Origin: a virus
DNA: 43,001 bases
Reading direction: 5' to 3' (one strand)
IMG/VR virus record: IMGVR_UViG_3300021957_000087
Span: 1 to 43,001 of that record
Shown: in pieces, positions 1 to 43,001 of the stretch
Position numbering within the stretch: the first letter of the stretch is position 1
Layout of the letters: the number at the start of each line of letters is the position of its first letter
Notes under the pieces: model-generated
The model's database searches: none
What the model saw: only the letters and a program-made list of their open reading frames with translations
What the model was told of the DNA's origin: nothing
Translations under genes and position numbers: made by a program

Positions 1-1
1 A

Positions 2-3000
2 ACAAAATGTTTTAGAGACGCAGGATTAATTGTTGATGCACTTGTTAAAGACTTCCGCAACGGCGGCAACGAGTTTTCTCTTGAAGCACAAGGTGAATAC
101 TATGCAGGCGCTGTTGAAGTAGGAACTGAAGACGAAACAGTTGCAGGCATACAGCACATTTATACTGTTGCAAGTAAATTAATAATTGGCGAAAATCCAA
201 CTACTCTTTACAACCAAGCAGGCGGTGGAGTATCTGATAGACAATATGCAGCAGATTTGTTTAACGGTTCTGGAGAACCGCCGGCATGGACCGCTAATAA
301 CTTATATCGTTTAGGCAATGTTGTTAAATTTACAACTGGTTTGAATATAACAACATACTATACTCCAACTAAAGAACATACAGCAGGCGCAAATTTTGAT
401 GCAGCTGAAATTTCAGCAAACTGGAGAATTATTGACGGTCCAGACACAGTATTACAAAACTTAATTAACACAGTTAAGTTTGCATTCAATAACGATTACA
501 ATCCGCCATTAAGAAATACAGAGATGGATGCGTTCTTAATGAACGATGCTACGATTTTGCGTAACATGACTGTACAAGGACACGGTGGCTTTATGCTTGT
601 ACTTGATCCAGAAGGTCAAGTACTTACTAAGTCTCCATATGTACAAACTGGTTCAAGTTTCTCAGCATCTGCAAACAAGCAGGCATTTAGAGGTGGCTTG
701 TTTGTTGATGCGTTTGTTGGCAACTCAGCAGTGCAAGTTATAGAAAAAGTAGACGGAAGTGCATTTAGACTAACTGTTAAAAGTTTAGGATCGCAACTTG
801 AGCCGCAAGGATTATTTGTAAGACGTCCGGAAACTCCAAGTGCATTTTATGTTGATGGTAGACGTTTCCAAATTAATGCTGTTACTAACTATGACAAAGC
901 AAACGGTACAGCAGATTTAATATTAGATCCTAGTTCAAACGGCGGCGCTGGATTTGCTGGTGTTACAAGTCTATTAACAACAGGCATTGATTTAGACTCT
1001 GTTGGTACATTTGAATTTGATAGTGTAAAGTGTGCTAGAGATACAGGATATATTTTAGACGGTATTGCAAAAGATGTAGCATTGGGTACAAACTATAATA
1101 GTGTGTATAACGGGCTTGCTTACCAAAGAGCAAGCGGTGACTATGTACAAAGTAATCAACAAAGTCAAACAACAAACGCAATTACATTTGCAAAAGGTCA
1201 AGTACTTGCATTACCAGAAGTGGACGATAGTGTTACAGCTGAAACTAGAGTTACAGCAGGTTTTGATGAAGTTATTGATATTATCAACAACGGTACAACG
1301 AGTGTAAGTGAGCCGGGTGACGGTGTAGTAGATGCACTATCATTTCCTAGCCCAGCAGTACTTCCGACCACAAACGCAGCCGATGCAGTAGCTAGGTTAC
1401 AAGCTAACAAAACATTCTTAGGTGCAGAAGTTGTTGCATTTGTAAATGCTAACACTCCTCCAGCTGGATACAATCAAACTAAGTGTGCTAGAGATGTAAG
1501 ATATATTATTGACGCACTAACATACGATATACTTTATGGCGGCAATAGTGGTACAGTAACTAATGCTCGTGCATACTTAGATGGTGCTGTAGTACAGCTT
1601 CCAGTAGCACAACGAGCAGCAACAGCAGCAGCGTATGTGCATTTAGCATCAGTAGTTGCAACAGTTCTTACAGACGCAACAGCAACACCAACAGTAACCC
1701 CTACCGCAGGCAACACTGAAGTTCAAGACGCTTCTGGAAGCGCAGCAACTGCAACTGAAACTGCTATTACAGATAGTTTAATTAACATTATAAAATTAAC
1801 TGCTGAAAATGCAAATCTTAATGCTGTTCCTGATACAATTTTCCCAGCAGTGGATACATTAGGTGTAAGTGCAGAATTAAAAGATGCTCACGATAATATT
1901 AATAACTCTAGAAAAGTAATTATTAATTCAACAGTACAAAGTGTTCCAGCACCATTGCCTATTACATTACAAACAGCTGGTAACAGAAGTATACTAGGTA
2001 ACGACTTTACACAAGTTAACGATTTAGGTTACGGTTTGGTTGCAAGTAACGGTGCGCTATCAGAAATGGTTAGTATGTTTACATACTACTGTCATGCTAG
2101 TTACTATTCAAAGAATGGTGCTGAGATTAGATCACTAACAGGTTCAAGTTGTTATGGTGAGTTTGGTCTAGTAGCTGAAGGTAGTGATCCAAACGAAATC
2201 CCAGATTCAATACAATTGTATCAAGATATGACACAGCCAATGCGAGCGTTTGATGTTGATGTTATCTTGTCCACAACTGGATTGTTAAATCTAACAGCAG
2301 GTGAAACATTAACACAAGCTATTACTGGTTCAACAGGAGAAGTTGCAGTTGCAACAAGCACAACAGGCGGATCAAATGTTATATACGTAACAAATATTAC
2401 TGGTGCGTTTGATACAACTAATGAACTAACTGGTAGTGTAAGTGGCGCACTAGGTGCAGATAGTGTTCCAACACAAATTGACTCGAATGGTTATGATAAC
2501 TCAAAGGAAAAACTAGCAGTCTATGTGTACGATGCAAAAGATGTACCGTCAAACAGATCAGAAGTTAACATTTATCATCCAGCTAGGCCAGCGTTCGCAC
2601 GTTACGAAGTTGCAAACGCAGAAATTGTTAGTCATGTTGTTGGACAATATCCGGACATTGACGGCGATGCAATTCAAACAGTAGCAGATGCCGCGGCAAC
2701 TGGATTTGACTTTACACTTATTAAAACAATTAGTGGTGGATATCAAGTATCGGCAACAGCAGCACAACTGGCAGCAACTTCAAATTATGATGTAGGTGAT
2801 ACTTTTGTAGTACCTGGTGACCAATTGGGTGGTGTAACTCCTGCAAACGATGCAACAGTTACAGTAGACTCGGTAGCACTAGTAACAGGTGTAATTGAAA
2901 CATTTAGTGTAACTGGTACAATAGCTGCTGAAGATAGTACTCCAATGAATAGCGGACAAGTTTACAAATTAAACTTTAGTACATCTGATGCGCAATTTAG

Positions 3001-6000
3001 TGCAAACGGACTATTAGAAATTGTACCGTTTAACACAAATATAGTTTACTACAGAAACCAAACACATATTATTAGTGACCTAGCTCGTCCGGATGTATTA
3101 ACTATTCGTCCAAGTACAGCATTAACGTTTGATGAGAATCCAAACTTTGTCTACAGAAGTATCAGCTTCTTAACAAGTGACAGTATTGGTGACGAGTTAC
3201 CTGCTAATACTTCACAAGCAGGTCTTGATAGCACTTACGACTTTATTAGACTAACTGTAAATGCAGCAAAAGCTCAAGAGGTAATTGGAAATATTACAGA
3301 CGGTGGTGTAGCACTCACAGGAGGTACTACAAAAGGTGGCACAGCAGGCGATACTACAATAGCAGTACAACCTTGTGATGCAAACGAAATCTTTAGACTT
3401 AACAATAATACAAGAACTCCTACATCAAATAGACCTGCAGGATGGACAGTTGATAGTTTAACTACCGAAGCTCCGATTATTACTTGGGATGGTAAAAAGC
3501 ATTATGTATTCAACTATCGAGGAGTAGAAGGAACAACAGTTGTAGAAGGAAGTGAGTCAAACGATTACGCTATTGTTGACTTAGTTGATTATGAAACAAT
3601 TAACCCAACTAATGCAACAGGGATTAATAGTACAGTTGTATTAGGCTCTGAACTTGTTACACTTAGAGGCGGTTTGAAAAATGGCGCAACAGGTAGTGTT
3701 ACTGTTAACATTAGTACATGTCGTGCAACAGGACACGACTTCTTAGATATTGGCACAGGCGGATTTAACTCAAGTAACTATCCAAATGTTATCTTTGGTG
3801 AGCCAGGAGAAAAGAAGGAATCTAACGAAGTTGTTGAAAAAGGTAAAGGTCGAGTATTTTATGTAAGTACAGACCAAAATGGTATCTTTAGAGTTGGTAG
3901 ATTCTTTAGTGTAGACCAAGGTACTGGTACAGTTACATTTAGTGCATCACTTGCACTTTCAGATGTTGACGGACTAGGCTTTAAGCGTGGTGTTGTTATT
4001 ACTGAATTTAGTACAGACACAGCGATGACTGATAATGCATCAGATACAGTACCAACAGAAAGTGCTGTCCGTGGTTATGTAAACAGACGTTTAGGCTACG
4101 ATGTAACTGGTGCTCCTATTGCTAACAAACTAGGGCCAGGTGTACTTGCTCCAAACGGCGCTGTTCCAATGACAGATGATTTGAACGCAGCTAACAATAC
4201 AATTACAAACGTAAAAGAACCTACATCACCATCAGACGTTGCTACTAAGGCATACGTTGATACTGCAAGTGGTTCTTTAGACACACTGGTTGATCTGCGA
4301 GACAACGAAATTAATGATAGTGCAGTATCACAACTTCTAGTTACAACTGGATATAAGAAACTTATTGTAAGTGCTGGGTCACTTGTAGGTGGCGGGTTTG
4401 CTGTTGGTGATGCAATTACAGGATCTATAACAGGAGCAACTGGAGCCATTGTTGATTATAAAGATGGTATTGTAGGTATTGAAGGCAACATTGTTGAAAT
4501 TATTTACACACCAACAAGTGGCGAGTTCAGTGACGGCAAACCGGCGAGTGGACCGGCAGCTGATGTTATTACAGCATTGGGTGGCAAGCAAGGACAAATA
4601 GTAGATGGACCAATTGATGAATGGGCAAACGGTGTATGGAATGCAGCAAGCGACATTATTGCTTCTGTAAATAGAGAATCAGATGACTCTTATGCAACTC
4701 ATCGTAGGACAGTATTTAACTTACAAATTAATCCTGGAGCAATTGTTAACAGTGATATTAGTGGAACAGCACAAATTTCACAAACTAAACTAAATCTAAA
4801 CGCAGCAACTACAAGAGTTGATGCTACAAGTATTGCACAAGCAGACTTAGGTAGTGCAGCGTTTGATGATGCTAAATTTGAAATCACTGATGGTTGGGTA
4901 ACACTTAAAGGTGGTGCTGTTGCTTTAGCTGATATTGAACAAATTGCTACAGATAGTGTGATAGGACGAGATGCAGCTGGTAATGGCGAAGTTAGTGCAG
5001 TTTCATTTAATACTGTAGTTGTTGAAGGTACTGGACTTGTAGACGGAGACTTCGGTACTGAACTAACAGCAGTTGCTGATCCTGGACAAGCATTAATTAA
5101 AACAGGTGCAGGAGCATACAGTGTTTCTAACGTAACTTCAACTGGTGAAGTTAATTCAATTGTTAAGACAGATGCTACAGGTAAAGTACAAGCCAACTCA
5201 CTTATACTAGGCGGTGATGCAAGTTATGAAGTATTAAGTTTAGACACCCTAACACTAAATGTTAAAACACCATCACAAGGTTTAATTTTTACAGCAGTAG
5301 GTGGCTCTGGCGCAGGAACTCTGTCTGCAACATATCCTAATATGCTAATTAAAGGTAGTGTAGGTATCGGCGGTACTAATATTACTGAAAGTTCCTTACA
5401 AAGTACTTCAAACTTTGCTGGTGAAAAAGTACTCGGCGTTGATTGGATGTACAGTAGCTTTATTGAAGCGCCAGGTGAAAAAGGAGCAGCAAGTACAGGA
5501 TTAGCAATTGGTGCAAACACAGGTAAAACAACAACTGGTCAGATTGGTATAGTTGTTGCTAACAGTGGAACAAGTTCTAGTGTTGCTCCAATGATAGTTG
5601 ATTCAAGTGGTGTTAAACCTGATTTAGATGATACGTATAATATTGGTACATCTACACTAAAATATTCAAATATATATGCAACATTCTTCCGTGGTACAGC
5701 TACTGAAGCATACTATGCTGACTTGGCAGAAAACTATGAAGCTGATGCAGGATATGAGCCGGGTACTGTACTTGTATTTGGAGGCGATAAAGAAGTTGCA
5801 ATGACTGACACCCATAACGATCATAGAGTAGCAGGTGTTGTTTCTACTAATCCTGCATACTTGATGAACTCACACCAAGAAGCAGAGTTTGTTTGCCCTG
5901 TTGCAATGCAAGGTAGAGTGCCATGTAAAGTAATTGGCAAAGTTGCTAAAGGTGATATGCTTGTAACTAGTGCAATCCCAGGTTTTGCTATTGTTAATAA

Positions 6001-6094
6001 TAATGCGGCACCGGGTAGAATTGTTGGTAAGGCGCTTGAAAATAAAACAGACAGTGAAAGAGGCATTATTGAAGTTGTAGTAGGTAAACACTAA
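2..6094 (+). CDS. Giant virion fibre/adhesin protein, 5' end outside window
   Basis: The reading frame is open from base 2, so the gene begins upstream; the first TTG at 257 is internal. More than 2,000 residues are visible, rich in Thr, Ser, Gly, Val and Asn, as in beta-structured phage fibres. A KCxRDxGxIxDAxxxD motif recurs at about nt 5, 1028 and 1481. The C-terminal 150 residues contain a DxxYNIG/YADLAENY/GTVLVFGGDKEV region that I recognise from the ends of many marine T4-like phage fibre proteins. I see no S74 chaperone signature. It heads a row of structural genes, and its stop overlaps the next ATG (TAATG). Role inferred: host recognition or baseplate-attached fibre. Virion class is fairly sure; the exact part is not. 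Confidence 0.8.
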   Translation, partial: TKCFRDAGLIVDALVKDFRNGGNEFSLEAQGEYYAGAVEVGTEDETVAGIQHIYTVASKLIIGENPTTLYNQAGGGVSDRQYAADLFNGSGEPPAWTANNLYRLGNVVKFTTGLNITTYYTPTKEHTAGANFDAAEISANWRIIDGPDTVLQNLINTVKFAFNNDYNPPLRNTEMDAFLMNDATILRNMTVQGHGGFMLVLDPEGQVLTKSPYVQTGSSFSASANKQAFRGGLFVDAFVGNSAVQVIEKVDGSAFRLTVKSLGSQLEPQGLFVRRPETPSAFYVDGRRFQINAVTNYDKANGTADLILDPSSNGGAGFAGVTSLLTTGIDLDSVGTFEFDSVKCARDTGYILDGIAKDVALGTNYNSVYNGLAYQRASGDYVQSNQQSQTTNAITFAKGQVLALPEVDDSVTAETRVTAGFDEVIDIINNGTTSVSEPGDGVVDALSFPSPAVLPTTNAADAVARLQANKTFLGAEVVAFVNANTPPAGYNQTKCARDVRYIIDALTYDILYGGNSGTVTNARAYLDGAVVQLPVAQRAATAAAYVHLASVVATVLTDATATPTVTPTAGNTEVQDASGSAATATETAITDSLINIIKLTAENANLNAVPDTIFPAVDTLGVSAELKDAHDNINNSRKVIINSTVQSVPAPLPITLQTAGNRSILGNDFTQVNDLGYGLVASNGALSEMVSMFTYYCHASYYSKNGAEIRSLTGSSCYGEFGLVAEGSDPNEIPDSIQLYQDMTQPMRAFDVDVILSTTGLLNLTAGETLTQAITGSTGEVAVATSTTGGSNVIYVTNITGAFDTTNELTGSVSGALGADSVPTQIDSNGYDNSKEKLAVYVYDAKDVPSNRSEVNIYHPARPAFARYEVANAEIVSHVVGQYPDIDGDAIQTVADAAATGFDFTLIKTISGGYQVSATAAQLAATSNYDVGDTFVVPGDQLGGVTPANDATVTVDSVALVTGVIETFSVTGTIAAEDSTPMNSGQVYKLNFSTSDAQFSANGLLEIVPFNTNIVYYRNQTHIISDLARPDVLTIRPSTALTFDENPNFVYRSISFLTSDSIGDELPANTSQAGLDSTYDFIRLTVNAAKAQEVIGNITDGGVALTGGTTKGGTAGDTTIAVQPCDANEIFRLNNNTRTPTSNRPAGWTVDSLTTEAPIITWDGKKHYVFNYRGVEGTTVVEGSESNDYAIVDLVDYETINPTNATGINSTVVLGSELVTLRGGLKNGATGSVTVNISTCRATGHDFLDIGTGGFNSSNYPNVIFGEPGEKKESNEVVEKGKGRVFYVSTDQNGIFRVGRFFSVDQGTGTVTFSASLALSDVDGLGFKRGVVITEFSTDTAMTDNASDTVPTESAVRGYVNRRLGYDVTGAPIANKLGPGVLAPNGAVPMTDDLNAANNTITNVKEPTSPSDVATKAYVDTASGSLDTLVDLRDNEINDSAVSQLLVTTGYKKLIVSAGSLVGGGFAVGDAITGSITGATGAIVDYKDGIVGIEGNIVEIIYTPTSGEFSDGKPASGPAADVITALGGKQGQIVDGPIDEWANGVWNAASDIIASVNRESDDSYATHRRTVFNLQINPGAIVNSDISGTAQISQTKLNLNAATTRVDATSIAQADLGSAAFDDAKFEITDGWVTLKGGAVALADIEQIATDSVIGRDAAGNGEVSAVSFNTVVVEGTGLVDGDFGTELTAVADPGQALIKTGAGAYSVSNVTSTGEVNSIVKTDATGKVQANSLILGGDASYEVLSLDTLTLNVKTPSQGLIFTAVGGSGAGTLSATYPNMLIKGSVGIGGTNITESSLQSTSNFAGEKVLGVDWMYSSFIEAPGEKGAASTGLAIGANTGKTTTGQIGIVVANSGTSSSVAPMIVDSSGVKPDLDDTYNIGTSTLKYSNIYATFFRGTATEAYYADLAENYEADAGYEPGTVLVFGGDKEVAMTDTHNDHRVAGVVSTNPAYLMNSHQEAEFVCPVAMQGRVPCKVIGKVAKGDMLVTSAIPGFAIVNNNAAPGRIVGKALENKTDSERGIIEVVVGKH

Positions 6095-6243
6095 TGGACA
6101 AAAAACAAACTAATAAACTAGTAAAAGATGGCGTAAAAGCTGCTGTTGATACTAGATCCCCGCAGCCGAGGCGTGTGCTCGCTACTGCTGGTAAACTAAG
6201 AGTTGAAGTTGGAGCAAGAAATAATGACACAAAAACTAATTAA
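6094..6243 (+). CDS. Small basic 49-residue protein between two fibre genes
   Basis: An ATG overlaps the stop of the giant fibre gene (TAATG), and the frame runs 49 codons to TAA at 6241-6243, overlapping the next gene by 20 bases. The protein is Lys/Arg rich (begins MDKKQTNKLVKDG, contains SPQPRRVLAT) with no membrane segment or known motif. It fills what would otherwise be a gap of about 130 bp in a genome with almost no gaps, and the stop/start overlap suggests coupled translation. I do not recognise a family. Moderate confidence that it is real. Confidence 0.55.
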   Translation: MDKKQTNKLVKDGVKAAVDTRSPQPRRVLATAGKLRVEVGARNNDTKTN

Positions 6244-7783
6244 TACAGGTACAAGTGCAAACAAAGGCGACGGAGATCCATTACGTTTAGCTTTTGAAAA
6301 AATCAACGACAACTTCACAGAGTTGTATACAGGATCTCCAATAGTACCACAAGATCTAAGAGGTAGTGTATTTGGTGACGATAGTACTTTACTTGTAGAC
6401 GGCGTTAACAGCAAAATTGTTGGGCCTATTGAATCAACATCAATACTTCCAGGTGATGGCACTACTGACATAGGCTCTACTAGTAATAGATTTTACAATG
6501 CTTGGTTTACTGGACAAGTTGAAACAGACTCAGTATTGGCTAATATTTTTTACGGACCTTTGACAGGTAACGTAACAGGTGATGTAAGTGGTACAGCAGG
6601 CGCAGTTGCTTTTAGCGGTATTACAGGCAAGCCTACAACACTTGCAGGATATGGAATAACAGATGCTATGGTGTCTGGTGCACCACATGATGGTGATCTT
6701 ACAGGTAGTGTGTTTGGTGATGATAGTACATTACTAGTAGATGGAGTTAGCAATAAGATTGTTGGTCCAGTAGAAACAGCAAGTGTAGATGCAGTAAGTT
6801 TAAGAACAAGTGCGACAAGTATAGCACTTGGTAGCAATGCAGGTAAAACTAATCAAGCAAACCTCGCAGTAGCAATTGGTACAAATGCAGGTGAAACAGG
6901 ACAGGCTCTCTGGACTGTAGCAGTTGGTACTGGTGCAGGAAGTATCAACCAAGGAATGCAATCAGTAGCAGTTGGTAATAATGCAGGTTTAAATGAGCAA
7001 GGTCAAGATGCAACAGCAATTGGTCAATCAGCGGGTGCAGAATATCAAGGCCATGACACTGTTGCAGTTGGTGCAGCCGCAGGCGCCTTTGGGCAAGAAA
7101 ATGGCGCTGTTGCAGTTGGCTATAGCGCAGCACCGGGCGCCCTTATTGTTCCTAGTTATGTAAGTGGCGGAACTGGCGGTGCAGCACTTGTTGTAGATGA
7201 TACAACAGGAATATATCCAGGGTTCCGAGTTCGTGGCACTGGATTTACAACACAAACTGTTGTTTCTGTAGATAGCGGCACAACACTTACACTAAGCGCA
7301 AATGCAAGTCAAACACCTACGAGCGATATGTTTTTCCTCGGAGGACAAGGTACAGACGCTATAGCAATTGGTAAAGACGCAGCCGCAATTCAACAAAGTA
7401 CCTCTGCTATAGCAATTGGTAAAGACGCAGGTAAAACTACTCAAGGCGCAAATGCAATAGCAATTGGTAAAGAATCAGGTGTAGCAAATCAAGGCGCAAA
7501 TGCAATAGCAATTGGTGAAAAAGCAGGTTATTCAAACCAAGCCGCAAACTCGATTGTAATAAACGCAACTGGTGCAGAAGTATACAACTTTGGAGCAAAT
7601 AGCACAATAATTACACCAATTAGAAACGATACAATGGTAACCATACTTGGTTACGATGCTGACACCGGACAAGTTACACACAACGCGGCAATACCAGGTT
7701 ACACTAATACAGCAGACTTGAAAGTATTAGTAGCAGCAAGTGCAGACTTTGCAGACTTTCAAACTAGAATAGCAGCACTATAA
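6224..7783 (+). CDS. Fibre protein with YadA-like beta-roll repeats
   Basis: This 519-residue protein starts at ATG 6224, preceded by GGAG at 6211; an upstream TTG at 6203 is in frame but lacks this support. It opens with an INTGTSANKGDGDPLR/INDNFTELY motif seen at the N-termini of several fibre-type genes here. Two GSVFGDDSTLLVDG repeats follow (about residues 47 and 161). Then come about ten 14-16-residue repeats of the form AIAIGxxAGxxxQG (residues about 200-450), like the left-handed beta-roll of YadA-type trimeric adhesin heads. They are broken by an unrelated insert of about 75 residues. Inference: a trimeric fibre for host adsorption. Confidence 0.8.
   Translation: MTQKLINTGTSANKGDGDPLRLAFEKINDNFTELYTGSPIVPQDLRGSVFGDDSTLLVDGVNSKIVGPIESTSILPGDGTTDIGSTSNRFYNAWFTGQVETDSVLANIFYGPLTGNVTGDVSGTAGAVAFSGITGKPTTLAGYGITDAMVSGAPHDGDLTGSVFGDDSTLLVDGVSNKIVGPVETASVDAVSLRTSATSIALGSNAGKTNQANLAVAIGTNAGETGQALWTVAVGTGAGSINQGMQSVAVGNNAGLNEQGQDATAIGQSAGAEYQGHDTVAVGAAAGAFGQENGAVAVGYSAAPGALIVPSYVSGGTGGAALVVDDTTGIYPGFRVRGTGFTTQTVVSVDSGTTLTLSANASQTPTSDMFFLGGQGTDAIAIGKDAAAIQQSTSAIAIGKDAGKTTQGANAIAIGKESGVANQGANAIAIGEKAGYSNQAANSIVINATGAEVYNFGANSTIITPIRNDTMVTILGYDADTGQVTHNAAIPGYTNTADLKVLVAASADFADFQTRIAAL
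6362..6439 (+). repeat. GSVFGDDST repeat, copy 1 of 6
   Basis: This stretch encodes a 26-residue unit beginning GSVFGDDSTLLVDG and ending KIVGPIEST. Related units occur at 6704, 8438, 9335, 10184 and 10616 in the same reading frame of two adjacent fibre genes. Confidence 0.85.
6704..6781 (+). repeat. GSVFGDDST repeat, copy 2 of 6
   Basis: This is the second copy in the same gene, almost identical in protein to copy 1 (LLVDGVSNKIVGPVETA at its end). It lies directly before the YadA-like repeats, as copy 4 does in the next gene, so the two form a composite module. Confidence 0.85.
6821..7132 (+). repeat. YadA-like beta-roll repeats, first block
   Basis: About seven tandem protein repeats of 14-16 residues with core A[IV]A[IV]G and a conserved NAG plus GQ/NQ step. 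The DNA repeats are degenerate, so this is a protein-level repeat rather than a recent duplication. Confidence 0.8.
7133..7360 (+). other. Insert of about 75 residues that splits the beta-roll
   Basis: The 14-16-residue periodicity stops here. A different sequence rich in Gly, Thr and Val (contains GIYPGFRVRGTGF and TTLTLSANAS) intervenes, then the repeats resume at 7361. It looks like a small beta domain projecting from the roll. No family assigned. Confidence 0.6.
7361..7573 (+). repeat. YadA-like beta-roll repeats, second block
   Basis: Four more AIAIGKDAG/QGAN-type repeats, ending in the capping sequence NQAANSIVINATG. The same cap ends the repeat block of the next gene at 9745. Confidence 0.8.
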
Positions 7784-7799
7784 TACTTCAAGTGGATAC

Positions 7800-7807
7800 G
7801 ATAAATA
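7800..7807 (+). promoter_or_regulatory. T4-like late promoter GATAAATA
   Basis: It matches the T4 late consensus TATAAATA at 7 of 8 positions in a 48-bp gap. Using T4 geometry, transcription would begin near 7813, giving a leader of about 19 nt that contains AGGA before ATG 7832. Confidence 0.7.
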
Positions 7808-7831
7808 TGTATAACAATAGGATTAATAAGA

Positions 7832-10800
7832 ATGGCAAATAGATTTCCCCTAGTACTTGATACAAGTGATAACAATAAAATTAAGGAAATACCAGATTCC
7901 GATAATCTTGACCTACGTACAAATTCAATTGTTAACGTACAAGACATAACATCACTTGGAACTATTGATGCAACAGTAATAAAAGTTAACGGACAAAAAT
8001 TAGTTGCACAAGCATTTGCTGACTTAACAGATACTCCGAGTACATTTGTTGGATCACCTAACTATTTTGTAAAAGTAAAAGCGGACGGTACAGGATTAGA
8101 ATATAGACCGTTAAGTGATTTAGGTAATATTGAAATTGATACTATTACTGTTGATACTAGTATTGTTCCGAGTACAACAAATGTAGGTAATGTAGGTACA
8201 GAAGCATTAAAGTTTAATGAAATTGTTGCAACTACACTAAAAGGAAACTTAGTTTCGTACAACGAAGAAATTGTATTTGATGCTAGTACTGGAAAAGTAA
8301 GTTATGCATCACTACAAGGCGCTCCGCAATTTTTATCAGAATTTTCAGACGATGTAGGATATTTACAAACTGCTGATTTGAACGCACAAATAGCAGGATT
8401 GTTTGACGAAGGCGTACCTTTTGAATCAGATATTAAAGGCAGTGTATTTGGCGACGACTCGACTGTAATTGTTGACGGTGTTGCTAGTAAGATACGCGGC
8501 GATATTGAATTTACTAGCGCAGGAAGTATCACAGGTGCAAGCAATATTGTTATTAGTGCTGCTACAACTGTTGACTTAGGAAATACAAAAGCAACCGGCG
8601 ACATTTATCCAGATACTGCTGACACTAGGTCAGTAGGTACTACAACTAACCCATTTGGTGAAGGACATTTTGACACAATGACTTCACAGACTGTTGTAAC
8701 TAATACACTAAATTATGGTACAGGATTAGGCATTGCTGAAATGACAGCAGCAACTGATCTTGAAATTACAGCAGGTAATAGAGTAAAAATAAATGGCAAT
8801 GTTCCTTTTAGAATATCAGAAGTTAGTAGCACTAATTTACCTGCGATTGCAGCTGAAAACGGCGATTTGATTTATAACTCAACAACTAATAGAGTTATTA
8901 TGTACCAAAATGGTGCATGGAAGGATGTAAACGGTAATGTAGAAGCAACAGCAGGAACATCAAACTTTAATGATGTTGTAATTGCTGGTGACTTAACTAT
9001 TACTGGCGATACTACAGAAATTGAAACAACTAATACTGCAATTACAGATAATGTTATTGTATTAAACAAAGGTGAAGCTGGCGCTGGCGTAACACTAGGC
9101 ACAGCAGGTATTGAAGTTGAAAGAGGAACAGAAACTAACAAAACATTTGTATGGGACGAAGCAACTGACAAATGGACATTAGGTACAGAAACACTAGTTG
9201 CAGCAACATTTGAAGGTAATGTTACAGGTAGTATAACAGGTAATACAGCAGGCACACATACTGGACCAGTTGTTGGTGACGTAACAGGTAATGCCGCAGG
9301 TGCGCACTCAGGTACATTTGATGGCGACATGACTGGTAGTGTGTTTGGTGATGATTCAACAGTACTTGTAGATGGCAACAATAATAAAGTTGTTGGTGAT
9401 ATTGAAACAGCAAGTTTAAGAACAAGTGAATCAAAAATTGCACTTGGTGAAGGCGCTGGAGAAACAAATCAAGGATCTTTTGCAATAGCACTTGGTTATA
9501 GTGCAGGTGAAACAGATCAAGAAAGTTGGGCCACAGCAGTTGGCTTTGTAGCTGGTAATAATACCCAAGGCGATCGAGCAACAGCAATTGGTTCTAATTC
9601 AGGTCAAGTAGGTCAAGGTGCTGGTGCAGTAGCAATTGGTGTATATGCTGGTAACAATGGTCAAGGTGCAGATGCAGTAGCAATTGGTAAAAATGCAGGC
9701 CATACAAACCAAGCAGCAAACTCAATTGTAATTAACGCAACAGGTGTTACGGCACAAAACTCACAAGCAAATAGTTTAGTAATTAAACCAGTTAGAAACC
9801 AAGCAAGTGCAAACGTAATGATGTACAATCCTGCAAACGGTGAGCTAACACATACAGCAACACCAGGAACACTAGCAGCAAACATAGATCAAGCAACACT
9901 AGCAATTGGTGCAACAACTGCAACAGCAATTAATATTGGTAATTCAAGTAGTACAACTACCATTGACGGTATAGTTAATTTTGGAACAGCTTTAGTTGCA
10001 GCCAATATTACAGCAGACGATAGCATTATTATACAAACAGGGGTGGGCAGTAATAATGCAATTACTGTTTTCCCTAAAGGTACTGATACATCAATTAATT
10101 TAAGAGCAGACGAACTACGTTTGTTTGGAACTCCGTTTACTGATTCATTGGCAGCACAAGGCGGCATTGTTGGGGACATAAAAGGTAGTGTTGTAGCTGA
10201 CGATAGTACTATACTAGTTGACAGTGTTGGTGGCAAGATTGTAGGCGATATAGAATCTACAAACATACACGGGCAAGCATTTAAAGCAAATACTATTATT
10301 AACAATACCGGTACTACTTTAGATATTACAGCAGGTACTTTCTTAAACTTATTTGGCGGATCAGACGGTGTTGGTGTATCAAATATACAACTAGATAAAA
10401 ATGGTATTAACCATATAGAACTTAAAACTGAACCAGGTAACCCGGCTGACCCAACTGACTATGCAAGAGTTGCAATTAACGCAGGAACGAACGAAGGTGA
10501 TGTAAGAATTGGTACTCCAATATCAACACGTAATCAACTTGTTGAAATTTATAACGCAACCATTGACGGAACACTAACTGGTTCAGTTATAGGTAATATT
10601 ACTGGCGATGTTAAAGGTAGTGTTGTAGCAGATGACTCAAGTATAATAATTGATGGTGTTACAGGTAAGGTTGTGGGTCCAATAAGTAAAATAATAGGCG
10701 ATGTACAGCAGATCAGCGGACCGGGCGCAATTAGTTTAGATACACTAGTAACAGAAATTACAACCACTGGTACTGACGATGCATACACACTAGCAGATGG

Positions 10801-10984
10801 TGTTGTAGGACAAGTAAAAATAATTGCAATGGTTGGTGATGCCGGCGATGCAATAGTTACTCCAACTACATTTGCAAATGGAACTGATATTACATTCGAA
10901 GATGTAAACGATAACATAACATTACTATACACTACAAATGGTTGGCTGAGCACTGCAAATCAGGGTAACCCCGTTATAGCATAA
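7832..10984 (+). CDS. Large fibre protein with GDDST and YadA-like repeats
   Basis: A 1,050-residue protein starting at ATG 7832 behind an AGGA site and a late promoter. The N-terminal 120 residues (MANRFPLVLDTSDNNKIKEI and on) resemble a docking region. Four GSVFGDDST-type repeats lie at about residues 203, 502, 785 and 929. A YadA-like block of seven repeats occupies residues about 536-638 and ends with the same NQAANSIVINATG cap as the upstream gene. The two genes therefore look like paralogues with a shared modular build. The C-terminus (VGQVKIIAMVGDAGDAIVT) resembles terminal beta domains common in phage fibres. Role inferred: long fibre or appendage. Receptor unknown. Confidence 0.8.
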   Translation: MANRFPLVLDTSDNNKIKEIPDSDNLDLRTNSIVNVQDITSLGTIDATVIKVNGQKLVAQAFADLTDTPSTFVGSPNYFVKVKADGTGLEYRPLSDLGNIEIDTITVDTSIVPSTTNVGNVGTEALKFNEIVATTLKGNLVSYNEEIVFDASTGKVSYASLQGAPQFLSEFSDDVGYLQTADLNAQIAGLFDEGVPFESDIKGSVFGDDSTVIVDGVASKIRGDIEFTSAGSITGASNIVISAATTVDLGNTKATGDIYPDTADTRSVGTTTNPFGEGHFDTMTSQTVVTNTLNYGTGLGIAEMTAATDLEITAGNRVKINGNVPFRISEVSSTNLPAIAAENGDLIYNSTTNRVIMYQNGAWKDVNGNVEATAGTSNFNDVVIAGDLTITGDTTEIETTNTAITDNVIVLNKGEAGAGVTLGTAGIEVERGTETNKTFVWDEATDKWTLGTETLVAATFEGNVTGSITGNTAGTHTGPVVGDVTGNAAGAHSGTFDGDMTGSVFGDDSTVLVDGNNNKVVGDIETASLRTSESKIALGEGAGETNQGSFAIALGYSAGETDQESWATAVGFVAGNNTQGDRATAIGSNSGQVGQGAGAVAIGVYAGNNGQGADAVAIGKNAGHTNQAANSIVINATGVTAQNSQANSLVIKPVRNQASANVMMYNPANGELTHTATPGTLAANIDQATLAIGATTATAINIGNSSSTTTIDGIVNFGTALVAANITADDSIIIQTGVGSNNAITVFPKGTDTSINLRADELRLFGTPFTDSLAAQGGIVGDIKGSVVADDSTILVDSVGGKIVGDIESTNIHGQAFKANTIINNTGTTLDITAGTFLNLFGGSDGVGVSNIQLDKNGINHIELKTEPGNPADPTDYARVAINAGTNEGDVRIGTPISTRNQLVEIYNATIDGTLTGSVIGNITGDVKGSVVADDSSIIIDGVTGKVVGPISKIIGDVQQISGPGAISLDTLVTEITTTGTDDAYTLADGVVGQVKIIAMVGDAGDAIVTPTTFANGTDITFEDVNDNITLLYTTNGWLSTANQGNPVIA
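8438..8515 (+). repeat. GSVFGDDST repeat, copy 3 of 6
   Basis: A 26-residue unit GSVFGDDSTVIVDG followed by SKIRGDIE. It is the first copy in the second repeat-bearing fibre gene. Confidence 0.8.
9335..9412 (+). repeat. GSVFGDDST repeat, copy 4 of 6
   Basis: A unit GSVFGDDSTVLVDG followed by NKVVGDIETAS, directly before a YadA-like block. This is the same order as copy 2 upstream. Confidence 0.8.
9437..9745 (+). repeat. YadA-like beta-roll repeats in second fibre gene
   Basis: Seven tandem units (core IALGEGAG, AIALGYSAG, ATAVGFVAG, ATAIGSNSG, AVAIGVYAG, AVAIGKNAG and a cap), uninterrupted here, unlike the block in the preceding gene. Confidence 0.8.
10184..10261 (+). repeat. GSVVADDST repeat, copy 5 of 6
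   Basis: A diverged unit with VVADD in place of VFGDD, followed by KIVGDIEST. Confidence 0.75.
10616..10693 (+). repeat. GSVVADDSS repeat, copy 6 of 6
   Basis: The last and most diverged unit, GSVVADDSSIIIDG with KVVGPISKI. It shares VVADD with copy 5, so these two probably arose from one local duplication. Confidence 0.7.
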
Positions 10985-10987
10985 ATA
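10980..10987 (+). promoter_or_regulatory. T4-like late promoter CATAAATA
   Basis: It overlaps the stop codon of the preceding gene and matches TATAAATA at 7 of 8 positions. The predicted start near 10993 gives a leader of about 17 nt with AGGAAACGG before ATG 11010. Confidence 0.6.
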
Positions 10988-11009
10988 TATAAAACATTAG
11001 GAAACGGAA

Positions 11010-14000
11010 ATGAGCGAAAAAGAATATATTGTAAGTTTAAACAAGGGCGTAGACTACGCAGGCTTCAATCAAGAAATGATTGCTAAAACTGGTGGCGGAG
11101 ATATTCCAGGACGCTCTGTTGTTGTTGCAAATGCAAGACCAGCTTCGCAACGTAATACACACTATAGTTTAACAGATGTAGAAGCTGATACATTAAAAAA
11201 CGATAACAGAGTGTATGCAGTTACATTACTGCCAGAACTAGATCCAGATCTTAGTATTGGATTTGATACAACTCAGACAGGTAACTTTACAAAAACTACA
11301 TTAGACCGCGGTGATTTCCTAAACTGGGGTATGCGTAGAATGAATGAAATCGTTAATCCTTATACAGGAGTTAATGCAGCGGCCGGCGGATATAATTACA
11401 CACTAGACGGATCAGGCGTTGATGTTGTTATTATGGATAGTGGACTACAAATAGATCATCCTGAATTTCAAGATGCAAACGGTGTAAGTAGAGTTGTAGA
11501 ACTTGACTGGACAACAGCTAGTGGTATTGCTGGTATGCCTGCTCAAAATGCAAATTACTATAGAGATTATGATGGACATGGTACACACGTTGCAGGTACA
11601 GCCGTAGGTAAAACATACGGTTGGGCTAAGGGATCTAAAATTTATAGTTTAAAACTTGCAGGACTAGAAGGTTCAGGGGACAGCGGAACTGGTACAAGCA
11701 CAACATATGCGTTTGATTGCATTAAAGAATGGCACAACGCTAAGCCAATTGATCCTGCGACTGGAGCAAAACGACCAACAGTTGTAAACATGAGTTGGGG
11801 ATATCTACGTTACTACGACACAGTTACTAGTATGACATATCGTGGCGTTTCAAAAACTGGAACAGATATTGATAGTAGTGCAAAGCGTTGGGCATTTGGT
11901 CTTCCACCAAATTGGAACGGTGCTAGATATAGAACAAACGTAAGAGTTGATTCAGTTGATGTTGATATGGAAGAACTAATTGATGCAGGCGTACACGTTA
12001 TGGTAGCAGCTGGCAACAGAAGTCATAAAATTGACGTACTAGGTGGTGACGATTATGATAACGTACTTGTTGCTAATACCGGATCAGTGAATTATCAACG
12101 TGGTTCATCTCCTTACAGTACAAGAGCGCATATAGTTGGTAATATAGATAGTTCAATAAATGCAAACGGATTAGAGCAAAAGGCATCGAGCTCAGAAGCA
12201 GGACCCGGTGTTAGTGTTTATGCGCCTGGTACTGATATTATGAGTGCAATGAGTACTACTAATGCTTTCAGTGCTACTACTCTTAATAATCCTTATCCAG
12301 CAAATTCAAGTTTCTTAATTAATAATATAAGCGGCACCAGTATGGCATCGCCACAAGTGGCTGGAATGACAGCATTATGGTTACAAATAAATCTTAATGC
12401 AACACCTGCACAAGGATTAGCGTTTGTTAATTCCACTGCAAAAACTGCAAAAATTTATGATACCGCTTCGCCTGCTACTGACTATACCGATACACGTAGT
12501 TTATTAGGAGCAACAAATAGATTTGCATTTAATAAATTTAACAGTGCAACTCAGCTAACCATGGGCACAGTAGCAGATGCAGTTGCTCCTGGTGCAGTAG
12601 CAACGTATTCATTGTCGTCAAATGCAGCAAGTGTTAATGAAGGCGGCAGCGTAACAGTTACTCTTACTACTACTAATGTTACTAATGGCACGTCAGTTGG
12701 TTATGCCATATCTGGCATCGAAGCAGGTGATATTAGTGAATCACTTACAGGTAACTTTATTGTAACTGGAAATACTGCAACAGCTACATTTAATATAATA
12801 GCAGATGCGACTACAGAAGGCGCACAAACTATGTTATTATCTCTAATTGGAGTTAGTGAAACAGTTAGTATTACTATTAATGATACAAGTGTAGCATCAG
12901 GCTATAACTTAGTTCCAGCAGCCGGTAACGTTGATGAAGGTGGTAATTTAATATTCAATGTTACTACAACAAATGTAGCAGATGCAACTACACTATATTG
13001 GACTGTTACTAATGACAGTGACTTTGCTACTTCAAATGGTAGTTTTGTAATTAACAGCAATGCTGGGTCGTTTACAGTAACACCAACTGCTGATGAAACT
13101 ACTGAAGGCGCGGAAACATTCACTGCTAGTATTAGAACAGGAAGTGTATCAGGAACAATTGTAGCAACATCAAGTACAGTTACTATTAATGATACAAGTA
13201 CAACTCCAGGTGGCGGCGCAGCTTCTTACTCACTCGCTGTAAGTTCATCGTCTCTACAGGAAGGCGAGAAAACAACAGTTACACTTACTACAGCAAACGT
13301 AGACGATGCAACTAACGTACCATACACAATCTCAGGTGTTAATTCAAGTGATTTAGATACTGGTCCGAGAGCAAGTACAGCACTTGCAAATACAACAGGA
13401 TATGGTAGTAACTTCTTCACTAGAGAAGTTAGAACAGCAGGTGTTAGATTAGTTAGTGCAGGCACAGTCGGCGGACAAACAGCGGTACCGGATGCATTTA
13501 TTCAAAAAGTAGCACGTATGTTCCAGTTGTTTACTGATAGCACAGGTGCAGGTATTAACGCAAACAAACAGAATCAACTAATAGAAACATTACTTGGTAA
13601 TACAACATCGTATCACTCACCAAAGCCGACTATACAAAGAATAGCAAGAGGTGCAGGCGGCGACTATACACCAAACTTCTTAGACGATGCAGGCATTCGC
13701 TCTTGGGGATTAGAACCATTGTTTGATGAAACAGTGCAAAACGATATGGTATGGTACTTAAACAGTAGTGGTACTCCTGGAACAGGTGACGAAGATGCAC
13801 AAGAAGTGATTGAACACGTCTTCCATACATTACACATGCATGGTTTGGATGCAGCAACATTAAAAATGTATCCAGATATAAGTGCAGACTGGGCAACTAG
13901 TGACTTACACGCTGCAATGAAAGAAGCAGCAGATGCAAGCAAATGGGATCCAAGTGGATATGCGCCTAATTGGGAAACTGATGCAGGAGAGTTTGAAGTA

Positions 14001-15086
14001 GGCGTTAAAGAATATTTGTACTTGCTTAACTTCTGTATGTTTGAGTACAGCGACTTGTGGGACGGTGGGAGTCTTGCTCCAGAATGGACAGATGACATGC
14101 GTACACAAGCAGGTATACAATCAAACAACCCACTAGGCTATGCATTATTTAATACACATATTGGGGATGTAATTAGTAAGCCGGCCATTGCAACTATTAG
14201 AACAATATTCCAAGATGGTGACGTAGGTGATCCAACAGTAGCAGGCGCTTCAGGCTATGTTGCAGACGCAGCAATTTCACTAACTGGTAACTTTACAGTT
14301 AATTCAAACACTGCTACACTTGAAATTAACACAGCAAAAGATGGAACTACTGATGGTGATAAAACACTAGCATTTGCACTAGACAATGGTGAATCATCAA
14401 CAAACGTTAGTATTACTGATTCAAGCCAAGCTGTTGGCCCAACTTATTATGTTTATCCAGCAGCACAAACAATTGACGAAGGTAGTGCTTTAACAATCAA
14501 TGTTGTTACAACAGATGTAGCAGATGCAACTACACTTTATTGGACTGCAACTAACTCAAGTGATTTTGCTACTTCAAGTGGTAGCTTTGCAATCACAAGC
14601 GACAATGGATCATTTACAGTAACTCCGACAGCAGATGCTACAACAGAAGGTACAGAAAACTTCCAAGTACAGATTAGAACTGGAAGTATTAGCGGAACTG
14701 TTGTAGACACAACAGATGCAATAGCCATTGGTGATACAAGTACTACACCTGCATTTGCCCCGGACTATACAATTACAGTAACAAATAGTGGCAATAGTTA
14801 TACACTAAGCGGAACTGATAGAAATGGTGCAGTAAGTGGATCAAACCCAGCACTAGCATTTAACAGTGGTGATAATGTAAGATTTAATGTAAATGCAAGC
14901 ACATCAAGTGCGCATCCGTTCTACATTAAAACTACACAAAGCACAGGCACTGGTAATCAAGTGACAGGTGCTACAGGACAAGGCACTACACAAGTAGATT
15001 GGACAACAGCTACTGACGGTGCAGGATCATATGGATACCAGTGTTCGATACACCTTGGTATGTGGAATACTATAACAATATCATAA
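11010..15086 (+). CDS. Virion subtilisin-like protease with Calx-beta-like and cupredoxin-like domains
   Basis: A 1,358-residue protein. Residues 1-80 resemble an I9-type propeptide (YIVSL, then LTDVEADTL and DNRVYAVT). A subtilase (S8) domain follows with the full catalytic set: Asp143 in IMDSG, His190 in DGHGTHVAGT, Asn336 in AAGN and Ser444 in GTSMASPQVAG. Residues about 525-1248 carry Calx-beta-like repeats (VNEGG/VDEGG/IDEGS ending INDTS/GDTS). One repeat is split by a domain of about 300 residues (784-1086) containing EVIEHVFHTLHMHG. The last 110 residues resemble a cupredoxin with His1302, Cys1345, His1348 and Met1351. Inference: a self-processing or surface-degrading fibre component in the structural operon. 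Confidence 0.85.
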   Translation: MSEKEYIVSLNKGVDYAGFNQEMIAKTGGGDIPGRSVVVANARPASQRNTHYSLTDVEADTLKNDNRVYAVTLLPELDPDLSIGFDTTQTGNFTKTTLDRGDFLNWGMRRMNEIVNPYTGVNAAAGGYNYTLDGSGVDVVIMDSGLQIDHPEFQDANGVSRVVELDWTTASGIAGMPAQNANYYRDYDGHGTHVAGTAVGKTYGWAKGSKIYSLKLAGLEGSGDSGTGTSTTYAFDCIKEWHNAKPIDPATGAKRPTVVNMSWGYLRYYDTVTSMTYRGVSKTGTDIDSSAKRWAFGLPPNWNGARYRTNVRVDSVDVDMEELIDAGVHVMVAAGNRSHKIDVLGGDDYDNVLVANTGSVNYQRGSSPYSTRAHIVGNIDSSINANGLEQKASSSEAGPGVSVYAPGTDIMSAMSTTNAFSATTLNNPYPANSSFLINNISGTSMASPQVAGMTALWLQINLNATPAQGLAFVNSTAKTAKIYDTASPATDYTDTRSLLGATNRFAFNKFNSATQLTMGTVADAVAPGAVATYSLSSNAASVNEGGSVTVTLTTTNVTNGTSVGYAISGIEAGDISESLTGNFIVTGNTATATFNIIADATTEGAQTMLLSLIGVSETVSITINDTSVASGYNLVPAAGNVDEGGNLIFNVTTTNVADATTLYWTVTNDSDFATSNGSFVINSNAGSFTVTPTADETTEGAETFTASIRTGSVSGTIVATSSTVTINDTSTTPGGGAASYSLAVSSSSLQEGEKTTVTLTTANVDDATNVPYTISGVNSSDLDTGPRASTALANTTGYGSNFFTREVRTAGVRLVSAGTVGGQTAVPDAFIQKVARMFQLFTDSTGAGINANKQNQLIETLLGNTTSYHSPKPTIQRIARGAGGDYTPNFLDDAGIRSWGLEPLFDETVQNDMVWYLNSSGTPGTGDEDAQEVIEHVFHTLHMHGLDAATLKMYPDISADWATSDLHAAMKEAADASKWDPSGYAPNWETDAGEFEVGVKEYLYLLNFCMFEYSDLWDGGSLAPEWTDDMRTQAGIQSNNPLGYALFNTHIGDVISKPAIATIRTIFQDGDVGDPTVAGASGYVADAAISLTGNFTVNSNTATLEINTAKDGTTDGDKTLAFALDNGESSTNVSITDSSQAVGPTYYVYPAAQTIDEGSALTINVVTTDVADATTLYWTATNSSDFATSSGSFAITSDNGSFTVTPTADATTEGTENFQVQIRTGSISGTVVDTTDAIAIGDTSTTPAFAPDYTITVTNSGNSYTLSGTDRNGAVSGSNPALAFNSGDNVRFNVNASTSSAHPFYIKTTQSTGTGNQVTGATGQGTTQVDWTTATDGAGSYGYQCSIHLGMWNTITIS
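12900..13204 (+). repeat. Calx-beta-like repeat, duplicate unit A
   Basis: Encodes about 100 residues (VDEGGNL, NVADATTLYWTVTN, DFATSNGSF, TPTADETTEG, INDTSTT). It is very similar to the unit at 14440-14748, with the interrupted repeat between them, which indicates an internal duplication. Confidence 0.8.
13360..14266 (+). other. Domain of about 300 residues inserted inside a repeat
   Basis: The upstream half of a Calx-beta-like unit (YTISGVNSSDL) stops here, and the downstream half (ISLTGNFTVNSNTATLEI) resumes after it. The insert is helical in character and not repeat-like. It contains a His-rich motif EHVFHTLHMHG at about residues 935-945 and a later EYLYLLNFCMFEYSDLW segment. No family assigned; a metal site is possible. 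Confidence 0.7.
14440..14748 (+). repeat. Calx-beta-like repeat, duplicate unit B
   Basis: This is the second copy of the unit at 12900-13204 (IDEGSAL, DVADATTLYWTATN, DFATSSGSF, TPTADATTEG, GDTSTT). It lies directly before the cupredoxin-like end domain. Confidence 0.8.
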
Positions 15087-15096
15087 GGAACCAACA

Positions 15097-15951
15097 ATGG
15101 CAGTACAATTAATTAACATAGGCAATATTGCTAACGACGGCACTGGTGACGATTTAAGAGAAGCGTTTATCAAAACTAACGCTAACTTTGAAGAATTAGA
15201 TCTACGCGATGATGAGAAAACAACTGCTACTAATTTAGGCGATAGCGGTCAAGGATTATTTGTACAACGTCTAAATTATGATCTACAGTTCAAAAAAATA
15301 GTAGGTGGTGCTGGATTAACGTTAAGTGTCACTGATAACAATATTACTATTAACAATGATAAAGTGTACGATCTTACCCAAACCGCTGTATCGGGCGATG
15401 ATTATGTTACAAAGCAATACGACTTTGAAGATGCTAGAATACTTTATAATAATGTTTATGATACATTAGCAGACTTACCAAATGCAAGTACATATCACGG
15501 ATTATTTGCACACGTACACAGTACCGGCGGTGCATATTATAGTCATGGAGGTGCTTGGATAGAGCTTGCACTTAAATCAGATATCCCAGAAATATCAGAC
15601 GATACAACTCCACAACTTGGCGGCGATTTAGACGGCGCTGGATACGACATAGCAAATGTTAATGAAATTACTACCACCGGAGATATTAAAGCAAACCAAT
15701 TTAAAGGACCGCTCATAGGTTCTACTATAGGATTTCATGAAGGTGATGTCAGAGGAAATTTGTATGGTACTGTTAGAGGTGTAGACGTAGAAGCATTATA
15801 TAACCAATACTTTGCACCCGGTACTGGAGACTTTGGTGGCCTTGACTCTGTAGCAAATAATGCACTTGAATTTATAATCTTCAACAGCCAAGTCGATTTC
15901 GGTACAATAACAGCGCCAGCAGCTACAAGTCTAGACGGTGGCGCTTTATAA
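15097..15951 (+). CDS. Short fibre-type virion protein
   Basis: 284 residues, starting at ATG 15097 behind AAGGAA, 10 bp after the protease gene. The N-terminus (INIGNIANDGTGDDLREAF, then NANFEELD) is the same docking-like motif as in the 6224-7783 protein. The middle region (VSDDTTPQLGGDLDGAG type) is common in phage fibre proteins. The C-terminus has GDVRGNLYGTVRGVDVEALY. It is much shorter than its neighbours and has no repeats. Role inferred: a virion accessory or fibre-connecting protein sharing an attachment site with the larger fibres. Confidence 0.7.
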   Translation: MAVQLINIGNIANDGTGDDLREAFIKTNANFEELDLRDDEKTTATNLGDSGQGLFVQRLNYDLQFKKIVGGAGLTLSVTDNNITINNDKVYDLTQTAVSGDDYVTKQYDFEDARILYNNVYDTLADLPNASTYHGLFAHVHSTGGAYYSHGGAWIELALKSDIPEISDDTTPQLGGDLDGAGYDIANVNEITTTGDIKANQFKGPLIGSTIGFHEGDVRGNLYGTVRGVDVEALYNQYFAPGTGDFGGLDSVANNALEFIIFNSQVDFGTITAPAATSLDGGAL

Positions 15952-15983
15952 ACTTCCGATAAATACTTAGTATTAAGGAAGTT
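15951..15983 (+). promoter_or_regulatory. Late promoter inside an RBS-masking inverted repeat
   Basis: AACTTCC (15951-15957) and GGAAGTT (15977-15983) are perfect arms around GATAAATA (15958-15965). The right arm contains the AAGGAA ribosome binding site of the gene at 15990. RNA started at the promoter (near 15971) lacks the left arm, while read-through RNA would carry both arms. Confidence 0.7.
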
Positions 15984-15989
15984 TAATTA

Positions 15990-18900
15990 ATGTCTAAATT
16001 ATGGAATATACCAACAGGTACTAGATACCGTGTATTAGTTGAACGTAGTGCAGTAAATATACTACTTCCACTTTCAGCTATTGCTAACATAGAAGTCGAA
16101 CAAATAGGCGGTGACTTACCTGCCGGTACTCGGTTAGAAGGCAATTACTTAACAGGAACTGTTTACGAGGTTGCATACGACACTACGTTTACGTCAGTAT
16201 TTAGAGCGTCAACAGACGATGAATGGCAAGACTGTACAATAGAATTTGTTGTTACTGGTCCTGACGATCCGCAATGGGCAACCGTACCAGGACTATTAAA
16301 TGTAGGATCAAATAATGCACTTTTTATCTTAGACAGCGAAATAATAGATTATCAATTAACAGCGACAGATACTGATTTAAGCGCAGGCGACGAATTAACA
16401 TATTTCATTGCTGATGGCGATGGTGTACTTCCTCCAGGAATCATATTATCCGAAAGCGGCAAACTTACAGGTACTACAGAACCTCTACTAAGTTTAGATA
16501 AACGATACGTAGGTGGCGGATATGACACTTCACCGTTTGCTGGGCTACCAATGGATTATGCTGCATTAAGCTCAAATGGTTATGCTAGTTTTTATTATGA
16601 TACTGTTGAGTACGGATACAATGAACCAACTTCTAATCCACGTAAACTAAATCGTTATTATCCATTTGCTGTTACAGTGACAGACGGAGAAAATTTTGTA
16701 AGGCGTGAGTTCAAAATATACCTGGTAGGTGATGATTACTTAAAAGCAGACAACACGTTAATGCAGTCTGCTACAGGTGTATTTACTGCTGACGTAACAA
16801 ATGTAAGAACACCAACTTGGATTACTCCAAGAGATTTAGGTTTTAAACGTGCAGCTAATTATACTACAGTATTTTTAGACATTATAGATAACTGGACACT
16901 AGAGGGTGTTGTAGTTTATACTCTTGAAGATGTTAACGATGACGGAACTCCAAGTGAACTTCCGCCGGGCATGGTTCTTGATAGTCGAAATGGAGAAATT
17001 GCTGGGCGTATACCATATCAGCCGGCCATTACACAAAATTATAAATTCTCAGTAAACGCAACACGTTTAACTACAGATTTAGAAACTGTATCAATTTTTG
17101 GTAATTATTACGAAGATGTATTATTAGGAAATAATAATATAAAAATCTATAAAATAGACCTAACAGGTGACTTAGATGGCGTAAACGATTTATTTGAATT
17201 AGTTAATAGAAACATACTGTTAGGTAATAGGCAATACAAAGTTACAAACGTAGATGATCGAAATCGAGATTATGATGTAATTTACTTCGATGACACCCTT
17301 GCACCTAGTATTAATTTAATATTAAGTAGAACTGCAACAACAGGCACTGACTATATGTTTGTAAGCAGATTAAATGAAACAGAAAAACAAAAGTATGCTG
17401 GTAGAACCCTTAAATTTAGCGAAACTGAAAAATATAAGATAAGCACAATTACTCCGTATATTGAATGGGAGATATCTCAAACAAATCCAAATACTGATCC
17501 AATACTTCCTGCGGCAGCTCCGCGTTTGATTGAATTAAGTACAAATTACTTTATAGGTGATTATGTAATCAACGGCGTGACAACCGGCGGCGATGGAAAA
17601 ATATATAGGTGCGTGGATACTCACGTTACTATTCCTCAAACAGATATCGACGGTATTTCAATCGAAGTAAACGGTGTTATACAAATTGATTTCGAAAACA
17701 ACAATTGGGTAGAAGTAGCTGAAACAATAGAAGGCCTAAGTTTAGCAGATAGACTAACTGCTACATCACAAGCATTAACAGCAGAATACGGTGATGATGC
17801 ACACATAACTGTAGTTAATGACACAACTTGGAAAATATTAATTCCAAGTACTGCTATGTCAAGAATAAAATCAAATATACAAAACTTTTTTGTAGGTTCA
17901 GATAGTACAATAATAACTGCTAAACTTATTAGAGATAACGAAGATAAAATTAAATTTGATGTAAATTTAACATCACAATTAAATCAAGGACGTAACATAG
18001 GTATTGCTGTATTTAGAAATGATACATTTTTTAAGAATATAATTGTTGCATCAAATGACATACAAGATATTCCTAGTACTGCGAAAACATTTGAACTAAA
18101 AATTATAGGTGAAATTGATAGTAACATTAAATGGCTTACGCCCGCAAATTTAGGATCTATTAACGCTAACTTTACTAGCACATTAAGGTTACAAGCACAG
18201 ACAACAGTACCTGACACTAGAATGATTTATTCATTAACATCAGGCAAGTTACCATTTGGATTGACACTAACTTATGATGGTGAAATTATTGGTCAAGCTA
18301 GACAATTTGGCACTGTTGATAACCCTGGATTGACTAAATTTGAAAATTTAGCTGTAACATGGGACGGTTTCTTACCAGGCGATACTACTTTTGACCGAAG
18401 TTACAAATTTACTGTGCAAGCAAGAGATAGATTTAATTACACAGCAATTGAACGTGAGTTTACATTAAAGGTTGAAGATTTAGATAATACACAATATACT
18501 GACATATATATGCGTCCGATGCTGCCTCCTACACAAAGAAAATATTTTCAAAATTTTATAAGTAATCCTGATATATTTACACCAAATAAAATTTATCGTC
18601 CAGGTGACCCAGTATTTGGGCTACAAAATAACTTAGATATGCTTGTATTTGCAGGAGCAGAGTCTAAAGACTTAGAGAATTTTGTTGCAGCAGCATCAAA
18701 GAATCATAAAAGAAAAACTTATATTTTAGGTGAAATAAAATCTGCTGTGGCTAAAAATAATCCACTAAGTGACACAATATACGAAGTTGTATATATTGAT
18801 GTTATTGACCCTGCTAATGCAAAAGAAAGAAAAGTTACGGCAGCAAGTATTAATATCAAAAATCCAAACAAGCTAAGTGTTGATCAACTACAGTATTCAA

Positions 18901-19502
18901 TAATAGATGACGCTACACGCTACGGCGGCGGATATACAGAATTGCCTGTTTATACTAGATCACTTGTTAGATTTGTATTCAGTGAAACAGACGAAATAAC
19001 AGTTATAACTAGAGGATCAGGCGACCAAGAAGTTAATGTCGATAATGCAGATTTTGAAGTTACTATTAGAGACAACGGAGATGTTGATGTTGTATTACAG
19101 AAAGGTGATAGTGAACCGTTTAGATTTAGACCAGACACTAATACAATTAAAACAGACACTACTGCAATTAATGTAAGTCAAAGTACTGATTCAATAAAAT
19201 ATATCTCTAGTATAGATCATATGAGATTGAATATTAAGAATATAGGCGACGAAGAAAGACAATATTTGCCTTTGTGGATGCGTACAGCACAAGACGGTTT
19301 TCAAGAATTAGATTTTGTTACAGCAATTCCAATTGCTTACTGCAAGGCAGGTCAAAGTGCAGACATTATTAACAATATTAAAAACTCAGGATTTGACCCA
19401 AAACTAATAACATACGATATTGACAGATATATTGTAAAAAGTGCAAAAGATAGTGCAGATGAAAAATATATACTATTCGCAAATTACCAATTCAATGTTT
19501 AA
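15990..19502 (+). CDS. Large virion protein with putative Ig (He-PIG) motifs
   Basis: 1,170 residues, starting at ATG 15990 with AAGGAA upstream. Three LPxGxxL..GxxxG elements typical of putative Ig (He-PIG) domains appear: LPPGIILSESGKLTG (about residue 147), LPPGMVLDSRNGEIAG (about 324) and LPFGLTLTYDGEIIG (about 755). The last is followed by YKFTVQARDRFNYTA, a cadherin-like strand. No signal peptide, membrane segment or enzyme motif is visible. Its place in the late structural run, with its own late promoter, points to a tail or fibre component. The exact position in the virion is unknown. Confidence 0.75.
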   Translation: MSKLWNIPTGTRYRVLVERSAVNILLPLSAIANIEVEQIGGDLPAGTRLEGNYLTGTVYEVAYDTTFTSVFRASTDDEWQDCTIEFVVTGPDDPQWATVPGLLNVGSNNALFILDSEIIDYQLTATDTDLSAGDELTYFIADGDGVLPPGIILSESGKLTGTTEPLLSLDKRYVGGGYDTSPFAGLPMDYAALSSNGYASFYYDTVEYGYNEPTSNPRKLNRYYPFAVTVTDGENFVRREFKIYLVGDDYLKADNTLMQSATGVFTADVTNVRTPTWITPRDLGFKRAANYTTVFLDIIDNWTLEGVVVYTLEDVNDDGTPSELPPGMVLDSRNGEIAGRIPYQPAITQNYKFSVNATRLTTDLETVSIFGNYYEDVLLGNNNIKIYKIDLTGDLDGVNDLFELVNRNILLGNRQYKVTNVDDRNRDYDVIYFDDTLAPSINLILSRTATTGTDYMFVSRLNETEKQKYAGRTLKFSETEKYKISTITPYIEWEISQTNPNTDPILPAAAPRLIELSTNYFIGDYVINGVTTGGDGKIYRCVDTHVTIPQTDIDGISIEVNGVIQIDFENNNWVEVAETIEGLSLADRLTATSQALTAEYGDDAHITVVNDTTWKILIPSTAMSRIKSNIQNFFVGSDSTIITAKLIRDNEDKIKFDVNLTSQLNQGRNIGIAVFRNDTFFKNIIVASNDIQDIPSTAKTFELKIIGEIDSNIKWLTPANLGSINANFTSTLRLQAQTTVPDTRMIYSLTSGKLPFGLTLTYDGEIIGQARQFGTVDNPGLTKFENLAVTWDGFLPGDTTFDRSYKFTVQARDRFNYTAIEREFTLKVEDLDNTQYTDIYMRPMLPPTQRKYFQNFISNPDIFTPNKIYRPGDPVFGLQNNLDMLVFAGAESKDLENFVAAASKNHKRKTYILGEIKSAVAKNNPLSDTIYEVVYIDVIDPANAKERKVTAASINIKNPNKLSVDQLQYSIIDDATRYGGGYTELPVYTRSLVRFVFSETDEITVITRGSGDQEVNVDNADFEVTIRDNGDVDVVLQKGDSEPFRFRPDTNTIKTDTTAINVSQSTDSIKYISSIDHMRLNIKNIGDEERQYLPLWMRTAQDGFQELDFVTAIPIAYCKAGQSADIINNIKNSGFDPKLITYDIDRYIVKSAKDSADEKYILFANYQFNV

Positions 19503-19506
19503 CAAC

Positions 19507-19514
19507 GATAAATA
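19507..19514 (+). promoter_or_regulatory. T4-like late promoter GATAAATA
   Basis: It sits in the 36-bp gap after the He-PIG gene. The predicted start near 19520 leaves a leader of about 19 nt with AGAGGA before ATG 19539. Confidence 0.7.
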
Positions 19515-19538
19515 TAACTATTAAAGAGGAAAAATAAC

Positions 19539-20129
19539 ATGGCCAGTTTAATTACTTACCAAACAATTGACGGAGCATATCCAGTTGCAGGTATCGATAA
19601 CGATACCCAAGGCTTTCGTGACAACTTTACTATTATTAAAGACGGACTGTCACAGGCACAAAGTGAAATAACTTCATTACAAAATAATACTGCAAAACTT
19701 AATAGACCTAATGACTTTGCCGGTACTGAGATTACAAGAGCTAACTTGAGTCAAGTTACAGAAGAATATCACAACATTGGTACAGTTATAGATGGGATGA
19801 ATATTAGTTTACTTAACGGTATGTATCAAACTGTTAATATAAATTTACCTGAAGGTACCTCTACTATTAGTTTTGCGATATCTGAATGGCCGCCAGTAGA
19901 CCATTTAGCTAAACTAACTGTACAACTTAAAGGTAACGATACTCCAGCATCGGTGTTGTTTACACTAGAAGGCGGTGGAACTATTAAATATGATCCAAAT
20001 TACCCCCTTGCAAATGGCTCTCGTGGTATTACTGTTGATAGCAGCGAAGATCCAATATTAGTTGATTTTTGGTCCTACAATCAAGGCACAACGGTATACG
20101 CAAATTATAGAGGACGCTACGAAGCTTAA
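19539..20129 (+). CDS. Small fibre-type virion protein
   Basis: 196 residues. The N-terminus TIDGAYPVAGIDNDTQGFRDN, followed by FTIIKDGL, is a diverged form of the docking-like motif in the genes at 6224 and 15097. A short coiled stretch (QAQSEITSLQNNTAKL) follows, then a beta-rich C-terminal half (TSTISFAISEWPP, SVLFTLEGGGTIKYD). It closes the 20-kb structural run and has its own late promoter. Virion role inferred from motif and position; no function known. Confidence 0.7.
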   Translation: MASLITYQTIDGAYPVAGIDNDTQGFRDNFTIIKDGLSQAQSEITSLQNNTAKLNRPNDFAGTEITRANLSQVTEEYHNIGTVIDGMNISLLNGMYQTVNINLPEGTSTISFAISEWPPVDHLAKLTVQLKGNDTPASVLFTLEGGGTIKYDPNYPLANGSRGITVDSSEDPILVDFWSYNQGTTVYANYRGRYEA

Positions 20130-20131
20130 TA

Positions 20132-20374
20132 ATGATACATCCGTATGTTGATAACCTAAATAATTTAACTATCAATGAGCTAGAGGAAAAAGTTATTGAA
20201 CTCCAGCGCAAATACTTTATCACAAATAATCCTAGTGTGCAATCACAAATCTCCGTCATAATAGATATCTATAGAGAAGAAATACAAACCCGTCATCGTG
20301 CCGAAGCACAACGTCAAAGAGATAATCAACAAGATGGCGATAATTCTCTTGACAATTTAATCAAAGTATCGTAA
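20132..20374 (+). CDS. Conserved small phage protein, unknown role
   Basis: 80 residues, starting 3 bases after the preceding stop. It is highly charged and predicted helical (NELEEKVIELQRKYFIT, QISVIIDIYREE), with an acidic, Asn-rich tail. I recognise its type (MIHPYxDNLxNLT start) as a hypothetical protein of marine T4-like phages. No membrane segment. Its last codons contain a strong promoter for the next gene. Confidence 0.7.
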   Translation: MIHPYVDNLNNLTINELEEKVIELQRKYFITNNPSVQSQISVIIDIYREEIQTRHRAEAQRQRDNQQDGDNSLDNLIKVS

Positions 20375-20377
20375 AAT
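20349..20377 (+). promoter_or_regulatory. Sigma70-type promoter TTGACA-N17-TAAAAT
   Basis: A consensus -35 (20349-20354), a 17-bp spacer and TAAAAT (20372-20377) lie in the 3' end of the preceding gene. A start 7 nt downstream falls on ATG 20384, and no ribosome binding site precedes that ATG. Confidence 0.7.
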
Positions 20378-20383
20378 ACAAGT

Positions 20384-20914
20384 ATGATTATGAAAACAGA
20401 CGAACTAGGTATCCCACGATTCTCTAATAAGGATCTCGTTGATATGATCTATTCAGGTCATGTTGACAAGTGTCATGTAGTTCTGTGTGAGCAATCGGAT
20501 GATGTAGATAAGTTTAATGAGGCTATGGAAGAACAAGGCTTTGACAAACTACAAAAGTATATCCCATTAGATGTAGATCAACAGACTTTTGACGGTGTAT
20601 GTCAAAGTGAATGGTTTATGCCTGATGAATACAAAGACATCAATGTATATGAATATGTACTAGGCAAAGCAGAAACACCCTGCCCACAACACGTACAAGA
20701 TCGTATATGGGAAGAAATGGAAGCATATGGCGAACGCGATATGCACAATCTATTACGCTATATGATTTATCTTGTAGACTTTATGCGTGAAAACAATATC
20801 GTATGGGGTGTAGGTAGAGGTAGCTCTGTAGCAAGTTATGTGTTATACTTAATAGGTGTGCATAAAATAGATTCAATCCAGTTTGGCCTGGATTGGAGAG
20901 AGTTCTTAAGATAA
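20384..20914 (+). CDS. Truncated DNA polymerase III alpha (DnaE)-like protein
   Basis: 176 residues. The last 55 residues match the palm entry region of C-family polymerases: RYMIYLVDFMRENNI, then VGRGSSVASYVLYLIG, then DSIQFGLDWREFLR, the counterpart of the bacterial GPGRGSxAGSLVAY and FERFLN motifs. In DnaE the catalytic PDxDxDF follows at once; here the gene stops. The PHP domain is also absent, and the first 120 residues are not recognisable to me. It cannot polymerise DNA alone. It might act as a partner or decoy for the host replicase, or be a remnant. A second in-frame ATG is at 20390. Confidence 0.7.
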   Translation: MIMKTDELGIPRFSNKDLVDMIYSGHVDKCHVVLCEQSDDVDKFNEAMEEQGFDKLQKYIPLDVDQQTFDGVCQSEWFMPDEYKDINVYEYVLGKAETPCPQHVQDRIWEEMEAYGERDMHNLLRYMIYLVDFMRENNIVWGVGRGSSVASYVLYLIGVHKIDSIQFGLDWREFLR

Positions 20915-20917
20915 ATA
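20910..20917 (+). promoter_or_regulatory. T4-like late promoter GATAAATA
   Basis: It overlaps the stop of the DnaE-like gene. The start near 20923 gives a leader of about 24 nt with TAAGGAG, a strong ribosome binding site, before ATG 20947. Confidence 0.7.
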
Positions 20918-20918
20918 A

Positions 20919-20932
20919 AATATACGTATATT
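20919..20932 (+). repeat. 14-bp perfect palindrome at a predicted late start site
   Basis: AATATACGTATATT spans the predicted transcription start of the late promoter at 20910. It is AT-rich and so weak as a hairpin; a protein-binding site is possible. Confidence 0.5.
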
Positions 20933-20946
20933 ATAAGGAGACGAAT

Positions 20947-21360
20947 ATGGCCAAGCAAAGTCCACAAAGAAAACAATATCGCAGTATGCGGGGAAAGAAC
21001 GTTGACATGGATATGTTGCGTAAGCGCAACGAACTTACGCCAGCAGTTGGAAATGCTCGTGTAAATGCCCGTGGTGACGAACTCGGAGCAGGCGGAAAGA
21101 TTGTTAAAAAACGTGAAGATGTTATTTCTGAACATTATGCAACAGCAGGAACAGTTAGAGATTCAAGTTCACGAGATGAAGTACAGGAAGTTGTTGAAGA
21201 ACAACCTGTAGTAGAACAACCCCCTGTTAAGAAAACAGTAACACGTTCTAAAAAAGATCCTGAGCCTGTAGTTGAACCAGAAGTAGCTGCATTAGATGAA
21301 GAATTTGATGATGGCTGGGTTGAGGATAAAGACGGAAACTTCGTACCAAAAGGTGAATAA
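20947..21360 (+). CDS. Conserved marine T4-like phage protein, unknown role
   Basis: 137 residues from ATG 20947, chosen because TAAGGAG lies 10 bases upstream; a TTG at 20893 is in frame but inside the preceding gene. The N-terminal 60 residues are basic and conserved in type (RKQYRSMRGKNVDMDMLRKR, TPAVGNARVNARGDELG). The middle is a low-complexity Glu/Val/Pro stretch, and the end is acidic (DEEFDDGWVEDKDGNFVP). It is followed without a gap by the co-chaperonin gene, and both share a late promoter, so a role in head assembly is possible but unproven. Confidence 0.7.
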   Translation: MAKQSPQRKQYRSMRGKNVDMDMLRKRNELTPAVGNARVNARGDELGAGGKIVKKREDVISEHYATAGTVRDSSSRDEVQEVVEEQPVVEQPPVKKTVTRSKKDPEPVVEPEVAALDEEFDDGWVEDKDGNFVPKGE

Positions 21361-21762
21361 ATGGCTCAGAATTTAAAAGCAATTAAAGGCACGCCACGTG
21401 CAGTAGGAAATCGTGTGTTAGTAACAGATATGCACTTCGGTGAACAAGTTACTCAAGGTGGTATTATACTAGGAAATGACGATGGCAAAACTAGGGGAAT
21501 ATATCCTCGTTGGGCTAAAGTATTTTCAAAGGGACCTGAAAATAAAGATGAATATAGTATCGGACAGTGGATCTTAATAGAGCACGGAAGATGGACCCGT
21601 GCAATGAAAATGGACACTGATGACGGAGAATTTGATGTTCGAATGGTAGAATCCGAAAGTGTTTTAGCATATTCAGATGAAAAACCAGAGAGTGTCTCAA
21701 TTGGAGCAGAATATAGTGATGGCGAACACGCAACCATTGACCCATCTTCATTCATAAAATAA
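21361..21762 (+). CDS. GroES-like co-chaperonin (T4 gp31 type)
   Basis: 133 residues. The N-terminal beta-barrel pattern of GroES is visible: VGNRVLVTDMHFGEQVTQGG, then IILGNDDGKTRGIYPRWAKV, then SIGQWILIEHGRWTRAM and ESVLAY. Residues about 25-45 form the mobile loop with the GGIIL anchor (residues 33-37), which in GroES (GGIVL) contacts the GroEL ring. T4 gp31 replaces GroES so that host GroEL can fold the major capsid protein, and the same role is likely here. It lies directly behind a late-promoter gene, fitting capsid assembly. The C-terminal 25 acidic residues are an extension. Confidence 0.8.
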   Translation: MAQNLKAIKGTPRAVGNRVLVTDMHFGEQVTQGGIILGNDDGKTRGIYPRWAKVFSKGPENKDEYSIGQWILIEHGRWTRAMKMDTDDGEFDVRMVESESVLAYSDEKPESVSIGAEYSDGEHATIDPSSFIK

Positions 21763-21779
21763 AATATATAGGTTAATAA

Positions 21780-22004
21780 ATGAGTTGGTTGAGCAAAATA
21801 GGATTTAAACAAAAAGAAATAGAAGTAAAAAAAGAAACAGTTGTTATTGATATGATGAAGGATGACGTAGATCCTCAAGAAGTGACAATAGAAAACGCAT
21901 ACAAGACACGTTGGATATGGTACCATACAATATTGGCTATTGAAATATTTTTTACTAACATATTACTAATTGCTATCTTATTACTCGTAGCCTTCAAACT
22001 ATAA
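21780..22004 (+). CDS. Small single-span membrane protein
   Basis: 74 residues. An N-terminal charged half (KIGFKQKEIEVKKETVV) is followed by one strong hydrophobic helix at the C-terminus (residues about 48-73, HTILAIEIFFTNILLIAILL). The arrangement suggests a tail anchor with the charged part in the cytoplasm. Family not recognised. It sits between the co-chaperonin and MazG genes with a short gap on each side. Confidence 0.65.
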   Translation: MSWLSKIGFKQKEIEVKKETVVIDMMKDDVDPQEVTIENAYKTRWIWYHTILAIEIFFTNILLIAILLLVAFKL

Positions 22005-22019
22005 TTAAGGAACAACAAT

Positions 22020-22388
22020 ATGACGAATCCGTTTAAAGATCAAAAAGATTTCATGGAAGCATGTGATCAAACAACTAGCGATGTAAACATTGAGCAATAT
22101 GGTATGTATCTTAGACTGATTGAAGAAGAGGGTGGAGAGCTCGCTGACGCAATCAAAGACAATGATGTTGTAGAGCAACTAGATGCATTACTTGACATAA
22201 TTGTTGTTAGCATCGGCGCTATAAACAGTTTAGGAGTTGATGCAGAAGGTGCATGGAATGAAGTTATGCACACAAATATGGCTAAGATTGATCCAGAAAC
22301 AGGCAAAGTACGCAAACGTGAAGATGGTAAAGTATTAAAGCCCGAAGGCTGGACTGCACCACAATTAAAACCTTTCTTAAATGTCTAA
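22020..22388 (+). CDS. mazG: MazG-like nucleotide pyrophosphohydrolase
   Basis: 122 residues, all-alpha NTP-PPase type. The metal-binding pattern is present: EEEGGEL (residues 35-41, EExxE) and LDALLDI (residues 54-60, with Asp55 and Asp59). Such enzymes hydrolyse NTPs or dNTPs to monophosphate and pyrophosphate. In phages they are thought to tune nucleotide or alarmone pools, though the true substrate varies. A conserved tail (KVLKPEGWTAPQLKPFL) follows. Ribosome binding site AAGGA lies 8 bases before ATG 22020. Confidence 0.8.
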   Translation: MTNPFKDQKDFMEACDQTTSDVNIEQYGMYLRLIEEEGGELADAIKDNDVVEQLDALLDIIVVSIGAINSLGVDAEGAWNEVMHTNMAKIDPETGKVRKREDGKVLKPEGWTAPQLKPFLNV

Positions 22389-22395
22389 ATAACAC

Positions 22396-22424
22396 TTGAC
22401 TCCTTAGCATTTATATGTTATTAT
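22396..22424 (+). promoter_or_regulatory. Sigma70-type promoter TTGACT-N17-TATTAT
   Basis: -35 TTGACT (22396-22401), 17-bp spacer, -10 TATTAT (22419-22424), in the only gap of this block. The expected start near 22431 gives a leader of about 17 nt carrying AAGGAG. It likely drives the early/middle block that begins at 22448. Confidence 0.75.
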
Positions 22425-22442
22425 ATGTATAAAGCTAAGGAG
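22400..22442 (+). repeat. Perfect 9-bp inverted repeat around the promoter
   Basis: CTCCTTAGC (22400-22408) and GCTAAGGAG (22434-22442) are exact reverse complements separated by 25 bases. The right arm is the ribosome binding site of the gene at 22448. The left arm overlaps the -35 end and would be missing from RNA made at the enclosed promoter. Confidence 0.85.
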
Positions 22443-22447
22443 TTTTC

Positions 22448-22609
22448 ATGAAAATTACACCACAAACAGCAGGCGTAGGCACAACAGGTGCTACAGGCAT
22501 TGCTTTATTAATCTTACACACAACAGGATATTTAACAGGATGGGCTTGGCCTATTCTTTATGTATTCCTTATTATCTCAGGAATTGGACAAGAAAATAGG
22601 AAGGGCTAA
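22448..22609 (+). CDS. Small 53-residue two-helix membrane protein
   Basis: ATG 22448 follows AAGGAG at 6 bases, and the frame ends with TAA at 22609. The protein (starts MKITPQTAGVGTTGATG) has two hydrophobic stretches, GIALLILHTTGYLTGW and WPILYVFLIISGIG, and a charged end (QENRKG). It is probably an inner-membrane hairpin. It is the first gene after a strong promoter within an inverted repeat, so its expression seems closely controlled. Family unknown. Confidence 0.75.
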   Translation: MKITPQTAGVGTTGATGIALLILHTTGYLTGWAWPILYVFLIISGIGQENRKG

Positions 22610-22611
22610 AC

Positions 22612-23151
22612 ATGGCAACACATGGCATGATCGACTTAGAGACACTAGACACAAAGCCTAGTTGTACTGTATTAAGTTTAGGAGCAATCAAGTTTAATCC
22701 ATTAGACGATAGTGAGCCACATAGCGAACTATATCTTAAAATTAATGTAGATGATCAGGATAAATTAGGTCGTACTACAAGTGATGATACTATTGCTTGG
22801 TGGGCAAAACAAGATCCTAAAGCAATGGAAGAAGCGTTTGACCAAACAGGTGCAGTAAGTGTTGAAGAAGCACTACGACAAGTAAGCAAATGGAGTGTAG
22901 GTTGCGATACTATTTGGGGACAAGGCTACGGCTTTGACTTAACTATTATGGAAGACATGTATCGTATGTTAGGTATGCCGATTCCGTGGCAGTTTTGGCA
23001 AATCAAAGATGCTCGTACATTGTTTGGATGCTGTAAAGTAGATCCACGTAAAGTATTACAACAAACTAACTTACACAATGCACTAGCTGATGCTTACTTT
23101 CAAGCAAAAGGTGTGCAATTTGCATATAAAGAGTTAGGAATTATACGTTGA
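22612..23151 (+). CDS. DEDDh 3'-5' exonuclease (DexA/RNase T-like)
   Basis: 179 residues with all acidic motifs of DEDDh exonucleases: Asp8 and Glu10 in MIDLETL, Asp109 in GYGFDLTIME, and His155 with Asp160 in LHNALADAY. These bind two metal ions and remove nucleotides from 3' ends. T4 DexA and bacterial exoribonucleases share the fold. Whether it acts on DNA or RNA cannot be told from sequence. It starts 3 bases after the small membrane gene, and its TGA overlaps the TTG of the HAD gene, so it is part of the early/middle operon. Confidence 0.8.
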   Translation: MATHGMIDLETLDTKPSCTVLSLGAIKFNPLDDSEPHSELYLKINVDDQDKLGRTTSDDTIAWWAKQDPKAMEEAFDQTGAVSVEEALRQVSKWSVGCDTIWGQGYGFDLTIMEDMYRMLGMPIPWQFWQIKDARTLFGCCKVDPRKVLQQTNLHNALADAYFQAKGVQFAYKELGIIR

Positions 23152-23486
23152 AGTATGTTATTGATATTGACGGCACTATCTGTAAGGAAGTAATTATACC
23201 CGACAGTGGTGGAAAGAAAGACTACGCTAATCACATTCCAATGCCAGAGCGTATTGCAAAAGTAAACGCATTGTACGATGCAGGACACACAATTAAATAT
23301 ATGACAGCACGTGGTTGTGTAAGTGGTGTTGACTATTTTAATTTAACTAACAATCAATTAATCAAATGGGGCGCTAAGTTTCACGAACTAAGTGTAGGTG
23401 AAAAAGAAAACTACGATATTTGGATTGATGACAAAGCATTTTGGAGTGAAAACTTCTTCCGTGAAACTGGGGAATCATATGAATGA
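23148..23486 (+). CDS. HAD-family phosphatase
   Basis: 112 residues with DIDGT (Asp6 nucleophile, Asp8), TARG (Thr53) and the acidic motif DIWIDDKAF (Asp94/Asp95). It is short and has no clear cap domain, like the small HAD phosphatases of marine phages. The start is TTG at 23148, overlapping the preceding TGA as TTGA, with TTAGGA upstream. No ATG in frame would keep the DIDGT motif, so the TTG is well supported. The substrate is unknown; a nucleotide or polynucleotide-end phosphate is plausible. Confidence 0.8.
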   Translation: MKYVIDIDGTICKEVIIPDSGGKKDYANHIPMPERIAKVNALYDAGHTIKYMTARGCVSGVDYFNLTNNQLIKWGAKFHELSVGEKENYDIWIDDKAFWSENFFRETGESYE

Positions 23487-23506
23487 TTCTTGTCGGGAGA
23501 AAATAA

Positions 23507-23719
23507 ATGGATCCAACACCAGAAGAGATAAAAGAAGCTTATAGATTATTTTTTTTAGTCAAAGGGCATATGGATATAACGCAAGAAATGGCATTAGCAA
23601 GTGCGCCAGGATATTTTAGACGTCTCTGGATTGCTGGCGGAAACGGTGCTCCATTATACTTGTATGATGAACAGTTTGAAATAGAATGGAAGAAAAGGAA
23701 TGACAATAATGAATCGTAG
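23507..23719 (+). CDS. Small soluble protein, unknown
   Basis: 70 residues, starting at ATG 23507 behind GGGAGA. Acidic N-terminus (MDPTPEEIKEAYRLFF), a middle with PGYFRRLWIAGGNGAPLY, and a charged end. No motif recognised. Its last codons overlap the start of the aldolase gene, so the two are probably co-translated. Confidence 0.65.
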   Translation: MDPTPEEIKEAYRLFFLVKGHMDITQEMALASAPGYFRRLWIAGGNGAPLYLYDEQFEIEWKKRNDNNES

Positions 23720-24506
23720 ATTTATTGCAGCAATGGACCACAGTGGCGGTTCAACAGGAGGCGTACTAGAACGCTACGGACAAGAATACACAGAAGCAGA
23801 CAAGATGGAGAAAGTTCATGCTATGCGTCTTAGAATGATTAACAGTCCTGAATTTAACGATGAAAATATTTGGGCCGCAATACTATACAAAGACACAATA
23901 GAACGCGGAATGGTTCCGTTACTACACGGCAAAAATATTCATGCTATTTTAAAAGTTGACAGTGGCTGTACTGAAGCAGGAACACTTAAAAAGTTTGATT
24001 TAAATTATATGCTAAATTTTGCTGTGAAGCACAAGTGCTTTGGAACTAAAATGAGAAGTATTGTAAAGTCCCAAGATATATTAGATGAGGTCCTTGATCA
24101 GCAGATGGAACTAGCTGGTCAAATTTATGCTTGGGAATTAATGCCAATTGTGGAGCCAGAGATTCCAATTGAACATGAACACAAGCAAGGCTTAGAAATT
24201 GCATTACTAAACGGACTTAAGAAAAGATTAGATCTGTATGAAGGGCAATGTATACTAAAATTAACACTTCCTGAACAACAAAACATGTATCAAGATCTTG
24301 TAAATCATCCTAAAGTCCACAAAGTTGTAGGACTTAGCGGTGGATACTCTACAGATGAAGCGTGTAAAAGACTTTCAAAGAACAAACAAATGACAGCTAG
24401 TTTTAGTAGAGCATTAAGTGAAGGACTAAAATTTGGCTTGACAAACGAAGCATTTGATGCTACAATAAACAATAATATAAAAATGATCACAGAGGCTAGT
24501 ACATGA
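23709..24506 (+). CDS. fba: Class I fructose-bisphosphate aldolase
   Basis: 265 residues from ATG 23709, which has AGGA 9 bases upstream; ATG 23700 abuts that site and is less likely. Bacterial class I aldolase signatures appear in order: AAMDHSGGSTGG, FGTKMRS, ELMPIVEPEIPIE, CILKLTLPE with the Schiff-base lysine, VVGLSGGYS and SFSRALSEGL. It cleaves fructose-1,6-bisphosphate to DHAP and glyceraldehyde-3-phosphate, or runs in reverse. It is about 30 residues shorter than typical cellular forms. This is a host-derived metabolic gene inside a replication operon and may redirect carbon during infection. TGA overlaps the next ATG (ATGA). Confidence 0.85.
   Translation: MNRRFIAAMDHSGGSTGGVLERYGQEYTEADKMEKVHAMRLRMINSPEFNDENIWAAILYKDTIERGMVPLLHGKNIHAILKVDSGCTEAGTLKKFDLNYMLNFAVKHKCFGTKMRSIVKSQDILDEVLDQQMELAGQIYAWELMPIVEPEIPIEHEHKQGLEIALLNGLKKRLDLYEGQCILKLTLPEQQNMYQDLVNHPKVHKVVGLSGGYSTDEACKRLSKNKQMTASFSRALSEGLKFGLTNEAFDATINNNIKMITEAST
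24438..24466 (+). promoter_or_regulatory. Sigma70-type promoter TTGACA-N17-TACAAT inside aldolase gene
   Basis: A consensus -35 at 24438-24443, a 17-bp spacer and TACAAT at 24461-24466. The expected start near 24473 lies 30 bases before the clamp-loader ATG. It is inside coding sequence, so coincidence is possible. Confidence 0.5.
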
Positions 24507-25417
24507 AAGACTTATGGGTAGAAAAGTATCGTCCTAAAACAGTAAACGGATATGTGTTTAGAGATGACTCTCAGCGCAATCAAGTAAATACTTGGATAAA
24601 GGACAAAACTATCCCGCATTTATTGTTTAGCGGAAACGCAGGCATTGGTAAAACAACACTTGCTAAACTTTTGTTTAATGAACTTGAGGTTAATGATCTA
24701 GACATACTAGAAATTAACGCAAGTCGCACAAACTCAGTTGATGATGTAAGAGATAAAATTGTTAACTTTGTACAGATGATCCCATTTGGGGACTTTAAGG
24801 TTGTATTATTAGATGAAGCAGATTACTTATCGCCAAACGCTCAAGCAGCTCTTCGTGGGGTTATGGAGGAGTATCATACTACTGCTCGTTTCATTCTCAC
24901 TTGTAACTATCCAAATCGTATTATACCCGCTTTGCACAGTAGGTGTCAAGGTTTCCACATTGCTAAAATTGACCAAACTGAGTTTACAGCTAGAGTTGCT
25001 GAAATCCTTATCACTGAAGGTATTACTCCTGATTTGGATACGTTGGATACCTACGTAAAAGCAACATATCCAGACTTGCGTAAGTGTATCAACACAGTAC
25101 AAATGAATTCAACAGATGGGGTACTAGTAAAACCTAACGAAGGCGATAGTGGTGCCGCTGATTGGAAACTAGAAATGGTTGAACTGTTTAAGGCAGGTAA
25201 AATACAAGAAGCACGTAAATTATTATGTGGCGCAGTACGCCCAGAAGAGATGGAAGAGGTGTATCGTTGGCTTTATGACAACATAGAACTATTTGGTGAT
25301 GACGAAACACAAGACAGTGCTGTGATTATAATTAAACAAGGCATGGTTGATCATACACTTGTTGTTGATCCGGAGATTAATTTGGCAGCAACGCTTATTA
25401 AACTTGCAAGGTTATAA
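24503..25417 (+). CDS. 44: Sliding-clamp loader subunit (T4 gp44 type)
   Basis: 304 residues, an AAA+ ATPase of the RFC-small/gp44 family. Start MKDLWVEKYRP, Walker A GNAGIGKT (44-51), Walker B VVLLDEAD (100-107), sensor 1 TCNYP (133-137) and the arginine-finger SRC motif (146-148). It loads the gp45 clamp onto primer junctions. In T4 it works with gp62, which I do not find in this window; the next gene is an oxygenase. The start overlaps the aldolase stop (ATGA), and an internal promoter may boost it. Confidence 0.9.
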   Translation: MKDLWVEKYRPKTVNGYVFRDDSQRNQVNTWIKDKTIPHLLFSGNAGIGKTTLAKLLFNELEVNDLDILEINASRTNSVDDVRDKIVNFVQMIPFGDFKVVLLDEADYLSPNAQAALRGVMEEYHTTARFILTCNYPNRIIPALHSRCQGFHIAKIDQTEFTARVAEILITEGITPDLDTLDTYVKATYPDLRKCINTVQMNSTDGVLVKPNEGDSGAADWKLEMVELFKAGKIQEARKLLCGAVRPEEMEEVYRWLYDNIELFGDDETQDSAVIIIKQGMVDHTLVVDPEINLAATLIKLARL

Positions 25418-25418
25418 A

Positions 25419-26072
25419 ATGGAATTTAGTGAATACGAAACAGCACATACTCTTTGGCCAACTTTTACCTTTCATTACAAGTACAAAGACTTTGAAAAAA
25501 TACAGGCTGATTTAGTAGAAGATATATACAAACAAGCAGAAAAACAAGAGACAGATATAGATAGCCAAGTTGCAATACAAGCCAAACATAATTTATTAGA
25601 GAGCAAGTTTAATTTTTTACAAACTGATACATCGTCTGTACAAAATTTAAATCAATTCTTTAATGAATCATTATTACATGTGATGCACGAAGGTCTTCCT
25701 AGTACAGGTTACTGGAAGCCACATAGAGATATGGAATGCGTTATAGGTGAAAGTTGGTATCATATTACAAAACAGAATGGCTACCATAAACTACATACGC
25801 ACCCGGGTAGTAGTTGGGCATCTATATTCTATGTCCAAACTAATGAATGTGAACAGCATAACGGAAGTAACACTTGGTATAATCATAACATGCATCAGAA
25901 TGCTAAAGATGACGGAGGCGAGTGGAATTATATGAATAGTAGTTATGTTATTCCACCAAGAGACGGGCACTTAATAGTCTTTCCTGCATGGTTGCCGCAT
26001 GATGCTGTACCATACATGGGCACAGAAGACAGAATTGTTGTAAGTGCTAATGTTAACTTTTATTATAGGTAA
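25419..26072 (+). CDS. 2OG-Fe(II) oxygenase-like protein
   Basis: 217 residues from ATG 25419, one base after the clamp-loader stop; upstream in-frame codons lie inside that gene. The C-terminal half has the pattern of the putative 2OG-Fe(II) oxygenases common in marine T4-like phages: [20 protein letters not shown] (His126/His128 candidates), [23 protein letters not shown] (His194) and DRIVVSANV (Arg205 for 2-oxoglutarate). The substrate is unknown; hydroxylation of protein, nucleotide or cell wall has been proposed for the family. A ferredoxin gene follows at once. Confidence 0.75.
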
Positions 26073-26077
26073 AAAAT

Positions 26078-26425
26078 ATGACTTACTTAGTAACAGATAA
26101 TTGTGTAAAATGTAAAAATATGGACTGTGTAGAAGTATGCCCAGTAGACTGTTTTTATGAAGGAGAAAATTTTCTTGTAATCAATCCAGATGAATGTATT
26201 GATTGTGGAGTATGTGAGCCTGAATGCGGTCCTGGTGCTATTCTTTCTGATTCTGTAATGAACGATCAGGAAAAACAAAAATGGCACGACATCAATCTAA
26301 AATATAGTTTGATTTGGCCAGTGATTACTGAGAAGGGTATACCGCCAGCAGATGCAAAGGAATGGGAAGATGTGCCAAATAAATTTGAGACACACTTTAG
26401 CGAAGTACCAGGAGATGGAAGTTAA
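26078..26425 (+). CDS. fdxA: Bacterial-type (FdxA-like) ferredoxin
   Basis: 115 residues. Two cluster motifs are complete: [14 protein letters not shown] (Cys9, 12, 17, 21, with Cys25) and [12 protein letters not shown]. This spacing is that of FdxA-type 3Fe-4S/4Fe-4S ferredoxins, with the family's C-terminal extension ([14 protein letters not shown]). The usual Pro after the last cluster Cys is Gly here (CGPGAI). It carries single electrons in the cytoplasm. Lying between an oxygenase and DHFR, it could supply electrons to a phage or host enzyme. Unlike the plant-type ferredoxins of cyanophages, it is a heterotroph-type protein. Confidence 0.9.
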
Positions 26426-27018
26426 TGATTAAAGCAATACTAGCATGTGACGATTACGGAGGCGTAAGCAAAAACGGTACACTACCGTGGCCAAATAATT
26501 CAACAGACCTACAATGGTTCAAAGAGAACACAGCAGGACATATTGTTATAATGGGATCTACTACTTGGGAAGATCCTGGTATGCCTCGACCGTTACCAAA
26601 ACGTCGAAATTATTTAGCAACAAGTCGTCAAGAAGACTATCCTGGTGCAGACGGATATATTAAAGGCGATATTAACAGTGCTATTATAGCTATTTCAGAA
26701 GATAACCCTGGTATTATAACTTGGGTGATTGGTGGACCTAACATTATTGAACAAACACTAGGTATTATTGACGAGTTTTATATTAGTCGTATTCCAGGTG
26801 CATATGCTTGTGATACATTCTTACCGTTACGTAAGATTGAAAGTTTATTTGAACGCACGTGGTCAGACGAACACGAAGCAGTTACATTTGAAATTTGGAA
26901 GAAGCGATCTACAAATTATAAACATGTACAACAAGATTTAACACAACTTAATGGTGACGGTAATCGTGACAGAGGACGCTACGGTGAAGACGAAATTCGA
27001 TACGGAGTAGACTCGTGA
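26425..27018 (+). CDS. folA: Dihydrofolate reductase
   Basis: 197 residues. DHFR motifs: [31 protein letters not shown] (Asp28 as catalytic acid), IVIMGSTTWEDP, ATSRQ and WVIGGPNI. It regenerates tetrahydrofolate used by the ThyA encoded just downstream. The C-terminal 35 residues are a hydrophilic, Arg-rich extension (DGNRDRGRYGEDEIRYG) beyond the usual length of about 160. ATG overlaps the ferredoxin stop (TAATG), and the stop overlaps the GTG of thyA. Confidence 0.9.
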   Translation: MIKAILACDDYGGVSKNGTLPWPNNSTDLQWFKENTAGHIVIMGSTTWEDPGMPRPLPKRRNYLATSRQEDYPGADGYIKGDINSAIIAISEDNPGIITWVIGGPNIIEQTLGIIDEFYISRIPGAYACDTFLPLRKIESLFERTWSDEHEAVTFEIWKKRSTNYKHVQQDLTQLNGDGNRDRGRYGEDEIRYGVDS

Positions 27019-27881
27019 AGCAATATTTAGACGCATTACATCACATTTTATTACACGGCAAAGACCGCGATGACAGAACAGGCGTAGGCACACGTAGTGT
27101 ATTTGGACATCAAATGCGTTTTGATTTACGTAATGAATTTCCTGCTGTAACTACAAAGAAACTTGCATGGAAAAGTGTTGTAAGTGAACTGCTATGGATG
27201 CTAGAAGGATCTAGTGACGAACGTAGACTTGCTGAAATACACTACGGTAAACCTAGAGAAGAACTAGTAGGCAAAACAACTATTTGGACTGCTAATGCTG
27301 ACAATCAAGGCAAGCAACTAGGGTATGTAAACAACGATACAACAAAAGATTTAGGTCCTGTATATGGACATCAATGGCGCAGTTGGGACGCACAACTTGG
27401 ATTTGTAGATCAAATTGCCGAAGTACTTGAAAATATGTACTACAATCCAGATAGTCGTAGACACATTGTTAGTGCATGGAATGCTGACAGAGTAAATGTA
27501 ATGGCATTGCCGCCGTGTCATACTATGTTCCAGTTTCACATACAAGACGGCGAACTAAGTTGCCAATTGTACCAACGTAGTGCTGATATGTTTTTAGGGG
27601 TGCCTTTTAACATTGCTAGTTATAGTTTGTTGACACATATGTTTGCACAATTACTAGAATTAAAGGTAGGTGACTTTATATGGACTGGTGGGGATTGCCA
27701 TATCTATAAAAATCACTTCGAACAAGTACAACAGCAAATTATTAGAACTCCATTACAAGGTCCTATACTAAAAATGCCTGAGTTCACAGACTTAGATCAA
27801 CTTGTAAAAACAAAACCCGAGGACTATAAACTTATTGGTTATACTCCAATGGATTCGATTAAGGCGCCCATGGCTGTATGA
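27015..27881 (+). CDS. thyA: Thymidylate synthase ThyA
   Basis: 288 residues. Catalytic Cys168 in LPPCHTMFQF, phosphate-binding SRRH (147-150), the QRSADMFLGVPFNIASY block with Asn199, and a C-terminal APMAV end. Asn199 is retained, so the substrate is dUMP and not dCMP as in phage hydroxymethylases. It makes dTMP from dUMP with methylene-THF, pairing with DHFR upstream and dCMP deaminase downstream. The GTG start at 27015 overlaps the preceding TGA, with CGGAG as ribosome binding site. Confidence 0.95.
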   Translation: MKQYLDALHHILLHGKDRDDRTGVGTRSVFGHQMRFDLRNEFPAVTTKKLAWKSVVSELLWMLEGSSDERRLAEIHYGKPREELVGKTTIWTANADNQGKQLGYVNNDTTKDLGPVYGHQWRSWDAQLGFVDQIAEVLENMYYNPDSRRHIVSAWNADRVNVMALPPCHTMFQFHIQDGELSCQLYQRSADMFLGVPFNIASYSLLTHMFAQLLELKVGDFIWTGGDCHIYKNHFEQVQQQIIRTPLQGPILKMPEFTDLDQLVKTKPEDYKLIGYTPMDSIKAPMAV

Positions 27882-28102
27882 TGGGATGGAACTGGCAACA
27901 AGATCCGCAGAGATCTGTAGAAGAAAAGTTTGCTTGGTGGCCCATACGTAGCGGATCACGCAAGCGTATATGGTTAGAGAAATATTATGAGCAACATACA
28001 TACTATGACGATAACGGTAAGCCGCCTATCAAAGGTCCTTATTGGAGCTACATTTATACAAAGAATGAATTTTTAATGGAGATAATAAAAAATGAGAGAT
28101 GA
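27878..28102 (+). CDS. Small Trp/Tyr-rich protein, unknown
   Basis: 74 residues overlapping the thyA stop by 4 bases (ATGA); a second ATG follows at 27881. It is rich in Trp, Tyr and Lys (MGWNWQQDPQRSVEEKFAWW, PPIKGPYWSYIYTKNEF). No catalytic motif or membrane segment. It lies among dTMP synthesis genes, but nothing in the sequence shows a role there. Confidence 0.65.
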   Translation: MMGWNWQQDPQRSVEEKFAWWPIRSGSRKRIWLEKYYEQHTYYDDNGKPPIKGPYWSYIYTKNEFLMEIIKNER

Positions 28103-28247
28103 AATGACAGACGAAAATAAAACAGATGTTGAAAAATGGCTTGCGGAAGGAAACAAAATAACAGTTTGTCCTCCAGGAGCACGTACAGAAGATTTAACAT
28201 ACACATGGGGCCCAAAAAAGAAAGCTAAGGCTAAAGAAAAAAAATAA
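28092..28247 (+). CDS. Small 51-residue protein with CPPGART motif
   Basis: ATG 28092 overlaps the end of the preceding gene, and the stop TAA 28245-28247 overlaps the next ATG. It has an acidic start, a middle VEKWLAEGNKITVCPPGART, and a Lys-rich tail (GPKKKAKAKEKK). The WLAxGxxITxCPPGAR pattern is one I recognise from short hypothetical proteins of marine T4-like phages. It may bind nucleic acid through its basic tail. No function known. Confidence 0.7.
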   Translation: MRDEMTDENKTDVEKWLAEGNKITVCPPGARTEDLTYTWGPKKKAKAKEKK

Positions 28248-28699
28248 TGAAGCAAAGGTTTATAGATGCATATATGGATGTTGCCAAACGTTTTGCCCTG
28301 CTAAGTCATGCCAAGCGGTTAAAAGTAGGTGCAATAATTGTAAAAAATGATCGTATTATTAGTATTGGGTATAATGGAATGCCTAGCGGTTGGGATAACT
28401 GTTGTGAAGAATGGGATGGCGAGGATGAATGGGGTAATACCATTACTAAAAGTAAAAGAGAAGTACTTCATGCTGAAACCAACGCAATTGCCAAACTAGC
28501 AAGTTCACACGAAAGTGGTGAAGGAGCAACTTTATTTGTTACTCATGCGCCTTGCATTGATTGTGCTAAACTAATATATCAAAGCGGGATAACCACTGTG
28601 TACTACGCTGAAGAATACCGTAGCACACAGGGATTACTTTTTCTAAGTAAGTCAGATATTGAAGTTATTCATCTCCATAAACTTGAAGAACTTCCTTAA
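28247..28699 (+). CDS. dCMP deaminase
   Basis: 150 residues. Zinc and catalytic motifs are HAETNAIAK (His75, Glu77) and APCIDCAK (Cys103, Cys106), with the family's GYNGMPSGWDNC motif near the start. It converts dCMP to dUMP, the ThyA substrate, completing the dTMP route with the genes just upstream. The ATG overlaps the preceding stop. Its 3' end overlaps the convergent phoH gene by 35 bases. Confidence 0.9.
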   Translation: MKQRFIDAYMDVAKRFALLSHAKRLKVGAIIVKNDRIISIGYNGMPSGWDNCCEEWDGEDEWGNTITKSKREVLHAETNAIAKLASSHESGEGATLFVTHAPCIDCAKLIYQSGITTVYYAEEYRSTQGLLFLSKSDIEVIHLHKLEELP

Positions 28700-29384
28700 C
28701 TGCATCGTGTCTTTCTATATCTCCTTGTCCAAAGTTGACTATGTCTATATGAGTTAAGTTTAATTCTAATAAACGATTAGTAAAGTCTATTAGTCCGTTA
28801 TCTTTCAAACGGTCGGCTTGTGCTAAATCACCTGTGACAGCCATTTTACTGCCTTCTCCTAAGCGTGTTAATAACATCTTAGTTTGATTTGGTGTAGCAT
28901 TCTGCATTTCGTCAGCTAAAATAAAAGAACGTTTAAATGTTCGTCCACGCATATATGCTAGCGGCGCAATTTCAATAATTCCTTCTTCTATCATTCCTTC
29001 TATTTGACGAGCGTCAAAATAGTCGCGCAATACATCAAAAATAGGTCTTGTCCATGGAGCCATTTTCTGCTCTAGCGTACCTGGAAGAAAACCTAAGTCT
29101 TCGTCTACTGATACTGCTGGACGAGTAACTATGATTTTATCTACATCACCTTCCTTGAAAAGCTTTACAGCCGCTTGGACTGCAAGCAACGTCTTTCCTG
29201 TACCCGCTGGACCAATACCAAATACGATGTCTTTGGTTGTGTCTAGTAGTTTTAGGACGTAAGTTTCTTGATTTTTATTTCTTGGAAGTATAGTTACTGT
29301 TTGCTGTTTTTGTTGTACGTTAAATTCAACTACGTTATTGTAGCCGGTCTTTGCACGGTTTTGTGCTTTCCTTTTTGCACCCAT
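28665..29384 (-). CDS. phoH: PhoH-like P-loop ATPase
   Basis: 239 residues from the ATG whose complement lies at 29382-29384, chosen because a perfect AAGGAGG site lies 7 bases upstream; a longer frame to 29465 lacks one. Walker A GPAGTGKT (58-65), Walker B SFILADEMQN (153-162), plus TRPAVSVDEDLGFLPG, YMRGRTF and TGDLAQ, all typical of PhoH. It is widespread in marine phages. A role in RNA metabolism or phosphate response is suggested but not settled. It is the only minus-strand gene I call, and is divergent from a late operon. Confidence 0.92.
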   Translation of the reverse strand: MGAKRKAQNRAKTGYNNVVEFNVQQKQQTVTILPRNKNQETYVLKLLDTTKDIVFGIGPAGTGKTLLAVQAAVKLFKEGDVDKIIVTRPAVSVDEDLGFLPGTLEQKMAPWTRPIFDVLRDYFDARQIEGMIEEGIIEIAPLAYMRGRTFKRSFILADEMQNATPNQTKMLLTRLGEGSKMAVTGDLAQADRLKDNGLIDFTNRLLELNLTHIDIVNFGQGDIERHDAVKEVLQVYGDE

Positions 29385-29490
29385 TAAAGGTCCTCCTTTG
29401 GTGGTATATGCTGTAAGGTTTACTTTGTTCGCAGAACATAGTAGCCCTACAAAAGTATTTACCATCGATTGCTCATCTAAAACACATAGT

Positions 29491-29507
29491 TTTTCTCTCA
29501 GAGAAAA
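29491..29507. repeat. Tight palindrome at the phoH promoter
   Basis: TTTTCTCT, one base, AGAGAAAA: 8-bp perfect arms. The one-base centre does not suit an RNA hairpin but suits binding of a dimeric protein. It lies directly downstream of the minus-strand TATAAT, where a repressor would block initiation. Confidence 0.65.
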
Positions 29508-29527
29508 TTATATAACTATCGTTTTCA

Positions 29528-29535
29528 GATAAATA
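29528..29535 (+). promoter_or_regulatory. T4-like late promoter GATAAATA
   Basis: The predicted start near 29541 leaves a leader of about 27 nt with ATAGGT before ATG 29568. It heads the late operon that leads into the lysis genes. Confidence 0.65.
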
Positions 29536-29567
29536 ATACTAGCAAAGAAATTATAGGTATTTAAATA

Positions 29568-30107
29568 ATGTATGACTCACTAGACATAATTAAAAACATT
29601 GAATCTATATACGGTTCAAATGATGCTTTTTCTATTCTTAAAGATTTTGAAAGAGTTTTGGACCACTTAGATTTGTATGTATATGCAAATTGGGAAAAGG
29701 GAGAAGTAGCAGAAGGACCTATGATAGATAGACATTGGGTAACATGCAGCTTCTTTTGGCCACAAGATGAAATGCCTGATCCAATGGGTGGTAAAAGATT
29801 ACTTGACTATGATTGTAAAGTGAGATACAAAAAATCTAGTATAATTTCACCAAGAAAAATTGAAAAACCGGATGATATACGTCCAGGTACAAAAAAAGGT
29901 AAACTTGATAGATTACCTATCTGGGTAGTTGAAATTCAAATGCCAACAAAACTAATACAAGATGTTTATTCAGGATACATGCAGGATGTAAATTTATTGC
30001 AAAATACACAACAAGACAAAAGTAATATTATGCCTGATTCACCAGAAACACAAGATGCAGAAGAGCTTGCAGACACAAGTGATACAGAAGCAGGAGCACA
30101 ATTATGA
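29568..30107 (+). CDS. Conserved late protein of marine T4-like phages, unknown
   Basis: 179 residues. Conserved-looking core: FSILKDFERVLDHLDLYVYA, GPMIDRHWVTCSFFWP, DEMPDPMGGKRLLDYDC and PDDIRPGTKKGKLDRLPIWV. The C-terminal 40 residues are acidic and low in complexity. I recognise the type (RVLDxLDLYVY, MPDPMGGKRLxDYxC) as a widespread hypothetical protein of these phages. Its late promoter suggests an assembly or virion role. It overlaps the next gene by 4 bases. Confidence 0.7.
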   Translation: MYDSLDIIKNIESIYGSNDAFSILKDFERVLDHLDLYVYANWEKGEVAEGPMIDRHWVTCSFFWPQDEMPDPMGGKRLLDYDCKVRYKKSSIISPRKIEKPDDIRPGTKKGKLDRLPIWVVEIQMPTKLIQDVYSGYMQDVNLLQNTQQDKSNIMPDSPETQDAEELADTSDTEAGAQL

Positions 30108-30823
30108 CTCTTAGAACAGGCGACTTACGAGACCTAGTAGACAGTGTTGTTGAAATAGACAGTTATAAGAGTAAAATGGGCAGTGACAATGACATCATTG
30201 TTGTTGCATTAAGTACTCTTACTAGCGAGGCAGCTACAGATTTGTCTAATTTTGTTGAAAGAGGATATTCTTCAGTACTTGATGCTGATGCAACACCGGG
30301 TGAGCAGAGTGACGGAAGATACCGGGTGTTTATTGAGATAGAACGTGGTAAAGATTCTAGTGAAAATATAATGGAAATTATAGACGGTATTCAAAATTTG
30401 ACTAGCAATGATAAAATGCGTTTCCGTTATTACAAAAATTTCAAAAGTAAGGATCTTACGTCTGAAAATTTAGAAGAAGTACTACCTATTACAGCAGACG
30501 ATTATGATGTTGCTATTCAAGAAGGCAGAATGCAAAACTATAAGAACTTTTTTGACAAAAGTTTTGTAGAAGATGTAACTATGCACAATGATACACTAAT
30601 AATTAAAAAAGCTTATGCAGACCCAGTTGCATTTAAATACATAGACTTTGGTCCTACACAAGAAACATTAGATTCAATTAACGAATCATTTAATCCGAAT
30701 GATTTTGCAGAAATAATTTTCCTAAGTAAGTATATTGGAGATTATAATATTACAAAATACGGCAGTAAATTAACATTTACTAATAATAACGATACACTTG
30801 TATTGGAACGTATTATTTTATGA
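30104..30823 (+). CDS. Conserved late protein, unknown
   Basis: 239 residues, overlapping the preceding stop (ATGA). Features: TLRTGDLRDLVDSVVEIDSYKS start, a segment GRYRVFIEIERGKDSSENI, and a C-terminal half rich in Asn, Asp and aromatic residues (SKYIGDYNITKYGSKL). No enzyme motif, signal or membrane helix. It probably works with the protein encoded just upstream, given the coupled arrangement. I cannot name a family. Confidence 0.65.
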   Translation: MTLRTGDLRDLVDSVVEIDSYKSKMGSDNDIIVVALSTLTSEAATDLSNFVERGYSSVLDADATPGEQSDGRYRVFIEIERGKDSSENIMEIIDGIQNLTSNDKMRFRYYKNFKSKDLTSENLEEVLPITADDYDVAIQEGRMQNYKNFFDKSFVEDVTMHNDTLIIKKAYADPVAFKYIDFGPTQETLDSINESFNPNDFAEIIFLSKYIGDYNITKYGSKLTFTNNNDTLVLERIIL

Positions 30824-30978
30824 CGCAATGTATTAATTGCGGGAACCCTTCACACTGTAATAAAACTCAAGACTGCTCCGTAAATGCACACGAATTTGGT
30901 ATATATAGTGTGACAGTTTGTAAAGCCTGTCATTGCGAATTATGCAGTAAGGAAAAGGATCAGAAAAATGGCAGCTGA
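30820..30978 (+). CDS. Small Cys-rich (zinc-ribbon-like) 52-residue protein
   Basis: ATG 30820 overlaps the preceding stop (ATGA), and the frame ends at TGA 30976-30978, overlapping the endolysin start by 11 bases. Eight Cys residues in 52: CINCG (Cys4, Cys7), then Cys13, Cys19, and CKACHCELC (Cys34, 37, 39, 42). CxxC pairs at both ends suggest one or two bound zinc ions. Role unknown; the overlap on both sides suggests coupled translation with the endolysin gene. Confidence 0.7.
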   Translation: MTQCINCGNPSHCNKTQDCSVNAHEFGIYSVTVCKACHCELCSKEKDQKNGS

Positions 30979-31816
30979 AGATTTTGGATTTCAATTCACT
31001 GAAGAAATGGTAATTGAATTGCTTCGTGGTAACGAAGAAGCTGAAGATTGGTATGACGCAATGTGCGAAATATTACCGCTATGGGAAGTAGACTCGGCAG
31101 AAAGAGTAGCAATGTTTATTGCCCAATGTGGACACGAATCTAATAACTTTAAAGTATTATCAGAAAATTTAAATTACAGTGCAAAAGCACTTAATAGTAT
31201 CTTTCCTAAATACTTTGAAAGAGCAGGGAGAGATGCAAATGCGTATCACAGACAGCCTCGTAAAATTGCGAACGTTATTTACGCAAGCAGAATGGACAAC
31301 GGCGATACCGACAGTGGTGATGGTTGGAGATTTAGGGGCGGCGGCATTCTGCAACTTACAGGCAGATACAATTATACAAAATTCGGCGAAGAAGTCGACA
31401 TGTCCCCAGAAGAAGCAGTAGACTATGTGCGTACAAAAAAAGGTGCATTAGATTCAGCATGTTGGTACTGGGACACTAATAATTTGAATAAATATTGTGA
31501 CGCACTAGACATTAAAGGTGCTACAAAGCGTATTAACGGTGGCTACATTGGCTTAGAAGACCGCGAAAAGCATTATAAACATGCTATGGAAGTATTAGGC
31601 GGAGACTGGGAACCAGGTGAAATTGCATACGAAACTGTGCGAGTTGGGTCTAAAGGACCTACAGTACGTGCAGTACAAGAAGAATTAGAAATTGGTGCAG
31701 ACGGTATTTTCGGTAGAGGTACAGAAGCACATGTAAAGGTTTGGCAAGAAGCCAATGGACTAACAGCAGATGGAATAATGGGCCCGTCCAGCCTTAAATT
31801 AATGTTCGGAGACTAA
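30968..31816 (+). CDS. Endolysin: GH19 lysozyme with peptidoglycan-binding domain
   Basis: 282 residues. The N-terminal catalytic domain is of chitinase/lysozyme family GH19: AMFIAQCGHESNNF with Glu57 as likely catalytic acid, GDGWRFRGGGILQLTG and NYTKFGEE, then RINGGYIGLEDR. From about residue 213 a peptidoglycan-binding type 1 domain follows (VRVGSKGPTVRAVQEELE, GADGIFGRGTEAHVKVWQ, GLTADGIMGPSS). No signal peptide is visible, so release depends on a holin. It lies directly upstream of the spanin genes, forming a lysis cassette. The C-terminal placement of the binding domain is usual. Confidence 0.85.
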   Translation: MAAEDFGFQFTEEMVIELLRGNEEAEDWYDAMCEILPLWEVDSAERVAMFIAQCGHESNNFKVLSENLNYSAKALNSIFPKYFERAGRDANAYHRQPRKIANVIYASRMDNGDTDSGDGWRFRGGGILQLTGRYNYTKFGEEVDMSPEEAVDYVRTKKGALDSACWYWDTNNLNKYCDALDIKGATKRINGGYIGLEDREKHYKHAMEVLGGDWEPGEIAYETVRVGSKGPTVRAVQEELEIGADGIFGRGTEAHVKVWQEANGLTADGIMGPSSLKLMFGD

Positions 31817-31820
31817 ATTT

Positions 31821-32303
31821 ATGAAACTGTCAGGAATGCTTTTAATTGTTATGATGACCATGGGTGGTATAGGATATTGGTACTATACTGACACACAAAA
31901 AACTATTGCTGTATTAACTGAAAACAATGCAAAACTAAACCTGGCAGTTGCAACAAATGAAGCAACTATACAAGCAATAACAGCTGACATAGAAGCTGCA
32001 AACAAAGCATTAAGAGAAACAAACGACCAATTTAATGCTATTAGACAACAGAATAACGAGCTTGCATCAAAATTACAAGAACATGACTTAGAATTAACCG
32101 CGGCTGCGAGGCCAAGATCAGTACAAAGATTAATTAACGGCGGTTCTAAAAATGCAGGCAGATGTTTTGAATTACTATCAGGTTCACCCCTAACGGAGAG
32201 AGAGAAAAATGCAGAGACAGCTAAAAGTTTTAATAACGAGTGTCCTTGGCTTTATGATGATTTTAAGTCTAGGGGCTTGCTCATCAGTACCCCAGCGAAT
32301 TGA
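31821..32303 (+). CDS. i-spanin (Rz-like) inner-membrane subunit
   Basis: 160 residues. A single N-terminal membrane helix (about residues 4-22, SGMLLIVMMTMGGIGYWYY) is followed by a long helical, coiled-coil-prone periplasmic part (residues 25-95, LTENNAKLNLA through LRETNDQFNAIRQQNNELAS). This is the layout of Rz. The o-spanin gene begins inside its 3' end in another frame. Together they fuse inner and outer membranes at the last lysis step. Called from topology and context rather than sequence identity. Confidence 0.75.
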   Translation: MKLSGMLLIVMMTMGGIGYWYYTDTQKTIAVLTENNAKLNLAVATNEATIQAITADIEAANKALRETNDQFNAIRQQNNELASKLQEHDLELTAAARPRSVQRLINGGSKNAGRCFELLSGSPLTEREKNAETAKSFNNECPWLYDDFKSRGLLISTPAN

Positions 32304-32685
32304 AGTAACAACTAAGCCGATTGCAAAACCAGAACTTGTGTTACCTAATGTTGATACTGTATCCATGCGAAAAATTGAATGGGTAATAATCACTGAAGAA
32401 AACATGGAAGAAGAAGTTGCTAAATGGACTAAGGGCGGCAAGCCTTTAGCAATATTTGCACTTAACGCAAACGGTTACGAAGCATTAGGAATGAATTTTA
32501 GTGACATACGTGCTCTTGTTCAACAACAACAATCTATAATTGCTGCATATGAAAACTATTATAAAGCTGCAAACCAAGCACTAGATACAGCAGAAACACA
32601 ACGCCAACAAGAAGAAGCCGCTGATGCTGCAAATGCTGAAGCTTTAGAAGAATCACTAGTAGATAAAATAAATCCATTTAAATGA
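32209..32685 (+). CDS. o-spanin (Rz1-like) outer-membrane lipoprotein
   Basis: 158 residues with a lipoprotein signal: basic start, hydrophobic core and lipobox LGAC with Cys24 as the lipidated residue. It overlaps the i-spanin gene by 95 bases in a different frame, an arrangement known for Rz/Rz1. It is much longer than a classical Rz1 and has its own helical stretch (RALVQQQQSIIAAYENYY, AANQALDTAETQRQQ). GGAG lies 10 bases before ATG 32209. The call rests on lipobox and overlap. Confidence 0.75.
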   Translation: MQRQLKVLITSVLGFMMILSLGACSSVPQRIEVTTKPIAKPELVLPNVDTVSMRKIEWVIITEENMEEEVAKWTKGGKPLAIFALNANGYEALGMNFSDIRALVQQQQSIIAAYENYYKAANQALDTAETQRQQEEAADAANAEALEESLVDKINPFK

Positions 32686-34202
32686 TAAAAAATCAACCAG
32701 TATTCCTGGGCCTAAGACTGTGTGAACACGACACAAATATAGCACTGTCAATCGGTTCAAAAGTAAAATACAGAAAAACTGAACGTAATACACAAATAAA
32801 ACACCACTACTACAGTAACTTGTGGGAATGGTTATTTGTGTTAGAAGAATGGAATATAAATGTTAGCGATATTGATGCTATAGGTTTAGTTATAGATGAT
32901 AAAAACTATGAGTGTATTCAAGTAAATGATTACGATGCTCCATATGAAATACTAAATCATCAATACCCTCACTGGGAACAAATAAAGTGTCCAATTTATA
33001 GAATAGACCATCATTATGCACATGTAATGAGTTGCTGGCCCATGGGTATAGAATCTACTACAGACTTTGTATTTGACGGCTTTGGCGACGATGAACGATC
33101 GCATACAATATATAAGAATAAAAAACAAACACACTATGCTAAATTATCCGAAGCAGAGAGTATAGGTAGGTATTTTGGCACAATCGGCGAGCATGTTGGC
33201 ATGAATGGCTATCATTTAGATCATGCTGGTAAATTAATGGGACTAAAGTCATATGGAAATTTTGATTTAGATTTTTATAAACAAATTTCACACTTCGGAA
33301 TGTACGATATTGCTGAACTTTTAAATATACAAAAATGGTATGCATATAAAGGTAGTAAAAACTTAGTAGAATGTGAATGGGTAAACTGGTTACGCACAGT
33401 ACATGACCATTTAGAAAAAATATATCCTAATTATTTTTTAGAGCATTGTAATCCAAATGAAGTAGTTACATACACAGGCGGAATTGCGCAAAATACCTGT
33501 ATTAATACTAAGATTAAAAAGGTAATACCTAACTTACATATACCACCTCACAACTATGATGGCGGGTTAAGTTTAGGTTGTATAGAAGTTTTGCGACAAA
33601 TACATGATGCTGACTCCTTTGATACTTCAGGATTTCCTTTTTGGCAAGATGACCAACATCCTGGTTCAGTTGCATCAACAAAAACCATTAAACAAACTGC
33701 CGAACGTCTTGCAAAAGGAGACATAGTAGGATGGTATCAAGGACACGGGGAAATAGGACCGCGGGCACTAGGTAATAGATCGGTGCTGATGAATCCAAAT
33801 GTAGAAAATGGCAAAGACATTATAAACAGTAAAGTAAAGTTTAGAGAGCCATACAGACCATTTGGTGCATCTGTGTTGTTAGATCATGTAAATGATTATT
33901 TTGAGTGGAACGAACCTAGTCCATATATGCTATATGTGCAAAAAGTTAGAGATCCAAAGGCATTTGCTCCTATTACTCATGTGGATAATACATGTCGTAT
34001 ACAGACTGTAGGGAACGAAAACCCTCTATATGCTGAATTAATAGAAGAATTTAGGAAGCTTACAGGCATTCCTATGTTACTAAACACAAGTTTAAATGTA
34101 AACACAAAACCAATTGCAGGATATAAGTCTAATTGCTGGGATATATTCCACAAAACAGCAATAGACAGTATAGTAATTGGTGACTATACCCTCCAAAAAT
34201 AG
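32682..34202 (+). CDS. Carbamoyltransferase (NodU/CmcH/TobZ family)
   Basis: 506 residues covering both parts of the family. The N-terminal kinase-like YrdC/Kae1-type half has HHYAH (110-114, metal ligands), DGFGDDERSH, HAGKLMGLKSYG and YTGGIAQNTCINTKI. The C-terminal half has GEIGPRALGNRSVLMNP, KFREPYRPFGASVL and PMLLNTSLNVNTKPI. These enzymes move a carbamoyl group from carbamoyl phosphate, via carbamoyl-AMP, to a hydroxyl. In phages the acceptor may be a hydroxymethylated base or a sugar; no hydroxymethylase is seen in this window. It overlaps the o-spanin stop by 4 bases. Confidence 0.88.
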   Translation: MIKNQPVFLGLRLCEHDTNIALSIGSKVKYRKTERNTQIKHHYYSNLWEWLFVLEEWNINVSDIDAIGLVIDDKNYECIQVNDYDAPYEILNHQYPHWEQIKCPIYRIDHHYAHVMSCWPMGIESTTDFVFDGFGDDERSHTIYKNKKQTHYAKLSEAESIGRYFGTIGEHVGMNGYHLDHAGKLMGLKSYGNFDLDFYKQISHFGMYDIAELLNIQKWYAYKGSKNLVECEWVNWLRTVHDHLEKIYPNYFLEHCNPNEVVTYTGGIAQNTCINTKIKKVIPNLHIPPHNYDGGLSLGCIEVLRQIHDADSFDTSGFPFWQDDQHPGSVASTKTIKQTAERLAKGDIVGWYQGHGEIGPRALGNRSVLMNPNVENGKDIINSKVKFREPYRPFGASVLLDHVNDYFEWNEPSPYMLYVQKVRDPKAFAPITHVDNTCRIQTVGNENPLYAELIEEFRKLTGIPMLLNTSLNVNTKPIAGYKSNCWDIFHKTAIDSIVIGDYTLQK

Positions 34203-34212
34203 AAAATATTAG

Positions 34213-34220
34213 TATAAATA
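34213..34220 (+). promoter_or_regulatory. Late promoter TATAAATA within a 14-bp palindrome
   Basis: This is an exact T4 late consensus. It lies in TAGTAT-AA-ATACTA (34210-34223). The predicted start near 34226 leaves a 13-nt leader with AAGGA before ATG 34239. Confidence 0.75.
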
Positions 34221-34238
34221 CTAGTAGAAGGAACCGCG

Positions 34239-34514
34239 ATGGATTTTATAGATAAACTTCTCGGCGATACGCTGTGGATATACACCAGTATAATAGGCGC
34301 ATTGCTCGGCGCGGCTTTCCTTGCATATTTTAAAAATACTCGAGCAGGGCTTTGGTGTTATGCAAAGTTTGATATGTTACTAGATTGGTTAGTTGAGCGA
34401 TGGGGCCTAACTTGGTTTGAACAGCCGTTAGATGCATGGCGCAAAAAGTATCCATATGTAACAAAGAAAATAGACGAGTTAGAAGCTCGTATTAAAGAAT
34501 TGGAGAACAAGTAA
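34239..34514 (+). CDS. Small membrane protein with C-terminal helix, holin candidate
   Basis: 91 residues. One hydrophobic stretch at residues about 12-31 (LWIYTSIIGALLGAAFLAYF), then a Trp-rich region (LLDWLVERWGLTWFEQPLDA) and a charged coiled-coil end (KKIDELEARIKELENK). It is the first of three consecutive membrane genes under a late promoter, close to the lysis cassette, and no other holin is evident. The holin role is a guess from place and topology. The stop overlaps the next ATG. Confidence 0.65.
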   Translation: MDFIDKLLGDTLWIYTSIIGALLGAAFLAYFKNTRAGLWCYAKFDMLLDWLVERWGLTWFEQPLDAWRKKYPYVTKKIDELEARIKELENK

Positions 34515-34948
34515 TGGAAAGCGAAATAATGAGTGCTGGTGGTGTTGGACTAGAACTAGCTGAATTAGCCATGCCGTTTGTAGGCGCATTACTTGCATTA
34601 GTAATTACACTAATGTTTAAAGATTACGCAACTAAAGTTGCAAAAGGGATGGCATTCAAAATGAATCCTGATTTCAAGGAAGGTGATAAAGTTATACTAG
34701 ACGGTGAAAGAGCTCTTATTGTTAAGATAGGAAATACTACAACAGTGTTTGGTATACATAAATCAAACGGTGAGTTTGAAGGTGACTATTGCTGGAGATA
34801 CATACCTAATGAAAGAATATCTTCGTTGAAACTTGAAAAGGTAATATTTGATGCTACACCTGTGCAAAACACACAGCGTATACACGAAAATGGGCAAAAA
34901 ATTGACGAACTAACCGGAGGGAATTTAAATGCCAAGAAAAAAAGTTGA
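34514..34948 (+). CDS. Membrane protein with MscS-like channel module
   Basis: 144 residues. One membrane helix (about 14-37, ELAMPFVGALLALVITLMF) runs into KDYATKVAKGMAFKMNPDFK, then GDKVILDGERALIVKIGNTTTVF and YIPNERISSLKLEKV. This order matches the third helix and beta domain of MscS channels (helix, then GDxVxIxGxxGxVxxI, T, PN). The first two MscS helices and the large C-terminal domain are missing. A single-helix protein could still form an oligomeric pore. The family call is by my own pattern reading. Its 3' end overlaps the EF-hand gene by 20 bases. Confidence 0.6.
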   Translation: MESEIMSAGGVGLELAELAMPFVGALLALVITLMFKDYATKVAKGMAFKMNPDFKEGDKVILDGERALIVKIGNTTTVFGIHKSNGEFEGDYCWRYIPNERISSLKLEKVIFDATPVQNTQRIHENGQKIDELTGGNLNAKKKS

Positions 34949-35345
34949 AAGTGAAGTAGCCGAACCCGTTGCGGCAGCACCAGCAACAGAAACAGTCGGA
35001 GGCGTAAGCTACAGTGGACTTACTGTAGAACGCGGGGCATTGCCAGATGATGCTGACATGAACGGAGATGGGCATATCAGCAAAAGAGAAATGGAGATGC
35101 ACTTAGAGTTTAAACGCAAAGAACTAGAAGACCAAGATGCTATGCGTGATGCACAACGTAAAATGGCTTGGTTTGCACTAATAGGTATGTTGCTATATCC
35201 ATTTGCAGTTGTTATTGCAGTATTGCTAAATTTAGATCAAGCGGCAACTGTATTAGGATCGATGGCAGCAACATATTTTGTTTCAGTTGCAGCAATTGTT
35301 ATGGCGTTCTTTGGCGCACAAGCATATAGTGGAAAATCTAAATAA
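34929..35345 (+). CDS. Membrane protein with one EF-hand motif
   Basis: 138 residues from ATG 34929 behind GGAGG. An Ala/Glu-rich start is followed by a textbook EF-hand loop DMNGDGHISKRE (residues about 43-54; acidic or amide ligands at positions 1, 3, 5, and Glu at 12). A charged helix (EMHLEFKRKELEDQDAMRD) and two membrane helices (about 79-97 and 106-130) follow. Related EF-hand membrane proteins occur in marine T4-like phages. It may sense calcium or act in lysis, but the function is unproven. Confidence 0.75.
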   Translation: MPRKKVESEVAEPVAAAPATETVGGVSYSGLTVERGALPDDADMNGDGHISKREMEMHLEFKRKELEDQDAMRDAQRKMAWFALIGMLLYPFAVVIAVLLNLDQAATVLGSMAATYFVSVAAIVMAFFGAQAYSGKSK

Positions 35346-35388
35346 TCACTACTGTTATTAACTAGTGGTTCATACGATAAGTAGTTGT

Positions 35389-36237
35389 ATGGACCACTAT
35401 TCTACACTAGGCGTTGCTAAAAATGCTTCTGATAAAGAACTGAAGGCAGCATATAAAAAAGCAAGTATGAAACACCATCCTGACCGAGGTGGTGACGAAG
35501 CCAAATTCAAACAAATCAACGAAGCATACAGTACACTAAAGGATCCGCACAAGCGAGGTATGTACGATCATCAACAAAATGGCGGCGGGCAAGGATTTAA
35601 TTTTAATCAACAAAGCCAAGGCGGATTTGAAGAGGCAATGCGACAAGCAAATGCACAATACAGTCACCCGTTTGATCATATGTTTAATAATGGTTTTGCA
35701 AATCGAACTCCAAGAAATAAAGATCTTCATCTAAGAGCAGAAATAGGATTAGCAGATATAATAAACGGGAAAACATTAGTTTTTCAATACAGTACACACA
35801 GTGGAAGAGTAGAAACAGTCAACGTTGATATACCTAGAGGAGCTAAACACGGCGACACAGTTAGGTATCAAGGTCTAGGGGATGATGGCCATCCTGGATT
35901 CCAAAGAGGTGATCTTCATATTAAGTTATATGTGCAAAAGGTAAAGAATTGGGAGAGGGATCAAAATAATTTAATTTATAAAAAAGTAATAAATGTGTTT
36001 GACTTAATGCTAGGTTGTGTTATAATAGTTAAGACACTAGACAATAAACAAGTAAAACTTAATATTCCTAAAGGCACAAAAATAGGCCAAGTTTTTAATA
36101 TTCCAGGTTACGGAATACCGGACTTGCATACAGGTAAAAAAGGTAATTTGTATGTATCTATAGACACAGAGATACCTACAATAACAAATGAAACTATACT
36201 AAAAGAGATAGAACTCTTAAAAGATAAAATAAGGTGA
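35389..36237 (+). CDS. DnaJ-like (CbpA-type) co-chaperone
   Basis: 282 residues from ATG 35389 (MDHYSTLGVAKNASDKELKA); a GTG at 35365 is in frame but would add an atypical extension. J domain residues 1-60 with HPD at 30-32 (KHHPDRGGD). A Gly/Gln/Asn-rich linker (about 63-85) precedes two beta-domain stretches (HLRAEIGLADIINGKTL, VDIPRGAKHGDTVRYQGLGD, LNIPKGTKIGQVFNIPGYG). There is no zinc-finger domain, so it is the CbpA/DnaJ class II type. It would direct host DnaK to phage clients. The gene next to it encodes a ClpA-like unfoldase. Confidence 0.88.
   Translation: MDHYSTLGVAKNASDKELKAAYKKASMKHHPDRGGDEAKFKQINEAYSTLKDPHKRGMYDHQQNGGGQGFNFNQQSQGGFEEAMRQANAQYSHPFDHMFNNGFANRTPRNKDLHLRAEIGLADIINGKTLVFQYSTHSGRVETVNVDIPRGAKHGDTVRYQGLGDDGHPGFQRGDLHIKLYVQKVKNWERDQNNLIYKKVINVFDLMLGCVIIVKTLDNKQVKLNIPKGTKIGQVFNIPGYGIPDLHTGKKGNLYVSIDTEIPTITNETILKEIELLKDKIR
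35999..36026 (+). promoter_or_regulatory. Possible sigma70-type promoter TTGACT-N16-TATAAT
   Basis: Found inside the DnaJ-like gene with a consensus -10 (36021-36026). It could drive the ClpA-like gene at 36241 with a leader of about 208 nt. Being in AT-rich coding sequence, it may be chance. Confidence 0.4.
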
Positions 36238-36240
36238 ATC

Positions 36241-38484
36241 ATGGTAGAACCAAGCAAAGAATTACAACTTGTATTTGATAAAGCAATTAAAGATGCAAAA
36301 AATCTAAAACACGAATATGTGACTTTAGAACACTTAGTGTATGCTATTTTTTGTGAAGAAAATTTTTGTCAATACGTCTCTTCATTTGGGGCAAATATTG
36401 ATTATATCAAATCTAATTTAGAGTTATATCTAAAAAACGATCTAGATGATATAAAAGTTGAAATTAAAAAGTATAAGCCTAAAAAAACATCTACTGTAGA
36501 ACGTGTATTAAACAGAGCATTTACACAAGTACTATTTGCAGGTAGAGGTGAGATAGAACTTACTGACCTTATCCTAGCTACATTGCACGAGAAAAAAACG
36601 ATGGCAACCTATTACCTAGAAAAAGGTGGCATCGATAAAGCAGCATTTAGTGCATACATCGACGAAGAATTACAATATAATGATGAAGAAGATCAAGAAA
36701 TCTCTGCTGACGCTAAGAGGGCATTACGTTCTTTTACTTCTAATTTAAATGACGAAGTAAAGCGAGGCAAGGTTGATCCTATTATTGGACGTAGCGAAGA
36801 ATTAGAAAGTTTAGCGTTATCACTTGGCAGACGCAACAAAAACAATGTACTAATGGTAGGTGATCCTGGTGTAGGTAAAACTGCTATTGCAGAAGGACTT
36901 GCGTACAACATTGTTAATGATAATGTACCGGAGTTTTTAAAGGAATATAAAGTATACAATTTAGATATCGGTAGTATGCTTGCTGGCAGTAAGTATCGCG
37001 GTGACTTCGAAGAACGTTTTAAACTAGTTATTACAGCTCTTATAAAACAAGGCAAAACAATCATGTTTGTTGATGAAGCACATATGATGATGGGTGCTGG
37101 TGCAGCAGGTTCTAGTAGTGCAAATGATATGGCTAATATGCTAAAGCCTGCACTTACAAAAGGTGACTTAAAAGTTGTTGCATCAACTACTTGGGAAGAA
37201 TATCGCAAGTATTTTGAAAAAGATCGTGCATTGATGCGTAGATTCCAGCGGGTTGTAATTGATGAACCTTCAAAAGAAAATACAAAAAATATTTTACAAG
37301 GTCTTAAGAAATATTATGAAGAGTATCATGGCACAACTATCACCGATGACGCTATTGATGCTGCTGTTAAATTGAGTATTAAATATCAAACTGATAAGAA
37401 GTTGCCTGACAAGGCAATTGATTTAATTGATGTTGCATGTTCTCGCTTTAAAGTTAATAACCAAACAGAAAATGTTGTTGTAGGCGAAGATGAAATTCAA
37501 TTTGAACTTGCAAAGATGATTAAAGTGCCAACAGAACAAGTTGCCGAGAAAGAAAGTGACAATCTTAAAAACTTAGAATCTAATATGAAAAAGGTTGTTT
37601 TTGGCCAAGATGAAGCTATTGAAAGTATTGTAGATAAGATCCTGGTCAGTCAAGCAGGGTTAAAAGCAGACGACAAGCCCATTGGAAGCTTTGTATTTAT
37701 GGGTCCGACAGGCACAGGTAAAACTGAAACAGCTAAAGCACTATCTAATAATTTAGGTGTACAGCTTGTGCGATTTGATATGAGCGAATATATGGAAAAA
37801 CATTCAGTCGCAAAGCTCATAGGGTCGCCTCCGGGTTACGTAGGACACGAGGAAAATGCAGGCCAATTGATTACTAAATTGCAAGAATTTCCTAATTGTG
37901 TGTTACTGCTAGATGAAATTGAAAAAGCACATCCTGATGTATCACAGATTCTTTTACAGATTATGGACAACGGTAAAGTAACTGGAAGCAACGGTAAAGA
38001 AGCTGATGCACGTAACTGTACACTGATTCTTACAACTAACCTAGGTGCTAAACAAGCAGAGAAAAATTCTATTGGCTTTGAAACACAGGAAACTAATAAC
38101 TATGATGATTCGGAGTTGAAAAGATTTTTTGCTCCAGAATTCCGTAACAGACTTGACGGTGTTATAACATTTGCTAAACTAGGCAGAGAAGTAATGATCA
38201 AGATTGTTGGTAAATTCTTAGTTGAGTTAAAGAAGATGGTAGAAGATAAAAATATTAAGATAAAAATTACCGATGAAGCAATTGATTACTTGGTAGAAAA
38301 AGGTTTTGATCCAAAGAATGGTGCTCGGCCACTACAGCGTATTATTGATAGAGATATCAAACGTCCACTTAGTCGTCAAATATTGTTTGGTGACTTAAAA
38401 AATGGCGGGAATATCACTATCGATTGTCAAGAAGATACGATTATTCTGAATAACGAATCTCAAAAAGTACCTGAAAATGTATAA
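36241..38484 (+). CDS. clpA: ClpA-like AAA+ protein unfoldase
   Basis: 747 residues with the ClpA layout: N domain (about 1-145), first AAA+ with Walker A GDPGVGKT (207-214) and FVDEAH, second AAA+ with Walker A GPTGTGKT (about 487-494), LLLDEIEKAHPD, and the C-terminal NGARPLQRIIDR sensor-2 region. The long coiled middle domain of ClpB is absent. The loop KNSIGFETQ (IGF at 611-613) corresponds to the IGL/IGF loop by which ClpA and ClpX dock onto ClpP. No ClpP is encoded in this window, so it would use host ClpP. It starts 3 bases after the DnaJ-like gene. Confidence 0.9.
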   Translation: MVEPSKELQLVFDKAIKDAKNLKHEYVTLEHLVYAIFCEENFCQYVSSFGANIDYIKSNLELYLKNDLDDIKVEIKKYKPKKTSTVERVLNRAFTQVLFAGRGEIELTDLILATLHEKKTMATYYLEKGGIDKAAFSAYIDEELQYNDEEDQEISADAKRALRSFTSNLNDEVKRGKVDPIIGRSEELESLALSLGRRNKNNVLMVGDPGVGKTAIAEGLAYNIVNDNVPEFLKEYKVYNLDIGSMLAGSKYRGDFEERFKLVITALIKQGKTIMFVDEAHMMMGAGAAGSSSANDMANMLKPALTKGDLKVVASTTWEEYRKYFEKDRALMRRFQRVVIDEPSKENTKNILQGLKKYYEEYHGTTITDDAIDAAVKLSIKYQTDKKLPDKAIDLIDVACSRFKVNNQTENVVVGEDEIQFELAKMIKVPTEQVAEKESDNLKNLESNMKKVVFGQDEAIESIVDKILVSQAGLKADDKPIGSFVFMGPTGTGKTETAKALSNNLGVQLVRFDMSEYMEKHSVAKLIGSPPGYVGHEENAGQLITKLQEFPNCVLLLDEIEKAHPDVSQILLQIMDNGKVTGSNGKEADARNCTLILTTNLGAKQAEKNSIGFETQETNNYDDSELKRFFAPEFRNRLDGVITFAKLGREVMIKIVGKFLVELKKMVEDKNIKIKITDEAIDYLVEKGFDPKNGARPLQRIIDRDIKRPLSRQILFGDLKNGGNITIDCQEDTIILNNESQKVPENV

Positions 38485-39178
38485 AAAATGTACCACTAAC
38501 AAGATATTTTACTCTAAGTATGTATATAAGTTAGTGGTATATAATAAATTAGCGTCAATATTTAGATCTGAACTACAGCGCGGCAAGGAACTATCGTATG
38601 CTAGAGAAAAACTAGACGAATATAATAATTATTATTCAAACAATCAACCTATAACTAAGACTATATTTAGAACAACAACAATTGTATCTAACGATGATTT
38701 TTTAGATGCAAGAGATATCTATAAATGTTTAAAAATACTAAGTGAAGATTATTTAGTAAGAGTCGGTATTGGTAATGAGTTAATTATTTACTGTAATGAT
38801 AAATCTGAGCTTATAAGCATAGCAAATAAAATGCGGACAGAACGGATCGAGTTTCACGAACCTAGTAACAAAATAGCGGCTTATTTAAAAAATAACACCG
38901 ACGTAGTTATTGTAAAGAATAAGCCGCAATTTAATTTAAGAATTACTTTAGGAAGGAAAAATGGCTCCAAAGATCTAGCAAATTGGTTAAAAAACAACAA
39001 AGACAAGAGTAAAGTAGGCAGAAAAACATTAGAAAATTTAGAAACTGAGTCGTATGTTGACGGATTATACTTCTATTTAAGAGATGAAAAATTGCTTCAA
39101 TTAATAACTTTAATCTGTGTTGACAATATTCGTAGGGTACAAAAACTGGTTTGGTATAGCGAATTAGATAAATATTAG
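38477..39178 (+). CDS. Conserved marine phage protein following clpA, unknown
   Basis: 233 residues starting inside the last codons of clpA. Start MYKKCTTNKIFYSKYVYKL, then ASIFRSELQRGKELSYAREK, EDYLVRVGIGNELIIYCND and a Lys-rich C-terminal half. I recognise the type as a hypothetical protein of T4-like marine phages and can assign no function. No membrane segment or enzyme motif is visible. An inverted repeat lies within its first 20 codons. Its last codons form the late promoter of the next gene. Confidence 0.7.
   Translation: MYKKCTTNKIFYSKYVYKLVVYNKLASIFRSELQRGKELSYAREKLDEYNNYYSNNQPITKTIFRTTTIVSNDDFLDARDIYKCLKILSEDYLVRVGIGNELIIYCNDKSELISIANKMRTERIEFHEPSNKIAAYLKNNTDVVIVKNKPQFNLRITLGRKNGSKDLANWLKNNKDKSKVGRKTLENLETESYVDGLYFYLRDEKLLQLITLICVDNIRRVQKLVWYSELDKY
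38491..38539 (+). repeat. Perfect 10-bp inverted repeat just after a start codon
   Basis: TACCACTAAC (38491-38500) and GTTAGTGGTA (38530-38539) are exact reverse complements with a 29-base loop. Both are inside codons 5-21 of the gene at 38477. In mRNA this could slow early elongation or initiation. Confidence 0.6.
39167..39174 (+). promoter_or_regulatory. T4-like late promoter GATAAATA at a leaderless start
   Basis: It lies in the last codons of the preceding gene. With T4 spacing, transcription begins at 39180, the A of the next ATG. No ribosome binding site precedes that ATG. Confidence 0.55.
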
Positions 39179-39179
39179 T

Positions 39180-39521
39180 ATGGCAACTAATAGTGAAATA
39201 ATTTTATCAGCGCAAACACATCCAGGAGATAGTACTTCGGAGGTTGTAATAGGTGACAAGTTTAAAGGTGACGGTTACTACGGTCGCAGTGATGGCTTGC
39301 ATACAGTACAGTATAACTTGTCTGAATTTACAGGTACACTCATTATCGAAGGAACTTTAGAAGTAGATCCTGTTGATAGTGATTGGTTCAGTGTGCATTC
39401 TGGTGCAATAGAGCAAGAAACTAATAATACTATTGTAAGTTTTACAGGAAATTATGTTTGGATTAGAGCTAAAATAATTTACACTGACGGTACATTGAAT
39501 TCAATAACACTAAATCATTAA
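39180..39521 (+). CDS. Small beta-rich virion-type protein
   Basis: 113 residues, beta-rich and Ser/Thr/Asp rich: SEIILSAQTHPGDSTSEVV, YNLSEFTGTLIIEGTLE, VDSDWFSV, FTGNYVWIRAKIIY. The pattern of TxGNYVWIRAxI near the end is one I know from hypothetical T4-like marine phage proteins. A late promoter directly at its start suggests a virion part. No function known. Confidence 0.7.
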   Translation: MATNSEIILSAQTHPGDSTSEVVIGDKFKGDGYYGRSDGLHTVQYNLSEFTGTLIIEGTLEVDPVDSDWFSVHSGAIEQETNNTIVSFTGNYVWIRAKIIYTDGTLNSITLNH

Positions 39522-39530
39522 GGTATAAAT

Positions 39531-40121
39531 ATGGAAAATTTTGTAAGAGTAGTAATGGAAAAACAAGAAGGTGCTGCTAAACTAGATGAAAGCATCTTTG
39601 CTGAAAGTCAGACATTTGTCACAGAACAAGACTGTACAGTATTTCAAATTCCGTTATCTAGAGAACTCAACGAACACGAATCAAACGCCTATGCTGAGAA
39701 ACTAGCAAACTATATGTTTGAACAGGGTTATGAAGATTTTGATATTGAGATTTCATCAAATGATTTAGATGAAACTGACGAAATTACATACGAAGACGAT
39801 GACGAATTTTTTGAAGACTACGGTGTCATGTGGTATAACGATGACGACGATCCGATAGATGAAGCGGAATACCAAGGACGCAAAGTTAAACTAGGCAAGC
39901 CTATGGCAGGTGATGTTAAGAAGTTTAAAGTATATGTTAAGAATCCAAAAGGCAATGTAGTTAAAGTTAACTTTGGACACGGCGGATCAAGTGTTAAAGG
40001 TAAGTCTATGCGTATTAGAAAAAATAATCCGGCCGCAAGACGATCATTTAGAGCAAGACATAACTGTGATAATCCAGGGCCAAGACATAAGGCACGTTAT
40101 TGGAGTTGTAGAAAATGGTAG
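39531..40121 (+). CDS. Acidic protein with conserved basic C-terminal module
   Basis: 196 residues in two contrasting halves. The first 115 residues are very acidic (ISSNDLDETDEITYEDDDEF). The last 85 are basic and look conserved (KVKLGKPMAGDVKKFKVYVK, RIRKNNPAARRSFRARHN, CDNPGPRHKARYWSCRKW), with two Cys and many Arg. The basic end is one I recognise from many marine T4-like phages; it resembles a nucleic-acid-binding tail. AAGG lies 8 bases before ATG 39531. A TATAAATA overlaps that ATG. Possible packaged or scaffold-type protein. Confidence 0.7.
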   Translation: MENFVRVVMEKQEGAAKLDESIFAESQTFVTEQDCTVFQIPLSRELNEHESNAYAEKLANYMFEQGYEDFDIEISSNDLDETDEITYEDDDEFFEDYGVMWYNDDDDPIDEAEYQGRKVKLGKPMAGDVKKFKVYVKNPKGNVVKVNFGHGGSSVKGKSMRIRKNNPAARRSFRARHNCDNPGPRHKARYWSCRKW

Positions 40122-40300
40122 AAAAAAAGTCGCCAGCACAAGAAATAAGAGAGTTAGGCAATCGTTTAGCTATGATAAACGGCATAGGTAACACAGAAGT
40201 AGATGACCAGCAGCAGGAAACTAACGTTGATACTATTGCAATAGCATCTAATCCATACGGTTCTACGTATGCAGATATCCTAGCAGCTAAGGAAGACTAA
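40115..40300 (+). CDS. Small 61-residue protein, unknown
   Basis: ATG 40115 overlaps the preceding gene by 7 bases. The sequence is mostly hydrophilic: MVEKKSPAQEIRELGNRL, a Gln/Glu stretch, then NPYGSTYADILAAKED. No recognised motif. It lies in a tight run of small late genes. Confidence 0.6.
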   Translation: MVEKKSPAQEIRELGNRLAMINGIGNTEVDDQQQETNVDTIAIASNPYGSTYADILAAKED

Positions 40301-40301
40301 T

Positions 40302-40619
40302 ATGCGTATTGATGAATTTGCAAAAAATCTTCCGTTTGATGCAGTAGACGATGTTGCTATCTTTATGCGTAACGATCCTATGTTCTATCGTAAGTCGTTT
40401 TTTCCAGCTGTTATGAATATGAAAGATCGTTATGATGCGGGTAAATCATGCGATGCTAACGATTGTTTAGGCGATTGTTGTGACAAAGGAATGAAAACCT
40501 ATTGCAAAAAATATAATCTAGGTTCTTTAGAAAATGTTTTTAAAACGCAAGATAAAAATCTGTTAATACAAAAAATCTTTGGTGAAGAAATGAAGATGAT
40601 CAAAGATGGAGCATACTAA
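40302..40619 (+). CDS. Small conserved protein with Cys cluster, unknown
   Basis: 105 residues: LPFDAVDDVAIFMRNDPMFY, then SFFPAVMNMKDRYDAGKSCD, then a Cys group (CDANDCLGDCCDKG and TYC). The type (FMxNxPMFYR, then FPAV) is known to me as a hypothetical protein of T4-like marine phages. The Cys group may bind metal. The stop overlaps the next ATG (TAATG). Confidence 0.68.
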   Translation: MRIDEFAKNLPFDAVDDVAIFMRNDPMFYRKSFFPAVMNMKDRYDAGKSCDANDCLGDCCDKGMKTYCKKYNLGSLENVFKTQDKNLLIQKIFGEEMKMIKDGAY

Positions 40620-41569
40620 TGCTACTAAGGGAACTGTATGAAGCACCAACAAAGAAAGCAGTTCTTGCATTTGGACGTCTTAACCCTCCAACAATTGGAC
40701 ATGCTAAACTAGTTGATGCTGTAACTTCACAAGAAGGTGATCATTATCTTTTCTTGTCACAAACACAAAAACCTAAAACAGATCCATTAGACTTTGCAAC
40801 TAAAATGAAGTTAGCGAAGCAGTTTTTTCCCGGCATTAACATTGGACACCAAGCAGTACGTACACCTATACAAGCATTAGAGAAACTACAGAGTCTAGGC
40901 TATACTGATATTGTGTTTATTGCAGGCAGTGATAGAGTAGATGCTTTCCAAAAGTTATTTGATACATATAACGGACAACCAGACAAATCAGGTAATGTTC
41001 CTTTTAAATTTAATTCAATTAAAGTTGTAAGCGCAGGCGAGCGTGACCCAGATGCCGACGGTGCTGAAGGTATGAGTGCAAGTAAAATGAGAGCAGCAGC
41101 AGCCGCTGGCGATTTAGACTCATTTGCACAAGGTGCTCCAGATAAAAAACTTGCTAAACCTATGTATGATGCTGTACGCAAAGGTATGGGTGTAACTGAA
41201 CCTGCAACAACAGAGCGTGAACTTAGCAAAGGCGAAGAAAAAGAAAAAGAACGTATTGTAAAAGGTATGAAAAAAGGAAAGGCTGGATTTAAAAAGCGTT
41301 ACGGTAAAGATGCTGACGCAGTAATGTATGCGACTGCAACTAAGATGGCTAAGAATGAAAGCGATTTGGTGTTAGATAAAAGTGCGTTAGTCAACCACTT
41401 ACAAAAAGAAATAGAACGCTTTGCCCGTGAGGAAGACGATATTGAAAAATTAAGTTTTATTCTAAAACAACTTAGCGGCAAAAAAATAAAAGCAAGAAAC
41501 CAAAAATATTTTACTATTAGCGACGAAGACATCCAAGAAGTTTTACGCAGAGTAGCTAATGGACATTGA
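40619..41569 (+). CDS. NMN adenylyltransferase-like nucleotidyltransferase with basic tail
   Basis: 316 residues. Residues 12-165 form a cytidylyltransferase-like Rossmann domain: LAFGRLNPPTIGHAKL (xIGH for the HxGH motif, His28), FIAGSDRVDAF, and MSASKMR (about 152-158) in place of ISSTxxR. This is close to NadM/NadR-type NMN adenylyltransferases, which make NAD from NMN and ATP. Residues about 205-250 are basic (KGMKKGKAGFKKRYGKDADA, VMYATATKMAK), a module I know from other marine phage proteins. The last 70 residues are helical and charged. A short N-terminal leader MLLRELYEA precedes the enzyme domain. Confidence 0.75.
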   Translation: MLLRELYEAPTKKAVLAFGRLNPPTIGHAKLVDAVTSQEGDHYLFLSQTQKPKTDPLDFATKMKLAKQFFPGINIGHQAVRTPIQALEKLQSLGYTDIVFIAGSDRVDAFQKLFDTYNGQPDKSGNVPFKFNSIKVVSAGERDPDADGAEGMSASKMRAAAAAGDLDSFAQGAPDKKLAKPMYDAVRKGMGVTEPATTERELSKGEEKEKERIVKGMKKGKAGFKKRYGKDADAVMYATATKMAKNESDLVLDKSALVNHLQKEIERFAREEDDIEKLSFILKQLSGKKIKARNQKYFTISDEDIQEVLRRVANGH

Positions 41570-41771
41570 AAGACTTAAACAACTTGCTGGTGTAAATGAA
41601 TACAAGGGTTATACTGAGTATACCCTAGAAAACATGAGCCAGACTGCAACTGATCTAAAACAAGTAGAAAAAGATAAAAAAATAAAGCCGGGCGACAAAG
41701 AATGGTTTGAATTGTGGTTTTCAAAACCTTATATGACAGGACATACTTTCCGAGGACGTAAGAAAAAATGA
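41559..41771 (+). CDS. Small basic protein, unknown
   Basis: 70 residues starting 11 bases inside the preceding gene. N-terminus MDIERLKQLAGVNEYKG, a charged middle, and a basic end (TGHTFRGRKKK). The short MDIxRLKxLAG opening resembles other small marine T4-like phage proteins. No known function. Confidence 0.65.
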   Translation: MDIERLKQLAGVNEYKGYTEYTLENMSQTATDLKQVEKDKKIKPGDKEWFELWFSKPYMTGHTFRGRKKK

Positions 41772-42022
41772 AAAGAAATAGAATTGCAGAGTGGTGGAAA
41801 CGAGTTACTAGAGAAGAATACGAAATAATTATTTGGGTAGCAGATACAATCACTACTCATCAAGACGGTATACGAACAAAAACTTGGAAAACTCAAACCT
41901 ATCATGCAAAGAAAATAGTTAAGCAAGGGCCAAAGCATTTTATATTTTATGACTTAGACGGCAAGAAAAACGAGATAAAATATTTAGAGCCTGTGGATTT
42001 CCACGTAGTAAAAGTCTGGTAA
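41768..42022 (+). CDS. Small basic protein, unknown
   Basis: 84 residues overlapping the preceding stop (ATGA). Lys, Trp and Ile rich with a beta pattern (EEYEIIIWVADTITTH, FIFYDLDGKKNEIKYLEP). No motif recognised. Confidence 0.62.
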   Translation: MKRNRIAEWWKRVTREEYEIIIWVADTITTHQDGIRTKTWKTQTYHAKKIVKQGPKHFIFYDLDGKKNEIKYLEPVDFHVVKVW

Positions 42023-42025
42023 ATA
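42018..42025 (+). promoter_or_regulatory. Weak late-promoter-like box GGTAAATA
   Basis: It matches TATAAATA at 6 of 8 positions and lies next to a 12-bp palindrome TAAATATATTTA (42020-42031). With T4 spacing the start would be 42031, again exactly at an ATG without a ribosome binding site. Confidence 0.35.
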
Positions 42026-42030
42026 TATTT

Positions 42031-42231
42031 ATGAGATGGCGCGATATAACAGAAGATGGTAGAATAGTAAAGGGTGTAAACACTACAGTTGATGTAGGTC
42101 CTGACGAAGTTACAAAGCAAGCTGCTAAGTTTGGCAATAAAGTAGACAAAGACGGACGTCCGCCTACACTAAGTAAAAAAGTTAAAGGTAAAAGTACTAA
42201 TGTACTATTTAATTTAGGGCTTGTAAAATGA
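42031..42231 (+). CDS. Small basic protein, unknown
   Basis: 66 residues: MRWRDITEDGRIVKG, then VDVGPDEVTKQAAKFGNKVD, then a Lys-rich end (PPTLSKKVKGKS). The opening MxWRDITE resembles small proteins of related marine phages. No ribosome binding site is evident upstream. It overlaps the next gene by 4 bases. Confidence 0.62.
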   Translation: MRWRDITEDGRIVKGVNTTVDVGPDEVTKQAAKFGNKVDKDGRPPTLSKKVKGKSTNVLFNLGLVK

Positions 42232-42968
42232 AGAAGTTAGATATAAAACAAGCAGAACCAATACGTGCAAAGTTTACTCCTGATTGGGAGATACGTAAAG
42301 GAAAATACTTATATAAAAAAGTAGCGTTTGATGATTATAATCAAGCATTAGAATTTTTACAAATGATTAAAGACCCGCAGATTGAACTAGATCATTTTGC
42401 TGATATTGGAGTGTTCTATAACGAACTTATCTTAATGGTATACACACACGATGTAGGTGGTCTTACACAACTTGACTTCGAACTTGCACTACACATTGAC
42501 GAACATTTAGGACATTTAAATGCACGTACACTAGACGAAGCTAAATCTATTAACAATCCAAAAAATACATTTCTTACAAAAGCAGATACTGCATATGATT
42601 TCCTACGTGTAGGTAAAACTATTTCTAACTTATCAACTGCTAAGAAAAGTGACAACAGAGACGAACCAGATGTAATGGTTGTTCCGTTTGGTGGTAAGAA
42701 AGAAAAAGACCATCTTAAGAAAGGTCTTAAAAAAGCAGGATACAAAACACAAGATGCTGATAAACAAGGTGATGATGCACATGTAGATGAAAACTTTGCT
42801 GACGGTAAGAAAAAAGGCAAAAGCCGTCCAGGTAGAGTAAAGAAGTCAGGTGCAAGTTGTAACGGATCAGTAACAGCACTACGCAAACGTGCTAAGAACG
42901 CAAGCGGTGAGAAGGCTAAAATGTATCACTGGTGTGCTAACATGAAATCAGGTAGAAAGAAGAAGTAA
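42228..42968 (+). CDS. Pterin-4a-carbinolamine dehydratase-like domain fused to a basic module
   Basis: 246 residues. Residues 20-95 match the dehydratase (PhhB/DCoH) fold pattern: W20, YKKVAFDDYNQALEFLQMI, ELDHFADIGVFYNELIL and VYTHDVGGLTQLDFELA. The usual catalytic HHP is only partly kept (DHFAD, His56); THD (73-75) is intact. Free pterin dehydratases are known cyanophage metabolic genes. From about residue 195 a basic module follows (KSRPGRVKKSGASCNGSVTA, then LRKRAKNASGEKAKMYHWCA and NMKSGRKKK), found on other marine phage proteins. Catalytic activity is uncertain because of the altered motif. Confidence 0.72.
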   Translation: MKKLDIKQAEPIRAKFTPDWEIRKGKYLYKKVAFDDYNQALEFLQMIKDPQIELDHFADIGVFYNELILMVYTHDVGGLTQLDFELALHIDEHLGHLNARTLDEAKSINNPKNTFLTKADTAYDFLRVGKTISNLSTAKKSDNRDEPDVMVVPFGGKKEKDHLKKGLKKAGYKTQDADKQGDDAHVDENFADGKKKGKSRPGRVKKSGASCNGSVTALRKRAKNASGEKAKMYHWCANMKSGRKKK

Positions 42969-43001
42969 TGTTCAGTAAACAATGTAAACTACACTTAGAA
43001 G
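42968..43001 (+). CDS. Start of a gene cut by the window end
   Basis: ATG 42968 overlaps the preceding stop (TAATG), and the frame is open to the end (MFSKQCKLHLE). The opening resembles a small membrane protein of marine phages that begins MFSKQCKxHLE, but only 11 residues are visible. Confidence 0.55.
   Translation, partial: MFSKQCKLHLE

What the first reader, a model, noticed from the sequence alone, without database searches (positions are those of the whole stretch)
13360..14266. Unassigned His-rich domain inserted inside a beta repeat
A Calx-beta-like repeat is cleanly split: YTISGVNSSDL before and ISLTGNFTV after align with an unbroken sister repeat (YAISGIEAGDI, then ESLTGNFIV). The insert of about 300 residues is of a different, helical type and holds EVIEHVFHTLHMHG. 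Clustered His with nearby Glu suggests a metal site, possibly hydrolytic. An enzyme domain looped out of a fibre repeat would be a notable design.
Basis: partly seen in the sequence, partly recalled or inferred. Interest (0 to 1): 0.62.

Follow-up and report, generated by a model that had tools for sequence, protein, structure and literature searches.

The report
Mobile metalloprotease-like cassette in phage proteins
Inside a tail protein of a marine cyanophage-type virus sits a 300-residue, probably metal-binding, protease-shaped domain whose gene segment has moved as one sharply bounded 0.9-kilobase unit into many unrelated virus structural proteins.

Summary
In the 1358-residue protein at 11010-15086 a beta repeat is split after ...ISGVNSSDL by about 303-306 residues and resumes at ISLTGNFTV. 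Relatives with 51-56% identical hosts carry unbroken repeats.

The insert is a recurrent cassette. I gathered 132 loci with it, in about 15 unrelated phage contexts plus free-standing, secreted-looking proteins of marine bacteria. Within a phage subtilase the same site is empty, filled, or filled with a divergent copy in phages about 90% identical in DNA around it. Between unrelated hosts DNA similarity starts and stops within a few bases of fixed ends, 906-924 bp apart.

AlphaFold models it confidently (pLDDT 92.6). All 50 structural matches shown are zincin metallopeptidases, but at modest Z (7.3 at best). The conserved motif is E-H-x-x-H, not HExxH, with a downstream Glu invariant in 132 of 132. 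A remote cellular branch has E-E-x-x-H.

Best reading: a mobile, virion-displayed, metal-dependent peptidase-like domain with a non-canonical site. Mobility is shown; fold and metal site are inferred; catalysis is untested.

The parts
11010..15086 (+). Host ORF, 1358 aa: subtilase, beta repeats, insert, C-terminal cupredoxin-like stretch
11409..12452 (+). Subtilase (S8) domain with D, H and S motifs at 11436-11468, 11571-11597, 12333-12365
   Evidence: PF00082 E 3.9e-24, 85.9 bits against cut-off 21.8; motif places
12702..12764 (+). Unbroken sister repeat YAISGIEAGDI/SESLTGNFIV
13323..13355 (+). First half of the split repeat, YTISGVNSSDL
13356..14273 (+). Inserted domain (303-306 aa), zincin-like fold predicted; 42-47% identical to copies in Opitutales and a flavobacterium, 59-62% to actinobacterial and Opitutaceae ones
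13740..13766 (+). NDMVWYLNS, predicted strand just before the motif helix (candidate substrate 'edge strand')
   Evidence: model strand 131-134; position; role inferred
13803..13844 (+). Motif helix EVIEHVFHTLHMHG: E153 (13812-13814), H154, H157 (13824-13826), H160
   Evidence: 129 of 129 covered loci for E150, E153, H154, H157, H160; places
13959..13961 (+). Y202, invariant Tyr, candidate catalytic Tyr (inferred)
   Evidence: 130 of 130 covered loci
14010..14015 (+). E219-Y220, candidate third metal ligand (Glu) on predicted helix 210-228
   Evidence: 132 of 132 loci; homologous Glu of L092 pairs with zinc ligand Glu520 of Grimontia collagenase in one alignment row
14274..14300 (+). Second half of the split repeat, ISLTGNFTV

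Best explanation
The insert is a copy of a mobile, in-frame protein-coding cassette (about 0.9 kb) that spreads among structural genes of marine T4-like phages. It stays in the protein product as a looped-out domain displayed on baseplate, fibre or virion-associated subtilase proteins. The domain most likely has a zincin (Glu-zincin-like) fold with one metal held by E153/H154 and H157 of an E-H-x-x-H helix plus E219 from a second helix. Outside the cell it probably acts as a metal-dependent peptidase on host surface proteins or on neighbouring virion proteins. Shown: the split repeat, the recurrence in unrelated hosts, sharp DNA edges, empty and filled versions of one site, purifying selection, invariant motif residues. 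Inferred: fold class, metal, ligands, virion display. Guessed: substrate and catalysis.
For: Recurrence: 132 loci; N-flanks form 31 clusters, of which 12 are low-complexity TPT linkers (one type), 5 bacterial, 14 other phage clusters. Tree of 100 distinct copies: 26 hand-given context labels need 37 changes, least possible 25. Same subtilase site: of 67 ORFs, 17 hold the domain and 50 do not. L182 empty versus L180 filled with flanks 87.5-92.7% identical DNA; L184/L185 hold a divergent copy there. DNA edges: 235 pairs with unrelated N-flanks start at median -1 bp; 149 pairs with unrelated C-flanks end at median +4 bp; length 906-924 bp. PHROG model 708 (baseplate wedge) runs straight across the S-RIM2 insertion point. 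Model pLDDT 92.6, pTM 0.92; 50 of 50 rows shown, of 837 chains aligned, are zincin peptidases. Remote branch with EExxH: profile comparison E 2.5e-5, probability 75; its weaker model also meets zincins in 48 of 50 rows, with E196 paired to Ghcol 520, a zinc ligand. dN/dS 0.08-0.25 in 17 of 17 chosen pairs.
Against: No canonical HExxH in any of 129 covered copies. Best Z is 7.3, below 8, where the tool warns of chance arrangements. Foldseek itself gave nothing at E<=0.001 in PDB or viral models. No sequence match in PDB or Pfam. The second model is poor (pLDDT 55.2), and among its M1 aminopeptidase rows five of the seven that I could check against recalled residue numbers were one helical turn off register. 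No coordinates were available, so side-chain geometry is untested. No activity data.
Confidence: 0.5

Rival explanations
1. Pseudoenzyme: a zincin-like domain that has lost catalysis and serves as a metal-stabilised adhesin or receptor-binding module on the virion.
For: The standard HExxH is absent in 129 of 129 covered copies. Hosts are baseplate and fibre-type proteins. The domain sits in linkers and at C-termini as well as in loops.
Against: Five motif-helix residues, E219, Y202 and others never vary across phages and bacteria, more like an active site than a surface patch; the remote branch keeps a Glu at the catalytic position.
Confidence: 0.3
2. A metal-dependent hydrolase or other enzyme that is not a peptidase (for example acting on glycans), on a zincin-like or new fold.
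For: No family library names it; the motif is non-standard; Z values are modest.
Against: All 50 rows shown are peptidases; the EExxH relative L173 is fused to an M6-type metalloprotease domain.
Confidence: 0.13
3. A protein-splicing (intein-like) element that is removed from the product.
For: Clean insertion into unrelated proteins, even inside a subtilase catalytic domain, with empty versions.
Against: The cassette starts DxEYNN or DTGPRAS and ends SGYVVD or similar: no Cys/Ser at the start, no Asn plus Cys/Ser/Thr at the end (splice residues recalled). Intein folds do not appear among the rows. It occurs as a C-terminal domain with nothing after it (ORFs ending SGYVPD).
Confidence: 0.02
4. 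Ordinary surface domain with a chance His cluster, spread only by vertical descent.
For: Within the window's own context (Calx-type) copies form nearly one clade (2 changes over 12 rows).
Against: Unrelated hosts with 90-97% identical cassette DNA and sharp edges.
Confidence: 0.03

Closest known systems
Pro-Pro endopeptidases (PPEP-1/2/3, family M34) and the other Glu-zincins found (M9 collagenases, M30 lugdulysin, BACCAC_01431)
   Same: Predicted order of elements: alpha/beta N part, edge strand, motif helix, then a helical C part with an invariant Glu; best Z 7.3 over 148 residues. PPEP-3 layout read in passages of PMC12828418.
   Different: Motif E-H-x-x-H instead of HExxH; 6-12% identity in the rows shown; carried inside phage structural proteins.
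EExxH cellular branch (L092 N-terminal copy, L169-L178; unnamed family)
   Same: Homologous by profile comparison (E 2.5e-5): E-x-x-x-H, EY, EW positions shared.
   Different: Glu instead of His in the motif's second position; found in 6 of 177 genomes of one order and in none of 9 viral candidates.
Mobile Ig-like domains of tailed phages (recalled; papers seen only as a listing)
   Same: Promiscuous domains moving between virion proteins.
   Different: Those are small beta domains thought to bind; this is a 300-residue, enzyme-like domain with fixed DNA edges and insertion inside other domains.
Inteins (recalled)
   Same: Clean in-frame insertion at sites that are empty in close relatives.
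   Different: No splice residues; by our reading it stays as a domain.

Membership tests
Glu-zincin metallopeptidase (clan MA(E)) | HExxH on the active-site helix | tested here: not met
   EHxxH in 129 of 129 covered copies; remote branch EExxH
Glu-zincin metallopeptidase (clan MA(E)) | Zincin fold: alpha/beta N subdomain, edge strand, motif helix, C subdomain | tested here: inconclusive
   Favourable: 50 of 50 rows shown are zincins, but Z at most 7.3 and Foldseek alone has no hit
Glu-zincin metallopeptidase (clan MA(E)) | Third ligand Glu in the C subdomain | tested here: inconclusive
   E219 in 132 of 132; homologous E196 ends one alignment at Ghcol 520, its zinc ligand, in a low-confidence model
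Glu-zincin metallopeptidase (clan MA(E)) | Zinc-dependent peptidase activity | not testable with these tools
   needs bench work
Subtilase S8 (host N-terminal part) | Pfam PF00082 above cut-off and Asp/His/Ser motifs | tested here: met
   85.9 bits against 21.8; motif places
Calx-beta (host repeats) | Pfam PF03160 above cut-off | tested here: not met
   15.3 bits against 27; the repeats may still be of this kind
Intein | Splice residues at both ends | tested here: not met
   ends read

The most novel reading that the evidence does not exclude
An in-frame 'domain transposon': a 0.9-kb coding unit with fixed ends that hops between unrelated virion genes, stays in the product and arms the virion with a metallopeptidase of a new catalytic type (Glu-His-x-x-His plus Glu), sometimes inside another protease's catalytic domain.
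Probability: 0.35. Interest if true: 0.8.

Novelty: new variant of a known kind. Interest (0 to 1): 0.62.

Why it matters
If right, marine phages share a movable enzyme-like module that is plugged into fibres, baseplate proteins and a subtilase, which gives a direct handle on how cyanophages deal with host surface proteins. It would also add a non-canonical metal motif to the zincin fold and pose a clear question: how does a bare coding segment with fixed ends move between unrelated genes without splicing?

Tried and rejected
Family libraries gave nothing for the domain: Pfam (only DUF6900 at E 0.13, judged chance), PHROGs; for bacterial versions and the EExxH branch only weak or low-complexity hits, apart from repeats (L088) and the M6 part of L173. 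PDB by sequence: none for the window domain; the family profile gave three histone deacetylase rows at E 0.58-0.7, judged chance; the L092 N-terminal part one row at E 0.9. Foldseek PDB and BFVD: nothing usable. A plasmid search with the EExxH domain found no match; a viral scan with it 9 pattern matches, 0 relatives.

A second model, of the remote L092 copy, was poor. I searched it all the same and give it little weight. Its M1 rows were mixed: with HExxH numbers that I recall from memory, two rows (8cgp, 9o5k) give exact register and five (4f5c, 6ydx, 4r5t, 4xo4, 5lhd) are off by one turn. I could not check lugdulysin's ligands in print (listings only).

Paper searches (listings) named no such domain. 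Passages, not whole texts, were read of PMC12828418, PMC3890501, PMC7029224, PMC3037559, PMC9304777 and PMC11458858. 'Not in print' is therefore only 'not found in these searches'.

Context labels used in the tree (such as 'gp7-like') were my own shorthand, not annotations; 32 of 132 loci were left out of the tree (no label, under 260 aa, or identical copies). The edge count used 53 of 132 loci, those with the EYNN-type lead-in; the window's own copy has another lead-in and is not among them. Overshoots: 8 of 235 left (over 30 bases), 7 of 149 right (over 40 bases).
Full report
What is there. The window is a 43,001-base virus record from what looks like the structural region of a T4-like marine phage: neighbouring ORFs match tail fibre, gp9/10-like connector and clamp-loader families. 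The ORF at 11010-15086 encodes 1358 residues: a subtilase domain above Pfam's cut-off, beta repeats, the insert, further repeats and a C-terminal stretch that matches phrog_27200. The split repeat reads YTISGVNSSDL (13323-13355), then about 303-306 residues, then ISLTGNFTV (14274-14300); a sister repeat at 12702-12764 is unbroken. In the 23 related loci found with the N-terminal 782 residues, 4 hosts carry the insert (L133-L136). L144, L145 and L150, 51-56% identical, carry unbroken repeats of the same kind.

How widespread it is. By translated search 85 of 50,697 phage records hold it at E<=1e-5, all Synechococcus or Prochlorococcus phages, about 65-69% identical, one place in each record. 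In IMG/VR, 172 of 174 pattern-matched stretches encode a relative, 80 of which I kept. A scan with a bacterial copy gave 38 more of 39. In the collection of 84,980 species genomes 12 of 171 pattern-matched stretches are relatives, by record title in Actinomycetota/Acidimicrobiia, Opitutales and other Verrucomicrobiota, and Flavobacteriaceae. Those ORFs are mostly short, with the domain last, and by eye begin with signal- or lipoprotein-like starts, so they look secreted.

It is a mobile cassette. With both flanks of 132 loci compared, N-flanks form 31 clusters among the 125 with enough flank: 14 phage clusters, 5 bacterial, and 12 that are TPT-rich linkers which the low-complexity filter cannot join. 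Hosts include baseplate wedge and short tail fibre families. Subtilases are used in several ways: after the domain in a beta repeat (the window), in a loop after the catalytic Asp motif, in an earlier stretch, and at the C-terminus. For the S-RIM2 host the PHROG baseplate-wedge model aligns 1-704 before and 702-1383 after the insert, so the family model lacks it. On a tree of 100 distinct copies 26 context labels need 37 changes where 25 is the least; one subtilase-loop label alone needs 5 changes over 6 rows (quick tree, many weak branches). The clearest case is the subtilase loop. Of 67 ORFs found with the C-terminal part of one such host, 17 hold the domain and 50 do not. L182 reads DHPEF-EDAAGV-SRVQQ; L180 has the domain there while its flanks are 87.5% identical over 2.6 kb on the left and 90.8-92.7% over 3.5 kb on the right; L184 and L185 hold a much more divergent copy at the same place. 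The Asp, His and Ser motifs of the subtilase remain in L025, L034, L048, L071, L073 and L081, which hold the domain in that loop; in the other hosts tried my patterns found only some of them.

Fixed DNA edges. Copies 90-97% identical in DNA sit between unrelated flanks, for instance L071 and L054 (97.5% over 903 bp) or L048 and L060 (91.8% over 927 bp). Among the 53 loci with the EYNN-type lead-in, 235 pairs (at least 85% identical) with unrelated N-flanks begin to match at a median of 1 base before the Asp codon of DxEYNN. 149 pairs with unrelated C-flanks stop at a median of 4 bases after the Tyr of SGY. The unit is 906-924 bp. L065 and L076 are 99.7% identical over 6.9 kb from that left edge on, with unrelated sequence before it. 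I found no obvious target duplication at the L180/L182 site, but looked only by eye, and no mechanism of movement is shown. Copies evolve under purifying selection (dN/dS 0.08-0.25 in the 17 pairs I chose).

What the domain is. AlphaFold with 53 sequences gives pLDDT 92.6 and pTM 0.92: two strands, two helices, a strand, a short strand at 131-134, the motif helix 144-163, and a mainly helical C-terminal half with helix 210-228. Foldseek alone found nothing useful. Realignment of its candidates (837 chains) put zincin metallopeptidases in all 50 rows shown: Pro-Pro endopeptidases (best 6fpc_D, Z 7.3, 4.1 A, 148 residues), the related M34 toxin domain, M9 collagenases, M30 lugdulysin and a Bacteroides metallopeptidase. 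The Z values are below the tool's comfort line of 8; what persuades me is that several zincin families come up together and that the conserved motif falls on the expected helix, after a short strand as in PPEP-3 (passages of PMC12828418).

The metal site. Across all 132 loci E150, E153, H154, H157 and H160 are invariant in the 129 covered, Y202 in 130 of 130, E219 and Y220 in 132 of 132; H162 varies. L092 carries a second, remote copy with E-E-x-x-H; its branch (A3) is homologous (E 2.5e-5, probability 75), and L-E-E-x-x-H is invariant in its 10 rows. Shared by both branches are E153, H157 and E219. A weak model of the L092 copy again meets zincins in 48 of 50 rows, and in the Grimontia collagenase row the alignment ends with its E196 (the counterpart of E219) on residue 520. 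Glu520 is the third zinc ligand there, with His492 and His496 (passages of PMC9304777). This agrees with a Glu-zincin arrangement in which Glu takes the first His place. In the phage branch His stands where the catalytic Glu would be, so either the roles of the two are exchanged or catalysis is lost. I cannot decide this without coordinates or a bench test.

Function. The free-standing bacterial forms look extracellular and the phage forms sit in virion-type proteins, so an extracellular target is likely: host surface proteins or neighbouring virion proteins. I put about 0.95 on mobility, 0.75 on the zincin-type fold, 0.7 on a bound metal and 0.45 on peptidase activity; these are my estimates. 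It fails one defining feature of zincins (HExxH), so I do not file it as a member, only as a domain that probably works like one or descends from one.

Noticed in passing
window 14724-15083: C-terminal stretch of the same protein has HPFYI...YGYQCSIHLGMWN, a His...Cys-x2-His-x2-Met pattern like a blue-copper (cupredoxin) site (pattern recalled); matches phrog_27200. A homologue, L137, has two similar stretches.
   Followed up: no
L065 and L076: 99.7% identical over 6.9 kb from the cassette's left edge onward but unrelated before it: a flank swap exactly at the cassette edge.
   Followed up: partly
L092 4657-6870: One bacterial ORF holds both a remote EExxH copy and an EHxxH copy in tandem.
   Followed up: partly
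L173 1177-3345: EExxH domain fused to an M6-type metalloprotease domain (TIGR03296 E 1.3e-29, 104 bits against cut-off 110.8).
   Followed up: no
L109-L117, L119, L123, L124, L127, L129, L132: In a set of virus contigs, some very long, the domain is held between TPT-rich repeats with a Cys just before and after it (CYVAGPL ... GYVADDC), perhaps a disulphide clamp.
   Followed up: no
window 32682-34202: ORF with a strong match to Nol-like carbamoyltransferase (phrog_1601, E 5.1e-167).
   Followed up: no

Follow-up and report, generated by a model that had tools for sequence, protein, structure and literature searches.

The C-terminal domain of a 1358-residue phage protein (ORF 11010..15086, + strand) has the predicted fold of a cupredoxin and carries the complete set of type 1 copper ligands. 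This ORF is located in a tail-fibre/baseplate gene cluster of the window, i.e. the whole stretch of 43,001 nucleotides that was analysed, which stems from an IMG/VR virus record. Since it occupies varied positions in varied proteins, the cupredoxin domain is a general module, widespread and mobile, on phage tail and baseplate proteins that are mostly of marine origin. With a probability that we put at roughly 55%, it is a true cupredoxin with a complete type 1 copper site, distributed as a mobile module on marine phage tails, where it would act as a copper-locked docking or attachment domain.

Domain organization and genomic context

The 1358-residue protein combines a protease with several appended domains. 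Indeed, (i) a peptidase S8 (subtilase) domain is encoded at 11409..12452 (+ strand; residues 134-481; Pfam PF00082, E 3.9e-24), in which D143, H190 and S444 occupy the motif positions of the Asp-His-Ser triad required of Peptidase S8 and N336 that of the oxyanion residue, (ii) Calx-beta-like repeats follow, with approximate limits 12600..13320 (+ strand), recognised from a sub-threshold Pfam Calx-beta match and from repeated xxEG motifs, (iii) a domain of about 275 residues is inserted thereafter (13473..14300, + strand) and (iv) another repeat precedes the cupredoxin domain, which comes last (14754..15083, + strand; residues 1249-1358; AlphaFold2, Foldseek and profile search of the PDB). The initial annotation set the start of this domain at 14755, one base after the first base (14754) of the codon for residue 1249; this offset is immaterial. 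It also described the whole protein as a phage adhesin. This name is not supported as such, because an S8 subtilase with a complete triad makes up the N-terminal half, and it was dropped, given the PF00082 match, in favour of a tail-cluster protease (subtilase) with appended domains. As for the location of the domain at the tip of the protein, it is correct for the 1358-residue protein, where the domain is C-terminal, but it is not a property of the whole cupredoxin-domain family because the domain is internal or N-terminal elsewhere.

In the first 20 kb of the window, three ORFs match tail-fibre or baseplate PHROGs or bear a gp9/gp10-like start. The next gene (15097..15951, + strand) encodes a baseplate/tail-fibre connector of 284 residues that is similar to the N-terminal part of T4 gp9/gp10 (phrog_677, E 3.2e-15; PF07880 below the cut-off) and is devoid of a cupredoxin domain. 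The 1170-residue protein encoded at 15990-19502 has no relative among reference phages, and therefore no synteny information is provided by this region. The annotations of reference relatives read subtilisin-like protease, baseplate subunit or virion structural protein; from these annotations and from the gene neighbourhood, we infer that the protein is located in the virion. A clamp-loader protein (window 24503-25417) shares 56% identity with its closest reference relatives, those of PA5oct-like Pseudomonas jumbo phages, whereas the resemblance of the tail genes is to marine cyanophages.

Predicted fold of the C-terminal domain

Residues 1249-1358 were modelled with AlphaFold2 from an alignment of 65 diverse copies, resulting in an all-beta model with a mean pLDDT of 97.2 and a pTM of 0.90. 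This high confidence stems from the use of the family alignment as input; a wrong family alignment is the main computational risk, and the independent profile search agrees with the model. The model is a Greek-key beta-sandwich, as in the Cupredoxin superfamily. Its top matches among solved structures (Foldseek, PDB) are rusticyanins and copper nitrite reductases; a Nitrosopumilus purple cupredoxin and cytochrome oxidase are also among the matches, and the list is interspersed with a few hits to an aspartic peptidase of Shewanella (SO1698). Rusticyanin and the cupredoxin domains of copper nitrite reductases and multicopper oxidases are the best fold and profile matches, although they are distant, with TM-scores of only about 0.5 and 13-20% identity, and no type 2 or trinuclear copper ligands were noticed in the phage domain. 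The predicted fold class is thus clear and its similarity to solved cupredoxins is remote.

PDB sequences had to be searched with a profile, as a single query sequence gave no useful result; with the profile, almost only cupredoxins are present among the best 60 matches listed, including copper nitrite reductase (1.6e-7) and plastocyanin (1.5e-5). A search of the window record for the Copper-bind family at the default threshold gave no match, the window copy scoring 15.0 bits against PF00127, below the curated cut-off of 21.2. This family is matched at E<=0.1 by 48 of the 65 members of the alignment, the best at 2.6e-7. The structure prediction therefore returned the cupredoxin fold put forward in the initial annotation and not another fold, and the fold matches together with the profile matches to plastocyanin and copper nitrite reductases concur with it.

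Conservation of the proposed copper ligands

Cupredoxins use His, Cys, His and Met as copper ligands. In the window copy, the N-terminal His ligand is His1302 (AHPFYIKT; 14913..14915, + strand) and the ligand loop is Cys1345-x2-His1348-x2-Met1351 (YQCSIHLGM; 15042..15062, + strand, with the Cys1345 codon at 15042-15044). The initial annotation had placed these four residues correctly, as well as the terminal strand NTITIS, and the 110-residue domain contains exactly one Cys, two His and one Met, each of them a proposed ligand. The profile alignment to plastocyanin 3cvb places the His of HP on a plastocyanin His and the C-x2-H...M residues on the plastocyanin Cys, His and Met; the order and place of the ligands are those of the Cupredoxin superfamily, in register with plastocyanin and with nitrite reductase.

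Among 151 distinct full-length viral copies, whose median pairwise identity is 43%, 148 keep the four ligands together, always with the spacing C-x2-H-x2-M (148/148), and Met is invariant (151/151). The four ligand positions rank among the five most conserved columns, and the set is kept by 23 of the 25 cluster representatives at the 50% clustering level. Since the collection searches relied on short patterns, some of which contain ligands, the copies that match none of these patterns constitute an unbiased subset; 45 of its 48 copies keep all four ligands, which rules out a chance origin of the motif. In each of the three exceptions (HSDM, DSRM and H-QM), Cys and the second His are both missing, and the copy is still recognised by the domain profile. 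A disulfide involving Cys1345 was also considered and is ruled out, as 127 of the 151 copies have no other Cys. The full type 1 ligand set announced in the initial annotation is therefore upheld, being in register with known sites and almost absolutely conserved. At the level of sequence, this pattern supports selection for a working metal site, because the ligands are kept together and because Cys and His are lost together in the exceptions. The type of site points to copper, and copper binding is accordingly taken here as probable.

The domain shares its predicted fold and the register of its His...Cys-x2-His...Met residues with the plastocyanin/azurin family (PF00127: plastocyanin, amicyanin, pseudoazurin), and its C-x2-H-x2-M loop has the same length as in amicyanin. 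It differs from this family in that it is part of a large tail-cluster protein, whereas the family members are free electron carriers, in that it has extra N-terminal strands, and in that the window copy lies under the family cut-off. The residue following the first His differs as well: Asn is usual at this place in small cupredoxins, whereas Pro is present in the window copy and in 145 of the 151 viral copies. In multicopper oxidases, the type 1 His is likewise followed by Pro, within an HPxH motif.

Distribution in phages and cellular relatives

A tblastn search of reference phage records with the gp9-type copy of S-RIM2 as query found the domain in 336 records, mostly marine Synechococcus or Prochlorococcus phages; Pelagibacter phages and single-cell marine viruses account for a few. 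The matches listed are for the most part annotated as baseplate wedge tail fiber connector and the domain is usually at the end of gp9. Ten proteins were read, among them gp9 of S-SM1 and two proteins of cyanopodoviruses with the domain at the N-terminus, and all ten possess C-x2-H-x2-M. In marine T4-like phages, the gp9 connector between baseplate wedge and tail fibre (phrog_677) thus has the same C-terminal domain with all four ligands, but it is a different protein from that of the window and lacks the protease domain. Collections were scanned with a closer set of sequences (A2, first sequence L020), as the full alignment (A1) is too divergent, and at least 568 confirmed relatives were found in IMG/VR. 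In the viral loci, 28 complete ORFs combine subtilase motifs with a cupredoxin domain at the end, and further S8 domains were confirmed by Pfam in ORFs missed by the subtilase-motif screen.

Some long ORFs contain a second cupredoxin-like domain. In four of them (L004, L011, L044, L060), it is located upstream of the main copy and has its own H...C-x2-H-x2-M; in three others (L031, L033, L047), it is a more distant repeat with C-x2-H-x2-Q (WCHFHTGQ), in which Gln would occupy the axial position, as in stellacyanin. A YHYH domain (PF14240, 1.9e-22) is fused to the cupredoxin domain in an ORF of the lake Actinomycetia phage DSL-LC01 (L085 4128-5498), and YHYH proteins are also found among the BFVD fold matches of the window model. 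Other, weak BFVD fold matches come from marseillevirus- and pithovirus-like giant viruses; they are small "beta-sandwich proteins", and some of them may be viral cupredoxin-like proteins that stand alone.

On the cellular side, a scan recovered relatives from marine Bacteroidetes and from single-cell genomes of Prochlorococcus; its DNA pattern included the His motif, so that relatives devoid of this motif would escape it. Small secreted proteins of Prochlorococcus and of marine Bacteroidetes (e.g. L128 and L091) share 41-59% identity with the phage copy L020 and have the full ligand set, but many of them are free-standing and have a leader; most of the cellular relatives found have the same ligand residues with a longer, plastocyanin-like spacing. 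In the Prochlorococcus loci (L094-L128; L128 4890-5333), a small secreted cupredoxin of about 130 residues after a hydrophobic leader is encoded, with the longer loop C-x2-H-x4-M. This protein passes the PF00127 Copper-bind cut-off, with 31.5 bits for a Prochlorococcus relative. The phage module may derive from this secreted cellular cupredoxin, or the cellular protein from the phage module.

Putative role of the domain

The short, amicyanin-type C-x2-H-x2-M loop and the N-terminal His would most probably bind copper tightly, and the beta-sandwich, locked by the metal, would then give the tail apparatus a rigid module for docking or attachment that resists proteases. Since copper is very scarce in the cytoplasm, the place where phage proteins fold, loading of the metal would be likelier after lysis or at the host cell surface or envelope. 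A general structural or attachment role is favoured, if loosely held, over a dedicated electron-transfer pathway because the module is found in very different proteins, namely the gp9 connector, the subtilase, a tail fibre and a cyanopodovirus tail-region protein.

The initial annotation had mentioned a redox activity at the cell surface. According to such an explanation, the type 1 site would pass electrons or would oxidise or reduce a surface component (copper, thiols or reactive oxygen) during infection, which would agree with the retention of all four ligands of an electron-transfer-type site and with relatives in the PDB that are electron carriers or copper enzymes. This role is nonetheless unlikely, as neither a conserved redox partner gene nor a fused redox enzyme was seen and as the domain is present in many unrelated tail proteins. 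It is improbable that the site, while a genuine four-residue one, accommodates another metal, such as zinc, or mixed metals, and is purely fold-stabilising: the scarcity of copper where the protein folds and the ability of Cys/His sites to accept zinc as well are in line with this proposal, but zinc does not require the Met ligand that is invariant in all copies, and the relatives are copper proteins.

The presentation of copper by the tail, or its uptake by the tail at the surface, with the metal-uptake machinery of the host or a copper-bearing surface component as receptor, is quite improbable. The module is frequent in marine phages and this role would transpose the iron "Ferrojan horse" idea to copper; iron in the fibre tips of T4 (gp37) and HxH motifs in marine phage tail fibres offer a precedent (PMC11705849). 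These are likewise metal-holding phage tail proteins, but they bind octahedral iron by paired HxH histidines, a site that differs from the type 1 copper site of the cupredoxin domain. Against this role, a type 1 site is normally too tight on copper for hand-over, no receptor is known and the gp9 connector of T4 is not a receptor-binding tip. Finally, a relic in which the fold persists only as a beta-sandwich adhesion domain with a disused metal site, as the three site-less copies that still match the profile might suggest, is hardly credible, since ligand loss would then be expected to be piecemeal and frequent, whereas the four residues are kept in 148 of 151 copies at 43% median identity and Cys and His disappear jointly.

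A copper-locked docking or attachment domain is thus the preferred reading. It corresponds to a known fold and a known site in a setting, phage tail proteins, that seems unreported, as the open-access literature, searched for phage tail or virion proteins with cupredoxin, blue copper or plastocyanin-like domains, gave no relevant paper. A phage-encoded cupredoxin is well known in the form of the plastocyanin encoded by petE of cyanophages (PMC3037559), but the latter is a free photosynthetic electron carrier inside the infected cell, whereas the window domain belongs to a tail-cluster protein. The interest of the finding rests mostly on the whole set of phage copies, to which the window contributes a single one. 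A concrete and testable identity is thereby gained for the C-terminal part of the cyanophage gp9 connector and for that of many phage subtilases. More tentatively, and with somewhat less than even odds, copper-loaded cupredoxins might be standard components of the tails and baseplates of cyanomyoviruses, cyanopodoviruses and uncultured large phages, might be needed for stability or infection and might account for a measurable share of the ligand-bound copper of seawater; copper-loaded tail domains would then be a previously unrecognised class of virion metalloprotein. Copper occupancy, if confirmed, would make copper proteins of many marine phage particles, which would be relevant to how tails are kept stable once outside cells, to how hosts are recognised and to the organic ligands of dissolved copper in the sea, which are poorly identified.

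Inserted His-rich domain

The inserted domain (residues about 822-1097) has no match in Pfam, NCBIfam or PHROG. Its model is helical (pLDDT 70.6), with the His-rich motif E-H-x2-H-T-x-H on one helix, and a fold search returned no significant match, the best being the zinc protease PPEP-2 (E 0.46). Large marine phages may thus have in it a metalloprotease-like domain that has escaped recognition. It recurs at 76 related viral loci, whether or not the protein also has a subtilase domain, and E-H-x2-H-T-x-H is strongly conserved (alignment A3).
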